Virus record (IMG/VR): IMGVR_UViG_3300005529_000009
Location: 1-64,000 of that record
Strand: one strand, 5' to 3'
Length of the DNA: 64,000 bases
Source of the DNA: a virus
Under the pieces are notes generated by a model, which saw only the letters and a program-made list of their open reading frames with translations, ran no database searches and was not told the DNA's origin. Position 1 is the first letter of the stretch. The number at the start of each line of letters is the position of its first letter. The position numbers were made by a program, and so were the translations under genes. Of the stretch, positions 1 through 64,000 are shown in pieces.

Positions 1-125
1 TAATCGGTTTTCCCGGACTTACTGGCGATTCCAGCAGCTACGCCAATAAGTCCCCGCTTGCGCGGCAGTACCACTCCGGCGCTGGTGCGATGTAACCTGC
101 ATCGTGCTGGGCCAAAGCTCCTCAC
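1..125 (-). CDS. Possible partial small ORF downstream of the serine recombinase
   Basis: The minus-strand frame stays open from a GTG at 125 to the window edge (41 codons). Its GTG overlaps the recombinase stop codon as GTGA, the coupling used elsewhere in this phage. The product is basic and matches nothing I recognise. A shorter ATG frame in the same stretch ends early. A strong hairpin at 15-53 lies inside it, so the stretch may be a site rather than a gene. Confidence 0.25.
   Translation of the reverse strand, partial: MRSFGPARCRLHRTSAGVVLPRKRGLIGVAAGIASKSGKTD
15..53. repeat. Inverted repeat, 12 of 13 bp paired, 13-nt loop
   Basis: GGACTTACTGGCG (15-27) pairs with CGCCAATAAGTCC (41-53) with one mismatch. 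It lies just past the 3' end of the serine recombinase gene. There is no T-run on either side, so it is not a standard terminator. It could be a recombination site or an RNA structure; the role is not known. Confidence 0.6.
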
Positions 126-769
126 TTTGGTTTGGTCTTACGGATGAAGCGCTTTCCGCGACCGCTCTTGTTCAGCTTCCAGTGCTGGTAGATGGTCGGG
201 GCCTTCACGCCCAACTTGATTGCTACTTCCGGCCCGCTCATGCCCTTTTCGTTGAGCATGACACCAGCGCGTCTGATCTTGGCCTCCGATAGCTTCGGCT
301 TCGGACCCCACTTCCAGCCCTTACCGCGCAGCCGCTTGATGGCCTCCAGGCCAGCCTTTGTGCGTTCCGCGATCGCCTCTCGCTCGTATTGGGCAAATGC
401 CGTCGCCATGTTCATTCCCAGACGCCCAGAAGCCGTTGAGGTATCAATGTGTTCGGTAAGGCTGCGCAGGCTGACGCCCTTGCGGTCAAGCTCGGCCAAG
501 ACGGTGTAGAGGTCGGGCATGGATCGCGTGAGTCGGTCGAGGCGCCAGACGACAAGCGTGTCGCCCTCGCGGCAGTCCTTGAGCGCGTTATTGAGTTCCT
601 TGCGGTTCTTGATGCTGCGCCCGGAGCGGTATTCGACGTGCAGATTGTCATCGAGCACGCCAGCGCGCTTAAGCGCGTCGATTTGAAGCTGAAGCGACTG
701 TTCCTCGGTCGAAACGCGCGCATAGCCGACCAGCAGCCCGGTCGGCTTGTCCTGCTTTCCCCTGCCCAT
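122..769 (-). CDS. Serine recombinase (resolvase/invertase family)
   Basis: A 215-residue site-specific DNA recombinase. The N-terminal catalytic domain carries the family motif GYARVS with the nucleophile at Ser20, then the conserved segments VWRLDRLTRS and the long E-helix region around FAQYEREAIAERT. The C-terminal 60 residues contain a helix-turn-helix (KGMSGPEVAIKLGVKAPTIYQHW) for site binding. The length is usual for the resolvase/DNA invertase group, not for large serine integrases. It is transcribed away from the plus-strand cluster that starts at 884. Because a tyrosine integrase is also present (60789-61832), this enzyme may act as a resolvase or invertase rather than as the phage integrase. 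Family assignment is firm; the biological role is inferred. Confidence 0.93.
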   Translation of the reverse strand: MGRGKQDKPTGLLVGYARVSTEEQSLQLQIDALKRAGVLDDNLHVEYRSGRSIKNRKELNNALKDCREGDTLVVWRLDRLTRSMPDLYTVLAELDRKGVSLRSLTEHIDTSTASGRLGMNMATAFAQYEREAIAERTKAGLEAIKRLRGKGWKWGPKPKLSEAKIRRAGVMLNEKGMSGPEVAIKLGVKAPTIYQHWKLNKSGRGKRFIRKTKPK

Positions 770-829
770 AAAGGCATTTTAGGCACCATTTCGAACAACC
801 CCAAATTATCAACATACCGTAACGATGAC

Positions 830-858
830 TTGACAATTTGTCAAGGGTGTGCTACATT
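830..858 (+). promoter_or_regulatory. Sigma70-like promoter overlapped by a perfect inverted repeat
   Basis: TTGACA at 830-835 and TACATT at 853-858 are separated by 17 bp. The -35 box is the left arm of a perfect palindrome, TTGACA-ATT-TGTCAA (830-844), a natural place for a repressor dimer. It should drive the plus-strand cluster beginning at 884. Confidence 0.6.
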
Positions 859-883
859 GTGTTTTGTGAATAGGGATAACGCC

Positions 884-1054
884 ATGAAATTCAAGGTCGG
901 CGATAAGGTCGAATGGACGGGTAGTTCCGGGACCGGAGAAAGAGGGACCGTGACGCACGTTCTCGGCAAGAAGTTTGAAGTCACATGGAGCGACGGCGGG
1001 TGCTATACCTACGAGGATTGGCCAGGCGGCTCCGTCCGCAAGATAGGGAAGTAG
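884..1054 (+). CDS. Small SH3/KOW-like protein, 56 aa
   Basis: First gene behind the 830-858 promoter. The start is the ATG at 884; the longer frame upstream runs through the promoter and is not credible. The product begins KFKVGDKVEW and has the short beta-strand pattern (G-V-T-H-V, F-E-V-T-W) of SH3-like or KOW-like small barrels that often bind nucleic acid or RNA polymerase. The function is unknown; only the fold suggestion is offered. Confidence 0.6.
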   Translation: MKFKVGDKVEWTGSSGTGERGTVTHVLGKKFEVTWSDGGCYTYEDWPGGSVRKIGK

Positions 1055-1063
1055 GCCTCTCAA

Positions 1064-1312
1064 ATGAGACACATCATTGGATTGGCTGGATGCCAAAAAG
1101 GAAGCGGTCCCGCAGAACTTGAAAGCGGCGACCTAATCAGTGTCCGTATCGTTGATTGTGAGGACAATCATATTGCATTGCGCATCGGTATAAATCCCGA
1201 CGCAGCTCGGCTTACTGTTGATGAAGCGGAGCATATTTCGAGGTTGCTTGCCGAAGCGGCGGTCAGGGCACGATCACGGCGACCAAAACAGGAGGTTGAG
1301 GAAACTCAATAA
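1064..1312 (+). CDS. Hypothetical protein, 82 aa
   Basis: Follows 884-1054 after 9 bases. A soluble acidic-to-basic protein with a beta-rich centre (LISVRIVDCEDNHIALRIG) and a C-terminal helix ending in a basic stretch (RARSRRPKQ). No family recognised. Its 3' end carries the first copy of a direct repeat found again at 1851-1885. Confidence 0.55.
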   Translation: MRHIIGLAGCQKGSGPAELESGDLISVRIVDCEDNHIALRIGINPDAARLTVDEAEHISRLLAEAAVRARSRRPKQEVEETQ

Positions 1313-1317
1313 AGCCC
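1285..1317 (+). repeat. Direct repeat copy 1, gene junction
   Basis: A 33-nt stretch (core GGTTGAGGAAACTCAATAAA) spans the stop codon of the 1064-1312 gene. The same sequence recurs at 1851-1885, with only two single-base insertions, at the end of another gene. See the finding on repeated junctions. Confidence 0.8.
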
Positions 1318-1334
1318 GCTATGCGTTTGGCGGT

Positions 1335-1427
1335 ATGCAGCACGAAAATGAGCAATGCCCGCTTGAAGGCGGACCCAAGCTAATTGGCTCGGCTGCATAC
1401 CACCTAACTCATGGCCGAAAGGAATAG
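1335..1427 (+). CDS. Possible 30-aa peptide
   Basis: A short frame from ATG 1335 to TAG 1427 fills the gap between 1312 and 1433. It ends with the same AAAGGAATAG junction as the 2217-2459 gene, which hints that it is translated. There is no independent coding evidence; an alternative frame starts at 1321 and ends at 1383. Confidence 0.35.
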   Translation: MQHENEQCPLEGGPKLIGSAAYHLTHGRKE

Positions 1428-1432
1428 CCCCG

Positions 1433-1615
1433 ATGGGCGGACAATCCGATCAAATCGCACGACATGAGAAACTCAGCCGCGAAGCCGAATGGTGGCGACA
1501 GATTTATGGCAGCAAAAAAGAACTTGCCGATGCGTTTATGGTATGGGCGAAACAAGGCCTAATAATTTGGTGCCGAAAGAATGGCATCAAAGTCAAGAAA
1601 CAAAACTCAGGATAG
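1433..1615 (+). CDS. Hypothetical protein, 60 aa
   Basis: A small, charged, helical protein (MGGQSDQIARHEKLSREAEW) with a Trp-rich centre and a basic C-terminus. The ATG follows the repeated junction TAGCCCCGATGG; the ribosome-binding AGGA lies in the end of the preceding frame. No family recognised. Confidence 0.5.
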   Translation: MGGQSDQIARHEKLSREAEWWRQIYGSKKELADAFMVWAKQGLIIWCRKNGIKVKKQNSG

Positions 1616-1623
1616 CCCCCCCG

Positions 1624-1866
1624 ATGGCAAAGTCATATTGGCGTTATGGCAGCGCTGAGAGCGGCGGTAGTTCTTACCTGATTATATCGGAACTTGAACC
1701 CCAGACGCGGAAGATCATGCTGGCGATGGGGGGCGAGCAGCCATCAGAAAATGACTGGTCGATTTTCTTCATGCGTTCTGGTGGTTCAATGAGCGGCGCG
1801 ATTTGTGAAAGAATGGAAATGGCGCACAACGTCGCCAAGTCGCAATCCGCAAAACAGGAAGGTTGA
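1624..1866 (+). CDS. Hypothetical protein, 80 aa
   Basis: The start is the ATG at 1624, placed by the junction CAGGATAGCCCCCCCGATGG. The product begins MAKSYWRYGSAESGG and has a beta strand-rich first half and a Met-rich second half. No family recognised. Its 3' end carries direct repeat copy 2. Confidence 0.5.
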   Translation: MAKSYWRYGSAESGGSSYLIISELEPQTRKIMLAMGGEQPSENDWSIFFMRSGGSMSGAICERMEMAHNVAKSQSAKQEG

Positions 1867-1885
1867 GGAAACTCAATAAAGGCCC
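1851..1885 (+). repeat. Direct repeat copy 2, gene junction
   Basis: Second copy of the 1285-1317 repeat, lying over the stop of the 1624-1866 frame and directly before the ATG at 1886. Identity is complete apart from two single-base insertions. Confidence 0.8.
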
Positions 1886-2197
1886 ATGAGAGTGAACATC
1901 TACGCCGAGGAAATGCCGGACGAACCGCGCATTGAGATCATCGAGAAGGAAATCGATGGCAACAAGTTCACCGCCTTGCGTATCTATCTGGAACTGCCAG
2001 TGACGAAGGAAGTCGTGGAGGAAACCCACGTCGGTCCCGTCATCAAGACGGTGCAAGTCAAGGGACCATTCATGCACCGTCCAGGCGACGACGATAGCGC
2101 GGCGGTCACGTTTTGGGGCAAGCGCGACTTGCGCGTGCTTCTACGTCGAGCGCTCGATGTGCTCGATGCACACTATGCAAAACGAGAGGCGGCCTAG
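1886..2197 (+). CDS. Hypothetical protein, 103 aa
   Basis: A highly charged protein (IEIIEKEIDGNKFTALRIY, then VKGPFMHRPGDDDSAAVTFW) ending in a basic helix. Good codon pattern and a clean ATG right after direct repeat copy 2. No known family recognised; the repeated Glu/Lys strands suggest a small beta-rich domain. Confidence 0.6.
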   Translation: MRVNIYAEEMPDEPRIEIIEKEIDGNKFTALRIYLELPVTKEVVEETHVGPVIKTVQVKGPFMHRPGDDDSAAVTFWGKRDLRVLLRRALDVLDAHYAKREAA

Positions 2198-2216
2198 TTG
2201 GTCGAATAGCCCCGCT

Positions 2217-2459
2217 ATGTGGCAACCGATTGAGACAGCGCCGAAAGATGGAACTAAGTTCCTCATCGTCAGAGACGACGCTGAATACGAACTATGCGAA
2301 TGGTGCGAGCATCTTCCGTTGTTCAACTACGAACACGTCGAAGGCGACCTATATCGGCGCGTACAGATAGAGAAGGATCGCCCCGGTTTCTGGAACTGCG
2401 GCATGCAGAGGGCTGTCGGTTGGATGCGACTGCCGGCGCCGCCAGATCGAAAGGAATAG
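2217..2459 (+). CDS. DUF551-like phage protein, 80 aa
   Basis: Starts MWQPIETAPKDGTKFLIV, the signature opening of DUF551-type small proteins that are very common in phages and prophages and have no assigned function. The ATG at 2217 is fixed by this conserved N-terminus. It sits in the same small-gene cluster, with a TAGCCCC junction in front and a GGAATAGGCCCC junction behind. Confidence 0.8.
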   Translation: MWQPIETAPKDGTKFLIVRDDAEYELCEWCEHLPLFNYEHVEGDLYRRVQIEKDRPGFWNCGMQRAVGWMRLPAPPDRKE

Positions 2460-2465
2460 GCCCCG

Positions 2466-2684
2466 ATGGCTGACACGGCGGCAGAGGCGATGCTGGAAGC
2501 GCGCTGCGAAGAACTTGAGCGCGCGGGCCGCATGGTTGAACGTCAACTTCGCAAATACCTAGCTGGCGCGCTATGCGCGGTGTGTGGTGAACCGCTTGGC
2601 GAGGACCGCCAAATCATCATGGACGATAACGAGCGAACGCTGCACGAAGAATGTCTCGATAAGGAGGGTGACGAAAGTCACTAA
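2466..2684 (+). CDS. Small zinc-ribbon-like protein, 72 aa
   Basis: An N-terminal amphipathic helix (AAEAMLEARCEELERAGRMV) is followed by a CAVCGEPLGEDRQ knuckle and a later HEEC, which together could bind one zinc ion. Function unknown; small Cys-knuckle proteins of this type are frequent in phage early regions. Confidence 0.6.
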   Translation: MADTAAEAMLEARCEELERAGRMVERQLRKYLAGALCAVCGEPLGEDRQIIMDDNERTLHEECLDKEGDESH

Positions 2685-2691
2685 AGGCCCC

Positions 2692-3198
2692 TTGGAAAAG
2701 AGCCGCTACCAGATTGAACTAGAGGCGCTTCCGCCATGGGCGCAAAAGATGGTCAGTGCCCTCACTAGATGCGGCGGCTACGGGACTGGAAGCGCTGAGG
2801 ATTGGGAAGATCGGGAAGGTAAATATGAAAAGTTCCATGTTCTTATTAATTCCGAGAAAAGCGACGAATGGTTCGGCGGTTTCCTCGAAATGAAAGAACT
2901 TGCTGGAGCACTCACCGCACCATGGCCCAAGCCTGTTCCGACGCCGCACGAAGAACTGACGACTAGCAATCTAGTGGAAATGATCCACGATTACGATGAC
3001 GAGGAAGGCGGCGGCTTCGACCAGCCGTGCCACTACGGCAACCGTTGCGGGTATCATGCTGTCTATTGTCACAATGATGCTTGGCCGGATGGTCCGAGAA
3101 AATGCCGACGTAACCGCACCGATTATCGACACGAAGAATGCCCCGGATTCTATCCAAACAATCTCTATAAATCGGAGGCTGACCAAAAGTCAGGATAG
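2692..3198 (+). CDS. Hypothetical protein, 168 aa, TTG start
   Basis: The best start is the TTG at 2692, directly after a TAAAGGCCCC junction like those of its neighbours; the frame upstream is a shadow of the 2466-2684 gene. The first half is acidic and globular. The second half contains a His/Cys-rich stretch (CHYGNRCGYHAVYCHND, later HEECPGF) that could bind metal. No family recognised. It may be two merged domains. Confidence 0.55.
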   Translation: MEKSRYQIELEALPPWAQKMVSALTRCGGYGTGSAEDWEDREGKYEKFHVLINSEKSDEWFGGFLEMKELAGALTAPWPKPVPTPHEELTTSNLVEMIHDYDDEEGGGFDQPCHYGNRCGYHAVYCHNDAWPDGPRKCRRNRTDYRHEECPGFYPNNLYKSEADQKSG

Positions 3199-3202
3199 CC
3201 CG

Positions 3203-3454
3203 ATGGATTCGCTTCTTGAGCGCCACATAGCCAGGCGCCCTCTCACGTCTCAGCAAGAAGCGTGCGCTTTGACGGTGCGGCAATCGCTCGCGGCTTTAGG
3301 GCCGTGCGAGCCAAGCATCGTCCGGACGGTATCGGTCGCTCTCGCGAAGGGTCTTTTCGGGGAAGCTTTCAATGCAGCGTCAGACGATCAACGTCGGCAG
3401 TGGATCGACCTGATGGAGAGTGAATATCGCGCTGCCGCCAACTTGGATTCATAG
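3203..3454 (+). CDS. Hypothetical protein, 83 aa
   Basis: Last gene of the plus-strand cluster. The ATG at 3203 follows the junction CAGGATAGCCCGATGG. The product is helical and soluble (RRPLTSQQEACALTVRQSL), ending AANLDS. No family recognised. A hairpin terminator for the opposite strand follows at 3472-3496. Confidence 0.55.
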   Translation: MDSLLERHIARRPLTSQQEACALTVRQSLAALGPCEPSIVRTVSVALAKGLFGEAFNAASDDQRRQWIDLMESEYRAAANLDS

Positions 3455-3471
3455 GCCGCTTCCCCGCCAAC

Positions 3472-3496
3472 AAAAAAGCCGCAGACGATGCGGCTT
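3472..3496 (-). terminator. Rho-independent terminator of the minus-strand late operon
   Basis: AAGCCGCA (3476-3483) pairs perfectly with TGCGGCTT (3489-3496) around a 5-nt loop. On the minus strand the stem is followed by a run of six T (the A-run 3472-3477). It lies immediately after the last minus-strand frame (ends 3495) and between two convergent transcription units, so it may stop both. Confidence 0.8.
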
Positions 3497-3644
3497 AAGT
3501 CCTAGGAGGGATTACGGGGATGGTTACACCGCACCATTTGCCTAGCACCGAATAACGCTCATGCGGCGTGCCGGATAGGTCGGCCACAATTTCCCATCCC
3601 AATGCCGTCCATTGTTCAATCTCATCAATCAGGATGTAATGGAA
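3495..3644 (-). pseudogene. Coding-like frame without a visible start codon
   Basis: About 49 codons reading FHYILIDEIEQWTALGWEIV and on to a stop at 3495 look protein-coding, but no ATG, GTG or TTG precedes the conserved part except codons deep inside it. The frame overlaps the end of the 3629-3805 gene in another phase. Either the start is non-standard, or a frameshift or mutation has removed it. Confidence 0.4.
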
Positions 3645-3805
3645 CCACTGATCGCCTTGTTCGTCGCGTCTATCGCTAGACGTTTCAGTTGGGTCGGCCT
3701 CAAGACGACGATCATGCAATCGGCATCTCCGTTTCCGATGACCAGTTCTGCCGGTCCATTGGGTGCATCGCGCAAATAGACAAGCTTGAACTCGGTTGTA
3801 GTCAT
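3629..3805 (-). CDS. Hypothetical protein, 58 aa
   Basis: Begins MTTTEFKLVYLRDAPNG and continues with a Gly/Asp turn and a C-terminal helix (QLKRLAIDATNKAISG). The ATG overlaps the stop of the 3802-4017 gene as ATGA, which fixes the start. The function is unknown; it belongs to the small genes at the end of the late operon. Confidence 0.6.
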   Translation of the reverse strand: MTTTEFKLVYLRDAPNGPAELVIGNGDADCMIVVLRPTQLKRLAIDATNKAISGSITS

Positions 3806-4017
3806 TCGTCATCTTTGGTGAAATTGAACGCTCGGCGTCCGTTTGCCGTGGATCGCGGATGGCGGTTTAGGCGCGCGTAAAGGAAACTTCTTTTCCCCCG
3901 GCGCTCGATCTTGAAGTCCATGTCGTGTGTTAGACTACAGTCGCAGCACATGATGCGCTCACCCCTGAGCGTCAATCTGATCCACTCGCCGTCGAAGATT
4001 TGCTTAGCTCGGGGCAT
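3802..4017 (-). CDS. Hypothetical phage protein, 71 aa
   Basis: A basic small protein with one possible metal site (MCCDCSLTHDMDF) followed by a two-strand segment (KIERRGKRSFLYARLNRHPRS). The pattern of Cys-Cys-x-Cys plus His is conserved in small phage proteins I have seen in rhizobial phages. It overlaps both neighbours by stop/start coupling. Function unknown. Confidence 0.6.
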   Translation of the reverse strand: MPRAKQIFDGEWIRLTLRGERIMCCDCSLTHDMDFKIERRGKRSFLYARLNRHPRSTANGRRAFNFTKDDE

Positions 4018-4976
4018 CAGACCTTTACCAGTTTTCCCCGAAATTGCACATGCTCATCGTCCCATTTCAAGACCAGTTCGGGCTGCAATAGTGCGCCATC
4101 AACAAATGTCAGAACAACGAAAGCGGAGCGCCAATTTTTAGGGTTGTCTTCAGTGTAGTCGATAAAGGCTTTGGCGTCCGTGTCGGCTATGCAGCCGCCG
4201 TCCACGCCGTATCGTGTGCCATCGTAATCATCGAACGGCGTTACCTTTGCGGAATGCAAGTGGCCGGTGATTATGGTTTTTCCAGACCAAATAGTATTGT
4301 TATGTGGAGCATGCATCCCACCACGAAATCTATGCTTCACCACAACATCGTCATTGATCCATGCCGACCATGCACTTCGCCAATTAGGAAAATTATCATG
4401 GAGATGCATGCCGTGTATTTTGGCGTATTCAGGAGCAACCGATGCTAGTCTCGTTTCAAAGCGAGCATCATGGTTTCCCAGCGTCCAAACCTTTTCTGCC
4501 TTGAAGGCCGCGAGTTCTATTTCGTGCAGGCGTTCCTTGGCAGTCTCTATTTCGTCGGAAAGCTGCGGCCTTTTCTCCCAGCCGATCGGTGGATGACGGG
4601 AGATTTGCGGAGCGTCAATCACGTCGCCATTGAGAATAACGGCCCTTGGCTTTAACTCCTTGCAGAAATGAACAAGCCCCCGATGTGCGCAACTTCGGGG
4701 GCCTGGCCAGTAGTGGGCATCACTAGCGATGATGACGTTACCGTCTTTAACCTCAAGGTCCACCCTATGCGGGTATTCCTTTCGTGGAGATATTTTCGTG
4801 CCAGATGCGCCGCCGTTGGGAGCGATAATCCTGATATTAAGCCGCCGCTCAATCGAAGTGCGGCGCCGATGAACATTTCGCAGGGACACATGCAGACGTT
4901 TGGCTAATTCAGTTGCGCCGACCGTCTGAAACAGAGTAACAAAGTCAGCATCGCTGACTTTTGGAGAGGCTGTCAT
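4017..4976 (-). CDS. Calcineurin-like metallophosphoesterase with N-terminal HTH
   Basis: 319 residues. The first 50 residues look like a helix-turn-helix (VGATELAKRLHVSLRNVHRRR). A metallophosphoesterase core follows with the dimetal motifs in order: DAHYWPG near residue 87, GDVID near 117-121, GNHDAR near 165 and GHLHSAK near 238. Phosphoesterases of this fold cleave phosphodiesters or phosphomonoesters; the substrate here cannot be told from sequence. It is coupled by ATGA overlap to the membrane protein upstream (4973-5299). The fusion of an HTH to a phosphoesterase suggests action on or near DNA. Confidence 0.85.
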   Translation of the reverse strand: MTASPKVSDADFVTLFQTVGATELAKRLHVSLRNVHRRRTSIERRLNIRIIAPNGGASGTKISPRKEYPHRVDLEVKDGNVIIASDAHYWPGPRSCAHRGLVHFCKELKPRAVILNGDVIDAPQISRHPPIGWEKRPQLSDEIETAKERLHEIELAAFKAEKVWTLGNHDARFETRLASVAPEYAKIHGMHLHDNFPNWRSAWSAWINDDVVVKHRFRGGMHAPHNNTIWSGKTIITGHLHSAKVTPFDDYDGTRYGVDGGCIADTDAKAFIDYTEDNPKNWRSAFVVLTFVDGALLQPELVLKWDDEHVQFRGKLVKV

Positions 4977-5299
4977 TTCCCGTATTTGACATGCGATGGG
5001 AGGGGAAGCACAAATCCCTCGCCATGTGCTAATTCATCAACCCGCTTATCGATAAGCAGCAGCCGTTCTGACATTGCGTCGATTCGATTGTTTTGAACCG
5101 CCTGCTGCGTGACCACTTGGGTTAGGGTTTTCATCTCCGATTTTAGGTCGCCAATGGCGACGTTCTGATTGCTTAGCGTTGTCTCCATGATGCCAGCCAT
5201 GCGGCCGATCTTACCGACCGTCAGAACACACGTAATGACGACGGAGAGGATTGCTGCGGTAGCTGCAAAGATGGCCGCAAGTTCTGCCCACGTCATCAA
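4973..5299 (-). CDS. Single-TM coiled-coil protein, possible holin partner or spanin-like
   Basis: 108 residues with one N-terminal membrane segment (AAIFAATAAILSVVITCVLTV) and a long amphipathic, probably coiled-coil C-terminus rich in Gln/Asn. That topology is shared by small phage lysis accessory proteins. No direct family match is claimed. It overlaps its neighbours by 4 bp on both sides within the lysis block. Confidence 0.55.
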   Translation of the reverse strand: MMTWAELAAIFAATAAILSVVITCVLTVGKIGRMAGIMETTLSNQNVAIGDLKSEMKTLTQVVTQQAVQNNRIDAMSERLLLIDKRVDELAHGEGFVLPLPSHVKYGK

Positions 5300-5634
5300 T
5301 CTAACTTTTTGATATAGACCGCATATACGCCACGGCCCAAAGCTTTAGCGCCGAGATATTCGATTGAACATGGACATTGCGGAACGACGCGCGTTCCGCC
5401 CGGTGACATTCCGAAGGCGGCTTCCATCACAGAAATAAAACCATCACGGGGAGCTGCCATTGCGCCAATGGCGAAGGCGATGAGCAACGCAACAAAAAGA
5501 ACCAGACCGATCGCCGCTTTCGCTAAACCCAAATACGCATCCAATGGCGTAGTGCCGTAGCGCACTTGATGAAAGCCCCAGGCAAACAACATGAGGCTGA
5601 CACCGAGAAAGAACCAAGAAACAATCTGCATCAT
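5296..5634 (-). CDS. Membrane protein, 112 aa
   Basis: Two clear transmembrane segments (IVSWFFLGVSLMLFAWGF and KAAIGLVLFVALLIAFAIGA) are followed by a soluble tail with CPCSIEYLGAKALGRGVYAV. It lies between a cysteine peptidase gene and the coiled-coil membrane gene, so a role in lysis or membrane passage is plausible. Function unknown. Confidence 0.6.
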   Translation of the reverse strand: MMQIVSWFFLGVSLMLFAWGFHQVRYGTTPLDAYLGLAKAAIGLVLFVALLIAFAIGAMAAPRDGFISVMEAAFGMSPGGTRVVPQCPCSIEYLGAKALGRGVYAVYIKKLD

Positions 5635-6395
5635 GCGGTGATCCTGGCATAGTCGTTCCGCAATCCAGTCAGATCGAAACCCTGCGGGGAAAGGTTCTTG
5701 GCGCTTAATCTCTCAAGAGACAAAAATGCCATTCCTTCATCCATATACTGAGAAAGAAAGGTCGGAGTGATAGCTTGCAATCTTCCCCACGTGATGCAGA
5801 TCCAACTGCCAATTGAATTTCTACCAATAACAGGAATGTAATGGCCTCCCGCAGTCCCGCTATCACTGACAACGCTCCACGGCTCGAAAAGTTGAAATTG
5901 GTCTATTGCGGAATTGGGCAATTGAACTCCAATCCCGACGCAACCGAACAAATAAACCGCGAGTGCGAGTTGGCTAATGTCGCCCACTCTCAATGCAGCA
6001 TAGATGTCGATCTTGTGCCGCTGGCCGGACGCATCGAGGATGCCGACCTTCTGCCGGTAGGCGGCATATTGCTGAACGTCGGTTCCCTGATCGGTGGAAT
6101 TGTCCCCGATCTTGTATCCACTTCCGCAGTCCTGATAGTCCTTGAGAATGACACTGTTTGAAAACAGCGGCGGCGCATAGCCGGCATCCGCCTTGAGCAA
6201 CATAGTTTCGTGGGCTGCACCACTTTCTACACAGCAACCGAATTGGTCATTCGCTAAAACTCTCCAGTTCTGCGGCCACGACTTGAAGTTGCCGATGACC
6301 GCAGGAACCGAAGGCAGTTCAGTCGCGTCCAGATAAGCGGCAAGCCGAAGCTTGGGCGCCTCTGGACGCGCTGGTTTTTTACCTAAACAGAACAC
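5631..6395 (-). CDS. Papain/C39-like cysteine peptidase
   Basis: 254 residues. The catalytic cysteine is expected in DQFGCCVESGA (residues 50-60) and the catalytic histidine in GTAGGHYIPVIG, with SWICITWGR supplying the later conserved strand. Proteins of this arrangement occur in phage lysis or tail regions and may cleave peptides during exit or entry. It overlaps the downstream membrane gene by 4 bp. No signal peptide is visible. The peptidase fold is likely; the substrate is unknown. Confidence 0.65.
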   Translation of the reverse strand: MFCLGKKPARPEAPKLRLAAYLDATELPSVPAVIGNFKSWPQNWRVLANDQFGCCVESGAAHETMLLKADAGYAPPLFSNSVILKDYQDCGSGYKIGDNSTDQGTDVQQYAAYRQKVGILDASGQRHKIDIYAALRVGDISQLALAVYLFGCVGIGVQLPNSAIDQFQLFEPWSVVSDSGTAGGHYIPVIGRNSIGSWICITWGRLQAITPTFLSQYMDEGMAFLSLERLSAKNLSPQGFDLTGLRNDYARITA

Positions 6396-6761
6396 TTAGT
6401 TCGCCCGCCAGCCGCGGACAACGACATCATGCGGCGTAACGCCAATCGTAGCTGGCGCAACGCCATAAGCGGCGTGGGGGAGTGCCCTGTATCTTGCACT
6501 CGCGGGCGGGGGTGCTGCTTTGCAAATGTCCGCCTCGATCGCCGCCTCGCCGGATGCGACGATGGCGATCAGTCCCGCACTGCCAGGGAACATGGCGGCT
6601 GCAACCGAGGTAATGGTTGCCAATGTCGGGACGATGCCGCAGGCGGCTGCAACGCTGGCCTGAATGTCGCCCTCGATAGCGGTGGTTGCCGATTCGATCT
6701 GAGCGGTCGTGCAAGCCCCCAATGTAGTACACAAAGCAGTAGCGAGCATGAACTTACGCAT
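6396..6761 (-). CDS. Lipoprotein, 121 aa
   Basis: Signal peptide MRKFMLATALCTTLGACTT with lipobox LGAC, so the mature N-terminus would be Cys17. The mature part is Ala-rich with a hydrophobic central helix and a Pro/Ala-rich C-terminus. Position inside the lysis block makes an outer-membrane spanin-like role possible, but length and composition are not diagnostic. Confidence 0.65.
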   Translation of the reverse strand: MRKFMLATALCTTLGACTTAQIESATTAIEGDIQASVAAACGIVPTLATITSVAAAMFPGSAGLIAIVASGEAAIEADICKAAPPPASARYRALPHAAYGVAPATIGVTPHDVVVRGWRAN

Positions 6762-6787
6762 GCGGTAGTCTCCTTTGGTTGTAGGAT

Positions 6788-7144
6788 TTAAGAAGGAAGT
6801 TTTTCGACCAGCGGCACGCCAGCGGCGACCGCGAGTTTCTTGTCAGTCGTGACGACTGCCGCGTGATCGAGAGAATTGACTGATTTCGCTTGGCTTACGG
6901 GACTTGCCGACTTCCAGCCCATGCGAGCGATGGCCGCCATGATGACCGGGAAGACCAGGCCAGCAAGCAGATAACCGTCGCTTATAGTTTGCTGGAGGTC
7001 AGTCAAGACCTTCTGCGATTGGTCAACAATGGAATGCGCCGTATCGGCCGGGAGAAGCCCTATGGTAACGATAATCGCCCCAGCCGTGGCGATGTAGCCG
7101 CTGACATAACGAATGCCCTCGCCGATCTGTGCTTGAGTAATCAT
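6788..7144 (-). CDS. Putative holin, 118 aa
   Basis: The start is the ATG at 7144 (MITQAQIGEGIRYVSGY); the longer frame is a shadow. Two membrane segments, one near residues 10-28 and one near 58-76 (LLAGLVFPVIMAAIARMGW), separated by a helical loop, with a charged C-terminus. This is the topology of class II type holins and it sits among lysis genes. Identification is by topology and position only. Confidence 0.55.
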   Translation of the reverse strand: MITQAQIGEGIRYVSGYIATAGAIIVTIGLLPADTAHSIVDQSQKVLTDLQQTISDGYLLAGLVFPVIMAAIARMGWKSASPVSQAKSVNSLDHAAVVTTDKKLAVAAGVPLVEKLPS

Positions 7145-7149
7145 ATGAC

Positions 7150-7398
7150 TTAGCTCCAGTGGTTGTGCGGGAATAACGGCAAGCCGCCCCCACCGAGGCA
7201 CGACAGAAGAGCAAAGACAAAATAGATGACGAAAATCAACACCACGGCCCAGAGAATAATACTGAGAACCTGAGCGATGATAGGAATACCGAGTTGCGCG
7301 GCAACCCACGGCACAACCAACTTTAAGATCATGATGATTGCAACTACGATGACAAGCCAGACCAAGAGCTGTTCAAGCCAGCCAAGAGAAAAGCACAT
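7150..7398 (-). CDS. Membrane protein, 82 aa, phage family
   Basis: Begins MCFSLGWLEQLLVWLVIVVA and has two long hydrophobic segments; the C-terminus (LLSCLGGGGLPL) is short. I recognise the pattern from alphaproteobacterial phages, where it is annotated as hypothetical. It may be a second holin or antiholin with 6788-7144. Confidence 0.6.
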   Translation of the reverse strand: MCFSLGWLEQLLVWLVIVVAIIMILKLVVPWVAAQLGIPIIAQVLSIILWAVVLIFVIYFVFALLSCLGGGGLPLFPHNHWS

Positions 7399-7410
7399 AA
7401 AAAATCTCCT

Positions 7411-7602
7411 TTAACTTTTTTCCGTAGCGCGGAACGCGTCAAGGGTGTCTACCGCCGTCTTGGCGCATGCGTTTGCCAGTTGGATCGCCATGCCGCCTGG
7501 AATCATTCCCTGCGCCCAGCCCGGAACATCGGCGGAGATTTCGCCATTGATGAGCTTAAGCAGCGCATTCGCAACCGCAGTGTATTCAGCGGGAGTGGCC
7601 AT
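7411..7602 (-). CDS. Hypothetical protein, 63 aa
   Basis: A soluble helical protein (MATPAEYTAVANALLKLING) with a Gly/Pro-containing middle (PGWAQGMIPGG). It lies between two membrane-protein genes of the lysis block. No family recognised. Confidence 0.5.
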   Translation of the reverse strand: MATPAEYTAVANALLKLINGEISADVPGWAQGMIPGGMAIQLANACAKTAVDTLDAFRATEKS

Positions 7603-7603
7603 G

Positions 7604-7696
7604 TTATCTCCACGGAGCCATGTAATTGACGAAGAAGATCGCGAGGACAGAACCGATAAAGCTGCCCGCTATTGCTACGAAGAAAAGCAGCGTCAT
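7604..7696 (-). CDS. 30-aa single-pass membrane peptide
   Basis: MTLLFFVAIAGSFIGSVLAI and ten more residues: almost entirely one transmembrane helix. The ATG overlaps the stop of the upstream hydrolase gene as ATGA and the stop lies 1 base before the next ATG, so it fits the operon exactly. Confidence 0.55.
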   Translation of the reverse strand: MTLLFFVAIAGSFIGSVLAIFFVNYMAPWR

Positions 7697-8193
7697 AGTT
7701 GCTTGACCTCTGCGATTGTGCGGGCGTGAAGCGTGCTGTCGTACTGAACCGCCAAATGTTGCTCAGCGATAGGAACGGTTTCCAGATAGCCCTTGAAGCC
7801 GTTTATCGCTGTCAGCTTGCCGCCGCCCAAGCCGAACATCATCGGAGATTGGTTGTAATAACAAATCGCGCGAGCGACGTTGTTGCCGATCTGACACATT
7901 TGCCATTCGGGTGACGGGTCGTAGAGAACCATCAACTCAATATTCAGCTTTGAGAAATCAGCGAGCCACGTTGCGCGGCTTCCGCCCCCCGAATATCCGA
8001 TGACCGCGGTTTTCTCGGTCGGCTTTTGTTGCCACATCGCCTGCCAAGCAACCTGCCATGAAGACCAGAAATAAGTTTGACATGTAACGTTGGGCAGCTT
8101 GCTCAGAGAGTCGGCCAGTCCGTACATACCCCGCGAGGTCACGGCCCCGTCAGGCCCGAACAGGCCGCCGAGTAAGATGTGAACCCTCACCAT
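7693..8193 (-). CDS. Alpha/beta hydrolase-like protein
   Basis: 166 residues with a nucleophile elbow GYSGGGS (serine expected near residue 70) after a hydrophobic strand (KTAVIGY), and a later acidic strand end (LMVLYDPSPEW) where the catalytic acid could sit. A histidine candidate lies near the C-terminus (AEQHLAV). It may hydrolyse a lipid or ester during lysis. It is shorter than most alpha/beta hydrolases. The ATG overlaps the stop of the upstream 54-aa gene (TAATG). Confidence 0.6.
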   Translation of the reverse strand: MVRVHILLGGLFGPDGAVTSRGMYGLADSLSKLPNVTCQTYFWSSWQVAWQAMWQQKPTEKTAVIGYSGGGSRATWLADFSKLNIELMVLYDPSPEWQMCQIGNNVARAICYYNQSPMMFGLGGGKLTAINGFKGYLETVPIAEQHLAVQYDSTLHARTIAEVKQL

Positions 8194-8357
8194 TAGGGGT
8201 TAACGGTAAGATTCACTTCGACCACTTGATATTTGAACATCATTTCGAGAGAAACTTGTTTCATCTCATCCATTGACATGACCTTCATGCTTTTGCCGTC
8301 CGGGTTGAGGATGGCTTGCATTAAGCCGTCTGCATCCTGAAAGATGATGACGAACAT
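8193..8357 (-). CDS. Hypothetical protein, 54 aa
   Basis: MFVIIFQDADGLMQAILNPD followed by a Met-rich helix and a final strand (VVEVNLTVNP). It starts directly after the stop of the DUF1906 gene and its own stop overlaps the next ATG, so spacing supports translation. No family recognised. Confidence 0.5.
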   Translation of the reverse strand: MFVIIFQDADGLMQAILNPDGKSMKVMSMDEMKQVSLEMMFKYQVVEVNLTVNP

Positions 8358-8981
8358 CTAACTTCTCCCAAAATTTGGTTCGTAATCGCCAATATCGGGG
8401 GCATTCGCGAAATCGCTATCGACATCGAGACCGGCAAGTTTCTGTTCCGGTCCTTGAATCAGATCGGCCTTGGCGTGCCATTCGGAATATTTCATCCAGC
8501 CGCGCGATTGCGCCTGCCATGTCAGATCAACGAGTCCTAGGCTTTTGACGGCCTCGCAGACAGCACCCGAACCATAAACCCCCACCCGGTAATAATTGTC
8601 GTCAAAGTAGGCTGCTATCCCCTCGAAATACGGAATAACGAGCGTGCGGATTTGCGGAAGGTCGAAATCATTATCGACAGCAAAATATATGCACGCGCTA
8701 TGGGGAGCACCAAGGCTAGAAGCAGTTGCGCGGCAATAGCCGCCATCCCTAACGCCGTCAAATTGCGAAATGCCCTTGCCGTCAACGCCGCCCCATCCTT
8801 CGCAAATCAGGCCAATACGAAAGCCTGCCGCCGCTACTGTTTTAACGCGCTGCGGGGTCCAGCATTTTTCGCCGTGCGGATTGATGGAGGACAGATAGCC
8901 GAAGATAGTCCTTACGCCTGCCGCTTTAAGCTGCGCCAAGTGGGGCGTCGGATCGGAAGCAACGTCGATAATAAGGATCAA
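8358..8981 (-). CDS. DUF1906 glycoside hydrolase-like lysin
   Basis: 207 residues from a TTG start at 8981 that overlaps the upstream stop (TTGA), preceded by GGGGAG. The protein reads LILIIDVASDPTPHLAQLKA, then GYLSSINPHGEKCWTP, IYFAVDNDFD and YYRVGVYGSG, the strand ends of the TIM-barrel-like DUF1906 domain found in secreted or phage-borne peptidoglycan-active proteins. It is the best candidate for the main endolysin. The exact bond cleaved is not known. No signal peptide, so holin-dependent release is expected. Confidence 0.8.
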   Translation of the reverse strand: MILIIDVASDPTPHLAQLKAAGVRTIFGYLSSINPHGEKCWTPQRVKTVAAAGFRIGLICEGWGGVDGKGISQFDGVRDGGYCRATASSLGAPHSACIYFAVDNDFDLPQIRTLVIPYFEGIAAYFDDNYYRVGVYGSGAVCEAVKSLGLVDLTWQAQSRGWMKYSEWHAKADLIQGPEQKLAGLDVDSDFANAPDIGDYEPNFGRS

Positions 8982-9205
8982 TCGACGTGCTCCCCTTTGG
9001 GGGCTTCTGGCGCGGTATGAAACGCCCTGTCCTCGAGCTTCCACGGCGCCGGCCAGCAGGCAGTCTTTCCCGGCAAAAACGGATCGGCCTTCTCTAAAGC
9101 GCGAACGCATTCCGCCTGATCGGTAAAGGCAGGCGAGTTAGGGACCGGTATCAAGCCGACTTGCGGAGCGAGAATGTAGAAGAGCCATAAAGTTGCAGTG
9201 GTCAT
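8978..9205 (-). CDS. Membrane-anchored or exported small protein, 75 aa
   Basis: Begins MTTATLWLFYILAPQVGLIP, a single hydrophobic N-terminal segment, followed by a soluble tail with two cysteines (AECVRALE, KTACWPAPW). It is coupled to an AP2-domain remnant upstream (ATGA) and to the DUF1906 lysin downstream (TTGA). Function unknown. Confidence 0.6.
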   Translation of the reverse strand: MTTATLWLFYILAPQVGLIPVPNSPAFTDQAECVRALEKADPFLPGKTACWPAPWKLEDRAFHTAPEAPKGEHVD

Positions 9206-9345
9206 GCTACCCTCGCAAATTCGCCATAGTGCTGACGGGCGGCAGCGCAATAGGCAAGATGGGCTGCCTCAGCGGTCGGAAAATTCCCGATGTGAATTTT
9301 CTTGCCGAACCGATAAATTTGGGCTGCGGCGCATAATCCAGTCAT
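9202..9345 (-). pseudogene. AP2-domain remnant of an HNH homing endonuclease
   Basis: A 47-codon frame ending AAHLAYCAAARQHYGEFARVA matches the C-terminal AP2-like DNA-binding end of the three full HNH proteins of this window (compare GEFARAA at 31197 and 45447). The HNH half is missing. It overlaps the tail of the 9269-9445 gene in another phase and its stop overlaps the next ATG. It could be translated from ATG 9345 as an orphan DNA-binding domain or be a decayed insertion. Confidence 0.7.
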
Positions 9346-9445
9346 AGACGGCACTTGCGCCGTCTATGACTTGAGGCAACGTACAATCGCGTAATTGCGA
9401 TTGTGCAATCTTAAGCGATTCAATCCTCAGTTCTTGATCGTTCAT
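9269..9445 (-). CDS. Hypothetical phage protein, 58 aa, altered C-terminus
   Basis: Starts MNDQELRIESLKIAQSQL, an opening I recognise from small proteins of rhizobial phages. The last part (about 20 residues after YDWIMRRS) is read through the AP2 remnant in a different phase, so the natural C-terminus was probably replaced when the remnant arrived. Function unknown. Confidence 0.55.
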   Translation of the reverse strand: MNDQELRIESLKIAQSQLRDCTLPQVIDGASAVYDWIMRRSPNLSVRQENSHREFSDR

Positions 9446-9446
9446 T

Positions 9447-9545
9447 TTACTTGACCTCATGTGGCCCCTTTTGGATCGGAGCACTGGTCCATTTTGGGGC
9501 TAAAGGGGCCAGTAACGCACATATTCCGCTGATAGCATTGATCAA
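9447..9545 (-). CDS. Possible 32-aa peptide, TTG start
   Basis: Fills the gap between 9542 and 9445. The TTG overlaps the upstream stop as TTGA, like three other genes in this window. It has a short hydrophobic stretch (AISGICALLAPLAP) and a charged end. Only the overlap pattern supports it. Confidence 0.4.
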   Translation of the reverse strand: MINAISGICALLAPLAPKWTSAPIQKGPHEVK

Positions 9546-10036
9546 CTCATAGATGACGGCATGAAGCAACGGATGTACCAGACTTGAACACCGTCGGCCC
9601 ATTTCATCTTGCCGGTCGCGACATCCAACTCTCCGCATGGAGTTTGACCAGCCATGCCGTTACCGTTGGCAAACGAGCAAACAGGCCAGACAACAGAAAT
9701 GCCCGCGAGGTTCGGCGTAGTGATTACGGCATCAGGTTCCACGTTGATCCATTTACCCCGCAGACGAACACGATAGCGGCCGTCCTGAGTATCCCAATCA
9801 ACATCATCAACCCGAAATCCGTCGGCAAAACTGCAACAGGGGCCACGGCCGGGACTGGCGAGCGAGTTCCACCATTCTTTTGTTGGTGCTTTGCCATCGC
9901 TGGCCATCTTTGCCCAATAGCCGGAACGGTCATGCGCATGTGCAGGCTTTAGCGGCCACAAAGAGATGAACATCCAAACAGCCAGGATGGCGATAAGGAA
10001 GCCGATGAAGATGGTGAGTTTATTAGCAGTTTTCAT
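9542..10036 (-). CDS. Exported protein, 164 aa
   Basis: A signal peptide (hydrophobic TIFIGFLIAILAVWMFISL, probable cleavage after AHA) is followed by a periplasmic domain with GPCCSFADG, a beta segment (YRVRLRGKWINVEPDAVI) and IRCFMP near the end. I recognise this as a recurring secreted protein of rhizobial phages and prophages without known function. Four cysteines could form disulfides. Its ATG overlaps the stop of the HNH gene upstream. Confidence 0.65.
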   Translation of the reverse strand: MKTANKLTIFIGFLIAILAVWMFISLWPLKPAHAHDRSGYWAKMASDGKAPTKEWWNSLASPGRGPCCSFADGFRVDDVDWDTQDGRYRVRLRGKWINVEPDAVITTPNLAGISVVWPVCSFANGNGMAGQTPCGELDVATGKMKWADGVQVWYIRCFMPSSMS

Positions 10037-10545
10037 ATCCGCATGAACTCGCCAAAATATTCACGAGCTGCCGTGCAATAGGCCGCATGCGCCTCTGTCT
10101 CAGTTGCAAAATGACCGAGATAAATTAGACGCTGATTGACTTTAATGTGGGATCGCCAGCGACCCTTGGGGGCCGGATATGCGCCTTTTAATGGGCGTCT
10201 AGGCCGCGAATTAGCGGCATTCTGCGCATGTGTGGCTAAGCGCAGATTAGCGATTCTATTGTTGGATGTGTCCCCATCAATATGATCGATATGCATTCCT
10301 AAAGGAATTTCGCCATGAACATAAGCCCAAGCCAATCGATGCGCTTTGTAGCGGACTCTACCGATTGATATACGGATTCTGTTGCCCGACCCTACCGAAT
10401 GAGCAAGCGTTCCCGCATAACGAGTATTCCATGTCTTAGTAACGTCCTTACGCACTTTCCATGTGAAGAGCCCTGTTTCTGGAGCGTAATCCAAGATGGT
10501 TCGTAGATATTCAAGATTGGGCGTATCGTTTGCTGGCACTAACAA
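10033..10545 (-). CDS. HNH homing endonuclease with AP2 domain
   Basis: 170 residues. The HNH core is IDHIDGDTSNNRIANLRL (catalytic His in DHID, Asn in NNR and NLR), preceded by the usual KAHRLAWAYVHGE segment. The C-terminal AP2-like domain reads GRWRSHIKVNQRLIYLGHF and ends AAREYFGEFMRI. Start is TTG 10545 with AGGAGG five bases ahead. The stop overlaps the next gene start as ATGA. A free-standing selfish endonuclease in the late operon; one of three intact copies. Confidence 0.9.
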   Translation of the reverse strand: MLVPANDTPNLEYLRTILDYAPETGLFTWKVRKDVTKTWNTRYAGTLAHSVGSGNRIRISIGRVRYKAHRLAWAYVHGEIPLGMHIDHIDGDTSNNRIANLRLATHAQNAANSRPRRPLKGAYPAPKGRWRSHIKVNQRLIYLGHFATETEAHAAYCTAAREYFGEFMRI

Positions 10546-10556
10546 TCATTCCTCCT

Positions 10557-10988
10557 TCATGGACTGCGGAATGCGACAGCCCATCTCAGGGCGTCATGGC
10601 CATATCTGAGGGGATTGCCTTGCTTGACGATCCAATTGCCGGGAGAACCGCCAACAATCAAAGCGACGTGATGCCTGGAAACAGCAACGCAACCAGCACA
10701 AGGCTGAGAATTATGTCCCCAGGCAAACCAGCGAGATGCGGAATTGAATGATTTGTCGGCAATGCCGAGCAAATGTCTAAGGTAGCATCCACACCACGGA
10801 ATGCCGTAGCAATCGGATGGGCGAGCATCGGACAAAATTGTCCGAATAGGCGATTCCCTACGAGTAAAATGCCGCTCGTAATGATGACTAATTCTCGCGT
10901 GATTATTCCCAACATCGCTTGTCCAATAGGCGTTCGCGGACGATAGTGGGACAAGCAATAGAAAGAGCACGGCGAGAATAACTCGCAT
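10557..10988 (-). CDS. Exported NlpC/P60-like cysteine peptidase
   Basis: 143 residues. Signal peptide MRVILAVLFLLLVPLSSANA. The mature part has DCYGIPWCGCYLRHLLG, where a catalytic cysteine is expected, and SRHHVALIVGG with the partner histidine, the order seen in NlpC/P60 and CHAP-like amidases. It may cleave peptidoglycan stem peptides from the periplasm. Assignment is by motif, not by full-domain match. Confidence 0.6.
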   Translation of the reverse strand: MRVILAVLFLLLVPLSSANAYWTSDVGNNHARISHHYERHFTRRESPIRTILSDARPSDCYGIPWCGCYLRHLLGIADKSFNSASRWFAWGHNSQPCAGCVAVSRHHVALIVGGSPGNWIVKQGNPLRYGHDALRWAVAFRSP

Positions 10989-11015
10989 CCAGTCACCTGT
11001 GAGTTGTTTCGGGAA

Positions 11016-12785
11016 TTAGTGCTTAGGCTTGTAGAGGTCGCAGACGCCCTTGGGCGCGATAGTGCCCTTCACCGCACTGCATCCGTGCGGCGGCTTCCAC
11101 ATCGTACAAATGCTACAGTGGCGGTCTTTACTGCCGACGCGATAATGCACTTTAGCTTTTGCTACTTTGTCCTTCACCGCGCCGCCATCGGCTCGATAGA
11201 GCACGTCCGTAAGCGCGTTATTCAAGTCCTGATGGTCTTCGTCGAGCGCCTGCGGTATCGTAGGAAAGCGTCCTCTTTCGTCCTCGACATTGGTTGATGG
11301 TCTGGCTTCGGACTCGAATTTCTGCCAGTTGGCGTGAGTCCCCATTTTCTTGGTCAGGTCTAATGGGCCTTGAACGCTGGAGCCTAAAATGCCAAGTTCG
11401 GCTGGTCCACCGTTGGCTAAGCCATGCGCATAGGTCTTGTTCTTTACCTTGCCGCCGTGTTTCTGTTGGGTGAGTCGTCCTCCCAGGCGGCGATTCTCAT
11501 CGGTATCGGCGCTGGCTGGTACTGGGCCGTTCGGGAGCATAGAAATCGCATCGCTCCCGGTCGCACCGACAGTTGGCAACACAACACTCGGTCGCGGGAG
11601 TGCCCTTTGGTTGAGGTTAGCCCCCATCTGTTGACCAAGTGGAGATCGCGCCCTGACCGCCTCGTTGATTTGTCTGGCGGCTCGGGTGGTTGCTGAATTG
11701 ACCATTCTACGCAGTGTGTAACCAGCTACGGGGGCAACGCCATGCGTTACCAAGCCCGTGATGGCACTTCCCAAGCCGCCACCGCCACCGAGAATGTTGC
11801 TGGCCATGCGGCCGGTATTCGTTAAGGGAGTGCCTTCGACGATAGACCGCATCTGGTCTAACTCGTCTTGCGTATAACCGCGGCGCAATTTCGGATTGAG
11901 ATAAATATCCGCCATTCTCTGCCGGATGGTATTACCAAGATTCATGCCAGAATTTGGAGCACTAGACCGCAACTGCGCTTTGGTCATTGTTACGTCAAAA
12001 TCAGCCGCGCTTTTCATGGCCGAATAATTGGCGTTTGCTTCTTTCAAAATTGCTGCAGCAGCTTTTGGGTCGCCTTGGATGGTATACTCCGGCGGCATGT
12101 TGGCGAGAAACTCGTCGATGTGTTGTTGCGCCGATTTCGCAGCCAGTCGTTCTGTTGCATCCGGCGAGCCCGCTGCATTTCCTAGCGTGCGACGTAGCGT
12201 TCTTAGATTGTTGACCGTCAAAAACGAGTCGTCCGGCACGTTGTAGAGCTTATTGAGAATGCCGAATGTCTTGGGTGCCACGTTGGCATCAATGCCAATT
12301 TCCGGGCTATTGAAATCGTCGATGATCTGGTCTGCAATTCGAGGCCCGGCAGCGGCAGAAATCCGAACGTCCTGCACTACCGGATTTTTATAGCCAGACG
12401 TTCCTGTCGCTGTTTCTTTCAATTGCTGAATGGTGGGGGCGGCTATTTTCTCAGGAAAACCCGCAGCAACAGAGCGAGGCGTGGTCATCGCCGCAAGGTC
12501 GGTTGTCCTATTTTGAATTGCCGCATTGGTGGCTTGTAATCTTGCCTCATCCTCGTCCGACCATTGACCGGGAACTGTAGGAGTGACGTTAACTGCCCCA
12601 GACGCCACATCGCCGGGAAGCCTAAGCGCATGGTAGGCCCTTTCGGCCAATTGAACCGGCCATGTTTGTTCAAGTTTCTGCATGAACGTCGGCGCAGGTG
12701 GCGGATTGTCTCGAAGATAAGCGTCCGGGTCGAATCCGTCAGATGGCTGCGCCAAATAGGCATCGGGATCGAAGTTGTCGTCCAT
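11016..12785 (-). CDS. Internal virion (ejection) protein with a C-terminal Cys4 motif
   Basis: 589 residues from ATG 12785, which overlaps the stop of the upstream ejection protein (TAATG). The N-terminus repeats FDPDAYL twice. A central Gly-rich, partly hydrophobic region (NILGGGGGLGSAITGLVTHG) is typical of proteins injected with phage DNA. It carries the motifs KHGGKVKNKTYAHG and YRADGGAVKDK shared with other virion proteins here. The last 35 residues hold four cysteines (CSIC, HGC, GVC) spaced like a high-potential iron-sulfur or zinc knuckle. Role in DNA ejection is inferred from position next to the transglycosylase protein. Confidence 0.7.
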   Translation of the reverse strand: MDDNFDPDAYLAQPSDGFDPDAYLRDNPPPAPTFMQKLEQTWPVQLAERAYHALRLPGDVASGAVNVTPTVPGQWSDEDEARLQATNAAIQNRTTDLAAMTTPRSVAAGFPEKIAAPTIQQLKETATGTSGYKNPVVQDVRISAAAGPRIADQIIDDFNSPEIGIDANVAPKTFGILNKLYNVPDDSFLTVNNLRTLRRTLGNAAGSPDATERLAAKSAQQHIDEFLANMPPEYTIQGDPKAAAAILKEANANYSAMKSAADFDVTMTKAQLRSSAPNSGMNLGNTIRQRMADIYLNPKLRRGYTQDELDQMRSIVEGTPLTNTGRMASNILGGGGGLGSAITGLVTHGVAPVAGYTLRRMVNSATTRAARQINEAVRARSPLGQQMGANLNQRALPRPSVVLPTVGATGSDAISMLPNGPVPASADTDENRRLGGRLTQQKHGGKVKNKTYAHGLANGGPAELGILGSSVQGPLDLTKKMGTHANWQKFESEARPSTNVEDERGRFPTIPQALDEDHQDLNNALTDVLYRADGGAVKDKVAKAKVHYRVGSKDRHCSICTMWKPPHGCSAVKGTIAPKGVCDLYKPKH

Positions 12786-15700
12786 TATTGTATGCCAAGC
12801 CTTTGTTTGATTTTTGTGGCACGCGGGTCTTTCGGATTGGCATTCGCCCAATCAAGCGCTCTTTGATCTTTCTCCGGTAGAGCCGATTTCTGCTCAACCG
12901 GCGAAGAGCCCTTCAGCAACTCATAGGGCCGCTCGCCTATCAAATTCTTGAACTGCTGTTCCGAAAGGCCGGAAGCAAGAGCCTGCCGTTCGCGGCCCTC
13001 AAGTTGACCGCCAAGTAGTTTCTGCGTCACGGCAACAGCACCAAGCAATTGCTCTGGGCTGCTAGTCGTGCCGAATGGCTTCCCCGCCTTTTCGCGTTCT
13101 TCTGCGGTACCGGCTCCAGCAACGCCGATGGCCTTGATGATTTCCGGCCCGACTATAGTGCCGGCCGCTTGCAGGTTGGTCGCGGCATCGGCACCAAACT
13201 CGGCACTAATCGCTGCCTTGACCTTATTCAAGGCTTGGAGGTTGTTGCCAGTTGGATCGGTAGAATATGCATTCCACGCATTGGCGAGTTGTTTCAGCGT
13301 GTCCAAATGACGAACCGCAGTGCCAAGCGCCACGGTAGACCTACCGTCAGCCCCGAGAACAAACCGCAACATCCCAGGTGATGTACGTCGCATTTCCGCA
13401 ATCTGGTCTGGCGTATAACCACGCGACAGGCCCAACGCGACGCCATAGTTTTCAACAGCGTTGGAGTAATTCTGCTTGGCTCGCGCTAGAGGACTATTGC
13501 CAAAACCAGTCCCGCCCTGCGGAAGCTTGCCGGTTTCCATATAATAGATGGCGTCGGTCTTTAAGGCATCCGGTGAGCGATTATAAATCTGTGTCGGTTC
13601 AGGGAGTTCCCATCCCTGCTCGACATGCGGAGCACCTTGCGAATAATCGTAAGGTCCGGCCGCGACCAGCTTCTTGTTATATTCGATCGGGCTCTCGCCC
13701 TGGGCTAAAGGAGGCGCGGCGGTTTGCGGAGTGCCAGACAAGTTGCTGGTATCAATGGGTTTCAACGTTAAAGGATTAAGAAATCCAGGCCCGTTAGGAT
13801 TGGGAATGCCCAAGACCGGATTGAAGTTTTTATCGTAGCCAACAGTCTGCGGCTTTCTTGACTCCGCTATACGCAAGAGTTCATTCGTTCTGGCGTTCTG
13901 TTCCTGTGCTGCCGCTACTCGTTCTCTATATTTTTCTTCGGATTGCCAGTTTTCCTTTTCAGCATTTAGGCGGTTCACCGCCGTATCAGCCGTCACCTGC
14001 TGAATATGCTGCTCCTGCTGCTGTTGCAGGTTTCCCAATCCACCCAATATCCCGCCGCCGATAAGGCCATGCCCGGAGAACATCCCTCCGATACCGGCGA
14101 GGATGGCTTGGGTGATGTCGGGATGCCATTGGGATGGCGCTGTAGTAGAAGTAGCGGGCGATGCTGTAGACGGGGCATAATTTGGCGATGCTAGACCGCC
14201 TGTGGGCGCTGCCTGCCCATTAAATGCCATTGCCGCAAGGTTGGGATCATTCATCCGGCCGAGGATGTCGCCAACATAAGACGAAACAGTTTTGCCGCTT
14301 GGATCGGCTACGTTGCGCTTCCATGGCGTAGGACTATCAGGAGGGGCCACGTTTCCAGGCCCAGAGAAATAAGCGACTGCGGCTCGTGCCGGATCGCCGC
14401 CATATTGGTCATAGTAGGCTGACAGGATGCGGTTGCCAACCCTGCGATTGGCGACTGGATCTCTAATGTCTTCCCCCGGCAGCGCGTATTGCCTCCAAGT
14501 CTGAGGTTCAATCTGCATCGGGCCGATTGCGCCCGCTGAACTTGTAGACGGGTTGCGGCCAAAGCTACTCTCTTGACCATAAGTCGCATTTTGCAAAGCG
14601 ATCAATTTTGGATCGGTCGCCTTATTGATTGCCGCCAACCCGGCGTCTCCGCTGCTATCATCCGAAGGAACGGTCGAAACATCCAGTCCAGGATCGTCTG
14701 TGCCATTGATGGACACGTCATCATCAGGTGAGCCTCCATCGGCAAAGCTTCGCCCCCCGCGCGCCCGCAATCCATTGAACGGGGTGGCGAGGCCAGGACT
14801 AGCTATCGGCATAACCCCTTGGGGCGGCCTGTTTAACGCCTGCCCCATAGGGATGCCGAAGCCCTGACCGAAACCGCCTCCTCCACCAAGTCCCGGCATC
14901 CGCGTGCCGGGGCTTATCATCTGCCCTATCTGCTGAGCGTAGTTGGTATTGGTCGGCATTTGTGGACGCATACCAAAGCCACCAAACCCCATCGGCATTC
15001 CGCCGTAGGCAAAGCCTTGCAATTGGCTTGATGGATCAATCCGACCGCCCTCTGAAATGCGGCCGCCGCGCTTGACAAGCGCGCCCAAAGCGAGTGAATC
15101 GCCGCCACCCATTGCTATACTATCGGCAGCACCGAGATTTGGTGCCAGACCGCCTCCGCCAATGCCGATGCTGGGCATGGAGGCCGTCCATCCGCCCATG
15201 CCGGCATCGCCTGCGCCATTTGATGGCCCACCAAAAAGACTTCCTAAACCGTTATTGATACCGCTAATGGTTTTCGCGGCACCGTTGACCTGATTGAGTG
15301 TGCTCAGAAGGCTCTGCGGCGGCGGTACGGTAGGAGGCTTCGGCGGCCCATTGCCCATCGCGGAAGGCGTATTGGGAATAAGAGGAACGCTAGGAGGGCC
15401 ACTCATGATATTAACGTCAAGAGCCCCATTCGTTGAACCGCCATTCGCCAGATGCAATAGGCCAGCCGCAAGCTGATTTGCGCTTTGGTCGCCGCTCAAA
15501 GCACCGGCTAGAGCGTCATACCCTACAAGCGAGTTGCTATAATCATCGCTGACAGAACCGCCATCATCAAAGGTTCGGCCGCCGTGCGCGTGACCAGAAA
15601 GCAGACTAAAGAGTGAAGGCGTCGTCTGTGTCGAACTCGTACCGCCGCTGATCGAACCAGTCCCCTCGATAATCGGGGCCTGATAGGACAATCCCGTGAC

Positions 15701-16855
15701 GCCTATTTGGTTTAGGTACTGCTGATATTGCGCGTTCAACAATGCTTGCTGATAAGCTTGTTGGGTCGAGGCGCCAGCGGCTATCTGTTGCGCGCCCGTC
15801 CCCGTCAAGGCACCCGCTTCCGCAGGACCAAGCGAGGCCGTCTGTGTTCCGATACCTGCCAAGCTGCTGCCGATTCCGGCTGTCGTCCCCGCGAGAGCTC
15901 CATAGTCACCGCCGAGTTGGCCGGTTTCAACGCCGAGCTGTCCGGTAAGACCGCCCAACTGCCCTAGCGTACTTCCAGCCCCGACAACGCCCGAACCAAG
16001 GCTGCCGTAGACACCCCCAAGGGTCCCCATGGCAGAGCCGACACCCGCGACACCCGAACCGAAGCCGCTATAGAGACCGGCGGCGGATTGCTGTAATCCC
16101 TGCTCACCCATTGCCTCTTGAACGGCCTGCCCATAGCCGGTGTTTTCCAGCCCGGCGATCACCGGAGCTTCCGCTGCTTGTTGTTGCCCGGCTAAGACAC
16201 CCTGAGCAACACCCGCCCGATCACCGCCAAAGGCATTCCCGCCAAGGATAGCTGAGCTCGTAAGTTGGTTAGCCTGAATGGCATTGCTATTGGCAAACGC
16301 ATTTTCGGTCGAATTAACGACGTCATTCAGATACGGACTCATATACTGCTGGATGCTTCCAGACGTAATCGGATTGATTACGCTCTGCGCAGCCAATCCA
16401 GCCCCCATGCCGTAATATGGCAGAGCACTACCCAGCGTATTTAGACCCGATCCAACCGCACCCGCCCCAGCGCTGTAATAAGGTAACGCTCCACTGACTG
16501 TACTCGCCCCCGACCCGACCAAACCCGCGGCACCGGGCATAAGGCCCAGCCCGGCGTTAATGGCGGAATACTCATTGGGCAGAAAGTTAAGCGCCCCCGA
16601 TGCAACGCCGTATCCCCCGGAAATCTGACTCCCGCCAGAATTGATAAACTTCTCAAGTGCCGCAGGCGCTTGATTGATGGTATTCTCGCCGATGATCTGT
16701 TCCCAGCTCGGCGGGGCAACATATTGGGCCGGCAAGTTGGTAAGACTCGCCCCGACAGTCTGCGCCTGACCGATAAGATTCTGGTAGTCCGCCAGAATCT
16801 GCGGGGGCGGCGAACTGGAAGTATTAGCCTGCGATGTGCAAAGTGAGCCCATCAA
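12785..16855 (-). CDS. Large ejection protein with lytic transglycosylase domain
   Basis: 1356 residues, the largest gene of the window. A Gly/Ala-rich, hydrophobic N-terminal half is followed near residues 755-850 by an SLT-type transglycosylase domain: catalytic Glu in YGQESSFG, then AGAIGPMQIEPQTW and AAVAYFSGPGNV. This would open peptidoglycan for genome entry. The C-terminal third is helical and Gln-rich. Three copies of a GGR motif (HAHGGRTFDDGG, VKRGGRISEGG, RARGGRSFADGG) lie between residues about 420 and 700. It corresponds in role to T7 gp16-like proteins. It overlaps both neighbours by stop/start coupling. Confidence 0.85.
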   Translation of the reverse strand: MMGSLCTSQANTSSSPPPQILADYQNLIGQAQTVGASLTNLPAQYVAPPSWEQIIGENTINQAPAALEKFINSGGSQISGGYGVASGALNFLPNEYSAINAGLGLMPGAAGLVGSGASTVSGALPYYSAGAGAVGSGLNTLGSALPYYGMGAGLAAQSVINPITSGSIQQYMSPYLNDVVNSTENAFANSNAIQANQLTSSAILGGNAFGGDRAGVAQGVLAGQQQAAEAPVIAGLENTGYGQAVQEAMGEQGLQQSAAGLYSGFGSGVAGVGSAMGTLGGVYGSLGSGVVGAGSTLGQLGGLTGQLGVETGQLGGDYGALAGTTAGIGSSLAGIGTQTASLGPAEAGALTGTGAQQIAAGASTQQAYQQALLNAQYQQYLNQIGVTGLSYQAPIIEGTGSISGGTSSTQTTPSLFSLLSGHAHGGRTFDDGGSVSDDYSNSLVGYDALAGALSGDQSANQLAAGLLHLANGGSTNGALDVNIMSGPPSVPLIPNTPSAMGNGPPKPPTVPPPQSLLSTLNQVNGAAKTISGINNGLGSLFGGPSNGAGDAGMGGWTASMPSIGIGGGGLAPNLGAADSIAMGGGDSLALGALVKRGGRISEGGRIDPSSQLQGFAYGGMPMGFGGFGMRPQMPTNTNYAQQIGQMISPGTRMPGLGGGGGFGQGFGIPMGQALNRPPQGVMPIASPGLATPFNGLRARGGRSFADGGSPDDDVSINGTDDPGLDVSTVPSDDSSGDAGLAAINKATDPKLIALQNATYGQESSFGRNPSTSSAGAIGPMQIEPQTWRQYALPGEDIRDPVANRRVGNRILSAYYDQYGGDPARAAVAYFSGPGNVAPPDSPTPWKRNVADPSGKTVSSYVGDILGRMNDPNLAAMAFNGQAAPTGGLASPNYAPSTASPATSTTAPSQWHPDITQAILAGIGGMFSGHGLIGGGILGGLGNLQQQQEQHIQQVTADTAVNRLNAEKENWQSEEKYRERVAAAQEQNARTNELLRIAESRKPQTVGYDKNFNPVLGIPNPNGPGFLNPLTLKPIDTSNLSGTPQTAAPPLAQGESPIEYNKKLVAAGPYDYSQGAPHVEQGWELPEPTQIYNRSPDALKTDAIYYMETGKLPQGGTGFGNSPLARAKQNYSNAVENYGVALGLSRGYTPDQIAEMRRTSPGMLRFVLGADGRSTVALGTAVRHLDTLKQLANAWNAYSTDPTGNNLQALNKVKAAISAEFGADAATNLQAAGTIVGPEIIKAIGVAGAGTAEEREKAGKPFGTTSSPEQLLGAVAVTQKLLGGQLEGRERQALASGLSEQQFKNLIGERPYELLKGSSPVEQKSALPEKDQRALDWANANPKDPRATKIKQRLGIQ

Positions 16856-17523
16856 GACGCCTTCTGGTTAGGGCGATAGATGAAAAGTGCCCCGAGTGGA
16901 GCGCCGAAATGGCGCGAGAAAATACGAACCTTAGCTTCGGTTCGTTTGTTGGATACAACGCCGCTCATCAACGAAAGCCCGATTTTGTCAGCGCACTGCT
17001 TTGCAAACTCGAGGAGGCCGACGATGTGATTTTTCTTGCGGCAATCGGGCCGGATAAAGTGCCACAAATCCCCGAGATGCCATTCCTCAGTGTAGTAAAG
17101 CCGCGAAAGCATCAGGCAGGTCGTTGCTTCCACATCCCCCGGCGGTCCAATAACCCCGACCATAGGAGGGAATGTCAGACCCGCAGGCGGCGAAATCCCG
17201 TCATTGATAATTTTGCGAACAAGCTCTTCTGAGAATGAGAACAGTCCGTTTTCATCGTGCATCATGCGTAAGCATGCCATGAGGCTATCGGCGTCTTCGG
17301 AAGTTGCGATGCGAACGGGTGCGAGTGGAACTTCTGGCTTAGGTTGTGGAACTTCGGGCTTAGGTTCAGGCTTCCGTAGAAGATAATTTTCTTCCCTGAT
17401 TTTAGTTTCTTTTTTTTCTTCGCGAGGCAAATAAACACGTTCTTGCGCGACAACGCTCGCGGCCTGCTTGTTTAGTGGTGAGGACGCCAATACGGCATCC
17501 CAATTCATTGTTAGTCTGGTCAT
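16852..17523 (-). CDS. GNAT acetyltransferase-fold phage protein
   Basis: 223 residues. A Pro/Glu-rich linker with two PKPEVP units (residues 53-68) is followed by a GNAT-like domain: VRIATSEDADSLMACLRMMH, MVGVIGPPGDVEATTCLML, YYTEEWHLGDLWHFIRPD and CADKIGLSLMSGVVSN. I recognise this domain from virion-region genes of many alphaproteobacterial podoviruses. Its substrate is unknown; it may be a structural reuse of the fold. Overlaps the upstream gene by ATGA. Confidence 0.7.
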   Translation of the reverse strand: MTRLTMNWDAVLASSPLNKQAASVVAQERVYLPREEKKETKIREENYLLRKPEPKPEVPQPKPEVPLAPVRIATSEDADSLMACLRMMHDENGLFSFSEELVRKIINDGISPPAGLTFPPMVGVIGPPGDVEATTCLMLSRLYYTEEWHLGDLWHFIRPDCRKKNHIVGLLEFAKQCADKIGLSLMSGVVSNKRTEAKVRIFSRHFGAPLGALFIYRPNQKAS

Positions 17524-18158
17524 TTTTTAGGAGCTGGAAGCGACTTAAGCTTCTTGATGTGCTTCTTGCGCTCGGCCACGACCCATTGGTCCAATGCGGA
17601 GTGACCTCTATTCACGTCCCCCGTTCCGCGAGGAAGCCGATGCACGATTTCATCAACACGACGCACTTGGTCGGGATGGAGAATGTATTCGCCACCTGCA
17701 ACGATAATATCGACGGGCTTGCCGACAACACCGCCTTTGGCAAAATGCCCTATATGTGGAGGTCGTGGAATGTTTGAATGCAGATGCGGCATTGCTGGCG
17801 GATGAATGCCGAACATCCCACTCAGTGCATTTCCACCCGCTAATGTATTGCCCTGTCCGAGATGGCTGACGAAATCGGCGGGCAGTACATACGAGCCGCT
17901 GGGGACCGATATTCCGTGCTTGTCCGTCCGCCCCGGAACCGCCGATTTGATAAGTCCGGGAGGATGGACACGGGAGAGCTCCGAGAATGCCCGATGTGCG
18001 AAATAGTCCGGTGAGCCGCCGAATGCGAACTTCGCGCCGTGCTGACGGGCGTTGCGATAGGCAGCGGCGATGGCCTGACGCTGAGGATGTCCGGCCCGTA
18101 CCATTTCGGATATGTTGGTTGACATAGCTGAGCGAGATGCGCTTGGGATGAGCGGCAT
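17520..18158 (-). CDS. Virion protein with repeated GEYVLP-type motif
   Basis: 212 residues; GAGGAG sits just before ATG 18158. The protein contains VPSGSYVLPADFVSHLGQG and VAGGEYILHPDQVRRV, two copies of a motif common in tail or ejection proteins of phages, plus the Gly-rich segments AKFAFGGSPD and HFAKGGVVGKP. The C-terminus is basic. Probably a structural or injected protein acting with the 12785-16855 product. Confidence 0.6.
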   Translation of the reverse strand: MPLIPSASRSAMSTNISEMVRAGHPQRQAIAAAYRNARQHGAKFAFGGSPDYFAHRAFSELSRVHPPGLIKSAVPGRTDKHGISVPSGSYVLPADFVSHLGQGNTLAGGNALSGMFGIHPPAMPHLHSNIPRPPHIGHFAKGGVVGKPVDIIVAGGEYILHPDQVRRVDEIVHRLPRGTGDVNRGHSALDQWVVAERKKHIKKLKSLPAPKK

Positions 18159-18234
18159 TGCAGCTCCTCAAAATCGGAGAACGGCGAATTTTTGTCAGTT
18201 GGGACGCAGGTCGCCAGCAAAATGACTGCGGCGA

Positions 18235-18711
18235 TTACTGCTCGTCGGTAGGAAAATTCGAGGTCTGGTTGGCGAAATCGTCTATGTCGGATGCACTCTT
18301 TTCGATGTCCGCCGCGATGGAATTGATCTTTCCAATTCCGGCGTCGGCTTTTTTTGTTGCCGCACTCAAGCGGTTCATCGCCTTATCGGCGGCGTTTTCC
18401 ACATCAGTCACGACACCTTTGGCGCTATCTGCCAAAGCCTTTAGTTTCGACGGCATTTCTTCCTCATGTTTTACGGGCATTGCCAGCGCAAGTTTCAGGA
18501 ACTTCAATTGCTGCGCCGACACGTAGCAGCGCCGCTCAAGCGGACAGGTTAAGTCCTTTTCCAGTTTCACAAGCCGGTCGTGCTCGGCTTCCGCATGCTT
18601 GCGTAGCTCTTCATCGGCCCCGGAAAACTCAGCCAACGCTGTGCGGAATGACTGATGACGATCCTGGTACGCCCTGCCTAAAAGCGCGGCAAGATTAGAG
18701 GTCGAAGCCAT
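18235..18711 (-). CDS. Coiled-coil phage protein, 158 aa
   Basis: A helical protein rich in Ala/Glu/Lys (SGADEELRKHAEAEHDRLVK), with two cysteines in the middle (LTCPLERRCYV) and a low-complexity acidic C-terminus. It lies between the tail and ejection genes. No family recognised; a structural or scaffold-like role is possible. Confidence 0.55.
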   Translation of the reverse strand: MASTSNLAALLGRAYQDRHQSFRTALAEFSGADEELRKHAEAEHDRLVKLEKDLTCPLERRCYVSAQQLKFLKLALAMPVKHEEEMPSKLKALADSAKGVVTDVENAADKAMNRLSAATKKADAGIGKINSIAADIEKSASDIDDFANQTSNFPTDEQ

Positions 18712-19174
18712 AAATCACGACTGCGGCTTGCGTATTCCCGGTTCCGAGCGACGGCAGCGTAATGGTTATCGCCGTCTGTTGTGTGGTTGCCGGTAATGGC
18801 GTGGGGAAATTGACAACGTAAGGGAGATTGGAAGTCGTCACCCCGGATTGAGTGACATAGGCAAAATTGAGCGTCCAATGTCCATCGGATACCGTGGCAT
18901 TGACGGCAGCAGCAGATGTCGATCCGCTGGACGTGATGATAAAGCCATTAAGATAAGTTGTTACGCCCGATGCGCCGCCGAAGCTGGCCGTGACATTCGT
19001 GGCACCCCCGTGGGCGCTGCTAAACTGAACACTCGCCCCCGCCGGCACATTGGGAAGCTGCGCACTCGAGTTCGAGGCAACACTGCTCGTCGTTTGATTA
19101 AGATTGTTAAGCGCCTCGGTCAGGGCTTGCGCATAACTGATGAGCCGCGGATCGGTTGTCGTCCCATTGCTCAT
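18695..19174 (-). CDS. Virion structural protein, Ser/Thr-rich, 159 aa
   Basis: Start is ATG 19174 (MSNGTTTDPRLISYAQALTE), overlapping the upstream stop as ATGA. After a short helix the protein is beta-rich and dominated by Ser, Thr, Gly and Ala (SGVTTYLNGFIITSSG), typical of tail or fibre attachments. No family name recognised. Confidence 0.6.
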   Translation of the reverse strand: MSNGTTTDPRLISYAQALTEALNNLNQTTSSVASNSSAQLPNVPAGASVQFSSAHGGATNVTASFGGASGVTTYLNGFIITSSGSTSAAAVNATVSDGHWTLNFAYVTQSGVTTSNLPYVVNFPTPLPATTQQTAITITLPSLGTGNTQAAVVIYGFDL

Positions 19175-21216
19175 GGACGGGTACCGGCCTGGAACGCACG
19201 TACTCTCGGAGTGCCGAGCGTAGCGGAGAATCCCTTTCGTGCCGCCCAATCAAAGCGTAACGCAATCTGCCGCTTTCTTAATTCCGGCCTGATGTATTTG
19301 TTGGTCGAGTCCATCCCATATGGCCCTTTCATCACCGGGGAGTCGCCGGGATAATCGACACCATAGAGCGTGATGGAAACGGCCCCTTCACTGCCAAACC
19401 ATTTCATATCGGGGATGAACTCATCCACGTACATGATGCCTTCGCCGTCCGCGATGTCGGCATATCCGGTTTCGGCATAAACCCCGGTCATCGCTTGGCC
19501 GTTAGCGTCGTAACCTTGTTCATGCTGCTGGATGAGCAAAGTTGACCATTCCGCCCCTAACGGGGTTCCGAAGGCATTTTCAGGAAGCCACGCCGAACGT
19601 CCCAGAGAACCATAGTCCCAAAGGTTCTCCAGCAGGTTCACTTTCAGATAACTATCGCATTCACCCGAACTTGCCGTGGAAGGATAGAAAATCCAAACCT
19701 CGTTGGTTGATTGACTGGCCCCGCAGAAGATATTGTTGAGGTGGTTCTGATTGAGATTGTTGAACATGGTGTCCCACAACGGGCACTCAATCGGGGTCAC
19801 TCCACTATCGGAGAAGGTAAAGAAGCTATTGATTCCCACCCATAGGGTAGTGCGGCCGAGGATGGCGAATGCATGAGGAGCAATCAGTCCACACTGGGAA
19901 GCAAGCGTCGTGAACGAGTAGATAAAAGGGGTGCCGACATAGAGCATCGACCAGAGGTCGTTGTTCGTCCAGATAAGCGAGGTCTGCGGTGCCTGAATGC
20001 CGCCGATAATTTTAGTGCCAGAACCGCCGAGATGGAAACTACCCGCCTGATTGGTGGCGGATGCTGTCCAGCTATTAAAATTCCCAGCATCGGAAAAACG
20101 GATTAACAACGGGTCTTGCTGACCGCCTCCTAAGATGACCTCCGAACCGAAGGCGATGATTTGCGCCTGCGGCATGGCCACAAACGCGCCGGTATTGATC
20201 TGTGGTGCACCGCTCCCCGTTATGTTCGGATCGGGAATCCCGGCATTATTGAGAACCGCGCCTGACGAAATGGGAGGGGTATAAATCCACAACGGGCCGC
20301 CCGTATAACACACAAGGCCGTAGGTGCCGAAGTTATCAACGAACCAGGCGGACGGCGGCGGACTCGGTGCCGCCCCGGCATAAGCTAATGTCGGGGAGAA
20401 GGGCTGGTTTCCCTGATTGTTCGCTATCGTTCCCTCATAATATGAGGCAAGCGTGTTATTGAAGAACCCGAACGGCGATGCATCAAACGAAAATGTGTTG
20501 GTATCAATCACGGTAACTATTGCGGTACTACCGGCGGGAATATTCAATGAATTAAACGTGCTATGGAAGCTGACGTTGATGCTGGTTAGAACATCGAAGG
20601 TAAAGGAATTGCCGGTACTCAGCCCGTGATTTTCCAAGGTGACATTGACGGTCGGATAGGATTGGTTTTGAAACAGCGGCCAAGGGATCACAGCAAGATC
20701 GTTGACGGTCGCATTCGACGGCAAATTGAAGGTATATTCAGAAAAAGGAGTAACACCGGTTATGGTAAAGGTATGGCCGGGATGGAAAATCTGGCCGCCA
20801 ATCGACATGGTGCAGAGGACTTCAACCGTGTCTCCCACAATCAAGCCGGGGGGCTGGTTTCCCTGCGCGACAGTAACCTGCCTTTGCCCGCTGAGAACTT
20901 GCATCTCAGTGGTGCCGTCCGCGGCCGCCGTTCCTTGGTTGAAGGTGAACGTATAGAGAGTACCACCCACATAAATCTGTGCACCGCCATCACCGGGCAT
21001 CAGCAGATTGACGTTATCGAGCAAATCTTCGTAGGCGTGGAGTGCTCTTACAATCCCCGCCGCTGCCGTGGAAAAGAGCTGCTTCCATCCGGCGACTTTT
21101 TGCAGAAGCCCGTAACGCCAGCGAACCAGATTACCGGCAAACCAGCCCTGCCGGTTTTTGGTCTGCGTGGCCTGGACATTGAATCCAGGCGTCCACTCTA
21201 AACGGTGAAGCGCCAT
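19171..21216 (-). CDS. Tail protein, P22 gp10-like (packaged DNA stabilisation)
   Basis: 681 residues. The N-terminus (MALHRLEWTPGFNVQATQTK) and the WFAGNLVRWRYGLLQKVAGW segment resemble the phage tail hub proteins that follow the gp4-like adaptor; the body is beta-rich with repeated Trp-anchored strands (DLWSMLYVGTPFIYSFTTLA, TLWVGINSFFTFSDSG), consistent with a propeller fold. It would plug the portal-adaptor channel after packaging. It lies immediately downstream of the gp4-like adaptor gene, the order known in P22-like phages. Distant match; role inferred. Confidence 0.65.
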   Translation of the reverse strand: MALHRLEWTPGFNVQATQTKNRQGWFAGNLVRWRYGLLQKVAGWKQLFSTAAAGIVRALHAYEDLLDNVNLLMPGDGGAQIYVGGTLYTFTFNQGTAAADGTTEMQVLSGQRQVTVAQGNQPPGLIVGDTVEVLCTMSIGGQIFHPGHTFTITGVTPFSEYTFNLPSNATVNDLAVIPWPLFQNQSYPTVNVTLENHGLSTGNSFTFDVLTSINVSFHSTFNSLNIPAGSTAIVTVIDTNTFSFDASPFGFFNNTLASYYEGTIANNQGNQPFSPTLAYAGAAPSPPPSAWFVDNFGTYGLVCYTGGPLWIYTPPISSGAVLNNAGIPDPNITGSGAPQINTGAFVAMPQAQIIAFGSEVILGGGQQDPLLIRFSDAGNFNSWTASATNQAGSFHLGGSGTKIIGGIQAPQTSLIWTNNDLWSMLYVGTPFIYSFTTLASQCGLIAPHAFAILGRTTLWVGINSFFTFSDSGVTPIECPLWDTMFNNLNQNHLNNIFCGASQSTNEVWIFYPSTASSGECDSYLKVNLLENLWDYGSLGRSAWLPENAFGTPLGAEWSTLLIQQHEQGYDANGQAMTGVYAETGYADIADGEGIMYVDEFIPDMKWFGSEGAVSITLYGVDYPGDSPVMKGPYGMDSTNKYIRPELRKRQIALRFDWAARKGFSATLGTPRVRAFQAGTRP

Positions 21217-21219
21217 TGA

Positions 21220-21945
21220 TTATTGCGGTGCCGGGACACTTGCGCGATCCCGTTGCACATTGGCTTGTGGGGTAGGTTGATAAGGCGACCAGGAGACCGA
21301 TGCCGCCTTGACCCGCAATTGTTCTGTATTCACGGATGCCTTAATTGCCTCATATTGAGCATTCCACGACATTGCGGCTTGTGGGTTATCGCTTTGGCCG
21401 CCGAAATCTCTTTGGTAGCCAAACCCGAACACCATAGCCCCAGCAACAAACAATTCCGGGCAATAGGTGGAAATGAAGGTGGTTGTATTCGTCTCGGATA
21501 GCGGCGTCGGCCGAACCGTTCCTATCGTTTCCAGCGTATAGGCCATGTCAGGCGCGGGGCCGAGAATGACGTTATAAGCCCCCGCAGTGATGTTCGTACC
21601 GATGCCTGGATTACCTATCAGTGCCCAATATTCGGGTAGCGCCGAAGTGGCGGTCGCCGGATAGATGTTATTGATAAAGTCAATCCCGACCCGCGTTAGC
21701 CCCTGAAACGGGCTCAAGATGTTCAAGGACTGTGGGACAATGACATTCGTCTGCAAAGCGATAGTGCGGGTATTTGTCGTCAGCGTCGTGGTCTGTGAGG
21801 CGAGCGTGCAGAGAAAATCGAAGTCGGTATAAATCCGCTTTTCCGTATAACCAATCATGTGCGGAAGCATGTCGGTGAACGTCGTGTCACCGGCTTCGTA
21901 CTTTAGAATCTTCTGCGCGATGAATTGAAATTCGTTGTAATTCAT
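21220..21945 (-). CDS. Head-tail adaptor, P22 gp4-like
   Basis: 241 residues from ATG 21945 (TGATG overlap with the upstream stop). The N-terminus MNYNEFQFIAQKILKYEAGD and TEKRIYTDFDFLCTLASQTT are of the type seen in adaptor proteins that bind the portal ring. The middle contains PEYWALIGNPGIG and the C-terminal helix QYEAIKASVNTEQLRVKA. A second adaptor-like gene lies at 31682-32368, so the two may act at different layers or one may be a paralogue. Confidence 0.65.
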   Translation of the reverse strand: MNYNEFQFIAQKILKYEAGDTTFTDMLPHMIGYTEKRIYTDFDFLCTLASQTTTLTTNTRTIALQTNVIVPQSLNILSPFQGLTRVGIDFINNIYPATATSALPEYWALIGNPGIGTNITAGAYNVILGPAPDMAYTLETIGTVRPTPLSETNTTTFISTYCPELFVAGAMVFGFGYQRDFGGQSDNPQAAMSWNAQYEAIKASVNTEQLRVKAASVSWSPYQPTPQANVQRDRASVPAPQ

Positions 21946-22211
21946 CAATACACCGGCCTGCAGGGTATTCGCGACCAATCGCTCAAAGTGTCACCCTGAG
22001 TCGTATTGACAACGATTTGCAGAATGTAGGTCACTCCCGCCAGCAATCCGGAAATCCGCTGCGTCACAACGGGAGTAACGATGCTCGGGGAACCAACCAA
22101 ATGAGAGCTCGGATTGGAGTCAGTTCCCGTCTGTACGGTCAGGCTGACCGACGACACCGACGAAATGGTATCTCCGGTTGCCAGATCGTTGGTGTAATCG
22201 AACCCATACAC
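21945..22211 (-). CDS. Small virion protein, 88 aa, start uncertain
   Basis: Reads YGFDYTNDLATGDTISSV, then SLTVQTGTDSNPSSHL, a family common in phage structural regions. The GTG at 22211 gives 88 residues, but the reading frame continues upstream with REFDPADPGESQV, which fits the family better and lacks a normal start; an AAGGA precedes an ATC codon there. A non-standard start is possible. Confidence 0.6.
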   Translation of the reverse strand: MYGFDYTNDLATGDTISSVSSVSLTVQTGTDSNPSSHLVGSPSIVTPVVTQRISGLLAGVTYILQIVVNTTQGDTLSDWSRIPCRPVY

Positions 22212-22270
22212 CTGACTTTCGCCAGGGTCGGCGGGATCAAATTCACGACCGATGAAGATGGCTGCAGTCC

Positions 22271-23809
22271 TTAGTGGTAAGTCGGTCCGCCGAACGGCAG
22301 AACACGTGTGCGTACAATCACGTTTCGCAATTCACGCTCGCGTTCGATCTCGTTGACTAGTTCTCTGGTTCTGACAATCACATTACGGAGAAGCTGATTG
22401 ACGACCTGCGATGGGAGATAGAGGACCGCCGAACCGATTTGATGCCCGACCCATTCCGTTGCCGGTACCTGGTCGTACCGCCAGAATTTATGGAATGGCG
22501 GTGGAGGCGGTGGAATACGTTTAACGAACGGCGAGACCGGCGTGCCCTGCCAGAACTTGTCGGGTTCGTAGTCCCACCGCCAGAGTTTATTGAATGGTTT
22601 GTGGGCGAGTTGGCTAATGATATTCGAGGCGAGCGGGTTCCCAACCCACTCTGATGCTGGTACTTGGTCATAGCGCCATAATCTGAAGAACGGATTGCCC
22701 GATGGAGAAGTCGATGTTGGTGTGCTTCGCGGCGTACCGACCCAATCAGTCTGTTCAGGAATGCTGGACCACCACCCGGAGACAGGCGCGTAGAGTTGAG
22801 TAAGTTGCGGTAGCGTTATTGGCTGTGATAACGGCGCTCCGACCCACCACATATCGGTCGGTGGAGTGCCCACTACAACAGGTGGTCTTACTAGGGATGC
22901 CTGAACGACAGACGGGGGAATGGTCCCTATGCTTGTTGCTATAGGTTCGCCAAGCCAATCGGGTGTCGGTTGATAGTCGTATCGCCAGAATTTATAGAAT
23001 GGATTGGTTTCGGGAGGCCCTGCGGTATCCCAGTTACTCAACATCCATAATGGAACTTGCCATGGCGGATCTGGGACAATGTCGTATCTCCACAACTTGT
23101 AGAACGGTTGTGGGGTGACGTTGCGTAGCTGCTGGGAAATTCCCTCTGGTGTTCCTAACCAATCCGGTTGCGGTACGACGTCATAACGCCATAGTTTGTG
23201 ATACGGGGTCGCACTCAGTTCTATCAGAATGACGGACGATTGCGGCTCGCCCAACCAATCCGGCTGCGGAACGTAGTCCCATCTCCAGAATTTAGTGGGC
23301 GACGACGGCCGATAATCGAGTTGTTGTTGGGTGTAGGCCGATTGTGGACTACCGAGCCATAAAGCCGTGTCTGTTATTAAGTCATAGCGCCAGAGCTTGG
23401 AGAACGGTTCCGTTACCGGAAGATACAGGGTGTCCGCGTTTTCCCAAAAGTTCGGATACTGCCAATCTGTCGGCGGAACGTAGTCATACCGCCAGAGTTT
23501 CGAGAATGGCTTAACGATCGGCAGATACAGCGCGTCGGCATTTTCCCAGAAATCAGGAAACTGCCACGGCGGAAACTCGGCTCCTCTTTGGGTGTAGAAC
23601 GGTGCCCGCGCATTCGGGATATTGAGCGCAATATAATTGGCATTCGCGCTGGACCATGGATAAGTCCACGGCGGATCTGAAACATAATCATATCGCCAGA
23701 GCTGTTTATTCTTCGGCTTTCCTGTCAGAAGCTGGAGGGCGGACGAGCCCGGTGTCGTCCATTGCCAAATACGAGCTTCAGGTGGGCTGGGCGCATAAAA
23801 TTGGGTCAC
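22271..23809 (-). CDS. WRYD-repeat tail-region protein, 512 aa
   Basis: Start is GTG 23809, overlapping the upstream stop as GTGA. The protein is built from at least ten imperfect repeats of about 30-40 residues with the core [KR][LF]WR[YW]D followed by a Pro/Trp segment (for example SKLWRYDYVPPTDW, KFWRWDYVPQPDWLGEP, RLWRYDQVPASEWVGNP). Aromatic residues make up an unusually large share. The last 45 residues are helical and Arg-rich (RNVIVRTRELVNEIERERE) with RNVIVRTR repeated. It sits among tail fibre genes. I do not recognise a named family. Aromatic repeats could bind sugars or stack into a fibre. Confidence 0.75.
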   Translation of the reverse strand: MTQFYAPSPPEARIWQWTTPGSSALQLLTGKPKNKQLWRYDYVSDPPWTYPWSSANANYIALNIPNARAPFYTQRGAEFPPWQFPDFWENADALYLPIVKPFSKLWRYDYVPPTDWQYPNFWENADTLYLPVTEPFSKLWRYDLITDTALWLGSPQSAYTQQQLDYRPSSPTKFWRWDYVPQPDWLGEPQSSVILIELSATPYHKLWRYDVVPQPDWLGTPEGISQQLRNVTPQPFYKLWRYDIVPDPPWQVPLWMLSNWDTAGPPETNPFYKFWRYDYQPTPDWLGEPIATSIGTIPPSVVQASLVRPPVVVGTPPTDMWWVGAPLSQPITLPQLTQLYAPVSGWWSSIPEQTDWVGTPRSTPTSTSPSGNPFFRLWRYDQVPASEWVGNPLASNIISQLAHKPFNKLWRWDYEPDKFWQGTPVSPFVKRIPPPPPPFHKFWRYDQVPATEWVGHQIGSAVLYLPSQVVNQLLRNVIVRTRELVNEIERERELRNVIVRTRVLPFGGPTYH

Positions 23810-24477
23810 ATGAAGATCATTTGCGTTCCGGGCGGAACCGGAGAAGCTTTGAATGTCGCCATGATTGTGTTCATTACTTTTGTCGAGAAGGACGGAGACC
23901 AAGAGACCGCCGCAGCGGAATTGACTATTCGGTAGGCAAAATCAACGCCAGAGTTACTTGTTACCGGATTGCCTGTTAATTCGGTCCAATTCGAATCCTC
24001 GGTGTAGGATGAAATGGTACCGTTATACTCGAATGTTGCAAAACAAATTTCATTCGGCACACTAAGCGATGGACTGGTCAAGGTGAATGTCGTGCCGGAA
24101 GGTTGGGCCGCGGCCGCCACTTGATCGGCACCACCATTCGCGCCACTGACAATCGCGGCTCCGTTTGGAAACCAGTTTCCTCCACTAGTCGTCGCTGTAA
24201 ATGTGCTGCCAATCGGCAGATCGGCGGCCAAATTAACGAAGTACCACAATTCTATGCTTGGATAAGACCCTGTACCGATGCTTCTGGTCGCCAGACTATA
24301 CGAGTTGCTGTTCGAATCGACTAAAGTGGAAATAGTGGCCCCCGTGCTCGTGCCGTAAAGAGAGAGGACGACTAGGGAGCCACTCGGTGCATCTGCTGTC
24401 GTCGCGGCTGAAGCACTGCCGCTGGCAATGGACGCCGTCGGGGCATTCAAGATAAGTTGCGGACTCCCGATAGGCAT
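23806..24477 (-). CDS. Beta-sandwich tail protein, 223 aa
   Basis: A Ser/Thr/Ala-rich, beta-strand protein (PSGSLVVLSLYGTSTGATIS, WYFVNLAADLPIGSTFTATT, EICFATFEYNGTISSYTED) of the kind found in phage fibre or decoration domains with Ig-like folds. It lies between the glycosidase gene and the WRYD protein. No enzymatic motif seen. Confidence 0.6.
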   Translation of the reverse strand: MPIGSPQLILNAPTASIASGSASAATTADAPSGSLVVLSLYGTSTGATISTLVDSNSNSYSLATRSIGTGSYPSIELWYFVNLAADLPIGSTFTATTSGGNWFPNGAAIVSGANGGADQVAAAAQPSGTTFTLTSPSLSVPNEICFATFEYNGTISSYTEDSNWTELTGNPVTSNSGVDFAYRIVNSAAAVSWSPSFSTKVMNTIMATFKASPVPPGTQMIFM

Positions 24478-24486
24478 TTCATTACC

Positions 24487-25812
24487 TCACGGCGTCACGT
24501 TGACAATCACCGGCCCAACTGCACCGTACACATCGAAGGAAACAACGTTGCCAGCAACGGCCACTGGCACACTATTGTTCTGCGTATCTGTCGCGGTAAC
24601 ATGACTCGGAGGAGATGCCTCGGTCAGGTTGTAGGTGTAGGCACTGGAGGGCGGCCAAGTGCTGCCTTGTCCGACCCAAACGATATGCGTATGACTGCCG
24701 GATTTGTGCAGGGTAATCTGATAAAGCGGCACTGTACTTATTTCAGCGGCATCGAATGATGTAGTGCCTGCGCAAGCAGTCGTTATTGCCGCCATTGCCG
24801 TGGCCGCAGGAAGCGCCGAGTAAGTAAACGTGCCTCCTCCGGTATCCACCCAACTGAACAAACCAAACCCTGTATTGGAAATCGCCTCGTAAATGCAGCA
24901 CATATAGACTTGCGAGATAATCGCGCTGCCAAGGGTTTCCGCAATCACTACAGCCTTGAGGGCTTCGGTCGGCGCCTGATAACTTCCAGTAGGGGCGCCA
25001 ACTTCATTCGCATAAATTGGCTTGCCGTTTCCAGCCGAGGAAACAAATGAGGAGCACAAAGAAGTAAAAATATCTGGTGTATTGCCAGAATAGCTATACG
25101 GATGAAACCCAATCCCAGCAAGATCGGACCAAACCGTTATGTCAGAAGCTATGGCTGCAACGAATGTATCAGGATCTATGAAACCAGAACCACCGCCCGG
25201 AGAAAGTCCACCAGTAATAATTTGCGCCGATGAATTGGAGGCGATAATCGCCGGTACAGCCGCATTGACAAGCGCCGAGTAGTTCGTCGTACTGGCGGCT
25301 GGCGCCCAGGAATATTGCCCAGCCCCATTCGAGATATTTTCTTCATTCCATATTTCAAAAATGAAATTGCTTGTTCCATAGTGAGCAACACATGTGTTGG
25401 CATAATTCACAAAAGCAGTTCGTCCCGTAGCATCTGCAGGTCCGGTATAATAACTACTTTCGTAAAGAGTATTGCTATATGCAAATACCACACTGACGGT
25501 AATGCCAGCAGTAGTCACCCCGGTAATCGAACTATCGTGCGGAAAACTGTAAACGCCTTTGCTGGTTTCTATATCCGGCCAATCACATATATCCATCCGC
25601 AGAACAGTAGCGCCCAATGCCTGACAAACCGCGGTATTGGTCGCACCAGAAATCGGATGCGCACCGTCATCATCGATAGTTGCGTGCGAATTGATGCCCC
25701 ATAACGGTAATGTAGTTGCATTGGTGAACAACGTCGATGCGTTGATGCTGTAAAGTGGCGTTAGCTGCACGACCCCAACAGGGATCGATTGAATAACCGC
25801 CCCCGGCATCAC
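24487..25812 (-). CDS. Clan GH-A glycoside hydrolase, probable tail depolymerase
   Basis: 441 residues. The middle resembles (beta/alpha)8 glycosidases: LRMDICDWPDIETSKGVYSF, then the acid/base motif FIFEIWNEEN (Glu after Asn), GGLSPGGGSGFIDPDTFVAA, GIGFHPYSY and a second Glu in PIYANEVGAP as the nucleophile. The C-terminal 80 residues are beta-rich (ITLHKSGSHTHIVWVGQG). Among tail genes this would digest a capsular or exopolysaccharide of the host. GH39/GH5-like; the family number is not certain. Confidence 0.75.
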   Translation of the reverse strand: MMPGAVIQSIPVGVVQLTPLYSINASTLFTNATTLPLWGINSHATIDDDGAHPISGATNTAVCQALGATVLRMDICDWPDIETSKGVYSFPHDSSITGVTTAGITVSVVFAYSNTLYESSYYTGPADATGRTAFVNYANTCVAHYGTSNFIFEIWNEENISNGAGQYSWAPAASTTNYSALVNAAVPAIIASNSSAQIITGGLSPGGGSGFIDPDTFVAAIASDITVWSDLAGIGFHPYSYSGNTPDIFTSLCSSFVSSAGNGKPIYANEVGAPTGSYQAPTEALKAVVIAETLGSAIISQVYMCCIYEAISNTGFGLFSWVDTGGGTFTYSALPAATAMAAITTACAGTTSFDAAEISTVPLYQITLHKSGSHTHIVWVGQGSTWPPSSAYTYNLTEASPPSHVTATDTQNNSVPVAVAGNVVSFDVYGAVGPVIVNVTP

Positions 25813-26603
25813 ATCACCAATAAAGCTTGCGGAGGTAGTGAAGGAGTGGTCACCGGCGTAATGGAAGAATTATAGGTAAAGATGATTACGCCTGGCTGAC
25901 TGGTTCCAGGAGAACCACCGCTAAATGCTCCGCCAGCCGCTGCCCCGTAGAGTCCTCCGTTCCCGCCGTTGCCCGCACTTGAGCCGCCGCCTCCGCCGCC
26001 GCCCGATCCGGCAGAACCGCCCGCCGTCAAAGTCCATTCAGCTCCAGGCGAACCATTCGTTTGTGCGGCGCCACCAGCTCCACCCGAGCCGTTATCGCCG
26101 TTACCGCCGGTCCCGCCGACGCCCCCGCTGATGTCGCCGCCGACGCCACCATTGCCGTTTGGTCCCGCCGCACCACCGCCGCCCGCACCGCCGCCGCCCG
26201 TGCGTGTACCGCCGTTTCCGCCGGTAAAAGTCGTCTTGCCAAAGGAATTGGTTCCGTGCGTTGCTCCCGTAGCGGTCGTCGCCGTATTGCCGCCCGAAGC
26301 AAGTATCGTCGTCCCGACAGTGTTATCCGTGAAAACCGTGTCGGCAGTTCCTGCTGATCCAATTGATCCCAAGGTGCCGCCAGCGACTCCAATTTGCAGC
26401 GTGATGGAGTCGCCTTTCGCCATGCCCCCAAACCATGACACGCTATTATCCCCGAGAGCATAACTTCCACCTGCTCCGCCCCCGCCACTGCCCGAACTGT
26501 TGCCCGCCGCACCGATTGCCTCGACCGAAATTATCGAGACAAAATCAGACGGGATTGTGAACGATGTCCCGCTGGTTATCGCAACAACACCAACCGAACC
26601 CAT
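25809..26603 (-). CDS. Gly-rich tail fibre protein
   Basis: 264 residues. A beta N-terminus (GVVAITSGTSFTIPSDFVSI) leads into a long region of GGxGG-type repeats from about residue 130 to 245, then a short strand end (GVIIFTYNSS). This composition matches glycine-rich fibre domains whose polyglycine helices bundle and whose loops bind receptors. Its stop overlaps the glycosidase start. Confidence 0.7.
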   Translation of the reverse strand: MGSVGVVAITSGTSFTIPSDFVSIISVEAIGAAGNSSGSGGGGAGGSYALGDNSVSWFGGMAKGDSITLQIGVAGGTLGSIGSAGTADTVFTDNTVGTTILASGGNTATTATGATHGTNSFGKTTFTGGNGGTRTGGGGAGGGGAAGPNGNGGVGGDISGGVGGTGGNGDNGSGGAGGAAQTNGSPGAEWTLTAGGSAGSGGGGGGGSSAGNGGNGGLYGAAAGGAFSGGSPGTSQPGVIIFTYNSSITPVTTPSLPPQALLVM

Positions 26604-27038
26604 TTAACGCAGCAACATATTCGGCGGTTGGCAATTGGACACGCCCGGCTTTAACCTGTCGTCCGGCAATGCCGATTCCAGAACCGACTTCATACACGCA
26701 TCGCAAATCACCGGCTCGAAAGCATGATCGGTGATTTTCAGAACCTTGCGTAATGGCTCGTAGTCAGTTGAATTACGCGGTTTTCCGGAGTGCTTCATGG
26801 TGATGGTGAACGGCTTCAAGCACCACTGACACACATCAGCAAGCAAAGACCCCACCGGCCCATGCGGGCGCCGGGGTTCCAAGCTTTTAAGTTTTTGTTC
26901 GGGGGTCAAAGACACTTGCTTGGGTGCAAGTGCCTGCTGGCGCATTTCTTCGGTAAAGCCGTTAGCAAGAGGGCGCGGCTTTTCTTGCTGCGCCCTCCAG
27001 TCATCGTAGATTTGCTTCCAACGCGGGACTTCTGCCAT
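26604..27038 (-). CDS. Zinc-knuckle phage protein, 144 aa
   Basis: A basic N-terminal helix (MAEVPRWKQIYDDWRAQQEK) is followed by VCQWCLKPFTITMKHSGKP and PVICDACMKSV, two Cys-x2-Cys pairs that can hold one zinc. Located between fibre and structural genes. Function unknown. Confidence 0.55.
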   Translation of the reverse strand: MAEVPRWKQIYDDWRAQQEKPRPLANGFTEEMRQQALAPKQVSLTPEQKLKSLEPRRPHGPVGSLLADVCQWCLKPFTITMKHSGKPRNSTDYEPLRKVLKITDHAFEPVICDACMKSVLESALPDDRLKPGVSNCQPPNMLLR

Positions 27039-27073
27039 TATAGGCTCATAGAACTCCCGCTAAACCATTGATA

Positions 27074-27586
27074 TTAAAGCGGCTCATATATTGCATGCAC
27101 GCCTATACTTCCGGGCGTACCCCCAGTGAACGCACTGAGCGACACTTCCCCGAGCGACGCGGTATTGCCCACGATGTCCACGCACTCATCCCACTTATTT
27201 GCGCGCCAGAAATACACACCACCGAACGCATTGAGCGAGCAGTTCATCAAATGCAGAGTGCTTGAACGTTGCGGAACGGTCGTGGCGCCATTCCCCGTAA
27301 CAGGTGCCGCCGCAAGCGCTGCGGTCGCGGTGTCCATCGCCGCATCCATGCCACCCGTGCCGAAGACAATCGAAGTCGCGGCAACGGTGGAGTCGCGCGA
27401 GAGGATCATGTAAGTAGGCGAAGAAGACGACGCAGCTTGTCCCGAGATGGAAATCTCATGGACTTTGTTCTGCTGGGTAGCGGTGCCCCCCTGAAGGAAG
27501 AAGGGAAAGGTGGTAGCGACAAGGTTGGTCGTGTCCGCGGTCGCGGTAGGCGTAATGGTGGTATAGGAGATGATGCGGCGAGCCAT
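27074..27586 (-). CDS. Virion structural protein, 170 aa
   Basis: Starts MARRIISYTTITPTATADTT. The body is Ser/Thr/Ala-rich and beta-stranded (KVHEISISGQAASSSSPTYM), ending with NASLGEVSLSAFTGGTPGSI-like turns. I recognise this type from structural modules of rhizobial phages, where it is of unknown function. Possibly a head or tail decoration protein. Confidence 0.6.
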   Translation of the reverse strand: MARRIISYTTITPTATADTTNLVATTFPFFLQGGTATQQNKVHEISISGQAASSSSPTYMILSRDSTVAATSIVFGTGGMDAAMDTATAALAAAPVTGNGATTVPQRSSTLHLMNCSLNAFGGVYFWRANKWDECVDIVGNTASLGEVSLSAFTGGTPGSIGVHAIYEPL

Positions 27587-27650
27587 AGGGCTGTCCTTTC
27601 AGTTGATGGGGAGTTGCGCGCCGCGCGGGATGAAAGCGACAGCCTGCCGC

Positions 27651-27992
27651 TTAGATTTGAACTATCGCGATTTTCCGCAGATAGTTTTCAATCCGTTGCT
27701 TGAACGGAATGCATTCATGCGTAAGCTTGAAATTCACTGCGCAATTATCACAAATGTACTTGTCGCACTTTGGACAGGTATTGCGCGGACGAACACGGTC
27801 GGGCCGAAGAACTATTTGCTTCTGACAGTGCGAGCAGGACTTGGTTCCCGCCTCGAACTTCTTTCCCTTGCCGAAAATCTCATGGGCGTGGAATGGAATA
27901 CCGCCCTTCAGACACTGCGCTTCGGTAAGTCCGGGACTTTCCGAGTGGTCGATTAAGAGGTAGCTTTCGCCGTCGTTACGCCGCCTGGGCAT
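27651..27992 (-). CDS. Zinc-finger phage protein, 113 aa
   Basis: Contains GESYLLIDHSESPGL, then KSCSHCQKQIVL, NTCPKCDKYICDNC and a final HEC: three Cys pairs plus His, enough for two zinc ions. I recognise the overall pattern (short acidic opening, SCSHCQ, CPKCDKYICD) from structural regions of many alphaproteobacterial phages. Role unknown; it overlaps the upstream gene by 17 bp. Confidence 0.7.
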   Translation of the reverse strand: MPRRRNDGESYLLIDHSESPGLTEAQCLKGGIPFHAHEIFGKGKKFEAGTKSCSHCQKQIVLRPDRVRPRNTCPKCDKYICDNCAVNFKLTHECIPFKQRIENYLRKIAIVQI

Positions 27993-29049
27993 CTTTTTGC
28001 TTTAGCTCTTCCCATCCAGCGACCAGGTTCTCGAATGTGTCTTTCTTCCAGAGAAAGCGCTGATCAGGCCGCGCCCACGGGAATTGCTCACCAATCTTGA
28101 CCCCGTGGCAATCGCGCCAGAATAACCCGGTATTCGGTTCGTAATCCGGCCCGATGTCGGTAGGAACCACTTCAACCCAAGGAAAGTCACTGAACTGACA
28201 TAACGCAATCGGGCCGTTGGCAATCAGCCAATTAGTCTTGGCTTCCTGATAAGCGGCCATACGGCAGTGCAAGTCCTTGGACGCATCCGGCCATGTCTCC
28301 CAGCGCCCTAACGGTTCATCGGCCTTCGCGGTATCTCGAATGAAGACTACCTTCTCGCCCTGCTCTTGCAGGTACCGGCCGAATCTCGTCCATGCTTCAA
28401 TGTTGCTATTACGCGCCGGCCAATGGTCGGCTTCTCGCAAGGTAATAGTGACATAACCGGGAAATTTTGACCGCTTGGTCGTCCGAAGTTTCGGTATCTT
28501 CTGCCCGACCTGCCACGCCATCACAATCTCGCGGGCGACAAACATTTCTCTACGAGTACCGTAAATCGCTTTCTCGTCCTCTACCGCGCCGATAAGAGAC
28601 AGCGCCGGTCTAAAAACGTTATTCAGCCACGCCATTCGATTAGGATCGGACTTGGTTCTTTCAGGATCGGCACCGAACCAGAACCCGACTTTCAATGGGG
28701 CGGGTGCCCCTTCCCGCACCCTTTGCATCTCCGCAGTAATCAACCAAACGATAAAATCAAAGCCAAGTGGATCATGGGCCATCGAGTAGACCACATGACT
28801 GACATCAAGGCTCGGATCAGGTTTAGGCAGCGACCAATTCAGGATCGAGGCTTCCAACCGTTTCCGCAATGCAGTTATTGCCTGATACGCCGCACGCTCT
28901 AAATGAATAACCCCCGCATAATCCGCACAAGCAATTCTGTCATCTTCGGCGTCAATCATAACAACCGAAACGTGATCGAACCGCCGAGTCTTGGCGAGAT
29001 AGTAATAGTTCTCCAGGATTTCGAGGATTTCAGGACTGGACTCAGGCAC
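27976..29049 (-). CDS. Paralogue A of a two-copy protein family (possible glycosyltransferase-like)
   Basis: 357 residues from GTG 29049. It shares a clear core with the 29629-30666 product: PGY[VI]TITLREADHW, then [NR]S..[NL].W..FGRYL and [FW]..NGP[IV][AS]L..FSD[FA]PW. The order of strands and the NGP-SL-FSD element suggest a nucleotide-sugar-type enzyme fold, but no diagnostic motif is complete. The pair flanks a methyltransferase gene. Function inferred only as possible glycan or protein modification of the virion or host surface. Confidence 0.6.
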   Translation of the reverse strand: MPESSPEILEILENYYYLAKTRRFDHVSVVMIDAEDDRIACADYAGVIHLERAAYQAITALRKRLEASILNWSLPKPDPSLDVSHVVYSMAHDPLGFDFIVWLITAEMQRVREGAPAPLKVGFWFGADPERTKSDPNRMAWLNNVFRPALSLIGAVEDEKAIYGTRREMFVAREIVMAWQVGQKIPKLRTTKRSKFPGYVTITLREADHWPARNSNIEAWTRFGRYLQEQGEKVVFIRDTAKADEPLGRWETWPDASKDLHCRMAAYQEAKTNWLIANGPIALCQFSDFPWVEVVPTDIGPDYEPNTGLFWRDCHGVKIGEQFPWARPDQRFLWKKDTFENLVAGWEELKQKDAQAA

Positions 29050-29632
29050 GATAGAGAATCCCGATCCCCATCAAAGAATCCTCGGTAATGATTTCCTCGT
29101 GGCGATATTTACGTTTGATCTCTTGCCACAAACGGGGGACATCAACCGAAAGCCCATCGTGCGATTGCACTTCGGAAGGCGCCGCGATGTCATGCAAAAC
29201 AACCATCCGTGCCATTGGTGAATAGAACAGGAAGTCCCGCTTTACGGCCTCGTAGCTGTGGTCCGCATCAATAACCACGGCGTGATAAGGGGCGTGCTCA
29301 CTTACCCGCTTGATGACTTCCGCCGCACTACTCGGCCCAAAGACCGCGCTGACATCCCGGCCGATGGATTTAAGCCTCTTTAATGCAGCCAGGAGGATCG
29401 CCGTAGAACCATCATCGCCAAAAGGACCGCCGGGAAAATCCACGGCAACGCCTCTTGAACCCATGGGCAACGCTTGCATAATCCGTTCAAAGCTGCCCCC
29501 ATACCGCGCTCCGATTTCCAGATAGGAGCGAACCCCCTCCCTCTGAAACACTTCAATCAGGCGATCAAGCTCGTCGGGATGCTGTAGCGGTTTGGCGTAG
29601 GACTCATTGGCAATGCCGGGAAACATATTCAT
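29042..29632 (-). CDS. SAM-dependent methyltransferase
   Basis: 196 residues from ATG 29632 (ATGA overlap). Motif I is YLEIGARYGGSF, followed by RGVAVDFPGG, and the post-II region VVIDADHSYEAVKRDFLFYS with MVVLHDIAAP, the order seen in class I methyltransferases related to CmcI/TylF-type and rhamnosyl O-methyltransferases. Sandwiched between the two paralogues at 27976 and 29629, it may methylate the product of their reaction. Confidence 0.75.
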   Translation of the reverse strand: MNMFPGIANESYAKPLQHPDELDRLIEVFQREGVRSYLEIGARYGGSFERIMQALPMGSRGVAVDFPGGPFGDDGSTAILLAALKRLKSIGRDVSAVFGPSSAAEVIKRVSEHAPYHAVVIDADHSYEAVKRDFLFYSPMARMVVLHDIAAPSEVQSHDGLSVDVPRLWQEIKRKYRHEEIITEDSLMGIGILYRA

Positions 29633-30666
29633 GCGGCGCTCACCAATTTCGAGTCCCACGCCGCTACCAAGTTCTCATATGTATCCGGCTTCCAGATAAT
29701 ACGCTGGTTCTGTTTCGCCCAAGGATACTGCTCCCCGAAGGACATGCCCGCAGTTTTCTGCCAGAAATCCTCCGCCTCCTTTGGATCGATCGTTACGAAT
29801 TGCATCCACGGTGCGTCGGAAAAGACGGCTAGACTCACTGGCCCGTTGGAAACAAAGAAGTTCATCTTCGCTTCGTCGTATAGGGCTAGACGGTCCTCCA
29901 AGTTGACAGAGGCCTCCGGGCAGGTCTTAAGACCGCGGAATGATTCAAATGCCTTGCTCGTATCGCGAACAACAACGACCTTTTCCCCTACACCCTCGAG
30001 ATACCGCCCGAACTGATACCAGTCGTTCAATCGGCTATTGCGTTCCGACCAATGATCGGCCTCGCGGAGCGTAATAGTGATGTAGCCGGGGAAGAGAGAT
30101 TTCTTGCTCGGGATGAATTTCGGGACTTCTTCACCATCCCGCGCCGCTTGAACCACGTCCTTGACGACGTAGCTTTCCTTGTACCAGCCGTGCGGGTCGG
30201 CAACCTCAACCCCGCCGAACATCTTTAACAGCGGCCGGAAGATATTATTGAGGTAGTTTTGTCTTGCTTCCCGCTGCGGAATCCCGTCCGGGTTTCTTCC
30301 CTCCCAGAAGCAGACTTTCAAAGGACCGTCAGCCTTGAAGCGCTTTCGGGTCATTTCCGCGTTGATCAGCCAGACCAGAAAATCGAACCCCAGCGGACAC
30401 GTCAGCATCGAGTAGACAAAGTAGCTGGCGTCGAGAACCGGATTTCTGGGAGGAAGCATCCAGTTTTCCATCGACTGCCGCAATTGACCGCCGATGTTTG
30501 TTATGGCCTCCAATAAGAGATATTGCATGGTGATGTGGCCGCCATGCCCGCCATAGGGCACGCCGGTTTTCCCCACCATCGTCACCGCGGCGGCTTCGTA
30601 GGGGTTCTTTTTGGCTTCGTCCAGATAATGCTGGAGAAAGTCAACAATCTGCTGATTGGCTGCCAC
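29629..30666 (-). CDS. Paralogue B of a two-copy protein family (possible glycosyltransferase-like)
   Basis: 345 residues. Shares the core FPGYITITLREADHW and the C-terminal YPWAKQNQRIIWKPDTYENL with 27976-29049 (there FPWARPDQRFLWKKDTFENL). The N-terminal parts differ more. Duplication followed by divergence is the simplest origin. The substrate is not known. It is preceded by the structural protein 30691-31197 and coupled to the methyltransferase by ATGA. Confidence 0.6.
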   Translation of the reverse strand: MAANQQIVDFLQHYLDEAKKNPYEAAAVTMVGKTGVPYGGHGGHITMQYLLLEAITNIGGQLRQSMENWMLPPRNPVLDASYFVYSMLTCPLGFDFLVWLINAEMTRKRFKADGPLKVCFWEGRNPDGIPQREARQNYLNNIFRPLLKMFGGVEVADPHGWYKESYVVKDVVQAARDGEEVPKFIPSKKSLFPGYITITLREADHWSERNSRLNDWYQFGRYLEGVGEKVVVVRDTSKAFESFRGLKTCPEASVNLEDRLALYDEAKMNFFVSNGPVSLAVFSDAPWMQFVTIDPKEAEDFWQKTAGMSFGEQYPWAKQNQRIIWKPDTYENLVAAWDSKLVSAA

Positions 30667-30690
30667 GTCTCACCTTTATTTGCCTAGTCC

Positions 30691-31197
30691 CTAGGCGACA
30701 TTCGCCACCGTGACCCCGTTCGGGGGGCTTGCGGAGGAAGGAAGTGGAATGTTGATGCTGACTGTATTGTTTGAGGTATTGACCGAGAGAACTTCGACCT
30801 GGGCGAAGTTGCCATTGTTCATCTGCACAGTGATGAACTGATCGACGGAAAATCCACTTACGGACGCGAGATAAAGTGTGGACGCGCCGGAAGCGGCATA
30901 TTGCGCTAACTGTGTAGACGCTGGGCTGCTTTCGTCCGCCGTAAAAGCCTCTACACTAGCAAATTGGATAGGGAGCGGGTCTGGCGGGAGAATAATAGTC
31001 AAAAGCTGAGGCTGCGGCGTGTCGAGGCAAGTTCTGCAAAAAAGCAGGTATTTGTTTATCAGTTGCGTTCCGGTGTAATCATATTGCCACGAGAGACTTC
31101 GAAAATTCTCCCAAATTCCGCAACGCTGACACACGCCAAATGCTGATGGGTCAGAAGAATTAGCGATAGCCCTCCCGGCGCGCGATGCGTAAGCCAT
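30691..31197 (-). CDS. Virion protein with Cys-pair domain, 168 aa
   Basis: VCQRCGIWENFRSLSWQYDY and LLFCRTCLDTPQPQLLTIIL form two Cys-x2-Cys pairs with the linking Trp-Gln-Tyr segment and the PPDPLPI ending that I recognise from structural proteins of many alphaproteobacterial phages. The C-terminal half is beta-rich (STLYLASVSGFSVDQFITVQ). Probably a tail or head completion component. Its ATG overlaps the HNH stop (TGATG). Confidence 0.7.
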   Translation of the reverse strand: MAYASRAGRAIANSSDPSAFGVCQRCGIWENFRSLSWQYDYTGTQLINKYLLFCRTCLDTPQPQLLTIILPPDPLPIQFASVEAFTADESSPASTQLAQYAASGASTLYLASVSGFSVDQFITVQMNNGNFAQVEVLSVNTSNNTVSINIPLPSSASPPNGVTVANVA

Positions 31198-31673
31198 CAG
31201 GCGGCCCTTGCAAACTCGCCAAAGGCAGCGCGAGCCTCCTTCAGATATGCGTCATGCGCCAACTCTGGACTGTCGTAGATCCCGAGGTATTTGGTTTTTC
31301 CGCAGAGGTGGATGTAAGACACCCACTTATTGTGATGCTTGACTACGCCCTTATAGCCACTTTTGTTGTTTGGTCGGCGCCTCATATTTCCAGCATTCTG
31401 CTGGGGCCGCGCTTCGCGCAAATTACACCAACGATTATCCGACCTCTCACCGTTTATGTGGTCGATATCTTCTGGCCATCGACCGACCATCAATACAAAT
31501 GCGATGCGATGTGCAAAGGTGTGCATACCGTCGATGCTTAGTTCGATGTAACCACCAGAATGTTTGCTACCCGCAATCTTTCCAGCGCGAACACGAGGCC
31601 GAGCTTTCCACCGGAGTAACCCAGTGTCAGGATCGTAGACGATTAACTCTCTCAGGCGCTCAACGCTGAGCAT
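31197..31673 (-). CDS. HNH homing endonuclease with AP2 domain
   Basis: 158 residues from ATG 31673, chosen because GGAG precedes it by four bases; a GTG at 31685 overlapping the upstream stop is the alternative. HNH core: DIDHINGERSDNRWCNLREA. AP2-like C-terminus: KWVSYIHLCGKTKYLGIYDS, ending ARAAFGEFARAA. Inserted between two adaptor/structural genes with its stop overlapping the next start. Confidence 0.9.
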   Translation of the reverse strand: MLSVERLRELIVYDPDTGLLRWKARPRVRAGKIAGSKHSGGYIELSIDGMHTFAHRIAFVLMVGRWPEDIDHINGERSDNRWCNLREARPQQNAGNMRRRPNNKSGYKGVVKHHNKWVSYIHLCGKTKYLGIYDSPELAHDAYLKEARAAFGEFARAA

Positions 31674-31681
31674 TTGACTCC

Positions 31682-32368
31682 TCACGGCCTAAAATAATTA
31701 TCCAGGGCCGGCGACACATACAACGGCACATTCTCAGTGTACTGTTTGGAGAATTTGCCCCAAGCGTCGAGATAGTCTGCCTTGCGGATCGCCTCTAGCG
31801 ATGGAGCGAAGTGCCTTGCTAAGCGATACGCGAGTCCTGCGGCAAAGGCGTCAAGCGCAAGGTAAGGAACGTCTGGCTGGTTTCCGCCTGCAAACGTCGC
31901 ATCTTGAATTTGACTGTAGGACCAGAAGTTCAACGTATAGGTCGCATTGCCATCGGGAATTGGCCAAAGTGTAATAGTTGGGGAGAGGATACGATCAAAC
32001 CAATATGAAGTCGGAAAGCCTTGTTGCGTCGGATACGAGAGCGAGGCGTAATCAGTTCGCGAGAATGGGGTGATGAACCGATTGAGTGCGGGTGAGTCGA
32101 CGGAGATGTACGCTTCCGTTATCATCACGACGCTAGACGGAATGCTGTAAGTGCCCGTGCCCTGTGTCAATGCCTGCTGTTGTAGAGTTTCCTTCCACAA
32201 CAGAATGCCGTCATTGGCCCATTCAGCTTGAAGAAGATTGCCTTCGAGCCTGAGTTGTAGGCAATGGTCCTGGGTCAGGGCCGCAGGCTTGATCTGAATA
32301 CGCGACCATGCGTTTAATGCGAGGTCGGCAATTGATGGGGCGAATGCGGTAGTCCCACTCGTCGTCAT
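31682..32368 (-). CDS. Adaptor/connector protein, gp4-like
   Basis: 228 residues from ATG 32368 (TGATG overlap). N-terminal helix region SIADLALNAWSRIQIKPAAL, then EWANDGILLWKETLQQQALT, SYWFDRILSPTITLWPIPDG and the C-terminal helices YLALDAFAAGLAYRLARHFA and YLDAWGKFSKQYTENVPLYV. This helix-strand-helix plan is that of phage portal-binding adaptors. Second adaptor-like gene of the window (see 21220-21945). Confidence 0.6.
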   Translation of the reverse strand: MTTSGTTAFAPSIADLALNAWSRIQIKPAALTQDHCLQLRLEGNLLQAEWANDGILLWKETLQQQALTQGTGTYSIPSSVVMITEAYISVDSPALNRFITPFSRTDYASLSYPTQQGFPTSYWFDRILSPTITLWPIPDGNATYTLNFWSYSQIQDATFAGGNQPDVPYLALDAFAAGLAYRLARHFAPSLEAIRKADYLDAWGKFSKQYTENVPLYVSPALDNYFRP

Positions 32369-33027
32369 CAGTTGCCGAAGCCCAACCCAGCCTGCAGTAC
32401 GGTAATGGTCGCGTAAGATGAGGTCGTGTTGGTCGTTTGCGTCAGCCGCAGTGCAGTAACGGGAAACGAAAACGTATTGGTTGCGTCCAAGTTGGTCGTC
32501 TTGTTCGACATAATCGCATTGACCCACAACGCTGGGAACACACCATTCACCGGATTGTTGAGGTCTTCGTAGGTATATTCGACGTTGTACGTGATCGTTC
32601 CGCTGACGACGACACTCACCCCGAGATTAAGCGGCGTGGTATGGTAATCAGCGTTGAACCACGGCGTAGACGCAACGCCATTCGTACCAGCTTCGACGTT
32701 TCCAGAAGTCGCCGCATCGACCGAAATCTGCGTGACTGTCTTGAAGTCGTTACTGGTATAAACGGCAGAGCCGTTCGTGCCCTTAATGGCTTCGCTGATA
32801 TTTTGCTTAGTCCGATTGGTGCCGTAGATAGTAAAAGTCCGCGCCGTTTCGTTGCTGGTCGTGGTGATTGCAACGCGGCGCGGATTGTCAAGTGTTGCCA
32901 CCCCGCCAGACACCAGCGAGCCGGACAAAGTAAGATTGGTGGCTTGCGCGGGTGCCTGGGCGGTAGCGATGCCATTGGTCGTCAATGGCGACAACGGCCC
33001 AAGTTGGGTGAACCAAGGATTGGCCAT
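32368..33027 (-). CDS. Virion structural protein, 219 aa
   Basis: MANPWFTQLGPLSPLTTNGI opens a Thr/Asn/Ala-rich beta protein with RRVAITTTSNETARTFTIYG and GTITYNVEYTYEDLNNPVNG. I recognise the type from head-tail regions of rhizobial phages. It could be a head completion or decoration protein. No enzymatic motif. Confidence 0.65.
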   Translation of the reverse strand: MANPWFTQLGPLSPLTTNGIATAQAPAQATNLTLSGSLVSGGVATLDNPRRVAITTTSNETARTFTIYGTNRTKQNISEAIKGTNGSAVYTSNDFKTVTQISVDAATSGNVEAGTNGVASTPWFNADYHTTPLNLGVSVVVSGTITYNVEYTYEDLNNPVNGVFPALWVNAIMSNKTTNLDATNTFSFPVTALRLTQTTNTTSSYATITVLQAGLGFGN

Positions 33028-33288
33028 TTAGCCCTTCCCAATATTTGGGTACTTTGCGTGAACCTTCCGGCGCACAGCAGCTTGCTCTGACGGAGAGCCG
33101 TGCTGTGCAACGCGCGCCAAGGCGTTACGAGCGTGAGAAGCATCCGGGATTGGATAGCTTCCCGCACCCGCCCCCTTCGGACCTTCGCCCTTACCTGGAA
33201 GGGCGAAGTCCGATTTGGGCAGATGCTGACGCTCGCCAGCGGTCAAACGACCGCCGCTTGCGCGTTTATCGGCCGCCGCCGAGCTCAG
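33028..33288 (-). CDS. DUF6582-like phage protein with CTG start or frameshift
   Basis: 86 codons reading LSSAAADKRASGGRLTAGER, then LPKSDFALPGKGEG and SYPIPDASHARNALARVAQH, a domain common in phage morphogenesis regions. No ATG, GTG or TTG precedes the conserved part in this frame. A CTG at 33288 overlaps the stop of the upstream gene as CTGA, in the same geometry as ATGA and TTGA junctions elsewhere. Alternatives are a programmed or accidental frameshift that fuses it to 33285-33602. Confidence 0.65.
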   Translation of the reverse strand: MSSAAADKRASGGRLTAGERQHLPKSDFALPGKGEGPKGAGAGSYPIPDASHARNALARVAQHGSPSEQAAVRRKVHAKYPNIGKG

Positions 33289-33602
33289 TCCCGGACGTGT
33301 TCTCCGGCATCCGAGCCGACGTGATGCACCTTCGCTGCCGAGCTGAGTGGGTGCTGGTCTGCGCCAGTCCTCCCACCTTTCGCCCGGCCGCCGCGACGGA
33401 ACTTGTCCTGATGGTGCTTGGTACGTCCGCCTTCGGCCTTCATGTGGTGCATGGAGTGCTTCTTGACTTTGGCATGGACAGAACCGCCGTGCTTGCGCTC
33501 TTCGCCTTCCGCTTCCTTGCGGACGTTGGAATCGCCGCCGGCATAGTAATCGGCCTTGCCGCCGTCTTTCTTTTTCTCGTGGTGCTTGTGACGATGCTTC
33601 AT
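33285..33602 (-). CDS. His/Lys-rich GGR-motif protein, 105 aa
   Basis: MKHRHKHHEKKKDGGKADYY opens a very basic, His-rich protein. It carries ERKHGGSVHAKVKKHS, KAEGGRTKHHQDKFRRGGRA and KGGRTGADQ, the same Gly-Gly-Arg motif as several virion proteins here. No catalytic motif. It may bind nucleic acid or serve as an assembly linker. The stop overlaps the next frame as CTGA. Confidence 0.65.
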   Translation of the reverse strand: MKHRHKHHEKKKDGGKADYYAGGDSNVRKEAEGEERKHGGSVHAKVKKHSMHHMKAEGGRTKHHQDKFRRGGRAKGGRTGADQHPLSSAAKVHHVGSDAGEHVRD

Positions 33603-33613
33603 GGAAGTTGTCC

Positions 33614-34582
33614 TTAAGTTGCCGCAACGGCAATGCCGGCAAGGGCCGTGCTATTGGTGCCGCCGGTTGAGATGCCGACAATGTAGGTTGACGTGCCGGA
33701 GGTCGCGATCGCCGTCGCCCCGAGGCTGATGCTGTTCGGCGTGAGCAATGCCGCCCCGCCGTTCGTCGCATTGATAGCCAATGCCACGCTGATGTTCGTC
33801 GCGTTCGTCATCAAAGCGTCATTGATGAACTGACAATCATCAAACAGGAAATAACCGCTGATGGTATTCGACAGCGCGGTCACATGCGTATTGCCGACAA
33901 TCACCGATTGCATCGGGAAAACGCAACTCTGGAACTTTGAAGATCCAGCACCTGCCAACAACCCAACCGTGGCGTTGGCATTCGTGCCGCGCGCCACTGC
34001 ATCACCGCCGATGATGCAATTCTGAAAGGTGTTGTTGGTCGAGGCCATCGTCAATGCGCGTGTGCCGGCGGCGTTTGCCGCTAGAGCAGCACCACACTGA
34101 TTGATATTGCAGTTGATATACGTGTTCTGGCCGCCGGCCTCCGCCCACGCAACCTGATTGGTCGCCTGTGCGATACCACTGAGAACCGAGACGTTCTGGA
34201 AGATGCATCCAGTTGCCGTTACGTTAACCAGTGGGGTAATGGCACCCGAACTTGCCGCCGTATTGGCAACCGAGATCGAAGCCGTGCCGTAGTTGCCTCC
34301 GGTCAGCCCGATCAGGTGGGTGTTGTTCTTGGACCACGTAAGGGTTGCTGTCGGGCTATAGGTGCCCGTCAGGAAGATCACGTCGTTGTTGCCCGCTGTC
34401 GCAGCCGTCAGGGCTTGCGTCAGCGTGGCAAACGGGTCTTGCGGCCCGCCAGTATTGCCGTCCGAACCTGTGGTGGCATTTACCCAGAAGTAGTTTCCAC
34501 CAAACGGCAACATGCTCGACACGCCATAAAGCGGCATGCCGAACTGGCAGACCAAATAGTTGAGGTCTGAATTTCCAGCCAT
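33614..34582 (-). CDS. Beta-helix (pectate-lyase-like) virion protein
   Basis: 322 residues. WVNATTGSDGNTGGPQDPFA is the usual opening of right-handed beta-helix domains, followed by repeated strand-turn units ending in Asn/Cys ladders (TGCIFQNVSVLSG, NTYINCNINQCGA, NTFQNCIIGGD, SKFQSCVFPMQ). Such helices form spikes or head fibres and may bind or cleave polysaccharide. Its position next to the capsid gene suggests a head fibre or decoration rather than the tailspike. Confidence 0.7.
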   Translation of the reverse strand: MAGNSDLNYLVCQFGMPLYGVSSMLPFGGNYFWVNATTGSDGNTGGPQDPFATLTQALTAATAGNNDVIFLTGTYSPTATLTWSKNNTHLIGLTGGNYGTASISVANTAASSGAITPLVNVTATGCIFQNVSVLSGIAQATNQVAWAEAGGQNTYINCNINQCGAALAANAAGTRALTMASTNNTFQNCIIGGDAVARGTNANATVGLLAGAGSSKFQSCVFPMQSVIVGNTHVTALSNTISGYFLFDDCQFINDALMTNATNISVALAINATNGGAALLTPNSISLGATAIATSGTSTYIVGISTGGTNSTALAGIAVAAT

Positions 34583-34597
34583 GTTGGTATGCCTTTC

Positions 34598-35527
34598 TTA
34601 CGAAGTTGGCGTGTTGCCGTACAGCGCGCGAGGATCGTTGTAGTTGAAGCTAAAACGCTCGAACGCCTTGACGAGCAAGTTGTCCGTGGTGAAGTCAACC
34701 TGCAAATCCATCTCGAACGGAATGCGCTCGAGATAAAGCAGGCCTGGTACGTCAGTCTTGATGTACCAAGGATACTGCGAGGTGAAGAACACGTTCTTCA
34801 CGTAGTCGGTGATGCCGCCAGCCGTTGAGGGAATGGCGTTGACATCGTTCATCGCCGTACCCGGACGGAGGTCCGTTCTCAACAGACGGATCGCCACCGG
34901 CTCGTTCTGCGGATGAATAACGAGCAACTTGCCCGTTGCCATCATGCGCAAGCCCGCGTTGTCGTAGAATCCGGTCTGAATGGAGATCATTGCATTAAGC
35001 AATGACGCTTCGTTCAAGTCCGCCTGAATAGAGGGCGTATTGGCGAAAGTCGAAACGCCATTCGAGCCACCGGGCGGGATCGGATGCGCCGTGTTCAGAA
35101 GCGAGACGCCATCGCCAACGACTGTGGCGTCGTAGGTGGTTGCGTTGTTGAACACGTTCGCGCCGTAGATTTCCTTGGTCTGCGCATAGGAACGTTGCAG
35201 GCCAAGGTTATTCGGCCGGAACTGCGACTTATACAGGTTGTCGTCGATGGTGTTGCGGGTGATCGCATAACCCAATCCAATACCAACATGGATCTGGTTA
35301 TAGACAAACGCCTCACCCGAGTTGTTGTCGAAGAACGTGTTACCGCCGTCGTTCTTGACTTGAGCGAGAGGAAGGTAGCGCATGGAAGCGGTACGTTCCT
35401 GGTTCATTTCAGATTTGCCGGTGTCGAACAGCTTGCCCCAGATATTGGGCCACTGCGTATATTCACCGACAACACCGCGGAGTCCCGGTTTCAGGAGGTC
35501 CGCGATAGCACCAAGATTGATAGCCAT
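34598..35527 (-). CDS. Major capsid protein
   Basis: 309 residues. MAINLGAIADLLKPGLRGVV opens the protein; the body has SEMNQERTASMRYLPLAQVK, FDNNSGEAFVYNQIHVGIGL, then GKLLVIHPQNEPVAIRLLRT and the closing KAFERFSFNYNDPRALYGN. Length, composition and location after scaffold and before adaptors support the coat role, and I recognise the family from rhizobial podoviruses. HK97 fold expected. Confidence 0.8.
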   Translation of the reverse strand: MAINLGAIADLLKPGLRGVVGEYTQWPNIWGKLFDTGKSEMNQERTASMRYLPLAQVKNDGGNTFFDNNSGEAFVYNQIHVGIGLGYAITRNTIDDNLYKSQFRPNNLGLQRSYAQTKEIYGANVFNNATTYDATVVGDGVSLLNTAHPIPPGGSNGVSTFANTPSIQADLNEASLLNAMISIQTGFYDNAGLRMMATGKLLVIHPQNEPVAIRLLRTDLRPGTAMNDVNAIPSTAGGITDYVKNVFFTSQYPWYIKTDVPGLLYLERIPFEMDLQVDFTTDNLLVKAFERFSFNYNDPRALYGNTPTS

Positions 35528-35539
35528 TGCGAATGCTCC

Positions 35540-36127
35540 TTACGAAATACCGGTGATACCGGTTTTGTAGATCATGTTGTTGAATGCGACCTCTAGCCAG
35601 TTGTAGCCGGAAGTAGCGACGGGATCGGTGGGGCCGTTCGGAACGCCGGTGATGATGAACGGATACGTATTCGACGTTGACACGGCATTGATGTACATGC
35701 CGGAGAAGCCGGTATTCGTTGCTCCCGTCCCGACTGCGAGTTGCGCGTTCTGGCCTACATCGGCAAACGGGAATCCCGCCGAAGATGCTTGAACGAGAAA
35801 CTTCGCAAACGGGTCGTCACAGACAAACGCCGTGATGTCGCCGTTCGCGTCGGTCGTGCCGGGCCACCAGCGGGAATAGATGATCTGCTTCGTGGCAACG
35901 GACTGATACGAACAACCGTAGAAGATGCCGGCGAGGGCAACGGTGCCGGCCGTGGCTTGAGTGATGTAACCGTTAGCAGAGCCGGTCACCGGAACAACCG
36001 CATCGCCGTAATAGATCGCCGTCGAGTTGGTCGAGGAGATCAAACGATTGGTAATGCGGTAGTTGGAGGTGCCGCCGCCAAGAGTGCTGCTTTGGGAAAA
36101 CCCAAAGGGCGCATTGGAATTGGCCAT
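35540..36127 (-). CDS. Head accessory or decoration protein, 195 aa
   Basis: MANSNAPFGFSQSSTLGGGT starts a Ser/Thr/Gly-rich beta protein with YRITNRLISSTNSTAIYYGD and IFYGCSYQSVATKQIIYSRW. It lies directly upstream of the capsid gene in transcription. AGGACA precedes the ATG. Proteins of this kind cap capsid threefold axes or modulate assembly; the role here is inferred. Confidence 0.7.
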   Translation of the reverse strand: MANSNAPFGFSQSSTLGGGTSNYRITNRLISSTNSTAIYYGDAVVPVTGSANGYITQATAGTVALAGIFYGCSYQSVATKQIIYSRWWPGTTDANGDITAFVCDDPFAKFLVQASSAGFPFADVGQNAQLAVGTGATNTGFSGMYINAVSTSNTYPFIITGVPNGPTDPVATSGYNWLEVAFNNMIYKTGITGIS

Positions 36128-36181
36128 AGAAATGTCCTGTCATCGGCATCGCATGGTCCTCCATGAGCTTGCCAAGGTGAG

Positions 36182-36198
36182 TGTCGCGACCCGCGACA
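36182..36198. repeat. Perfect 17-bp palindrome in the leader of the capsid genes
   Basis: TGTCGCG-ACC-CGCGACA lies in the 132-base gap between the 36260-36772 and 35540-36127 genes, upstream of the head genes on the minus strand. No T-run follows, so it may be an mRNA processing or stability hairpin, or an operator. Confidence 0.45.
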
Positions 36199-36259
36199 GG
36201 TTTTGAGATTGAGCTGACCGGCTAGCCTAGACAGTCAGGTGAGAGCCGCACATGCGGTT

Positions 36260-36772
36260 TTATTCTTCAACCGGAATCGGCCGCATTGCCTGTTCTTGAA
36301 TGCCGCCGGGGTTGCCTTTGAAATTGCCAAACTCTTTTGGCGTAAGCCGTGAAACGCCGTTCTTTCGGTTCTGATCCTGGAGTTGCTGGTCGGCAAGGCG
36401 CTTGGTTTCGGCGCGGGCTTTCTCCTCAAGTTCCTTCGGCCGCGCCATCAACAACATGCCGTCCGTAATCGCCGGCCCAGCCGCGCCATCGGCATAGAGT
36501 TCATGGACTTCCTGCATATCGACGGGCTCAAAGCCCTGCCGCCGCATGAGTGCAAGATGCGAAACTTGTTCCTCGCCTTTAACGGTATGCGCCTTCCATT
36601 CAAATGAAATATCGGGATACCGCTCGCGAATTGAACTTGGTAATTCAAGGCGGTTCTGATTGGTGGCGAACTCGCGGGTTTTATTCCGCAGCCTATCACG
36701 CAATGAAGGACGGCTATTCTCACGCAATGGAGGCCGCCCGGGGCCGCGCTTTTCGACAAATGTCTCGCTCAT
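36260..36772 (-). CDS. Hypothetical phage protein, 170 aa
   Basis: A basic N-terminus with GRPPLRENSRPSLRDRLRNK is followed by IRERYPDISFEWKAHTVKGE and an Ala/Glu-rich helical C-terminus. I recognise the family from head regions of rhizobial phages; function unknown. The A/T-hook-like GRPP could touch DNA. Confidence 0.6.
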   Translation of the reverse strand: MSETFVEKRGPGRPPLRENSRPSLRDRLRNKTREFATNQNRLELPSSIRERYPDISFEWKAHTVKGEEQVSHLALMRRQGFEPVDMQEVHELYADGAAGPAITDGMLLMARPKELEEKARAETKRLADQQLQDQNRKNGVSRLTPKEFGNFKGNPGGIQEQAMRPIPVEE

Positions 36773-36954
36773 GACGACACCAAATCGCCTTTCCAGGAGC
36801 CGCTAGGACATGTGTAAATGTAAGGGGAAAAAACAGCAGGCGACTTACCAAGTTCAGCAACGCGCTCTTTAATGCGCACCCACTGCTTAGGAGTGGGAAT
36901 ATTGATACATTCAGTATAACCGTCGAACCACCATTTGAACTCTTCTGCGGTCAT
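36769..36954 (-). CDS. Hypothetical protein, 61 aa
   Basis: MTAEEFKWWFDGYTECINIP, then a helical segment and TYTCPSGSWKGD-like end. The WWFDGY element is seen in small phage proteins of the scaffold region. ATGA overlap on both sides fixes the start. Function unknown. Confidence 0.6.
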   Translation of the reverse strand: MTAEEFKWWFDGYTECINIPTPKQWVRIKERVAELGKSPAVFSPYIYTCPSGSWKGDLVSS

Positions 36955-37127
36955 TTATTGCTTTCCTCAAATGCTGTCGCGGCGTCTTGGACAATGTGGC
37001 GGATGGTGGCGGCAGATAACGGCGCGCAACTAGAAACGTCGTAAATCATCATATCCAGGCGTAGACGCGCACCCATCCGCATCAAATAATCGCCGATAGC
37101 GTTTTCTATTGCAGCTTCTTTGCTCAA
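36951..37127 (-). CDS. Hypothetical protein, 58 aa, TTG start
   Basis: The TTG at 37127 overlaps the scaffold-gene stop as TTGA; the upstream extension is a shadow of the scaffold gene. The product is LSKEAAIENAIGDYLMRMGA and continues helical to AFEESNK. No family recognised. Confidence 0.6.
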   Translation of the reverse strand: MSKEAAIENAIGDYLMRMGARLRLDMMIYDVSSCAPLSAATIRHIVQDAATAFEESNK

Positions 37128-38044
37128 TGCTGATAGCGGCCGATCTTGCCGTCCGCTTCCAAGGCTTTCAGGTTGTTCCAATAGTCAATCTCCCGCTCCC
37201 GTTCGGTTTTCTTCGGGTCGCCGTAAAGATGCGCGGCTTCGACCTGTTCTTTGGTCAAGGTAATGCGCTGGCGACCATTGGAAGAACCATCACGCGACAC
37301 TGGAGCGGCCACGGGAGCTTGCCTTTGTTTCGGCGGAGGATCGTCCACTTGCTTCGGCGGATTAAGCTTCCCCTCGATATATGAGAAATATTCGGGAGTG
37401 TCGGGGCGGATGCCGTCGTCCTCGGATGCATAGTGAGCTGCAAGTACGCGGCTGTGGAGTCGCGGCATACCGCGCCCGTCCTTGACCACCAAATCGCGAT
37501 GCTGCCTTAGCCAAGCCTGGCTCGCGGGTGGAAACGCGCTGATGAATTGCTCGGTCGGATCCTGCTGAACTTGAGGCTGTTCAACACGCCCCTCGATACG
37601 CTGTCCTTGTGGAGGAACCGACGCCTTGATGTGCTCAAGCTGAACTAGGCGGGCACTGGCGAGAGCAATCGCCTTTTGGGCTTCCGCCGCCTTGTCCCAT
37701 TCCCCGGCTTCCATGGCCCGTTTATATTCGACGGTCGCCATATCGGTTTCGCGCGTGGCCGCTTCCATCGCCGTTGCAATGGTGTTCAACTGCTCGGACT
37801 GAACCTGCCCGCGGTATTGGGTTGCTTCCTGTTCCCGGTCTCGTGCTCTTTGCTCGGCGGCAACGCGTTCACGCCGTTCGGCCTCAGCGGTTTCCCGCGC
37901 CGCTTTCTCCGCCGCTTGGGCAGAGGCTAATTGCTGCTGGAGTTTTTCCGCTGCTTCGTCGGCGGCCGACTTGTCGGGTTCTTTCTTCTCGACAACTTCG
38001 ACAGCCGGTTCCTTTTCAAGAGCTTTGATTTCTTCGTCGGTCAT
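37124..38044 (-). CDS. Capsid scaffold-like protein
   Basis: 306 residues, highly charged. Residues 1-110 form a Glu/Ala/Arg coiled coil (AEKAARETAEAERRERVAAE). A helical middle (MEAATRETDMATVEYKRAME) and a Pro/Gln-rich hinge follow; the C-terminus (EREREIDYWNNLKALEADGK) could contact coat protein. Composition, length and location between the GroES-like gene and the capsid gene fit a scaffold. No protease motif was seen. Confidence 0.65.
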   Translation of the reverse strand: MTDEEIKALEKEPAVEVVEKKEPDKSAADEAAEKLQQQLASAQAAEKAARETAEAERRERVAAEQRARDREQEATQYRGQVQSEQLNTIATAMEAATRETDMATVEYKRAMEAGEWDKAAEAQKAIALASARLVQLEHIKASVPPQGQRIEGRVEQPQVQQDPTEQFISAFPPASQAWLRQHRDLVVKDGRGMPRLHSRVLAAHYASEDDGIRPDTPEYFSYIEGKLNPPKQVDDPPPKQRQAPVAAPVSRDGSSNGRQRITLTKEQVEAAHLYGDPKKTEREREIDYWNNLKALEADGKIGRYQH

Positions 38045-38448
38045 CAGTACACCACGTCCGGCTCGTCAAGAATCATGCGAATCTCAAAATCCCTGACTAC
38101 GCGACAAAGCTGATTATGGAGCTGAGTTTTACGCCCGTCAGTCACCCACATTTGCACCCAATCGCCTACTTTGGCCTTTTCTTCTTCGTTGAACTTGTAG
38201 TCGTCGCTATCAACGAACGCCTGTGAGCCGAGCTTCAGAACCAATCCGACTTTGCCTTGGTGCTCATCTTCCTTCCGGGTAACATCAGAAAGGAAAATTC
38301 CTGAAGCAGTTTTTTCCGGTCGAAGATAAACCCCGAGCAACACTTGATTGCCAGTTAAGCTACGTACACCCTTCAAATGCTTGACCCGATCCCAAATCTC
38401 CTTCGCGGGATCGTTTTCGTGTACCATCTTCATTGCAGAAGGCATCAA
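38044..38448 (-). CDS. GroES-like co-chaperonin
   Basis: 134 residues. QVLLGVYLRPEKTASGIFLS is a good match to the Cpn10 opening and mobile-loop entry, then GKVGLVLKLGSQAF corresponds to the conserved G-x-V-x-x-x-G strand and KVGDWVQMWVTDGRKTQL to the K-V-G-D-x-V strand; FEIRMILDEPDVVY ends like the Cpn10 D-I-x-A-x-x strand. It would pair with host GroEL to fold capsid protein, like T4 gp31. The N-terminal 30 residues are extra. Confidence 0.7.
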   Translation of the reverse strand: MMPSAMKMVHENDPAKEIWDRVKHLKGVRSLTGNQVLLGVYLRPEKTASGIFLSDVTRKEDEHQGKVGLVLKLGSQAFVDSDDYKFNEEEKAKVGDWVQMWVTDGRKTQLHNQLCRVVRDFEIRMILDEPDVVY

Positions 38449-38646
38449 TCACCCTTGATTGTCGTAGAGTTTGGATTCGACCTGTTCGCAGATAGCGATA
38501 ACGTCCGTTATCGCCTGCAAGTAGCCGACGCGGTTTTTGTAGTCGTCAAATGACAATGCTATGCCGGAGCACAGCAGTCGTTTCAGTGGTTCGGTTTTTT
38601 CGTCCAGTTCGCGCCGCAGCGCGGCGTGAAAGCCGTCGCGGATCAC
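38449..38646 (-). CDS. Hypothetical phage protein, 65 aa
   Basis: A helical protein with FHAALRRELDEKTEPLKRLL, then FDDYKNRVGYLQAITDVIAI. I recognise this short family from phages, placed between portal and scaffold; function unknown. Overlaps 38643-39071. Confidence 0.6.
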   Translation of the reverse strand: MIRDGFHAALRRELDEKTEPLKRLLCSGIALSFDDYKNRVGYLQAITDVIAICEQVESKLYDNQG

Positions 38647-39071
38647 GCGGCTTTTTCAATTATCGGGGCCTTCCTTGAAGCCCGCACCAATCGGCAAAAC
38701 GCACCAACCTTACGCCAATTCTTGTCCGCAAAGCACTTTCGGTCAGTTATGAAATCCATGTCCGGCCCGTTAATGTCGTATTTCTGCACAACGTAAACGT
38801 CGGAGATTTCTTCTTCCAAGCGGATACGCCAGTAAATCCGCCCATCTTTTTCGGAAAGGTAATTGTCAAGCTGCCGATGCATCATCACGGCAACAACCTT
38901 CTCTCCAACCTTTTCGTCGCCAGGTCTTACAAATGAATGAGCAAAAAACTCACGATATGGCTCACCAATTTCGCAAATCGCCGCCGGAATCCCGTCAGTC
39001 TGATCCTCAAACCCATTGAGCCAGTCGTGCAGTTCCTTGAAGGTCTCAGGATACAACTTTGCTTTTGCCAT
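38643..39071 (-). CDS. Hypothetical phage protein, 142 aa
   Basis: Start is ATG 39071 (MAKAKLYPETFKELHDWLNG). Beta-rich centre with VVAVMMHRQLDNYLSEKDGR and IYWRIRLEEEISDVYVVQKY; a basic end. No recognised family. Part of the portal-to-scaffold gene block. Confidence 0.55.
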   Translation of the reverse strand: MAKAKLYPETFKELHDWLNGFEDQTDGIPAAICEIGEPYREFFAHSFVRPGDEKVGEKVVAVMMHRQLDNYLSEKDGRIYWRIRLEEEISDVYVVQKYDINGPDMDFITDRKCFADKNWRKVGAFCRLVRASRKAPIIEKAA

Positions 39072-39101
39072 CTTGCCCTCCGGGCGTAAGCGCACCACGC
39101 T

Positions 39102-39296
39102 TTAGTTCGGCTTCTTCTCCACCACTTGCCAATGCGGCGCGGAGACAATCATCATTGCCCCGTTCGCCAGCAGGATTTGATAATAGTTGGCGTCCACGAC
39201 ATCCAACGTTGGCTCGCCCTCAATATCGAGCATCCCCATAATGGGGCAGACCATCGGATTGCCGTAGAGCTCGACTTCTACAGACAGGCAGCGCAT
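39102..39296 (-). CDS. Hypothetical phage protein, 64 aa
   Basis: MRCLSVEVELYGNPMVCPIM and a strand-rich C-terminus (YQILLANGAMMIVSAPHWQV). The ATG overlaps the preceding stop (TAATG). Small beta barrel is likely; function unknown. Confidence 0.55.
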   Translation of the reverse strand: MRCLSVEVELYGNPMVCPIMGMLDIEGEPTLDVVDANYYQILLANGAMMIVSAPHWQVVEKKPN

Positions 39297-39985
39297 TAAA
39301 CTTTCTTCGGCTTGGCGTGCGCTTTCTTGCCGTAGGCTTTAATCTTTTCCTTGCGGCCGTCGCCCGTCAGTGACCCAGCATCAAACGTCCGGCCGCCTTT
39401 CTTGAAGCCTTTCGGCGCACCAAGCTTTTGCGCGTGCGCCGTCTTGACCTTCTGCGGATACTGCGGGGCTGTGGATGACGCCACTTTGCCGCCGCGCTTG
39501 AACGCGCGCCCACCCGCCGCGTGTGGCGGCATCATCGGCGGCATTCCGGGCCTTGGCGGAAGAGCACCGGGCGGCAGACCGGGAGGGGGTCCTGCCGGCC
39601 CGGGCATACCCGCAGCCATTCCCGGAGGAGCTATGGCAGGAGGTGCTGCGGGGCGAGGCATCGGAGGCGGCATCATGGGAGCCTGATGCGGGCTGACCAT
39701 GACATTGACGGTCGTGCCTTTGTGCTTGGTACGGCCGCCACGAGCGAACTTGCCGAGATTTCGCTTGGGCTTTTTGCCTTCGGCGCCAACAGAAGCAAGA
39801 CCGACAGAAGCCTGCGGGCCGTTGGGAATCTCCTGCCCCGGCTTTTCGGCCATGAACATGCCGCCGCCGGATGTGCCGCCGGTTGAAGTATTGCCAGCCG
39901 GATTGCGCGGCGTGCCATGGTAGCCGGCAATGCGTCTTAGCTTGTCGGCGTGCCCGTCGCGGGCTTCTTTCAGGTGCGGGTGCAT
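39296..39985 (-). CDS. Pro/Gly-rich protein with GGR motifs, 229 aa
   Basis: A low-complexity centre of Pro/Met/Gly/Ala (about residues 105-155) is flanked by the motifs FARGGRTKHKGTTVNVMV, HAAGGRAFKRGGKVAS and FKKGGRTFDAGSLTGDG; the C-terminus is Lys-rich. These motifs recur in the ejection proteins and in 33285-33602 and 55620-56054. It may be an internal head protein or linker. The gene faces the plus-strand 40012-40185 gene across 26 bases. Confidence 0.6.
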   Translation of the reverse strand: MHPHLKEARDGHADKLRRIAGYHGTPRNPAGNTSTGGTSGGGMFMAEKPGQEIPNGPQASVGLASVGAEGKKPKRNLGKFARGGRTKHKGTTVNVMVSPHQAPMMPPPMPRPAAPPAIAPPGMAAGMPGPAGPPPGLPPGALPPRPGMPPMMPPHAAGGRAFKRGGKVASSTAPQYPQKVKTAHAQKLGAPKGFKKGGRTFDAGSLTGDGRKEKIKAYGKKAHAKPKKV

Positions 39986-40011
39986 ATTATATTAGCCTTT
40001 CGGAGGGCGCC

Positions 40012-40185
40012 ATGAACCATACAACCGCTCGCAAAGGAAAACGTATCCACGTTATCTTGGTGAACGGCCGGGCATTCATTGACAAACTAGTGGCCAACAA
40101 AAGCCAGCATTACGAGTTTGAGCGAGAGGGCCGAATTGCGAAAGAGAGTATCAGGTCGTTCTCAATTGCGCGGAAAGCTGCCTAG
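40012..40185 (+). CDS. Plus-strand insert gene, 57 aa
   Basis: The only plus-strand frames within the minus late operon are this one and 42899-43099. Start ATG 40012 follows CGGAGGGCGCC. The product is basic (MNHTTARKGKRIHVILVNGR) with a likely small alpha/beta fold. It ends at a CTAG that serves as stop codon on both strands, for this gene and for 40182-40469. It is moron-like in orientation and position. Function unknown. Confidence 0.6.
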   Translation: MNHTTARKGKRIHVILVNGRAFIDKLVANKSQHYEFEREGRIAKESIRSFSIARKAA

Positions 40186-40469
40186 ATGAGATCCGCCAGC
40201 AACTCGATTAGATAGCGGCGCGCGTTCGGCACCGTATCCCACTTGGCAAAGCCGCGAGTTTCCGAAACTTTCGCCTCGATAAACAACTCAATCGCGTCCG
40301 CCAATTCTTCCGTTTTGACGCGGCGCTGTTCGGCAGCGATTTCAGCCAACCTCTCAGCGGAAAGCGGAGCCGTGGACCAATTCTTTGCTAACTCGACAGG
40401 CGGCACAACCTCATCGCCAATGTCGATTTTATGTGACTGCGTAGATGATATTTTCCGTTTAGCGCTCAC
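40182..40469 (-). CDS. Hypothetical phage protein, 95 aa
   Basis: MSAKRKISSTQSHKIDIGDE, then a long helix APLSAERLAEIAAEQRRVKT and a second helix. It follows the portal gene with a 4-bp overlap. Helical charged composition; no recognised family. Confidence 0.55.
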   Translation of the reverse strand: MSAKRKISSTQSHKIDIGDEVVPPVELAKNWSTAPLSAERLAEIAAEQRRVKTEELADAIELFIEAKVSETRGFAKWDTVPNARRYLIELLADLI

Positions 40470-42868
40470 TCTACCTTCCCCTGATGCGCTTCACGCTGCA
40501 CATCCGCCTGCTGCTGCGCTTGCGCTAAATCCGACTGCGTACTGATGTGGTGCTGTAACAAATCGGATTGTGTATCAATCTGATGCTTGTGTAGGTCAGC
40601 CGCACGATCCGCGTTCTGCTGCTGTAAATTCGCCACGCGATCCGCACGCCGTTGCTGTGCATCCATTTGCTGTTGCTGCGCGTCCAATGCCATCTGCTTG
40701 CGAGCGTTTGCCTGGTCGTCTTGATGAATGACTTGCTCGCGCGCCAGATTGATGATGGCGACATTCTCTTCCATCTGCGATTTCTTCGCTTCGGTCAGAT
40801 TGTCGAGCGAGGATTGCTGTTGCTTGGTCTGCGCGTCCATCAATTTCGCGGATGCCGTCTTATCGGCCGCCTGCGCGCTTTGCATCGCCGCCTGTCCCTT
40901 CAAATCAGGAGGCGCCTGCGGAGGTGCATTCGATTTCAGGGCCTCGATATCCCCGATCCCCATCATCTGCATGCCGCGGGTTTTAATCGCCACCTGATCC
41001 CAGGCGGGATCGTTCATGGTCAACTGCACCAAAGCCGCCGCCTTCATAATCCGCTCCATTTGGGACGCGGTGTTCGGATCTGCACGCGGCACTAGCTGAA
41101 AGTTCTCTAGAGCGGCTAGAAATTTAACCTTCCGTTTTTCATCAGCCTGCTCTTGCGCCTGCTCGGTGGCAATGAGCGACGGATCGACTTGCGATTCCTG
41201 GGCAATGAACAGTTCTAAGACTTTGGACTTCTTGTTATGTCTCCATAACGCTTCCGGGTCTTCCATGAAGCGTTGACGGAGTAGCTGAAACTCTTCGCTC
41301 TGCGCTTGATGCAGCCTCTTATGGACCGCACTCATGACTTTCGTGGCTTGCTCGATTAACGCTAACGTGGTTCCAACCGGGGCGTCTTGCTTGCCCTCAC
41401 CGACCGGAAGTTCTGCCGTTCCTCCTACTCTTTGGCCGGTTTGCACCACATCTTGAATAAGCTGCATCATCGCAGCGTTGGGCGGATTGTAGGGCAGTGC
41501 CATCAGGGCTTGGCGAATGTCCTGGATGCCAGGAAGGTCAATCGGCACACCACCGCCAGGCGGAACGCGAAACTCGTTGGTCAGTTGTTTCCCGGCCTGC
41601 TTGAGATATAGAAATCCGGGGAAGCAACTAAACGCACCCGCATCCAGCATTTCTCGCCAGCCTGCGGTAGCAGCCAGCGTCACATCACCGAGAATTTGTA
41701 GCAATCCAATATCGTAGAAACCAAATCCCGGAACGAACGGATATTTTACGAACGTGGTCCGCGTTAAACACTGGTCGTCGTCAGGATCCCAGTCCCTTGT
41801 GACTTCCAGAACCTCACGGGAATCCTTGTCGATGGAGACTTTCCACGGCAACGGAAGGCCGGTTAATTCTCCCTTTTCCTTGTGCTCGTAGCCGGGGATT
41901 TCCAGTTCGCAATAGCACTCGTAAATCTCGCGGTCCAAATCTCGCGGGTCTACGCTGGGCGATTGTTGAATACCCTGAACTTCCGCCTTCTTCTGATCGA
42001 CCGTATTCGGTAATGTTGGAATGGCATCGGGCAGATGCACATCACGATAGCGGCCGAGTAACTGCATCCGCCGCACAATCGACGGCCGCATGAGAATCCG
42101 ATGCGTAACACGCCGACAGGATTTTAGGTCGGTCGCCGCATTCGAGACAATCAGGTTTTCCGGCTCAATGGATTCCGAAACCGGACGCCTTCGGATTGGG
42201 CAGTTGTAAACCTTCTTGAAACTGCAACCTCGAAATCCGGTAACGAGCAACTGCCTATCGGTATCGGGATAATACTCGCTCGCCGTCGTAGTCAGGTAGT
42301 GATTGAAATCGTCCTCTAAAGCCTTGGCAAGAATCTCGTCATTCTGCGTCGCATCGCCATCAAACGTGACCTTGACCGGACCATCGGCGGGTAAAAGTTC
42401 CCCGCGGGCATTCGCTTGAAAGCGAAGCGAGGCTTCCTTCAATAACGGATGATTGACCTTGCTGGTTCCCTCAAGCTGAGCGCCGCCTAACTGAGAACTC
42501 GCGGGCGTTCTAATACGAAGCCCGAAAAGGTCAATGCCCTTTGATGTCGCTTCCAGCCAGTCATGACGCGATTGGTCGTCCGCGTCGATGCCTCTCAATA
42601 GTTCGTCCGCTATCTTGCCTAAGTCTTCCCGTGAAAGCTTTTCGGCCAGGTTGGCGAAGTGGTCGCTGTCGTCAACGGTTTGGTCGTTCGGCGCCGGACC
42701 AATTTCGACCGAGCCATCATCATGCGTAATTTTGACGGTGCCGGTCTTTTCGTCAAATTGCACATCGTCGGGATTGTCCGCGACGATCTCAATGTCTACC
42801 GCGTCCGGCAGCGTTGTTTCTGGCGGAGGATAGCGTAAGACGTTGTTGAAATCATAGGCGTTAGCCAT
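40466..42868 (-). CDS. Portal protein (P22-type)
   Basis: 800 residues from ATG 42868 (MANAYDFNNVLRYPPPETTL); the longer frame to 42943 runs over the plus-strand gene leader. Portal features: LFGLRIRTPASSQLGGAQLE, EYYPDTDRQLLVTGFRGCSF, ENLIVSNAATDLKSCRRVTH, DDDQCLTRTTFVKYPFVPGF and GTTLALIEQATKVMSAVHKR. The last 180 residues are a Gln/Ala/Asp-rich helical barrel (QQQMDAQQRRADRVANLQQQ), as in the P22 portal tail helix. It forms the dodecameric DNA channel and docks terminase. Confidence 0.88.
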   Translation of the reverse strand: MANAYDFNNVLRYPPPETTLPDAVDIEIVADNPDDVQFDEKTGTVKITHDDGSVEIGPAPNDQTVDDSDHFANLAEKLSREDLGKIADELLRGIDADDQSRHDWLEATSKGIDLFGLRIRTPASSQLGGAQLEGTSKVNHPLLKEASLRFQANARGELLPADGPVKVTFDGDATQNDEILAKALEDDFNHYLTTTASEYYPDTDRQLLVTGFRGCSFKKVYNCPIRRRPVSESIEPENLIVSNAATDLKSCRRVTHRILMRPSIVRRMQLLGRYRDVHLPDAIPTLPNTVDQKKAEVQGIQQSPSVDPRDLDREIYECYCELEIPGYEHKEKGELTGLPLPWKVSIDKDSREVLEVTRDWDPDDDQCLTRTTFVKYPFVPGFGFYDIGLLQILGDVTLAATAGWREMLDAGAFSCFPGFLYLKQAGKQLTNEFRVPPGGGVPIDLPGIQDIRQALMALPYNPPNAAMMQLIQDVVQTGQRVGGTAELPVGEGKQDAPVGTTLALIEQATKVMSAVHKRLHQAQSEEFQLLRQRFMEDPEALWRHNKKSKVLELFIAQESQVDPSLIATEQAQEQADEKRKVKFLAALENFQLVPRADPNTASQMERIMKAAALVQLTMNDPAWDQVAIKTRGMQMMGIGDIEALKSNAPPQAPPDLKGQAAMQSAQAADKTASAKLMDAQTKQQQSSLDNLTEAKKSQMEENVAIINLAREQVIHQDDQANARKQMALDAQQQQMDAQQRRADRVANLQQQNADRAADLHKHQIDTQSDLLQHHISTQSDLAQAQQQADVQREAHQGKVE

Positions 42869-42898
42869 TACAATTAGCGCACCATTATGGAGCGGACC

Positions 42899-43099
42899 AT
42901 GAACAACATCCCTCGGGCGAAAGTCGGGAATACCGAATTGCAATGGTTCAAGCGCACGGAGTTCAATTTGGCTAGAAAGGCGGGGTGGAAAGCCTCAAAA
43001 TGGGGCGACACGGAAATTTTAGAAAACAATAGAAAGCTCTTTGAACGAACTATCGAACCGAAATCGAAATGCCGAGCAGCAGGTGGAGCAGCGGAATAA
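42899..43099 (+). CDS. Plus-strand insert gene, 66 aa
   Basis: Start ATG 42899 follows TATGGAGCGGACC. The product is MNNIPRAKVGNTELQWFKRT and continues basic and helical. Its leader resembles that of 40012-40185 (ATTAGC, then GGAG, then CCATGAAC). It overlaps the 3' end of the minus-strand 43019-43312 frame. Moron-like by position; function unknown. Confidence 0.5.
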   Translation: MNNIPRAKVGNTELQWFKRTEFNLARKAGWKASKWGDTEILENNRKLFERTIEPKSKCRAAGGAAE

Positions 43100-43312
43100 C
43101 CACATAGAACAGCACAATCGCCACCACCAGGGTTCGCTATCTAAGCTAAACTTGGTATCCCGCATTGCGCAGCGCATTCGCAGGCAAAATAAATTTATAA
43201 GTTGACGCGGAGTACCACCTCTTTCATTTCTTTGACCCAAGCGAACCGCAATCTCCTCTAAACTCAAGCCTTCACAATAAAGCAAAAATGCATGTTCACG
43301 GCGCGCCAACAT
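43019..43312 (-). CDS. Sigma-70 region 4-like HTH protein
   Basis: 97 residues. MLARREHAFLLYCEGLSLEE with IAVRLGQRNERGGTPRQLIN has the helix-turn-helix pattern of sigma-factor region 4 or phage small HTH proteins. The C-terminal third (WWWRLCCSMWLFRCSTCCSA) is odd and Cys-rich; another phase there encodes a transmembrane stretch. Part of this end may therefore not be translated as shown. Located between terminase and portal. Confidence 0.5.
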   Translation of the reverse strand: MLARREHAFLLYCEGLSLEEIAVRLGQRNERGGTPRQLINLFCLRMRCAMRDTKFSLDSEPWWWRLCCSMWLFRCSTCCSAFRFRFDSSFKELSIVF

Positions 43313-43325
43313 ATAATCGTCAGCG

Positions 43326-45077
43326 TCAGCTTCCCGGATATAACGGTTCAGGCCGCTTTCGATACTTCGTCGTTTCTTCCAACTCCGCAGCGTATTCTTC
43401 CTTGCGATCGGCTAAACCGTGAAGACGCAGCCAGTTCAAAGCCTGGGTGACGGAATCAACAACGTCGTCATGCGTGCCCTTGGGGAATTTCGAGCACTCA
43501 TCGACAACCATGTAAGCCCAATCAATCTGGTTCGGATTGGGCACCCAGATCATCTTGTCGGTGAACATATGAACGATGGAGTGGGCGCGTGCCACTTTAT
43601 CGAGGTTGCCGGGGTTTATCTCAATAACAGAGAACTCATTCCGCGCATAAGCACGGCGCATTTCCTGTACAATGGATTTCCCAGAGGCTTTTGCTTCGAC
43701 CAGCAACTGAGAAACGTGGTACCGCTTGCAATCTTTCGCGACCCGCTCGAGCAAATCATGAAACTCTAACTTGGATTGCCACGCATAAAGCAACATCCAA
43801 CGCCTTACCGCCTGGCCGGGAATAGGCGTTTGAACCTTGCCCTGCGGGGTAAAGGTTATCGCGTACTTCATGTGCTCGGGATCGAGGGGTAACAAAAACG
43901 AACCCCAGACCGTCAGAGCACTGTAGTCGTTTTCCTTCTTGATATCGTAAGCGGTGTCTAACGAAGCTACTACAAAATCACACGGCGGAAGGTTCTTGGT
44001 CGCGCCTTTCTCTTCGTTCCACTCCAGCCCGCAACGGTTTGCGGTCTCGGCATCCCAATACTGCCACCAGTCCGCTTTGAGGATCGAACCACCCCGGGGA
44101 ACAGGCATTTGCTGCCATTGCCCGGCCCACTCGAACGGGTTTCTCTTGAACTCGGCAAGCTTTTCCTTGGTAAAACGCTGCGGCCATAACAGCTCGCCAT
44201 CGTCTTGCCGGGGATCTTCCCACGCCTTGTCAGCAAATTCCTCTGTGTGTAAAAGCGGGACAGTCACGCAAGACCGGTTGCTTTCAAACTCCGCCGGCAA
44301 TCTTAAGACAACAAAATCTTCATCGTTATTGATGACATGCCCCGCCAAATCATCCTCATGCAGGCGTTGCATGATAATCACTTCGGCCGATGTGCGCGGA
44401 TCCGTAATGCGCGATTTCAGCGTGCCGTCATAAGTCCGCAACACACTTTGTCGGGTGACTTCCGATTCCGCCTCATCCACCTTGTGCGGATCATCAAGGA
44501 TTTTAATATCACCGCCACGGCCAAGAACAGAACCGCCGAAGGAAGCACTTATTCGCGTTCCGCCAGCCGTAGTGTCAAACTTTTCCTTTGCTTCCTGATC
44601 CCGCGCAATCTTAACCCGATGACCCCACCGCTTCTGATACCACTCGGAAACCACAAGACGATGCGCTAACGTAGCGTTGTCCATCGCCAGTCGGTCCGAA
44701 TAGGACAGGCACAGAAACTTGGCCTGCGGCCCAAGAAGCGGATAATCCTGGTCAGGTTCTTGGCACCATAACCAGGCCGGAAACGCTACAGACGCGAGTA
44801 GGGTTTTGGTATGCCGCGGCGGTATGGTGATGAGCAACTTGCGGATTTGCCCATAGGCTACCGCTGAGAGATGTTCGGCTATCGCCTCGTGATGCCAGTT
44901 GAGTTCTAATGGAGCTGGATCGAATTCCGGCCACGCGGCCGAAAAAAAGTCAATGAACGATGTCTCCAGCTTCCGGCATTCCCTCGCCAATGCTCTCTTC
45001 CGAGAATCCTCCGTCACCCTCTTTGTCAAATACGCGAAGCGCCGCCATCTCTCTGGCGAAATAGGCTCTACGTTCAT
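43326..45077 (-). CDS. terL: Terminase large subunit
   Basis: 583 residues as the longest frame. ATPase domain: Walker A-like PPRHTKT at residues 86-92 and Walker B LDDP near 194-197; Arg and Ser-rich coupling regions follow. RNase H-like nuclease: SLDTAYDIKKENDYSALTV near 366-386 and GTHDDVVDSVTQAL close to the C-terminus. It cuts and pumps DNA into the procapsid. The long frame overlaps terS by 128 bp; a TTG at 44990 (LARECRKLE) would shorten the overlap and may be the true start. Confidence 0.92.
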   Translation of the reverse strand: MNVEPISPERWRRFAYLTKRVTEDSRKRALARECRKLETSFIDFFSAAWPEFDPAPLELNWHHEAIAEHLSAVAYGQIRKLLITIPPRHTKTLLASVAFPAWLWCQEPDQDYPLLGPQAKFLCLSYSDRLAMDNATLAHRLVVSEWYQKRWGHRVKIARDQEAKEKFDTTAGGTRISASFGGSVLGRGGDIKILDDPHKVDEAESEVTRQSVLRTYDGTLKSRITDPRTSAEVIIMQRLHEDDLAGHVINNDEDFVVLRLPAEFESNRSCVTVPLLHTEEFADKAWEDPRQDDGELLWPQRFTKEKLAEFKRNPFEWAGQWQQMPVPRGGSILKADWWQYWDAETANRCGLEWNEEKGATKNLPPCDFVVASLDTAYDIKKENDYSALTVWGSFLLPLDPEHMKYAITFTPQGKVQTPIPGQAVRRWMLLYAWQSKLEFHDLLERVAKDCKRYHVSQLLVEAKASGKSIVQEMRRAYARNEFSVIEINPGNLDKVARAHSIVHMFTDKMIWVPNPNQIDWAYMVVDECSKFPKGTHDDVVDSVTQALNWLRLHGLADRKEEYAAELEETTKYRKRPEPLYPGS

Positions 45078-45447
45078 CTTCCGTCATTGCGTCAATATCG
45101 GCAAACTCCCCAGGAACACCCTGTTCGGTGCGCTCAACGCGCTTGCCTGAAAGAACACCCTTTTCGCGAATAGCCGACACAGCAGCGGACGGTTGCTGAA
45201 TTTCCATTGCCAGCTTGCGAGCGGCCTCAGCCTCGGAAATCAAGCTTTCGACGGTTACAATTGCGCGCTCGGCACTGCGAGATTGCAGTTCATCTAGACG
45301 CGCTAAAATGTTGCCATTTGCTGCCAAGCGTGACGCGTGACCGCGATCACCTTTGTAACCCGCTGCCTCATAAGCCTCAGTCGCGCTTTTGCCCTTTGCT
45401 AGTTCTTGGCAAAACTTTTCGTGCCGAGGATTTTTTAGAACTCCCAT
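44950..45447 (-). CDS. terS: Terminase small subunit
   Basis: 165 residues. MGVLKNPRHEKFCQELAKGK with SATEAYEAAGYKGDRGHASR is the classic opening of small terminase proteins (helix-turn-helix with repeated Ala-Tyr-Gly), followed by ILARLDELQSRSAERAIVTV. The C-terminus is acidic. It binds the packaging start site. The ATG overlaps the stop of the HNH gene (TAATG), which is lodged exactly at its 5' end. Confidence 0.9.
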   Translation of the reverse strand: MGVLKNPRHEKFCQELAKGKSATEAYEAAGYKGDRGHASRLAANGNILARLDELQSRSAERAIVTVESLISEAEAARKLAMEIQQPSAAVSAIREKGVLSGKRVERTEQGVPGEFADIDAMTEDERRAYFAREMAALRVFDKEGDGGFSEESIGEGMPEAGDIVH

Positions 45448-45953
45448 TAGGCAGCTCGCGCAAACTCGCCAAATAATCTTTGGGCGGCCAAGAGATAAGC
45501 GTTATGGGCGGCCTCAGGATTATCAAATCGCCCAAGATGATGTTGCTTGCCATCCTTCATGATTGAAGAGCGCCAGCGACCCTCAGCCTTTATATACGAA
45601 ACGCCCTTAAAACCGCTTGTATTGGATGAGCGCAAACATCCATTTGCTAGATTTTCAGAATTAGTAGCAAGCCTCAAATTTTTAATGCGGTTATCACAAC
45701 CGTCACCATTAATGTGGTCTATTCTGGAGATGGGCCATTCGCCGTAAAACAAAAACCAAGCGATACGATGAGCTAAATAGCGCCGGCGCGCTACTACGAT
45801 AGACCAATAGCCACATAAATGTCTCGAACCAGCAATTTGTCCCGCTACAATGCGGTGATGCCCAACTCGCCAATAAAGGCGTCCGGTTTCTGGCTCATAT
45901 CGGAGTAAATCCTGAATGAGCACGTCATGACGCGGGTTTTTCAGGACGGGCAC
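45447..45953 (-). CDS. HNH homing endonuclease with AP2 domain, inserted before terS
   Basis: 168 residues from GTG 45953. HNH core RIDHINGDGCDNRIKNLRLA; AP2-like region GRWRSSIMKDGKQHHLGRFD; end AAQRLFGEFARAA. Its first residues MPVLKNPRHDVLIQDLL copy the start of terS (MGVLKNPRHEKFCQELA), so the element appears to have captured or duplicated the terS 5' end. Confidence 0.9.
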   Translation of the reverse strand: MPVLKNPRHDVLIQDLLRYEPETGRLYWRVGHHRIVAGQIAGSRHLCGYWSIVVARRRYLAHRIAWFLFYGEWPISRIDHINGDGCDNRIKNLRLATNSENLANGCLRSSNTSGFKGVSYIKAEGRWRSSIMKDGKQHHLGRFDNPEAAHNAYLLAAQRLFGEFARAA

Positions 45954-46153
45954 TGAATTAACCTGCCGCCTTGAGATACGCAGTAGCCAAATCCGTTAAT
46001 TGCTTGCGATTTCGCAGAACTGTCTGTTTTGCTACTCCATGGCGTGATTTCATCGCGAATGGGCCCCATCTTTTGTAGCGCAGCTTGTTTCAAAAATCGG
46101 ACCAGGCCAAGTGACCCCCATTGATCCTCAGGGTCTTCAGATCGGTCGTTCAT
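45941..46153 (-). CDS. Small protein with a possible frameshift
   Basis: The frame from ATG 46153 reads RSEDPEDQWGSLGLVRFLKQ and GPIRDEITPWSSKT, then degrades. A second phase from the same point reads VLRNRKQLTDLATAYLKAAG and stops at 45958, which looks more protein-like. A one-base indel near 46030 would join them. Either a real frameshift or two short overlapping frames. Confidence 0.4.
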   Translation of the reverse strand: MNDRSEDPEDQWGSLGLVRFLKQAALQKMGPIRDEITPWSSKTDSSAKSQAINGFGYCVSQGGRLIQCPS

Positions 46154-46460
46154 TCGCGGTTCAAGGGTGGACAGTTCAAAAGAATCTCAGGGCGATCAGG
46201 CCGACCTTGGCGCACGATGATTGGAGGATGCTACATTACTAGGAGTCAAGTGGATAATTCCGTACCATTTCTGGTATTTCGTCATTGACCGATTTTTTTA
46301 AAGATTTCCGGCAAAATGGCCCCGCTGTGAACCTCGGAAAAAAATTGAGGTTCTCCAGGGGCCTCGGCTAACCGCCTAAAACGGTCCTTTGACCGCTAAA
46401 CTTCCGCCACTTTAAGGCGTCGTCCACCGTGGCTTACGCAAATCACCAAGATTGCTCCGT
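46154..46460. other. 307-bp gene-free region with hairpins and a DnaA-box-like site
   Basis: No frame of note. On the minus strand it holds a GAACCTC/GAGGTTC hairpin (46329-46353, 11-nt loop with a T-run), a CGGTC/GACCG hairpin followed by TTTT (46382-46395, terminator-like) and a TACCA-GAAA-TGGTA tetraloop hairpin (46262-46276). At 46249-46257 the minus strand reads TTATCCACT, one base from the DnaA box. It separates the NusG-like/replication genes from the packaging genes. Candidate functions are a late regulatory leader, an antitermination site or a replication origin. Confidence 0.5.
46382..46395 (-). terminator. Weak hairpin terminator after the 46461-46625 gene
   Basis: CGGTC-4 nt-GACCG followed on the minus strand by TTTTA. 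The stem is only 5 bp and the T-run has four T, so activity would be partial. It is a natural target for the NusG-like protein encoded upstream. Confidence 0.4.
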
Positions 46461-46625
46461 TTAAGGCGTTTTCGGAGGAATGTCAACGTCAGGCACCTTG
46501 CGCCTAAACTCCCCCTCGGCAAACTCGTAACCTTGCTTCTCCATTTCCGCGCCGACACAATGCTCGTATTTGCACAAATTGACCGCGCGACATTGGCCAT
46601 AAATACATTGCGACCGAGCAACCAT
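46461..46625 (-). CDS. Cys-rich small protein, 54 aa
   Basis: Translating from ATG 46625 gives MVARSQCIYGQCRAVNLCKY with a fourth Cys shortly after (EHC), then an acidic tail ending IPPKTP. GGAGG lies seven bases before the ATG. Four cysteines plus a His could bind zinc. Not recognised. A longer frame in another phase (46412-46621) is a shadow. Confidence 0.6.
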   Translation of the reverse strand: MVARSQCIYGQCRAVNLCKYEHCVGAEMEKQGYEFAEGEFRRKVPDVDIPPKTP

Positions 46626-46655
46626 CACACCGCCTCCATCTCGCTCACCGGCAAT

Positions 46656-47456
46656 TCATGAAACAACACGATAGCGCGACTGACGGATTCCTATCGACGG
46701 GTCGCCACGCCAATGCGCAGAAACATACTCCAATCGGCCGAGCCTAATCCTGATATGCTTGCGGACGAAGTGTAAGGCTCGCGCCCCAGTTAAATAGCCA
46801 TCTCTGTGACTTTCCGGCTCCTCGGGATTTCTTACCCGCAAAACAATTTCAGTCCATGCGTGCATCGGAAATTTTCCGCCGCGCAACTTATTCAAGTCGC
46901 GCTGCAAACCCTTATGTGGCTGATGCTGCACGTGAGAAATAACCCGGGGCGAATTAATTAAGGCGAGCGCGGAAAACAGCCAACACACCCCCTGTAAAAG
47001 GTGCCCTTCTCCTTCTCCCCATGTATGCAGACGGCCATTTTGCAAATCTATCCTGCCCATCTGATATGTCGTCCATTTATGAGTCGTATCCTCAGGATGC
47101 GGTGCCTCAATAGCATACTCATTTGCCCAACCATCCCCCCGATCCACCAGATAGGTGGCGTTGCCGCCGTTATACTTTCGGCCCTTGGTATCGCACTCAA
47201 TCCACGTCCTTGGGGCCGGAAGAAATATCAACTTACCTAAAGCGGCAGTTTGTTTTTCTCCTTCCGTCTGGTAATCATCATCGCCCTCAAAGCTTAGTGT
47301 TAGCTCCCTAATTATGGAATCAACATTTGTTACATCGAAGCAATGAAAATCCTCCAAAAGTCCCCGTTCTACGAGGTTTTCTCTGTCGTCCAATGGCTCT
47401 CGCCTCTTAGGCGGAAGAGTAAACCGCTTCATGAAACGATGTGCCAACGGCGTCAT
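46656..47456 (-). CDS. Hypothetical phage protein, 266 aa
   Basis: A globular protein with TAALGKLIFLPAPRTWIECD, GDGWANEYAIEAPHPEDTTH and the C-terminal basic segment RALHFVRKHIRIRLGRLEYV followed by SAHWRGDPSIG. I recognise this C-terminal SAHWRGD(P)..G ending from conserved proteins next to the NusG-like gene in other rhizobial phages. Function unknown; it is directly downstream of the NusG-like gene. Confidence 0.65.
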   Translation of the reverse strand: MTPLAHRFMKRFTLPPKRREPLDDRENLVERGLLEDFHCFDVTNVDSIIRELTLSFEGDDDYQTEGEKQTAALGKLIFLPAPRTWIECDTKGRKYNGGNATYLVDRGDGWANEYAIEAPHPEDTTHKWTTYQMGRIDLQNGRLHTWGEGEGHLLQGVCWLFSALALINSPRVISHVQHQPHKGLQRDLNKLRGGKFPMHAWTEIVLRVRNPEEPESHRDGYLTGARALHFVRKHIRIRLGRLEYVSAHWRGDPSIGIRQSRYRVVS

Positions 47457-47466
47457 ATACTCACCA

Positions 47467-48081
47467 CTATACGGCCTCTATCTCACTTACCGGCAATTCC
47501 CATTCCCGCACTGCACCAAAAAACTGGGCCTCCACTACGATTTTAGTCTTCGAGGCAATGCGCTTGATTTTGCCGTCCAACTCTACCCTTCTGATTCGCA
47601 CTTTTTGGCCTTCCTTGAACGGGATTCCTTCTGCGGCTGCAATGGCCGAGGCATTCAACGCGGCCTCGATTTCCTTGATGCGCTCAATGCCTTGCCTACC
47701 GTCTTCAGGCAATTCTACCAAGTTCTCGCCGTTTCGCATAATTCGCCGCGCTCCTGGCGCGCTCTCGATTAAGTCGCAATTTATGGTCTGCAATATCGGT
47801 ATCGGGATAAACAGATAACCCGGGATAACGCTCCGCCAGCGCACTTCCGTCCGATGACGGTTTAACTTTACGAAGCCTTTATAGCGGGGCCAGTACGGCT
47901 CGTATTGCCTTCTACGTAGCCAAATACAAATCCGGCGCTCTCTACCGCTCTCCACCAAAAGAGCGTACCAGCGGCGCGGTAAATCGGTTCCAGGCAATAA
48001 TTCCGCGCTCTCCTCGACCTGATAGCGCAAGACGGCCTCAAGCAGTAATGGTTTTTGTGTCAATGCTAGTGCCCCGTGCAT
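47467..48081 (-). CDS. NusG-like transcription antiterminator
   Basis: 204 residues; AAGGGGGA precedes ATG 48081. The NGN-like domain reads RRWYALLVESGRERRICIWL, then RRRQYEPYWPRYKGF and SVIPGYLFIPIPI, matching the W-Y-x-L, P-x-x-x and G-Y-(V/L)-F-(V/I) pattern of NusG/RfaH. A KOW-type end follows: IPFKEGQKVRIRRVELDGKI with TKIVVEAQFFGAVREWELPV. It probably rides on RNA polymerase to carry it through the very long late operon. Assignment strong at the domain level; antitermination role inferred. Confidence 0.85.
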   Translation of the reverse strand: MHGALALTQKPLLLEAVLRYQVEESAELLPGTDLPRRWYALLVESGRERRICIWLRRRQYEPYWPRYKGFVKLNRHRTEVRWRSVIPGYLFIPIPILQTINCDLIESAPGARRIMRNGENLVELPEDGRQGIERIKEIEAALNASAIAAAEGIPFKEGQKVRIRRVELDGKIKRIASKTKIVVEAQFFGAVREWELPVSEIEAV

Positions 48082-48090
48082 TATTCCCCC

Positions 48091-48273
48091 TTAACTTTGC
48101 GAACCGCTCCGCAGCCCGCATTCATCAATGAATTTACGGCGATCGAAGTTCTTTTCACGCTCCAAAAAATCAGCAATGGTTTCCGCTATTTCCTCCAAAT
48201 TGTACAACCACGCAGCCCGTCCTACATCGTCAGCTTGAGATGCAAGATAAATCGCGCGAGCGATAGAACTCAT
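48091..48273 (-). CDS. Hypothetical protein, 60 aa
   Basis: Start is ATG 48273 (MSSIARAIYLASQADDVGRA) with GAGGGGGAAGG ahead. A helical protein continuing NLEEIAETIADFLEREKNFD. Small phage protein of unknown role between replication and NusG-like genes. Confidence 0.6.
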   Translation of the reverse strand: MSSIARAIYLASQADDVGRAAWLYNLEEIAETIADFLEREKNFDRRKFIDECGLRSGSQS

Positions 48274-48365
48274 GCCTTCCCCCTCTTTCGTAGGATCCGC
48301 GACACCACAACTAACGCTTCCCGGTCGTCCGCTTGCCTGAATTGTCCGCATGATTCACGATCCAT
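48270..48365 (-). CDS. 31-aa peptide
   Basis: MDRESCGQFRQADDREALVV and eleven further, mostly basic residues, from ATG 48365 to a TGA that overlaps the next ATG (ATGA). It overlaps the end of the 48355-48879 gene by 11 bp. Fits the coupled-operon pattern; no family recognised. Confidence 0.45.
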   Translation of the reverse strand: MDRESCGQFRQADDREALVVVSRILRKRGKA

Positions 48366-48879
48366 GCGATAACGAATGCCACTTACCTGGCTTTGGTGAC
48401 TCGCAGTAGAACAGCAGATGTGAAATCCAGATGCCTCCATCGCCCCACTTCCAATCCGCTTCATCGGCGGTTTCACTGATAGCCACACAGCGTTCGTAAT
48501 GCTTGTTTCCGATCGGAACAAAAGCCTTCGCGCGACGACCAGGTGAGCGGTCTACGAATCGCGTCAGCCGTTGCATCTTCGGCATGGCTGCATAGCGGCG
48601 CTGGGTCGCTAGCCTGTTCCGCTCCGCATCGCATGCGTCCACCACTTCAGCGATCGTCGGCGGCCACTTGGTGCGCCGCTGCAAGCCCTTTCGCGGGTCC
48701 GTCACAGCGATAATCACATCGTCCTCGTAGCCTTCCAGAACCACGCCAAGCTGCACAACGAACCCCTCTGGATCAGCAAAATCATCCTTTCGGTAGGCTG
48801 AGAAAAGGATTTTCACTTGGCGCTTGATCAGCGTCGCCTTCAGGGAGTTTGTCGATCGCGTCGAGGATAGAGCGTCCAT
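48355..48879 (-). CDS. Replication-region protein, 174 aa
   Basis: Homology-like core: QVKILFSAYRKDDFADPEGF, VIIAVTDPRKGLQRRTKWPP and TIAEVVDACDAERNRLATQR. I recognise it as a conserved partner following DnaD-like replication proteins in rhizobial phages, possibly a helicase-loading or inhibitor-like protein. The ATG 48879 gives a long overlap with the upstream gene; GTG 48816 (VKILFSAYR) is an alternative start. Confidence 0.6.
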   Translation of the reverse strand: MDALSSTRSTNSLKATLIKRQVKILFSAYRKDDFADPEGFVVQLGVVLEGYEDDVIIAVTDPRKGLQRRTKWPPTIAEVVDACDAERNRLATQRRYAAMPKMQRLTRFVDRSPGRRAKAFVPIGNKHYERCVAISETADEADWKWGDGGIWISHLLFYCESPKPGKWHSLSHGS

Positions 48880-49588
48880 TGCCGTTAACTCGTTGTGTGG
48901 GTTGCATTTGCAGCGGCGAACGGCACCAATTGCGCCACGCCGCATTCCAATCGGCGTAGGTTTTTTTATGCGCCTTCGCGTAGTCGAAAAACCGTTGAAT
49001 TTCTTGGTTTATTCGCGATTCCGGCCAACCCATTGAGCGCGGCAATTCACGATCAGGGTTGAAAATGGCCGGCAATTGCGTTTTTGGTTTTCGCCGCCCA
49101 CTAGCTTGCTCCTCTTGAGTTTCCTCTAGGTCCAAAGAGGTAGCCGAGGAAGAGCTAGAAACTATATTCCATTGGGCTTTATCCTCCCCGTTATCGGGTG
49201 GCTTAAGAGGGGGGTTAACCCCCCCGTTATGGGCAGACTTTAATTTGGGATTACCGCCCCCTTTACCGTTCTCGCGATCCTGTTGCTCTCTGAGGTTATC
49301 CCGCACCATTCGACGCGAATAAATAATACCGTCCTCCGTTCGGCTGAACACTCCATGCTTTTCAAGCTCGCTCATAGCTTTCTTCACTTCGGCTACAGGA
49401 CGAGCGAGTTGCAGCGCGAGTTCATCTATCGGCATGTCGCCGCCCTCAAAGACCAGATGACCGTATGGCTCGGCTTCGTGCATGTATGTCATTAGGTCGA
49501 TCCAAAGCCCGCGCGCGGACAAGGAACACCGGCGTAACTGTTTGTCTCGCCAGTCGGCGACATAGAACTTGAGCCAGGGTCGAATCAA
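48782..49588 (-). CDS. Replication initiator-like protein with winged helix
   Basis: 268 residues from TTG 49588, which overlaps the HNH stop as TTGA and has GGGAG seven bases ahead. The N-terminus LIRPWLKFYVADWRDKQLRR and LWIDLMTYMHEAEPYGHLVF is that of phage replication proteins with a winged-helix domain (DELALQLARPVAEVKKAMSE). A low-complexity Asn/Ser/Glu linker follows, then a DnaD-like helical C-terminus (FDYAKAHKKTYADWNAAWRN). Probably opens the phage origin or loads helicase. Confidence 0.75.
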   Translation of the reverse strand: MIRPWLKFYVADWRDKQLRRCSLSARGLWIDLMTYMHEAEPYGHLVFEGGDMPIDELALQLARPVAEVKKAMSELEKHGVFSRTEDGIIYSRRMVRDNLREQQDRENGKGGGNPKLKSAHNGGVNPPLKPPDNGEDKAQWNIVSSSSSATSLDLEETQEEQASGRRKPKTQLPAIFNPDRELPRSMGWPESRINQEIQRFFDYAKAHKKTYADWNAAWRNWCRSPLQMQPTQRVNGNGRSILDAIDKLPEGDADQAPSENPFLSLPKG

Positions 49589-49914
49589 AAAGCCGCTCCC
49601 TTCGCGGAGTTGCACGGCGAACAAAGTGGCTGAAGGTTATAGATACAGTCACATCCACCACGGGAAACTGGGTGGATATGGTCTTTGACCAAGGGTAAAT
49701 CTGTGCGACCGCATTCAACGCATTTGGCTATCTTATCTCTCAAGGCGATCCATTCTTGCTTAGTGTGAGTTCCGCGCGCTCGCGCTTGAGCCATTCGGAA
49801 TTTACGCCAATCACTTGGCGTGCAATTCCAAGGTTGTACTTTCCCATCGTAGCCATAGGCCCTGACAGGAAATTCTTCGCTCAACGGCCAGGGAGGCGTC
49901 CAAGGACGGTTCAT
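49585..49914 (-). CDS. HNH endonuclease
   Basis: 109 residues. CVECGRTDLPLVKDHIHPVS with GGCDCIYNLQPLCSPCNSAK holds two Cys-x2-Cys pairs, the catalytic His in DHIHP and the Asn, the canonical zinc-stabilised HNH (McrA-type) finger. It differs from the three AP2-type HNH proteins and looks like a resident phage nuclease, perhaps used in replication or packaging. Confidence 0.85.
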   Translation of the reverse strand: MNRPWTPPWPLSEEFPVRAYGYDGKVQPWNCTPSDWRKFRMAQARARGTHTKQEWIALRDKIAKCVECGRTDLPLVKDHIHPVSRGGCDCIYNLQPLCSPCNSAKGAAF

Positions 49915-50318
49915 GCTTTAAGGACTCTCTCCAGTTCGATAAGCTCGCGATCAAGCGCTTCATCGGTTTTCCGAAGCGCAGCAATTTTTCTAAATGCGTG
50001 AAGGCAGGTGGTATGGTCCCGCCCTCCTAAGCCCCTGCCCATTTGCGGAAAGCTCATCGGCGTTAGAGTGCGCGCGAGATAGAACGCCACATGCCGAGGC
50101 CGTAGACATTCAAAAGTCCGACGCACACTCACCAGGTCGTGATATGTCACATCATAAAATCTACAAACCGCATCAGCGATTTGCTTGAGCGTCGGATATG
50201 GCCGCTCCGGCTCTTTCCTAAGTTCTGCTATTTCAGCAGAAAGTGCCGCAATGACGCCTTGGCTCAATTCCAGCTTCCTTTTCGTAATAGCCAATTCCTC
50301 TTCCAGCGATGCGGGCAT
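49911..50318 (-). CDS. DnaA domain IV protein (DNA-binding half only)
   Basis: 135 residues from ATG 50318 (TGATG). The C-terminal half is an almost canonical DnaA domain IV: IADAVCRFYDVTYHDLVSVR, RPRHVAFYLARTLTPMSFPQ and GRGLGGRDHTTCLHAFRKI, including the GGRDHTT signature that reads DnaA boxes. The N-terminal part is a coiled coil (EEELAITKRKLELSQGVIAA) in place of the AAA+ ATPase. It could compete with or recruit host DnaA at DnaA boxes. Confidence 0.85.
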   Translation of the reverse strand: MPASLEEELAITKRKLELSQGVIAALSAEIAELRKEPERPYPTLKQIADAVCRFYDVTYHDLVSVRRTFECLRPRHVAFYLARTLTPMSFPQMGRGLGGRDHTTCLHAFRKIAALRKTDEALDRELIELERVLKA

Positions 50319-50566
50319 CACTCCACCACCCAATCAATCTCCGGCACCAGATTGTCACACAACGGCCGGATGTCCTTCATTGTCGGCTTGCAGACACACT
50401 CATCACTCACCTGGCACCACGTGTAGGCTATCTCCTCCCAGCTCTTGGCTTGATGCTGGAGATAGGTGATTTCAGTCTGTGCTCGCTTTAAGCGGATGTG
50501 CTCAAAGAGGAATAGTGTTGTTTGCCCAATTAAAGCCAGAGCAATGAGCGTGAGTGCGAAGGTCAC
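50318..50566 (-). CDS. Single-TM protein with Cys-rich periplasmic tail, 82 aa
   Basis: Start GTG 50566 overlaps the GcrA stop as GTGA. One N-terminal TM helix (TFALTLIALALIGQTTLFLF) is followed by a short coiled coil and YTWCQVSDECVCKPTMKDIR with four cysteines in total. Function unknown. Confidence 0.55.
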   Translation of the reverse strand: MTFALTLIALALIGQTTLFLFEHIRLKRAQTEITYLQHQAKSWEEIAYTWCQVSDECVCKPTMKDIRPLCDNLVPEIDWVVE

Positions 50567-51210
50567 CTGAATCCCCACGGCACATACGAATCATGCCGAT
50601 ACGCGGTCCTGGTATGATTCAAACAGTACGGCCGACCGCTGGTCATGTCGGCGGTCGGACAACCGCAAAAGAAAAAGTCGGGTTGCCCCGGCTCGCCATA
50701 GGGAAACCGGCAGCTACAGTTCTCCAACTCCATCAGCGTCTTGCGTTGGGAAACTGGAATGTCAGCGGGGGAAAGATTTTCCTCGACCGGCAGGAAAACA
50801 GAATCGATTATTCGGTGAGAATACGCACCCCACCGGATCAACCGTTGCACCTTTTCAGGCTGCGCTCTCTTGACTCTGACTTTCTTCGGTCGTGCTTCCA
50901 GCTTTTTTATCTTTTCGGATACACGCTCCGGCCGGATGCCTAATGCCAAAGCAATTTCTGTAACTGATTTTCCTTCGGCTTTAAGTTCTTTGAGAAGTTT
51001 AACCCGATCCGGGAACCAAATGCTCTTGACGACATTAGCTAGTCGTATGCCTCGCCTATTACATTGGCCGATGATAGCGTTCCTCGAGACGCCCATTTCC
51101 CGGCCGATTTCGCTGGCAGACAATCCCTGCTCAGCAAAAATCTTTAGCTGATTGATCCTCTCATCGGACCAGGTGACACGTAAGTCTCTTGGCTCGTAGG
51201 CGAGCGCCAT
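50563..51210 (-). CDS. GcrA-family cell-cycle regulator homologue
   Basis: 215 residues. The N-terminus VTWSDERINQLKIFAEQGLS and ASEIGREMGVSRNAIIGQCN RRG is the GcrA DNA-binding helix-turn-helix (family W-T/S-D-E-R-V/I). A second HTH follows (RVKLLKELKAEGKSVTEIAL). The C-terminus carries NCSCRFPYGEPGQPDFFFCG and GRPYCLNHTRTAY, the metal-binding sigma70-interaction region of GcrA. Host GcrA binds RNA polymerase sigma70 and activates promoters at methylated sites. Probably reprograms host transcription. Confidence 0.85.
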   Translation of the reverse strand: MALAYEPRDLRVTWSDERINQLKIFAEQGLSASEIGREMGVSRNAIIGQCNRRGIRLANVVKSIWFPDRVKLLKELKAEGKSVTEIALALGIRPERVSEKIKKLEARPKKVRVKRAQPEKVQRLIRWGAYSHRIIDSVFLPVEENLSPADIPVSQRKTLMELENCSCRFPYGEPGQPDFFFCGCPTADMTSGRPYCLNHTRTAYRHDSYVPWGFR

Positions 51211-51273
51211 AGCCCCTCTCTGTCCGGCCCCTCAGCCGGGGTTAATTAACTCAGGCCGTTTTAACTGCTAGAA

Positions 51274-51654
51274 TTATCCATCGACTTCACACAGGTTTCT
51301 GAACGCAAACTCAAAACTCGTCAGTTCAAGGTCTAGTAGGCTGTCCTTTGTTCGGAGTTGTTCGATTATTCGAATACCGCGCAGAACGGTCGTGCTCCTT
51401 CGATCAAACCTTCGCGCGATAGCCGGATAGGTAAGTCCCGTTAGTTCCTTAGCCAGATACATCGCTATTCTTCGCGCCCGCACGATTTTCTTGTGGCGCT
51501 CTTTGGATTCGATGTCGGCTAGAGGAATCCAATAATATGCCGCTACCGCCCGCTTTATTTGTTTGATGGACAATGGAGCGACACAATTGACGGCAATCTG
51601 CGGCGGGATGCCCAAGAGCTTGTGCCATTCGATGTGCGTGGTGTGGAGGCTCAT
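51274..51654 (-). CDS. Second DnaA domain IV-like protein
   Basis: 126 residues from ATG 51654 (ATGA overlap with the methyltransferase stop). SIKQIKRAVAAYYWIPLADI, RARRIAMYLAKELTGLTYPA and FDRRSTTVLRGIRIIEQL follow the DnaA domain IV plan (R-x-I-A-M-Y-L-x-x-x-L-T). The box-reading signature is changed from GGRDHTTV to DRRSTTVL, so it should recognise a different sequence. No ATPase part. Confidence 0.8.
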   Translation of the reverse strand: MSLHTTHIEWHKLLGIPPQIAVNCVAPLSIKQIKRAVAAYYWIPLADIESKERHKKIVRARRIAMYLAKELTGLTYPAIARRFDRRSTTVLRGIRIIEQLRTKDSLLDLELTSFEFAFRNLCEVDG

Positions 51655-52379
51655 TGCGGCCTCACAAAAGGATGGGCCAGCACTTGGGGAATGCTGGCCC
51701 GCTGCCGCCTGCTGTTTTCGAGGGGCTGGCGACAGGTCAGGATAGAATTGAGTGCAGCACGGCCAATGTAATCGGCATATGCTGGCGGTATTGCTTGCGA
51801 CAACTCCATGCCGCTCATCCAATCAATGTCCATCGCTTGCCGCCGCTCTTCAGTCGAATAATCCTGGGTATTGGTTTTCCGCCGGCGATCACGCCCGTGG
51901 CCTCCATAAACGCCAATAACACGCGCTCGTTGACCATGGCGGCAGAAACGGATCGGTATTAGAAAGTTTGCTTCAATGTGGCGATGTCGCCAGATCTCGG
52001 CGTCGTCTGTGCCGAGGTCAAATTGCGTTCCGCAAAGCATGATGGAAGATCGCAACGGTGCCCCGACCACATTTTCTATTGCGAACAGCTTGCCGCTCGT
52101 CTCCAGAAGATCTCTGGTCGGCGGAATCAAATCAGGGTGCTTCTTGGCATTCCATGCGGATTTGAGATCTGAATGCGCCTGGCACGGCGGACTCGCCCAA
52201 ATGAAATCGAACTCATCCAGGTTAAGCGGCGGCCGTAGAGCGTCGGCTTGTATGAAAGCATCGCCGCAATATCGTCGCTGCGGCTTGATATCGATCCCGG
52301 TAACGTGGAAGCCCGCACGCTGCAGACCTTTGGTCGCGCCACCCGCACCGCAAAAAAGATCGAGGGCGCGGGGTTTCAT
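51651..52379 (-). CDS. DNA (cytosine-5) methyltransferase
   Basis: 242 residues from ATG 52379. Motif I ALDLFCGAGGATKGLQRAGF, then VTGIDI, motif IV ASPPCQAHSDL with the catalytic Cys near residue 66, motif VI FAIENV, and the late motif SQAIPPAYADYIG. Short for the family, with a small target-recognition region. No cognate restriction enzyme is next to it, so it is an orphan: protection from host restriction or regulation of promoters. It lies beside GcrA and DnaA-type genes. Confidence 0.9.
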   Translation of the reverse strand: MKPRALDLFCGAGGATKGLQRAGFHVTGIDIKPQRRYCGDAFIQADALRPPLNLDEFDFIWASPPCQAHSDLKSAWNAKKHPDLIPPTRDLLETSGKLFAIENVVGAPLRSSIMLCGTQFDLGTDDAEIWRHRHIEANFLIPIRFCRHGQRARVIGVYGGHGRDRRRKTNTQDYSTEERRQAMDIDWMSGMELSQAIPPAYADYIGRAALNSILTCRQPLENSRRQRASIPQVLAHPFVRPQ

Positions 52380-52466
52380 GCGATGCCCTCGCAATAGGAT
52401 CGGCGGAGCGGTAGGCCGCGAGTGGCCTGCTCCTGTCGGGAGTGGAAGCCCCGCCCCGCCGAACTG

Positions 52467-52832
52467 TTATTTCCAGAGAGTGGATAGAATATTCCTGGCC
52501 TGACAGACCAACAGCCACCACCGTACATCGCTGTTGCGCATGATGTACTCGAGGACACGCGGCCCGTCGTCAGTGCGAAGCAATAATGCGAGAACTCTAG
52601 CCGGTGGCTCGCTTTCGGCAGCAGCCCAAGCCCGGCAGGTTCGTTCGCTGTATCCGGTGTGATTGTGAATGTGGGCTGGGACTTTGAATTGCCACAGCTC
52701 TCGCGCCATGACTGCAAACCATTCGGCCTGCGGCAGGATCTTGCCACGATCGGGTAAAGCCGAACTGTTGCGGCATGATTCCGCCGCGGATTTGGTTGCA
52801 GCAACATCAACCTTGCCTAAAGGTTCAGACAT
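52467..52832 (-). CDS. HTH-like phage protein, 121 aa
   Basis: Start ATG 52832 (MSEPLGKVDVAATKSAAESC). HIHNHTGYSERTCRAWAAAE forms a plausible helix-turn-helix for DNA binding, followed by ARVLALLLRTDDGPRVLEYI. I recognise the segment pattern of phage transcriptional regulators that follow Cro-like genes in rhizobial phages. Could be a CII-like or antiterminator-type early regulator, not shown. Confidence 0.55.
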   Translation of the reverse strand: MSEPLGKVDVAATKSAAESCRNSSALPDRGKILPQAEWFAVMARELWQFKVPAHIHNHTGYSERTCRAWAAAESEPPARVLALLLRTDDGPRVLEYIMRNSDVRWWLLVCQARNILSTLWK

Positions 52833-52899
52833 GGAAAACGCCCACCCAGCACACTTACAAAACAAGAAGCCCTTAGTACCGACCACTCAGTCGGCAAAC

Positions 52900-53619
52900 T
52901 CACGCACTCACAAACTCCCGCTTAGCCTTTTCAGCGCGGGCAATAATCAATGCTGTCTCTATAGGTTCGGCTTGACGGCCGATTTTCAGCGCCGCGTCGA
53001 GAATGATGGTCGCTGTCGTCCAGACCTTTCGGGCGTCGGCGGCGTCGGCGGCGTCGGCGGCGTCGGCGGCGGCGTAGGCGGCGGCGTAGGCGGCGTCGGC
53101 GGCGTCGGCGGCGTCGGCGGCGGCGTAGGCGGCGGCGTAGGCGGCGGCGTAGGCGGCGGCGGCGGCGTCGGCGGCGGCGGCTCGCAAAGCATCGCACGCC
53201 TTATTCGCCGCAGCATGCGCTTCAACTCGCGTCTCGACGCGGTCGCAAATCAGCGCATAGTCTTCAAGTCGATGGAGCCGAAGAACAATCGGCAAAATAT
53301 CGCGAACGGTGTGAACAGCAATCAAATCGGCGCGTTGACGTTCAATTGCTTCTGTGTCCGCCGTTCCTGCCAGGCGCACGACAAACGGGGTGAGCAATTC
53401 TTGACGCAGTTCATCAGACATGCGGTCGTTAAGAGCAAGCGCGTAAGCGGAAATCGGCCGAGAAAAGCATTTTGGCAAATCATCAATTTTTCGGACTTCA
53501 CGATACTTGAAACCTGCCACGACCAGCGCAGCTTCATTGATGCACGTCCCGCCATCAGGACCAGGAAATTTGTGCGAACCTTTTAACAAGCGCCATTTCA
53601 GAAGATCATGCAGTTCCAT
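52900..53619 (-). CDS. Conserved phage protein with Ala/Asp/Tyr repeat, 239 aa
   Basis: Start ATG 53619 overlaps the stop of the small membrane gene (TAATG). The N-terminal 130 residues are conserved: MELHDLLKWRLLKGSHKFPG, GGTCINEAALVVAGFKYREV, then SRPISAYALALNDRM and LRQELLTPFVVRLAGTADT. I recognise this family from many rhizobial phages; function unknown. Residues about 150-200 are a DNA-level triplet repeat encoding AADAADAAYAAAYAAADAAD-type Ala helices. Confidence 0.75.
   Translation of the reverse strand: MELHDLLKWRLLKGSHKFPGPDGGTCINEAALVVAGFKYREVRKIDDLPKCFSRPISAYALALNDRMSDELRQELLTPFVVRLAGTADTEAIERQRADLIAVHTVRDILPIVLRLHRLEDYALICDRVETRVEAHAAANKACDALRAAAADAAAAAYAAAYAAAYAAADAADAADAAYAAAYAAADAADAADAADARKVWTTATIILDAALKIGRQAEPIETALIIARAEKAKREFVSA
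53032..53181. repeat. 150-bp GC-rich tandem repeat inside the Ala-repeat gene
   Basis: Units of GGCGTC, GGCGGC and GGCGTA alternate without interruption and never break the reading frame of the minus-strand gene (Ala, Asp and Tyr codons). Such repeats are prone to change in length by slippage in multiples of 3. Confidence 0.85.
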
Positions 53620-53729
53620 TACTCCCCCCAAATGTCCGGCGTGTTTCTCCACAACATCAACGCAACAAACAACATGCTCGGCGTCAGCGCGACCTCAATC
53701 CAAAAGAGGATCGCTTGCGCCGTGGTCAT
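53619..53729 (-). CDS. 36-aa membrane peptide
   Basis: MTTAQAILFWIEVALTPSML followed by FVALMLWRN: one TM helix and a short tail. The stop overlaps the ATG of the next gene (TAATG). First or second gene of the leftward early operon, after the Cro-like gene. Function unknown. Confidence 0.6.
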   Translation of the reverse strand: MTTAQAILFWIEVALTPSMLFVALMLWRNTPDIWGE

Positions 53730-53731
53730 AT

Positions 53732-53758
53732 CGTTTCCAATCCGACATTTTGGAAACG
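53732..53758. repeat. 9-bp-arm inverted repeat between the Cro-like gene and the TM peptide
   Basis: CGTTTCCAA (53732-53740) pairs perfectly with TTGGAAACG (53750-53758) around 9 nt. On the minus strand the T-run lies before, not after, the stem, so it is not a normal terminator. It may be an operator, a processing hairpin or a nut-like element. Confidence 0.45.
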
Positions 53759-53784
53759 GAGAAAAAAACGAGCTGTCACAGCGG

Positions 53785-54045
53785 TCATGACGCGGCTCGC
53801 TGTTCTTCGGAGAGAGGAAGGAAGTCTTCGGCTTTCAAATCGATTTTGTGAGTACGTGCGTATTCGAGCAGCGCAACATGATGCCGCTGCGGAATAAGTC
53901 CATCAGTACCGCCCCTGCCCCGGGCATACTGCCAACTATAGGGAGCCGTTAAACCAGCACCGGTGATCTCTGAAACCTTGGCCTCCCCGCCAAGCTTTTG
54001 AACAATCTCGGAAGCCGGATTAAGCCGTTCTTGCCGCTGTTTCAT
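53785..54045 (-). CDS. Cro-like DNA-binding protein
   Basis: 86 residues. NPASEIVQKLGGEAKVSEIT with GAGLTAPYSWQYARGRGGTD and GLIPQRHHVALLEYARTHKI is a phage helix-turn-helix of the Cro/YdaS-like type that uses IPxxxxxxLL to close the fold. It faces the S24 repressor gene across the operator region. On induction it should block repressor synthesis and permit the leftward operon. Confidence 0.75.
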   Translation of the reverse strand: MKQRQERLNPASEIVQKLGGEAKVSEITGAGLTAPYSWQYARGRGGTDGLIPQRHHVALLEYARTHKIDLKAEDFLPLSEEQRAAS

Positions 54046-54055
54046 GCAGCGGTAA

Positions 54056-54072
54056 TTTCGGATTTTCCGAAA
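54056..54072 (-). promoter_or_regulatory. Operator O1 within the leftward promoter
   Basis: TTTCGGA-TTT-TCCGAAA, a perfect 7-bp-arm palindrome. It sits in the spacer just after a minus-strand TTGACA (54077-54082). Repressor bound here would block the Cro-like promoter. Confidence 0.75.
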
Positions 54073-54076
54073 CGAT

Positions 54077-54082
54077 TGTCAA
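54077..54082 (-). promoter_or_regulatory. -35 box of the leftward promoter
   Basis: Minus-strand TTGACA, a consensus -35. The candidate -10, 17 bp away (GAAATT, 54054-54059), is weak. The order -35, palindrome, -10 is the same as at the rightward promoter at 55563. Confidence 0.55.
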
Positions 54083-54088
54083 GCCAAA

Positions 54089-54104
54089 TTTCGGATATTC
54101 GTAA
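54089..54104. promoter_or_regulatory. Operator-like half site O2
   Basis: TTTCGGATATTCGTAA: the left half matches O1 exactly, the right half only partly. Position between O1 and O3 gives the three-site arrangement of lambdoid operators. Confidence 0.45.
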
Positions 54105-54112
54105 TTGCCGTC

Positions 54113-54129
54113 TTTCTGAAAAACAGAAA
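54113..54129. promoter_or_regulatory. Operator-like palindrome O3
   Basis: TTTCTGAAAAACAGAAA, 17 bp like O1 and fitting TTTCnGAnnnnCnGAAA. It ends nine bases before the repressor ATG at 54139 and could mediate autoregulation. Confidence 0.6.
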
Positions 54130-54138
54130 GAATTGGCA

Positions 54139-54693
54139 ATGGACATTGAAGCGATTGCGGAAGCGTTTAGAAAAACCGGCAAGAAGAAAAGCGACCTCGC
54201 CAAAGTTCTTGGGATCAGCCCATCAGGCGTAACAGACATTCTTGACGGAACGCGAAAGATAAAGCTCCACGAGGCCCCTAAGATTGCCGCCTTCTTCGGG
54301 TGGGGAACCGTCCAGATCGTCGGAATTGTCAGGGCCGGGGGGGAGGCCGTTTATCCCCAAGAGGCCAATCTGGGGCTCGTAAAGGCGATTGACGGCACAG
54401 GACCCAATACCGTGGCAGTCGAAATCCAAGGCACAAGTATGGGAACCGAGCTAGACGGGATGATCGTATACTACAACGATGTGCGACATCCGCCTACCGA
54501 CGATCTCCACCGCCAACTATGCGTTATTGGCCTTTCTGACGAAAGAATTGTCCTCAAAAAGCTCGTCCCGACGCGGCGCAAAAAGTTTTTCAATCTCCTA
54601 TCGACCTCTTCCGATCCGCTTTTGGACAAGGAGGTAGAGTGGGCGGCTAAAATTGTCGGGATTTTACCGTCCAGCTTAGTCAAAATCGATTAG
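54139..54693 (+). CDS. S24 (LexA/CI-type) phage repressor
   Basis: 184 residues. N-terminal helix-turn-helix KKSDLAKVLGISPSGVTDIL; the self-cleavage site candidate is Ala66-Gly67 in IVRAGGEAVY; the catalytic dyad is Ser100 in QGTSMGTE and a Lys at 140 or 141 (RIVLKKLVP). RecA-triggered autocleavage would induce the prophage. ATG 54139 is chosen over the earlier frame because it begins the HTH and lies after O3. It is divergent from the Cro-like gene. Confidence 0.9.
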   Translation: MDIEAIAEAFRKTGKKKSDLAKVLGISPSGVTDILDGTRKIKLHEAPKIAAFFGWGTVQIVGIVRAGGEAVYPQEANLGLVKAIDGTGPNTVAVEIQGTSMGTELDGMIVYYNDVRHPPTDDLHRQLCVIGLSDERIVLKKLVPTRRKKFFNLLSTSSDPLLDKEVEWAAKIVGILPSSLVKID

Positions 54694-54697
54694 ACGT

Positions 54698-55024
54698 ATG
54701 CTCAAATATATTTCAGCAATTTGCCTGTGTTTACAATGGCCTATTCAGCCGGCCTTGGCAGACACTACCGGGAATCGCCTGTTTTCCGATTGTGACACTC
54801 AGGATCATGATTATTCGGCAACGTGGGGGCTTTGCTATGGATACATAGAGGGCGTTTTTGATGCATTGGAAGACGTAATGCCAATGTGCGGCTATGCCGG
54901 AGTAACAGCGCGGCAACTGCACGATATCGTCTATCAATATCTCGAGAGCCACCCAGCGGAACGGCAATTAGACGCCCATTACCTCGTCGCTCGAGCCTTT
55001 AAGCAGGCATTTCCATGCAAATAG
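54698..55024 (+). CDS. Rap1a-like periplasmic immunity protein
   Basis: 108 residues. Signal peptide (CLQWPIQPALADT). The mature protein shows the Rap1a/Tai pattern: a first Cys in NRLFSDCDTQD, ATWGLCYGYIEGVFDALED, MCGYAGVTARQLHDIVYQYL and the closing LVARAFKQAFPCK. Rap1a proteins neutralise peptidoglycan amidase effectors of type VI secretion. Here it lies 4 bp after the repressor gene, so it is likely expressed in the lysogen. Family placement is good; a protective role is inferred. Confidence 0.75.
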   Translation: MLKYISAICLCLQWPIQPALADTTGNRLFSDCDTQDHDYSATWGLCYGYIEGVFDALEDVMPMCGYAGVTARQLHDIVYQYLESHPAERQLDAHYLVARAFKQAFPCK

Positions 55025-55031
55025 TGCGCTC

Positions 55032-55229
55032 ATGGTCGCCAGATTAGGTAACGTTCTCTATTGGTTAGGTTGCGCAGCCGCAACCGCAACTTTTGCCATC
55101 GGTGTGGGAATATGGGTCACGGATAACCCTAGCAATCATCCAGGAACATATTTTCTGGTCATTTTGTTGCTCGCCTGCGTTCCGTGGATCATCGGGCGAG
55201 CTTGCCGCTATGTCCTTGCAGGAACATGA
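55032..55229 (+). CDS. Two-TM membrane protein, 65 aa
   Basis: MVARLGNVLYWLGCAAATAT and GTYFLVILLLACVPWIIGRA form two TM segments with a short periplasmic loop. Similar short proteins are widespread in rhizobia. Cotranscribed with the repressor and the Rap1a-like gene, so possibly another lysogenic conversion gene. Confidence 0.6.
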   Translation: MVARLGNVLYWLGCAAATATFAIGVGIWVTDNPSNHPGTYFLVILLLACVPWIIGRACRYVLAGT

Positions 55230-55232
55230 GAA

Positions 55233-55490
55233 TTGTCACGGTCCACTCGCGTTCGATTCTTTCTTAAACCGAACCTGGCGGCACGATCTCTATTGATCCG
55301 TCTGATCTTTCAATCTTCCTCGTCCCATCCTTCGACCATTGAGTTCGAATTATCCGCGGACGACGCCATGAATTTGATGGACGCCTTGCAAACGGTGCAG
55401 CGCCAGACACGCTGGCGTGCACCCCAGTTTTTCGGTTCCGGGCGCGGGAAGCGCCCGATTTTCCGGATCGTGAAGGACGAGGACGAATAG
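55233..55490 (+). CDS. Hypothetical rhizobial-type protein, 85 aa, TTG start
   Basis: LSRSTRVRFFLKPNLAARSL, then TIEFELSADDAMNLMDALQT and an acidic end (RIVKDEDE). The ordering is of a small protein I recognise from rhizobial genomes. Start TTG 55233 is the only plausible one; an ATG at 55226 is in another phase. A minus-strand frame across the same bases is rejected as a shadow. Confidence 0.5.
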   Translation: MSRSTRVRFFLKPNLAARSLLIRLIFQSSSSHPSTIEFELSADDAMNLMDALQTVQRQTRWRAPQFFGSGRGKRPIFRIVKDEDE

Positions 55491-55538
55491 GCATCGACAA
55501 TGCTTATAGCACGCTGACTTCCGCATATCCAAAATATT

Positions 55539-55555
55539 TTTCGGAATTTCCGAAA
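55539..55555 (+). promoter_or_regulatory. Operator O4 upstream of the rightward promoter
   Basis: TTTCGGA-ATT-TCCGAAA, a perfect 17-bp palindrome, same arms as O1. It lies seven bases before the -35 box at 55563. Confidence 0.75.
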
Positions 55556-55562
55556 TTATCTC

Positions 55563-55591
55563 TTGACCTTTTTCTGATTTTCCGAAATAGT
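55563..55591 (+). promoter_or_regulatory. Rightward early promoter with operator O5 in the spacer
   Basis: TTGACC (55563-55568) and AATAGT (55586-55591), 17 bp apart. The spacer holds TTTCTGATTTTCCGAAA (55571-55587), the fifth copy of the operator motif. Drives the plus-strand early operon starting at 55620. Confidence 0.7.
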
Positions 55592-55619
55592 GCCCTCCAT
55601 CAATTCGGAGGGCCATCCT

Positions 55620-56054
55620 ATGAGACAGCGCCACAAGATCCGCCAGCCGCGTCGGGAGGCAATTCCGACCAAGCACGTCGCAGCGGAACGTCCCGCTGCA
55701 AAGGCCAAGAAAAAACCTCCGCTCAGCGTCGAAGGCGAGCAAACTAAACAGCGCCTAGATAAATTTCGGCGCGGCGGTCGGTCCAAGAAATACGACGCTG
55801 GCGGCTCAGCTCCCGACCCGACAGGCGGTATGCCGTCCACCCAAGATTTTATTTCGACGCCGAAAGTCAATCCGGTAACGCGCTTCGTTCAAGGAAACAT
55901 CCCGCCGACGGCGCGCTATTTGAAGCTCAGCGTTCCGCAAGCTCCGTCCCTACCCACAAAACCCGGCGTCCCGACCTCTGTCCTCCTGAATAACAAGCCG
56001 CCTCTTCTGAACAGTAAGCGCGGCGGCCGGATCGCGCGTCGGAAGAAGTCGTGA
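55620..56054 (+). CDS. First gene of the rightward operon, basic GGR-motif protein
   Basis: 144 residues from ATG 55620, with GGAGGG seven bases ahead (a GTG at 55590 lies inside the promoter). A Lys/Arg-rich N-terminus is followed by KQRLDKFRRGGRSKKYDAGG, a Pro-rich middle and LLNSKRGGRIARRKKS. The motif matches that of 33285-33602 (DKFRRGGRAKGG). Unordered, DNA-binding-like composition; function unknown. Confidence 0.6.
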   Translation: MRQRHKIRQPRREAIPTKHVAAERPAAKAKKKPPLSVEGEQTKQRLDKFRRGGRSKKYDAGGSAPDPTGGMPSTQDFISTPKVNPVTRFVQGNIPPTARYLKLSVPQAPSLPTKPGVPTSVLLNNKPPLLNSKRGGRIARRKKS

Positions 56055-56081
56055 CCTTTCAACACATCGGGAGCACGTACC

Positions 56082-56390
56082 ATGTACCTCGAAGAGAAAT
56101 CCATTCCAGCCCCAGTTGTTGAATTAGAGCCGTGGCGGCAATCGACGCTTGATGCTGCCGATTACATCGATAAGCGCGGATGGTGTCAGAACAGATTACA
56201 TGACGGCGAAAAGGTATGCGCCGTAGGCGCCTTAATCGCCGTGTCTCCAGATCTAAAGGTAGTGAATACCGCTCACGAAAAACTCATTGAGCAGGTGGGG
56301 GAACCTATAACGCTTTGGAACGACGCCCCCAATCGCACAGCCACTGAAGTTACCGCCGTCATGCGCGCATGTGCGAGGCGCGGGCTATGA
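56082..56390 (+). CDS. DUF6197-like protein, 102 aa
   Basis: DAADYIDKRGWCQNRLHDGE with VCAVGALIAVSPD and ITLWNDAPNRTATEVTAVMR follows the DUF6197 plan (GWCQ, VCALGA, WND, R-T-x-E-V). Found in phages and actinobacteria, function unknown. Coupled by ATGA to the next gene. Confidence 0.7.
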   Translation: MYLEEKSIPAPVVELEPWRQSTLDAADYIDKRGWCQNRLHDGEKVCAVGALIAVSPDLKVVNTAHEKLIEQVGEPITLWNDAPNRTATEVTAVMRACARRGL

Positions 56391-56584
56391 CCAGCGACGC
56401 ATGGAAGGTCGTACAGACGCCGGATCGAATGAAGCACGTCATCCCCGCCGCCGACCTGCGGGTGCATGTGTACTCATCTGAATGCTGGTGTCGGCCATTC
56501 GATCCGTTCGCGGACCAAACCACGCTGGTCCACCAATCGATGGATAAGCGCGAAGAGTTTGAACTGGGACGGAGGGCACCATGA
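56387..56584 (+). CDS. Hypothetical protein, 65 aa
   Basis: Start ATG 56387 (MTSDAWKVVQTPDRMKHVIP). A small globular protein with SSECWCRPFDPFADQTTLVH; two cysteines. Conserved position in the early operon. No family recognised. Confidence 0.55.
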   Translation: MTSDAWKVVQTPDRMKHVIPAADLRVHVYSSECWCRPFDPFADQTTLVHQSMDKREEFELGRRAP

Positions 56585-57036
56585 CCTTTCAGCAACTCGG
56601 CCTACCAGCCGCCCGCGTCATAGCGAACATCGAGCGGCGCAAGACCTTCCCTCTGAAGCGGGCAAACAAAGCCGCGCATGAATGCACGGCCAATGGCGGA
56701 ACGGCACTCGATGCCATGTATGCCAGCATGCACGCTGGATTTGACCGATCGTGCGAGATCAATTCGCTCAAGCTTTCCATCCTGCACGCCATCAAGCTCG
56801 GGACAGGACATCCCTTAATCAGAGCGCGCTATGGCGAACGGGCGAGGATGCTCAAGGCATTGCCGATCGATACCGCCATTTGGGTGGTCGATAAGTGGTA
56901 CTGGATCGAGCGCGGCAAGAGCGCGTTATCGCTCAACGTCCTCCGGGAAATGCGCGTGATGCTCAGGATGCTGCGCAGAAGTTCTTTGCGCGATCATCTG
57001 CCGGCGATCCTTTCTCTTGTGTGTGAGGACCAATGA
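56581..57036 (+). CDS. Hypothetical phage protein, 151 aa
   Basis: Helical, basic protein (FPLKRANKAAHECTANGGTA, KLSILHAIKLGTGHPLIRAR) ending in an Arg/Met/Leu-rich helix. Overlaps neighbours by ATGA. No family recognised. Confidence 0.55.
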   Translation: MTFQQLGLPAARVIANIERRKTFPLKRANKAAHECTANGGTALDAMYASMHAGFDRSCEINSLKLSILHAIKLGTGHPLIRARYGERARMLKALPIDTAIWVVDKWYWIERGKSALSLNVLREMRVMLRMLRRSSLRDHLPAILSLVCEDQ

Positions 57037-57116
57037 AACCTCTCCTGTACGAAGTCGGTGCGTTTGTGTCGCTAACCCTGTTCGTCATCATGATTTGGAT
57101 ATGGGTGATGCCATGA
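57033..57116 (+). CDS. 27-aa membrane peptide
   Basis: MKPLLYEVGAFVSLTLFVIM plus IWIWVMP: a single TM helix. ATGA overlaps on both sides (start inside the previous stop, stop inside the next start) make translation likely. Confidence 0.6.
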   Translation: MKPLLYEVGAFVSLTLFVIMIWIWVMP

Positions 57117-57322
57117 AACTCGATGATCACTGGGCTTCTACGAAAGAGCACGCGATTGCACTTGCCGTCCGCGCCATCGCTGTTGGGCTGGATGACCTGT
57201 GCGAAACCAATAATCTGACTCTCGCGGTTTCGGACTACCGCGAGCTGACGTTGGCCTGTCTGCGCTTGCAGAAACTTCTTACCGAACAGACCTACCGAAA
57301 CGCCTTAAAGCGGGTGGGGTAA
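57113..57322 (+). CDS. Hypothetical protein, 69 aa
   Basis: MKLDDHWASTKEHAIALAVR and a second helix (ELTLACLRLQKLLTEQTYRN). All-helical, soluble. Its stop overlaps the nuclease start (TAATG), so it may be a small partner. Not recognised. Confidence 0.55.
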   Translation: MKLDDHWASTKEHAIALAVRAIAVGLDDLCETNNLTLAVSDYRELTLACLRLQKLLTEQTYRNALKRVG

Positions 57323-58059
57323 TGAGCGCGTTCGACAAACACAAAATCCAGCATCTCAGCGCTTCTTGCATCAATACCTGGATCGACAATCAGGCCATTT
57401 GGTCTCTCAAGTACTTGGCGCGGGTGAAGGATGATGCCGGGCCGAAGGCTTGGCGCGGAACGGCTACCGAGTTTGGCCTGAAATCTTTGCTATTCGGCGC
57501 GACAATCGAAGAGGCGACCGCGCTTGCTCTTGTGGAGTTCGACAAGCTTTGTTTGGGCGAGATCAGTGATGATATTACGAAGCAGCGCGGGCTAATTCCA
57601 GATTTTGTAGCACAAGCCAATCAATGGCAGCTAGCAAATAAATTCGAGTTGGCGGCAACACAGCTTTTCATCGAAACATGGATACCGGGAATATCCATTC
57701 CATTCCATGGCTATATTGATTTTACCTTTATGAACGCACCCGACACCGACCTTAAGACAACCGAGCGACTAGAGTTAAAGCGTGATCATGTTCGTCAGAT
57801 CGCAATATACAATCAGGGACGCGGAACCGCGCAAAGCCTGCTTTATGTAACACCAAAAAAGTACCAGCACTTTGTCATTCCGGAAGACGAACTTGCATCC
57901 GCGCTGAAAGAAGTCCGCTCGGCCGCATTAAGCCTTGAGCGCTTCTTGGATCGGGTTGATGACGCGCAGGACGCACTTCATCTGCTTCCTCTTAACACCG
58001 ACCACTGGAAAATGAACGAAACACTTATTGAGGCGCACGCGCAATTATTGGGAGCATAA
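57322..58059 (+). CDS. PD-(D/E)XK nuclease, RecB/Cas4-like exonuclease
   Basis: 245 residues. LSASCINTWIDNQAIWSLKY opens like phage exonucleases with the RecB fold; the active-site order is Asp in YIDFTF, then DLKTTERL (D-x-K) and the QxxxY motif in HVRQIAIYNQG, which marks the RecB/Cas4/AddB-type branch. With the SSB-like protein after it, it forms a recombination module. Early expression fits. Confidence 0.8.
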   Translation: MSAFDKHKIQHLSASCINTWIDNQAIWSLKYLARVKDDAGPKAWRGTATEFGLKSLLFGATIEEATALALVEFDKLCLGEISDDITKQRGLIPDFVAQANQWQLANKFELAATQLFIETWIPGISIPFHGYIDFTFMNAPDTDLKTTERLELKRDHVRQIAIYNQGRGTAQSLLYVTPKKYQHFVIPEDELASALKEVRSAALSLERFLDRVDDAQDALHLLPLNTDHWKMNETLIEAHAQLLGA

Positions 58060-58060
58060 A

Positions 58061-58555
58061 ATGCAAGAAGCAACGATCAAAGTCGAGTTTGTAAACGAGC
58101 CGGACAAAAACCCGGACTTCGGCAGCGTCAAGGCTGACGGGAAATATTGGGGTGTGCCCAAAAATATGCTGTCTCAGTTCGAGAAGGGGCAGACCTATAC
58201 GATTGGCTACACCACGACCGAAGGGCGCAACGGCAAGACGTTCTACAACGTCAAGGAATTGCGCTCCCACAAACAAACGACAAATGGGGGCACTTCCCCG
58301 CATAATAATGGCAACGGCAAAGACCAGCACATGATTAGCGCGCTGGCGCTCTACAATCACAGCTTCCCCATTTATGCCGCACGGCTTGATGGACAAATAG
58401 ACCGCACCGTCATGGGAAATTTCCTGTTCGAGTGCATGTTGGCGGTCGATTGGGGTCTGTCGAAACACAAGAAGTTCTGGCAACAAAAGGCAATCGCGGC
58501 AGCGGCACCAAAACCAGAAATCCCGTTCGATGATCCGGTGTCGGATATTTTATGA
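58061..58555 (+). CDS. SSB-like or recombination mediator protein
   Basis: 164 residues. N-terminal beta-rich part: KVEFVNEPDKNPDFGSVKAD, GQTYTIGYTTTEGRNGKTFY, OB-fold-like; a Gly/Asn linker (NNGNGKDQH); then a helical segment. The acidic tip EIPFDDPVSDIL resembles the SSB C-terminal peptide that recruits partner enzymes. Directly downstream of the exonuclease. Role inferred. Confidence 0.6.
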   Translation: MQEATIKVEFVNEPDKNPDFGSVKADGKYWGVPKNMLSQFEKGQTYTIGYTTTEGRNGKTFYNVKELRSHKQTTNGGTSPHNNGNGKDQHMISALALYNHSFPIYAARLDGQIDRTVMGNFLFECMLAVDWGLSKHKKFWQQKAIAAAAPKPEIPFDDPVSDIL

Positions 58556-59046
58556 CCGATCACGCCGTCATAGCCGCTCAACTCGTGGACGCTCGCAACG
58601 TCGGGCTGCACAAATTTGTAAAGCTGACTTTACACGTGCCCGCGGAACAGGCGTTGGATGTGGTGAGAGCCTTCGGATGGCCCACGGCCTCAGAGCCTGT
58701 TCCGGTCGCTATTGCCCGTCTTGATGTGGCGGCAATAAGAAAGGAGGTGGTGCCTGCTGAACCGAAACGTATCGAGCCCGCGTCGGTATTCCCCCCTCCG
58801 GCGCGGGCTCCTGCTGAAAAGAGATTGGCGCAGCTCGCCGGCATCCTCTGTCATGAGACGCGGTTCTGGAAATTTTTAAGCGAACATATTTCTCAGGACA
58901 TCAATAGCGAGGAAGACGCAGCGGGAGCTGTAAGGGCGATATGCGATGTGGAGAGCCGGGCGGATATTCTTCCTGATACGGAAGCCTGGAGGCAATTCGA
59001 CTTGTTGCTAAGCAAATATGCTGGATGGAAGGCGGATTTGGAATGA
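58552..59046 (+). CDS. Hypothetical phage protein, 164 aa
   Basis: KFVKLTLHVPAEQALDVVRA with FGWPTASEPVPVAIARLDV, a Pro-rich linker, then KRLAQLAGILCHETRFWKFL and an acidic helical C-terminus (AAGAVRAICDVESRADI). I recognise this type from Bradyrhizobium prophages (helical domain near recombination genes). Function unknown. Confidence 0.65.
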   Translation: MTDHAVIAAQLVDARNVGLHKFVKLTLHVPAEQALDVVRAFGWPTASEPVPVAIARLDVAAIRKEVVPAEPKRIEPASVFPPPARAPAEKRLAQLAGILCHETRFWKFLSEHISQDINSEEDAAGAVRAICDVESRADILPDTEAWRQFDLLLSKYAGWKADLE

Positions 59047-59240
59047 TTGGCTGGATTAGACGGAACGATGACGGCATCGTGATAGCTTTTTGCGATGTCA
59101 CCTTTGCCGATCCGCAAATTCTCGGTGAATTTTCCGAGTCTGGAAAGGTCGAGTTGGTCGAGGCCGAACACATAACGCTAAATCGTCCGTTACCGGACGA
59201 CAGTCGAGTGCTGCACGTTCTCGACCCGGAGGGGAAATGA
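59043..59240 (+). CDS. Hypothetical protein, 65 aa
   Basis: MIGWIRRNDDGIVIAFCDVT and a hydrophilic end. Beta-rich small protein, coupled by ATGA to the HNH-type gene behind it. Not recognised. Confidence 0.55.
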   Translation: MIGWIRRNDDGIVIAFCDVTFADPQILGEFSESGKVELVEAEHITLNRPLPDDSRVLHVLDPEGK

Positions 59241-59578
59241 TCCCGCGCGTGCGCTCTCAGAAGCACCTTTCATTCATCCGAGAACTGCCATGCTGTATTT
59301 GCGGAAACGGGACCACCGTGGAGGCCGCGCATATCCGCTTCACTGATTTGCGCGCAGCCAAAAATAACCCCGGTATCGGTGCGAAGCCCAGCGACACTTT
59401 CGTTTGCCCACTGTGTAATACGCATCATAGAGAGCAACATGCCTATGGCGACGAAAAGAAATGGTGGGCGCAATACGGGATTGACCCGATTTTTGTCAGC
59501 CTTGCTCTGTGGCACGCATCGGGCGACCACGAGGCTGGGCTGCAGATCATCGGGGCGGCGCAACTAAAGAGCAATTAG
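59237..59578 (+). CDS. DUF968-like HNH protein
   Basis: 113 residues. LPCCICGNGTTVEAAHIRFT and FVCPLCNTHHREQHAYGDEK give the zinc-binding Cys pairs, catalytic His (AAHI) and second His cluster of DUF968/HNH-type recombination nucleases that process branched DNA in phages. Placed behind the exonuclease and SSB-like genes, supporting a recombination role. Confidence 0.75.
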   Translation: MIPRVRSQKHLSFIRELPCCICGNGTTVEAAHIRFTDLRAAKNNPGIGAKPSDTFVCPLCNTHHREQHAYGDEKKWWAQYGIDPIFVSLALWHASGDHEAGLQIIGAAQLKSN

Positions 59579-59587
59579 GGTTAGGTA

Positions 59588-59791
59588 ATGCGCATCGGCA
59601 AAAAGCTTTTTCAGGTCGTTTGGTGGGGTTTAGCCGAGCATTGGACCTGCTGGGGTTACTGGAGATGGCCACCGCTTGAGGAGCGCCTACGCGGAGAGAC
59701 CGTGCTGCCCGGCAAGTGGATTAACTTCGGCTTTCATAGTTTCAGTTTTGGTCCAGTTGAATTGCGTTATTGGCCAAATAATCGAGCCTAG
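59588..59791 (+). CDS. Hypothetical protein, 67 aa
   Basis: Trp-rich: MRIGKKLFQVVWWGLAEHWT and GYWRWPPLEERL. May be a small membrane-associated or DNA-binding protein. No family recognised. Confidence 0.5.
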   Translation: MRIGKKLFQVVWWGLAEHWTCWGYWRWPPLEERLRGETVLPGKWINFGFHSFSFGPVELRYWPNNRA

Positions 59792-59806
59792 TTACGGAGA
59801 CTAAAA

Positions 59807-60082
59807 ATGACGAAGATCGTTACGTGGGACATCGTGCCGGTAACAAAATTTCGCATCGTTCGGTGCGAGACAACCGAAGGTTATTTCGGAGAAGTTCCGT
59901 TGAGAGAACTGCCGGAAGCAATCACTTTTGCTGGCGAAGGCGGAAGCGTCGATCATATTGGCGAGTTTGATACCGAACGCCGGGCCGCAGAAGTTATGAA
60001 AGCGCTTCAAAAGGAAGAACTGGCACAGATCGATCGTGGGGTAGCGCCTCTAATAGAGCACCACGAGAGCAATCAGCTTTAA
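59807..60082 (+). CDS. Hypothetical protein, 91 aa
   Basis: MTKIVTWDIVPVTKFRIVRC, then GYFGEVPLRELPEAITFAGE and a helical end. GGAGA precedes the ATG. A small alpha/beta protein with a conserved-looking core; not recognised. Confidence 0.55.
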   Translation: MTKIVTWDIVPVTKFRIVRCETTEGYFGEVPLRELPEAITFAGEGGSVDHIGEFDTERRAAEVMKALQKEELAQIDRGVAPLIEHHESNQL

Positions 60083-60099
60083 CGGAGAAAGGAAACACG

Positions 60100-60303
60100 A
60101 TGGCGAAGTTTCCCAAAGCACTCTACGTCAAATGGGGCGATGGTGGTACCGGACCTGATTATCTTATTTCGAGCAGCTCCCTCTTAGAGGCGGCGGAAAT
60201 GGGAGAGAAGGCGACGGTCGGCGTCTACAAACTCATTGGCACTCAGGAAATTCAAGGTGTTGTTGAGACACGACACATGAAGCCGACTCGATCACGCCAA
60301 TAG
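60100..60303 (+). CDS. Hypothetical protein, 67 aa
   Basis: MAKFPKALYVKWGDGGTGPD with YLISSSSLLEAAEMGEKATV and GVYKLIGTQEIQG reads like a small SH3-like or beta domain of phage accessory proteins. GAGAAAGGA precedes the ATG. Function unknown. Confidence 0.55.
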   Translation: MAKFPKALYVKWGDGGTGPDYLISSSSLLEAAEMGEKATVGVYKLIGTQEIQGVVETRHMKPTRSRQ

Positions 60304-60313
60304 AGCATGACAA

Positions 60314-60571
60314 ATGATGACCGTTCTCAAGCCGACCTATTCGCTGTCGATTGAAATTCAGCGTCCTTTTCCTCAGCAATCGGCGAACAGCCTCCAGGGT
60401 GTTACGGTCGGTCCTGACGGCAACCTGAAAATTCCTTCCGGCCTGCCTCCATTTTGGGAAGCTATCAAAGGTACTGGCTGCGATGAAGTAGTTGCTGCGA
60501 TCAAGGAACTGCTCGCGGAGCGTTTCCCAGAATGCCACGTCCGGTTGACTGGTTACAGCGAGGAAGCATGA
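60314..60571 (+). CDS. Hypothetical protein, 85 aa
   Basis: MMTVLKPTYSLSIEIQRPFP and SAN-Leu strands, then VVAAIKELLAERFPECHVRL. It ends one base into the excisionase-like start (ATGA). Not recognised. Confidence 0.5.
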   Translation: MMTVLKPTYSLSIEIQRPFPQQSANSLQGVTVGPDGNLKIPSGLPPFWEAIKGTGCDEVVAAIKELLAERFPECHVRLTGYSEEA

Positions 60572-60996
60572 CCGCCTCCCCCGCCATCGTCCCCGAGGCC
60601 GAGCCGCAGCGGCGGCTTGATGTTGTCTCGATCGACCAGGCGCTAAAGGCTTTGCCGGTGCGCAAAAGCCGTCGCTGGTTATTAGCATTTTTGCACAGGA
60701 CGCCCACTGACCCGCTCGGGCGTCCCTTGTACCGCGAAATGGGACGGGACAAACTCATTTACCTTGACCGGATGATCGAGGCTCTTCCATGCCCCTCAAA
60801 ATCACCCCGCCCCGTAATAAAAAGACGACGAGCCTCTACATCCGGGGGAGCTACCTTGGAGTCGCAGTTGACCAAAGTGCGCGAACTGACCGGCTCGCAC
60901 TTGCCAAGAAAGTCGTCAAGCGGATTGAAGGCGAAATCGAGCGCGGGGAATACCGCAAGGAAAATCGAACTGATCGTGGACAACCGACATTCATAA
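60568..60996 (+). CDS. Excisionase-like protein with a long overlap into the integrase gene
   Basis: 142 residues from ATG 60568. SIDQALKALPVRKSRRWLLA with FLHRTPTDPLGRPLYREMGR and KLIYLDRMIEAL is a winged-helix excisionase-like unit seen before integrase genes in rhizobial phages. The remaining 68 codons overlap the integrase N-terminus in another phase and are Ser/Lys-rich, so the natural stop near 60790 may have been lost. Confidence 0.65.
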   Translation: MTASPAIVPEAEPQRRLDVVSIDQALKALPVRKSRRWLLAFLHRTPTDPLGRPLYREMGRDKLIYLDRMIEALPCPSKSPRPVIKRRRASTSGGATLESQLTKVRELTGSHLPRKSSSGLKAKSSAGNTARKIELIVDNRHS

Positions 60997-61832
60997 GCGC
61001 GGCTATCGCTTACATGGAAACCGGGCATCCGTCCCGTTACATTCAGCCCCTGGTCGATTACTTCCAGGACACCCCGCTATCGGACATAGACCAGGCGGCA
61101 ATCGACGCTGCCGCAGTAGCCATCAAACCCAACGGCACGCCGATGAATCGCTGTGCGGTCGTCTATACGCCAATCTCGGCTATTCTCCACCATGCCGGAA
61201 TTGACATCACCATCCGTCGCCCGAAGGGGTTTGCGGGGAAAGAACGAAGCGATTGGCTGGTTCCAGAAGACGCCTTCGGCATCATCGAGGCGGCGGACAA
61301 GTTCGATCCCGAGTTTGCCACGCTGTTGACGTGGTTGCTCTACACTGGGGCGCGAATCGGGGCTGCCTTAGACCAGCGCCGCGAAGATATCCGCCTTGGA
61401 GACGACAGCGCCTGGGCGCGGTCACAAAAGGGCCAGCCCCACATGGACATCCGACTCCATCCCGATCTTAAGATCCGGCTTGCCGCCCTTTTGGAAAGCC
61501 ACGACAGAAACCGCCTGTTCCGGCTGCATTACGGCGGACATTTGATTCACCAGCTCGTGCGGGCGAAACTCGCCTACCTTGGAATCGCTTGCCCACGGCG
61601 CCCGGAACGCGGCTGGCGCGAGCCGCCGAACAGGTTGTCGTGGCTGAACTTCCATAGCTTCAGACACACTTTCGCAACGTGGCTCAGGCAGGCCGGCGCT
61701 GACGTGCAGGGGCTTGTCGCCACGGGAAACTGGCGCAACGAACGAAGTGCACGGCGCTATGCCCATGCCGTACCGAGGGATGAATGGCAGCGGGTGGATC
61801 TGTTGCCGGCAATGAGAAAGGCAATGCGATGA
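60789..61832 (+). CDS. int: Tyrosine integrase
   Basis: 347 residues. An N-terminal arm/core-binding region (FISAAIAYMETGHPSRYIQP) precedes the catalytic domain: Arg189 in TGARIGAAL, His289-x-x-Arg292 in HSFRHTFATWL, and the nucleophile Tyr324 in RRYAHAVP. It would recombine attP with a chromosomal attB. It is at the end of the rightward operon and next to a gene-free stretch (62051-62272) suited to be attP. Confidence 0.93.
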   Translation: MPLKITPPRNKKTTSLYIRGSYLGVAVDQSARTDRLALAKKVVKRIEGEIERGEYRKENRTDRGQPTFISAAIAYMETGHPSRYIQPLVDYFQDTPLSDIDQAAIDAAAVAIKPNGTPMNRCAVVYTPISAILHHAGIDITIRRPKGFAGKERSDWLVPEDAFGIIEAADKFDPEFATLLTWLLYTGARIGAALDQRREDIRLGDDSAWARSQKGQPHMDIRLHPDLKIRLAALLESHDRNRLFRLHYGGHLIHQLVRAKLAYLGIACPRRPERGWREPPNRLSWLNFHSFRHTFATWLRQAGADVQGLVATGNWRNERSARRYAHAVPRDEWQRVDLLPAMRKAMR

Positions 61833-62050
61833 CAGCCGAAGAAGAACTGCGACGATTTGGGTTTTACATTCGGCCAAATGTCGCTGGCGCACTTCGGCTT
61901 TATACCCGCTACGGAGTGCTGGGCGGCCAGATGAATCCGGGCGATTACGCGGAAGTACAGTTGTTTGCGGAGTCGCCTTTGATGGAGTTGGTGCAGCGAG
62001 CATTTGCGGAGCGTTTGGGGAAAACGCGGGGAGTGGCAAAATCAAAATGA
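61829..62050 (+). CDS. Hypothetical protein, 73 aa
   Basis: Start ATG 61829 overlaps the integrase stop (ATGA). MTAEEELRRFGFYIRPNVAG with a helix (LMELVQRAFAERLG) and a basic end. Last gene of the rightward operon; could assist integration or excision. Not recognised. Confidence 0.55.
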   Translation: MTAEEELRRFGFYIRPNVAGALRLYTRYGVLGGQMNPGDYAEVQLFAESPLMELVQRAFAERLGKTRGVAKSK

Positions 62051-62272
62051 TTTTCTCTAATGGATTCAATATATCGGCGTTTTCTATCCGAAGAAAACGC
62101 CGCATGGTGCAAATCCTTAGAAACCAGCGTATTTATTGAGTTTCCAGCGCACGTTGAGGTCGATTGAGTACGGAACGAAGCGCGAAAACGACGTTTCGAT
62201 GTGGGGAAAAGACGGGAACCAAATCACGATTCGTTCCCCTCGTTTCCTGTTAGGGTGAATTTGCGAACATTT
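62051..62272. other. 222-bp gene-free region after the integrase; probable attP locus
   Basis: No frame of note. It contains a perfect 11-bp-arm inverted repeat (62075-62102) and a smaller CGAAA/TTTCG pair. Convergent operons meet here. No tRNA-like segment was recognised, so the attachment core cannot be placed. Confidence 0.5.
62075..62102. repeat. Inverted repeat, 11 bp perfect arms, 6-nt loop
   Basis: CGGCGTTTTCT (62075-62085) and AGAAAACGCCG (62092-62102). No T-run follows on either strand. It could be a bidirectional terminator of the two convergent operons or an integrase binding site. Confidence 0.6.
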
Positions 62273-62623
62273 TCAAACCGTCCGCATCAAGGCGCGGCGA
62301 CTGATCGGCCCAAAAAGTTGCTCCGGCGGATTGAAGTCGGCGCGTCGATCTTTCGGAGCTGCGCGCCACGCCTTATCTATGTTTCGGAAGAATTGCGCGT
62401 CAACGCCGAAAGCGCGGGTCAGCCCATCGAACGTCTCTGGGTCAATCATCAGGTTGTCGTCCTGCACGCACATAAGCAGGTCAACGCAGCATAGATCGAT
62501 GGCTGGATCACGTCCGGTGTTCATGTGGCGCACCACGTCCTCCGTCGTCCATCCGCGCTCAAGCATTTCGTCGCTCAATAGCTCAGCGAGGCAAAAAACT
62601 TGTGCCGGCATACGGTCGGTCAT
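62273..62623 (-). CDS. XRE-type HTH protein, 116 aa
   Basis: CLAELLSDEMLERGWTTEDV with VRHMNTGRDPAIDLCCVDLL and LTRAFGVDAQFFRNIDKAWR has the helix-turn-helix scaffold of antitoxin or regulator XRE proteins (LAELLSDEM and GLTRAFGVD). GGAGCG precedes the ATG. Possibly regulates the right-end operon. Function not known. Confidence 0.6.
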   Translation of the reverse strand: MTDRMPAQVFCLAELLSDEMLERGWTTEDVVRHMNTGRDPAIDLCCVDLLMCVQDDNLMIDPETFDGLTRAFGVDAQFFRNIDKAWRAAPKDRRADFNPPEQLFGPISRRALMRTV

Positions 62624-62631
62624 AATCGCTC

Positions 62632-62835
62632 CTATTTAACGTCGTACATTTTCGATGCTTCGGCTTTCAGTTCGTCCCATGTAGTCGCTGTCGTCGGCTT
62701 CCAGTGGGGACAGCCAAAGTGGTTGCCAGTCCTAAGACACATCGGGCCGGGACCATGATAACAGCGCCCGCTGCCAAGTGCGCACTCGCCGTAGTGAGCG
62801 GCGAGGTATTCGGCAAGTTCATTGCGAGCGAGCAA
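62632..62835 (-). CDS. Cys/His-rich small protein, 67 aa
   Basis: YLAAHYGECALGSGRCYHGP and CLRTGNHFGCPHWKPTTATT contain four Cys and several His, probably a zinc-binding knuckle. Function unknown. Confidence 0.5.
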   Translation of the reverse strand: MLARNELAEYLAAHYGECALGSGRCYHGPGPMCLRTGNHFGCPHWKPTTATTWDELKAEASKMYDVK

Positions 62836-62849
62836 CTAAATTCTCTCGT

Positions 62850-63110
62850 TTATTGAGTTTGCTGTTGCTGGAACGCCATGCGCTGCATAGCGGACGAGCA
62901 ATCATCGCATAAAGGAGATGATTGCAGACTTTGCGCGTATTCGGGGTGTCTGGAGTACAGTTCCTGGCGCGCGGCGGCATCTCTCAATAATTGAGAGGCG
63001 CTTATGGAGCGATGGCACATCGGACACTTAAGCTCGAAACTCGGCAACACGTCGGCCTCCCCTAAAACCAATTGATTATTACAAAGATCGCCGGAGACAG
63101 CCCGTGCCAT
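62850..63110 (-). CDS. Zinc-ribbon protein, 86 aa
   Basis: LKCPMCHRSISASQLLRDAA with a distal SPLCDDCSSA gives two Cys-x2-Cys pairs. The ending is Gln-rich. The frame overlaps the membrane gene 63062-63202. Not recognised. Confidence 0.5.
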   Translation of the reverse strand: MARAVSGDLCNNQLVLGEADVLPSFELKCPMCHRSISASQLLRDAAARQELYSRHPEYAQSLQSSPLCDDCSSAMQRMAFQQQQTQ

Positions 63111-63202
63111 CCGTGATCAAACCCTACAAATACCGGAAAGAGAGCGGCACCAACAGCTAACGAGGCGAACGTCGTTGTAAGTAAGATGGCTCCGTTACTC
63201 AT
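63062..63202 (-). CDS. Membrane peptide, 46 aa
   Basis: MSNGAILLTTTFASLAVGAA and HGLSPAIFVIINWF: two hydrophobic segments. Start ATG 63202 is preceded by the leader ATAGGAGCGGTT, shared with 62623 and 63771. Confidence 0.55.
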   Translation of the reverse strand: MSNGAILLTTTFASLAVGAALFPVFVGFDHGWHGLSPAIFVIINWF

Positions 63203-63210
63203 AACCGCTC

Positions 63211-63342
63211 CTATTCGTTTCGATCTGGATAGACGATCGCCCATATCTGTAGTGATGGTACGTAATAGGCAACGCCACCATAGGGAATGTCATAAACTTG
63301 TGGCGTGCCAGGGAAGTAGATCACTCGCATCCGCTTGCGCAC
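63211..63342 (-). CDS. 43-aa protein, GTG start
   Basis: VRKRMRVIYFPGTPQVYDIP and YYVPSLQIWAIVYPDRNE: Tyr/Pro-rich beta strands. GGAGG lies five bases before GTG 63342. It sits in a phase not seen in larger frames and completes the gap between 63202 and 63360. Confidence 0.6.
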   Translation of the reverse strand: MRKRMRVIYFPGTPQVYDIPYGGVAYYVPSLQIWAIVYPDRNE

Positions 63343-63359
63343 ATTCGCCTCCGATGTTG

Positions 63360-63443
63360 TCAGGTCGATTGTGTGGATTTGTATTCATCGCAAAATAAAA
63401 TCCATGGTTGCCAGAGTTCGTGCCAAAACCATAGAGCGTCCAT
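63360..63443 (-). CDS. 27-aa Trp-rich peptide
   Basis: MDALWFWHELWQPWILFCDE plus seven residues. AAGGAG lies before the ATG. Six Trp/Phe residues at its core; may insert in a membrane. Supported by spacing between flanking coding frames only. Confidence 0.45.
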   Translation of the reverse strand: MDALWFWHELWQPWILFCDEYKSTQST

Positions 63444-63455
63444 TTTCCCGGCTCC

Positions 63456-63635
63456 TTATCGAGAAAGTTGTTTTGCGGATAACGATGTAATCTCGGCGTC
63501 CAGTTTTTTCGCTTCGTCAACTAGCCGCTTTAGTTCGCGGCGAAGCGATGCACGGTATATTATTGCACGTTCAAGGGCTGTAGCATCTTTCGTCCGAAAT
63601 TGTTTACCGCACTTCGGGCATCTGATCTGAGCCAC
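63456..63635 (-). CDS. Zinc-finger coiled-coil protein, 59 aa, GTG start
   Basis: MAQIRCPKCGKQFRTKDATA is a C2-type zinc knuckle (CPKCGKQF) followed by a helix ASLRRELKRLVDEAKKLDAE. AGGAGGG lies eight bases before GTG 63635. A larger minus-strand frame here (63290-63520) is rejected in its favour. Confidence 0.65.
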   Translation of the reverse strand: MAQIRCPKCGKQFRTKDATALERAIIYRASLRRELKRLVDEAKKLDAEITSLSAKQLSR

Positions 63636-63648
63636 GGCGGCAGCCCTC

Positions 63649-63771
63649 CTAATGTTTTACCGGCCATTTGCGATCAATCCACCGCATCATCAATGCGCGG
63701 GCGACCAAGCCGACGCCGAGGATCAAGCCCAGACTCACGATGAGAAAAGTGTATGTCGCAGCTTCCTTCAC
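63649..63771 (-). CDS. Single-TM protein, 40 aa, GTG start
   Basis: MKEAATYTFLIVSLGLILGV with VGLVARALMMRW and a basic end. Leader AGGAGCCGAC precedes GTG 63771. Follows 63780-63974. Confidence 0.6.
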   Translation of the reverse strand: MKEAATYTFLIVSLGLILGVGLVARALMMRWIDRKWPVKH

Positions 63772-63779
63772 GTCGGCTC

Positions 63780-63974
63780 CTATTTTGCGTTTGCTGTTTC
63801 CGGCAAAGTCACCTTCCAATTCGGATGCTCGGTGCCACGAGCGAAAGCAATCCCGTCAATGACGCCCGCCGCGTAGTACCGACCATGCGAGTCAGCGTCG
63901 GGATTGTCCTTGAGCCAATCGCGCCATTTTTGTTCCATCTCCGAAAGCGCGCCAGCGATGATCCATGCGGTCAT
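63780..63974 (-). CDS. Hypothetical protein, 64 aa
   Basis: MTAWIIAGALSEMEQKWRDW then a soluble part with AAGVIDGIAFARGTEHPNWK. GGGAGA precedes the ATG at 63974. The most upstream gene of the right-end minus operon visible here; any promoter would lie beyond the window end or at the other edge if the molecule is circular. Confidence 0.55.
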   Translation of the reverse strand: MTAWIIAGALSEMEQKWRDWLKDNPDADSHGRYYAAGVIDGIAFARGTEHPNWKVTLPETANAK

Positions 63975-64000
63975 GAAAAATTCTCCCTATGCTACCGACT

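Follow-up and report, generated by a model that had tools for sequence, protein, structure and literature searches.

Organization of the locus

The window analysed here, a stretch of 64,000 nucleotides from a viral record that is only slightly longer (64,826 bases), carries a packed minus-strand operon encoding a GcrA-family protein, a small DNA methyltransferase and two stand-alone copies of the DNA-binding domain IV of DnaA (DnaA-IV), named DnaA1 and DnaA2 (Table 1). An earlier reading of this DNA, made from the sequence only (hereafter the sequence-only reading), had placed these four genes within 49911-52379; all are present on that strand, and each is backed by curated profiles. The ATG of DnaA2 overlaps the methyltransferase stop, and start/stop overlaps likewise join GcrA to the 86-aa gene, the 86-aa gene to DnaA1, and DnaA1 to the HNH gene, while DnaA2 and GcrA are separated by a 63-nt gap. 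The cassette thus runs beyond the end it had been given before, into the HNH and replication-initiator-like genes. The small gene between GcrA and DnaA1 (50318-50578) would encode a membrane-like protein, judging by a hydrophobic stretch read by eye; no family match was found for it in Pfam and PHROG profile searches. For the replication-initiator-like protein, no Pfam family scored above its cut-off.

Table 1. Genes and operator-like sites in and around the early operon of the window
Feature	Position	Strand	Evidence or context
Small C5-type DNA methyltransferase	51651..52379 (52394 with TTG start)	minus	Pfam PF00145, phrog_363
DnaA2, stand-alone DnaA domain IV, altered reading head	51274..51654	minus	PF08299, AlphaFold, 1j1v fold
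GcrA-family protein, 215 aa	50563..51210	minus	PF07750, PDB matches, model and fold search
86-aa protein, N-terminal hydrophobic stretch (read by eye)	50318..50578	minus	overlaps GcrA and DnaA1 ends
DnaA1, stand-alone DnaA domain IV, canonical GGRDHTT	49911..50318	minus	PF08299, 1j1v
HNH endonuclease	49585..49914	minus	PF01844 3.2e-10; ATG overlaps DnaA1 stop
Replication-initiation/replisome-organiser-like protein	48782..49624	minus	phrog_1408 2.3e-10, phrog_1032 4.1e-6, phrog_186 2.3e-5
NusG-like transcription elongation factor	47467..48081	minus, same direction as operon	PF02357 5.2e-9
CI-like repressor	53998..54693	plus, divergent from early operon	HTH_3 1.5e-5; phrog_4 transcriptional repressor 5.6e-7
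Palindromic operator-like site TTTCGGATTTTCCGAAA	54056..54072	no strand	between early operon and repressor
Sister palindromic sites	55539-55555 and 55571-55587	no strand	ahead of rightward genes

A palindrome of the form TTTCGGANNTTCCGAAA at 54056 sits between the repressor and the leftward operon, and two more, at 55539 and 55571, precede the rightward genes; this arrangement points to a repressed early operon. Because integrase and repressor genes are both found in the window, the phage is most likely temperate, and the GcrA/DnaA-IV cassette is, on this predicted layout, part of its repressed early operon.

The GcrA-family protein

The product of the gcrA-like gene matches Pfam GcrA (PF07750) with E=3.2e-34 (119 bits against a cut-off of 26.9), and its PDB matches, 7ye1, 5yiu and 5yix, represent the DNA-binding and sigma70-interacting domains of Caulobacter crescentus GcrA. 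With this protein it shares an N-terminal helix-turn-helix (HTH) that includes the (S/T)RNA(I/V)IG helix, and a C-terminal sigma70-interacting domain in which the conserved C-P-G-P, FCG, PYC and H positions are kept. The first HTH spans residues 12-55, the second about 65-107 and the sigma70-interacting domain about 157-206; over the latter part the model is confident (pLDDT about 94), and a Foldseek comparison with 5yix_B gave a TM score of 0.83 and an rmsd of 1.1 A over 48 residues. The predicted sigma70-binding part, on which the sequence-only reading had made its case depend, is retained in fold as well as in conserved positions. What distinguishes the window protein from C. crescentus GcrA is the inserted second HTH and its place in a phage operon, and it scores 76.6 bits against the cut-off of 280 for GcrA sensu stricto (NCBIfam equivalog NF050816). 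As modelled, it combines the sigma70-interacting domain with one good DNA-binding domain and the inserted second HTH; double-HTH GcrAs of the same kind are encoded at two of the phage loci surveyed below (L054, L059).

GcrA homologues are known from phiCbK-like phages (Gill 2012, PMC3556154), and CcrM-like phage enzymes have been discussed, together with phage GcrA, as hints that the host cell cycle matters to phages (PMC9437464). The phiCbK-like phages and Brevundimonas phage Bajun resemble the window phage in encoding a GcrA, which in Bajun also looks double-HTH, but they are large phages with no DnaA gene annotated in the regions examined. Three phiCbK-like-sized records scanned for Bac_DnaA_C (G014, G023, G025) contained none.

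The methyltransferase

The co-location of GcrA, DnaA domains and a methyltransferase had been taken as mimicry of the host's DnaA-GcrA-CcrM circuit, and it is the third of these genes that departs from this scheme. Its product, 242 aa long from the ATG at 52379 or 247 aa from the TTG at 52394, matches the Pfam C-5 cytosine methylase family PF00145 (E=5.1e-7, 29.9 bits against a cut-off of 22) and the DNA methyltransferase family phrog_363 (7.9e-35), and Pfam and PHROG searches found no match to N6_N4_Mtase, the N6-adenine family of CcrM. The 299 matching phage records, mostly actinobacteriophages, belong for the most part to phages of Mycobacterium, Streptomyces, Paenibacillus and Arthrobacter, with 39-43% identity in the best rows. 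GcrA, according to two published accounts (PMC3667746, PMC7403470), responds to N6-methyladenine. As the enzyme is of C5 type and its family is widespread among phages of unrelated hosts, we reject it as a CcrM counterpart; by its profile matches the methyltransferase is a generic phage protein and a putatively independent neighbour of the GcrA/DnaA-IV module. A full mimic of the circuit is thereby made very improbable, in spite of the three co-located gene classes and of other phages known to carry CcrM-like enzymes and GcrA (PMC3556154, PMC9437464). What stands of the proposal is the sigma70-interacting fold of GcrA and the recurrence of the GcrA/DnaA-IV pair.

Two DnaA domain IV proteins and their possible target sites

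DnaA1 (135 aa) matches Pfam Bac_DnaA_C with E=1.7e-22 and the E. coli domain IV-DNA structure 1j1v at 1e-16. For DnaA2 (126 aa; Bac_DnaA_C E=1.2e-21), the AlphaFold model (pLDDT 91.4) adopts the domain IV fold of E. coli DnaA, with a TM score of 0.90 to 1j1v, and structure prediction thus bears out its assignment. No AAA+ domain is present in either protein, and they score 94.5 and 83.9 bits, far under the cut-off of 343.9, against the DnaA equivalog TIGR00362, with matches limited to the last ~97 of its 437 positions. Both proteins therefore comprise domain IV only and are devoid of domains I-III of E. coli DnaA, including its ATPase and helicase-loading parts; the lack of the ATPase had been noted in the sequence-only reading. 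Chromosomal stand-alone Bac_DnaA_C proteins (PRK06030/NF004688) also consist of DnaA-IV without the ATPase, but the window proteins reach 34.9 and 29.1 bits against the cut-off of 136 for that group.

The motifs quoted for the two proteins were correct. DnaA1 shares GGRDHTT with E. coli DnaA and retains the DnaA-box reading residues D433, H434 and T435 (E. coli numbering), whereas DnaA2 has DRRSTTV in place of the expected GGRDHTTV, which amounts to D433R and H434S and leaves T435 as the only one kept. D433 and H434 of the E. coli protein contact DnaA-box bases in 1j1v. In a motif census of about 160 aligned relatives, Arg-Ser at these positions occurs in DnaA2 alone, a rarity that rests mainly on the second of two scans, whose patterns did not demand a DHTT-like motif as those of the first had done. 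Apart from DnaA2, one relative has lost D433 (to His), and Arg replaces H434 in three rows, of which two come from the same phage. Phages with one canonical and one altered DnaA-IV are found elsewhere (L062/L063, L284, L312), and one locus (L273) has two canonical genes. The double substitution and the mixed pairs fit the earlier suggestion that DnaA1 and DnaA2 read different sites, which would predict TTATCCACA for DnaA1 and another motif for DnaA2.

Where such sites might lie bears on the main rival to a regulatory role, namely a phage replication module in which DnaA1, with or without DnaA2, recognizes the phage origin and the replisome-organiser-like protein recruits the host helicase, GcrA and the methyltransferase being incidental. 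The replication-initiator-like gene is located two genes downstream of DnaA1, in phages of Rhizobium and Bradyrhizobium and in one Manatee Spring phage DnaA-IV has DUF1376, replisome-organiser or recombination genes beside it or nearby, and DUF1376 and RusA are among the DnaA-IV neighbours in viral contigs. However, neither the window nor the record tail contains clusters of TTWTNCACA or TKATCCACA, three relaxed boxes within 500 bases occur in none of 91 DnaA-IV phage loci, and no iteron array was found near the replication gene in the window. The missing box clusters argue against a DnaA-type phage origin and weaken the replication reading, which also leaves the direct adjacency of GcrA in many phages unexplained; we consider it rather unlikely.

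Alternatively, the domain IV proteins could act on the host by blocking its DnaA at oriC and at DnaA-regulated promoters, thereby halting or desynchronizing replication, while GcrA redirects sigma70. A DnaA without its ATPase is plausibly dominant-negative, and DnaA1 keeps the box-reading residues in a phage that has no exact box. Such a takeover is nevertheless unlikely: DnaA2 has lost the conserved reading residues, and the absence of exact DnaA boxes from the window is weak evidence by itself, as 0.25 would be expected.

Among the 16 palindromes of its form, GANTC is avoided most strongly in the window (observed/expected 0.45), which fits a GANTC-methylating host, probably an alphaproteobacterium. 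Of the 123 GANTC sites, 26 fall between genes, no enrichment over the 21% of the window called intergenic, so that the window shows no sign of a phage regulon under a methylation-reading GcrA.

Recurrence of the GcrA/DnaA-IV pair

Stand-alone DnaA-IV genes occur in at least 445 viral contigs, mostly without GcrA and amid replication or recombination genes. This distribution makes a pure replication role possible, and it counts in part against cell-cycle mimicry, whose proponents had set the sharing of such proteins by unrelated gene clusters against their own idea. Loci for the survey were picked on DnaA-IV similarity alone in two scans, with 80 DnaA-IV phage contigs per scan, and are attributable to phages by their terminase, portal and head genes. 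Single-linkage clustering at 70% identity yielded 97 DnaA-IV clusters, two of which are the window's own and one of which has 33 members. A GcrA with the sigma-interacting-domain motif is encoded in the fetched stretch for 15 of the 95 non-window clusters, always on the same strand, and nine of the paired GcrAs score above the Pfam cut-off. When DnaA2 and the terminase were each used as single proteins to scan viral contigs, neither retrieved a relative.

In 10 of these 15 clusters GcrA lies directly adjacent to DnaA-IV (within 100 nt), compared to 0.4 expected by uniform placement, which ignores gene packing and shared ancestry, or ~1.5 by a rough gene-rank estimate. GcrA is upstream of DnaA-IV in some phages and downstream in others, and the pairing is thus not one inherited arrangement. 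Early phage operons are mosaics and most DnaA-IV loci are without GcrA, as would be the case if three separate early genes had merely been united by phage gene shuffling, with no functional link between them. The excess of same-strand adjacency makes this improbable, as does the control, in which 20 loci with stand-alone DnaA-IV were taken from alphaproteobacterial chromosomes and none had an adjacent GcrA. By gene content, GcrA and stand-alone DnaA-IV are recurrent phage gene neighbours, which appears to be a new observation.

Also found in the neighbourhood of DnaA-IV in viral contigs are genes for GapR-like proteins (5 of 123 scanned), for RusA and DUF1376 and for various types of methyltransferase. 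An apparent fusion of DnaA-IV with a GcrA HTH (L114) was dropped as evidence, as the match was weak (E=9e-4 in a custom profile) and Pfam GcrA was not matched. Also set aside were IMG/VR records of ~100-130 kb with GcrA and DnaA_C, which are probably host sequence: one (L018) and a Bradyrhizobium chromosome contig (L133) are the same stretch, and the other records resemble it.

A model for the module

We tentatively favour, with slightly less than even confidence, an early regulatory module that would serve the phage as a regulator of transcription and replication and is not a full copy of the DnaA-GcrA-CcrM circuit, with the methyltransferase independent of it. The most likely type, as far as gene content tells, would be a sigma70-recruiting regulator. 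This reading is supported by the domain and fold evidence, by the close packing of the genes in an early operon that diverges from a repressor with palindromic sites, by the recurring GcrA/DnaA-IV adjacency and the GcrAs reduced to their sigma domain described below, and by the lack of DnaA-box clusters and the avoidance of GANTC. Whatever in it goes beyond domain identity and gene neighbourhood, we infer. After induction, the phage GcrA would bind the host sigma70-RNA polymerase, and its own HTHs would choose the promoters for the polymerase, possibly with the help of a DnaA-IV partner. DnaA1 would occupy DnaA boxes, most likely those of the host because the phage has none in clusters, and DnaA2 would read a different site.

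A more specific version of this module, and an unlikely one, is a two-protein switch in phages of Alphaproteobacteria, in which DnaA-IV provides sequence recognition and GcrA the sigma70 contact. Its minimal form would be the sigma-domain-only GcrAs beside DnaA-IV, and the second DnaA-IV of the window, with its changed reading head, would serve a second promoter set. At two loci (L084, L092) GcrA is reduced to the sigma-interacting domain, with a stop codon just upstream, and overlaps the DnaA-IV gene, as if the DnaA-IV partner supplied the DNA binding. Two other loci (L064, L122), where the GcrA-like neighbours of DnaA-IV are HTH-only, do not fit a simple split activator of this kind. Natural domain-only variants, whether a sigma-interacting domain alone or a DnaA-IV with altered reading head, allow each part to be tested.

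Reports of GcrA in phages go back to 2012, and DnaA-IV genes have been annotated sporadically, but the literature searched describes no pairing of the two. With the recurrent gcrA-dnaA(IV) pair one can ask in concrete terms whether the alphaproteobacterial cell-cycle machinery is hijacked by phages or whether they build private regulators from its DNA-binding parts, and the presence of the pair in many unrelated viruses suggests that they may share a way of redirecting expression or replication in infection.

Domain-IV-only early genes are also found in Sulfitobacter phage phiGT1, Rhizobium phages RHph_N28_2 and RHph_TM3_3_3 and Pelagibacter phages. These differ from the window phage in that no GcrA is annotated beside DnaA-IV and that DHTT is kept in those aligned. 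Bradyrhizobium phages possess stand-alone DnaA-IV genes as well, which are present but not annotated by name. In phiGT1 the region with DnaA-IV also encodes a C5 methylase, an HNH protein and a NusG/RfaH-like protein.

Host-type regulators in phage and host sequence

Genes for GapR-like (DUF2312) proteins recur adjoining phage genes for stand-alone DnaA domain IV (5 of the 123 neighbours in the compared loci L053-L132), adding a third type of host chromosome regulator to this phage setting. Longer DnaA-like proteins are encoded in two prophage-like records: a P-loop is visible in that of L284, and a GcrA gene directly follows that of L077. Host gcrA itself lies on L018, a 132 kb IMG/VR record that is the same stretch as L133, a Bradyrhizobium chromosome contig.

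Early promoters and other window features

Both early promoter regions contain TTTCGGANNTTCCGAAA palindromes, which are likely operators of the repressor. One gene of the early operon contains a tandem repeat that is very rich in Ala (AADAAYAA-type; units of 9 and 12 bases); the gene has no family match. Two look-alike genes flank a methyltransferase-like gene, and the trio is possibly a sugar-modification cluster. A 543-aa protein of the structural region is built with at least eight repeats of about 33 aa each (KLWRYDxVPxPxWLG). Near the left end, AGGTTGAGGAAACTCAATAAAGCCC occurs in three copies, 80-96% alike, each enclosing a small inverted repeat, e.g. TTGAG-GAAA-CTCAA.

Coordinates of the features discussed
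Feature	Record	Position	Length
AGGTTGAGGAAACTCAATAAAGCCC copies	window	1293-1317, 1860-1884, 2665-2689	
Repeat protein gene	window	22271-23902	543 aa
Look-alike genes	window	27976-29049, 29629-30666	~350 aa
Methyltransferase-like gene	window	29042-29659	
Ala-rich repeat gene	window	52900-53652	
TTTCGGANNTTCCGAAA palindromes	window	54056, 55539, 55571	
Long DnaA-like protein	L077	9059-10279	407 aa
Long DnaA-like protein	L284	8957-10297	446 aa
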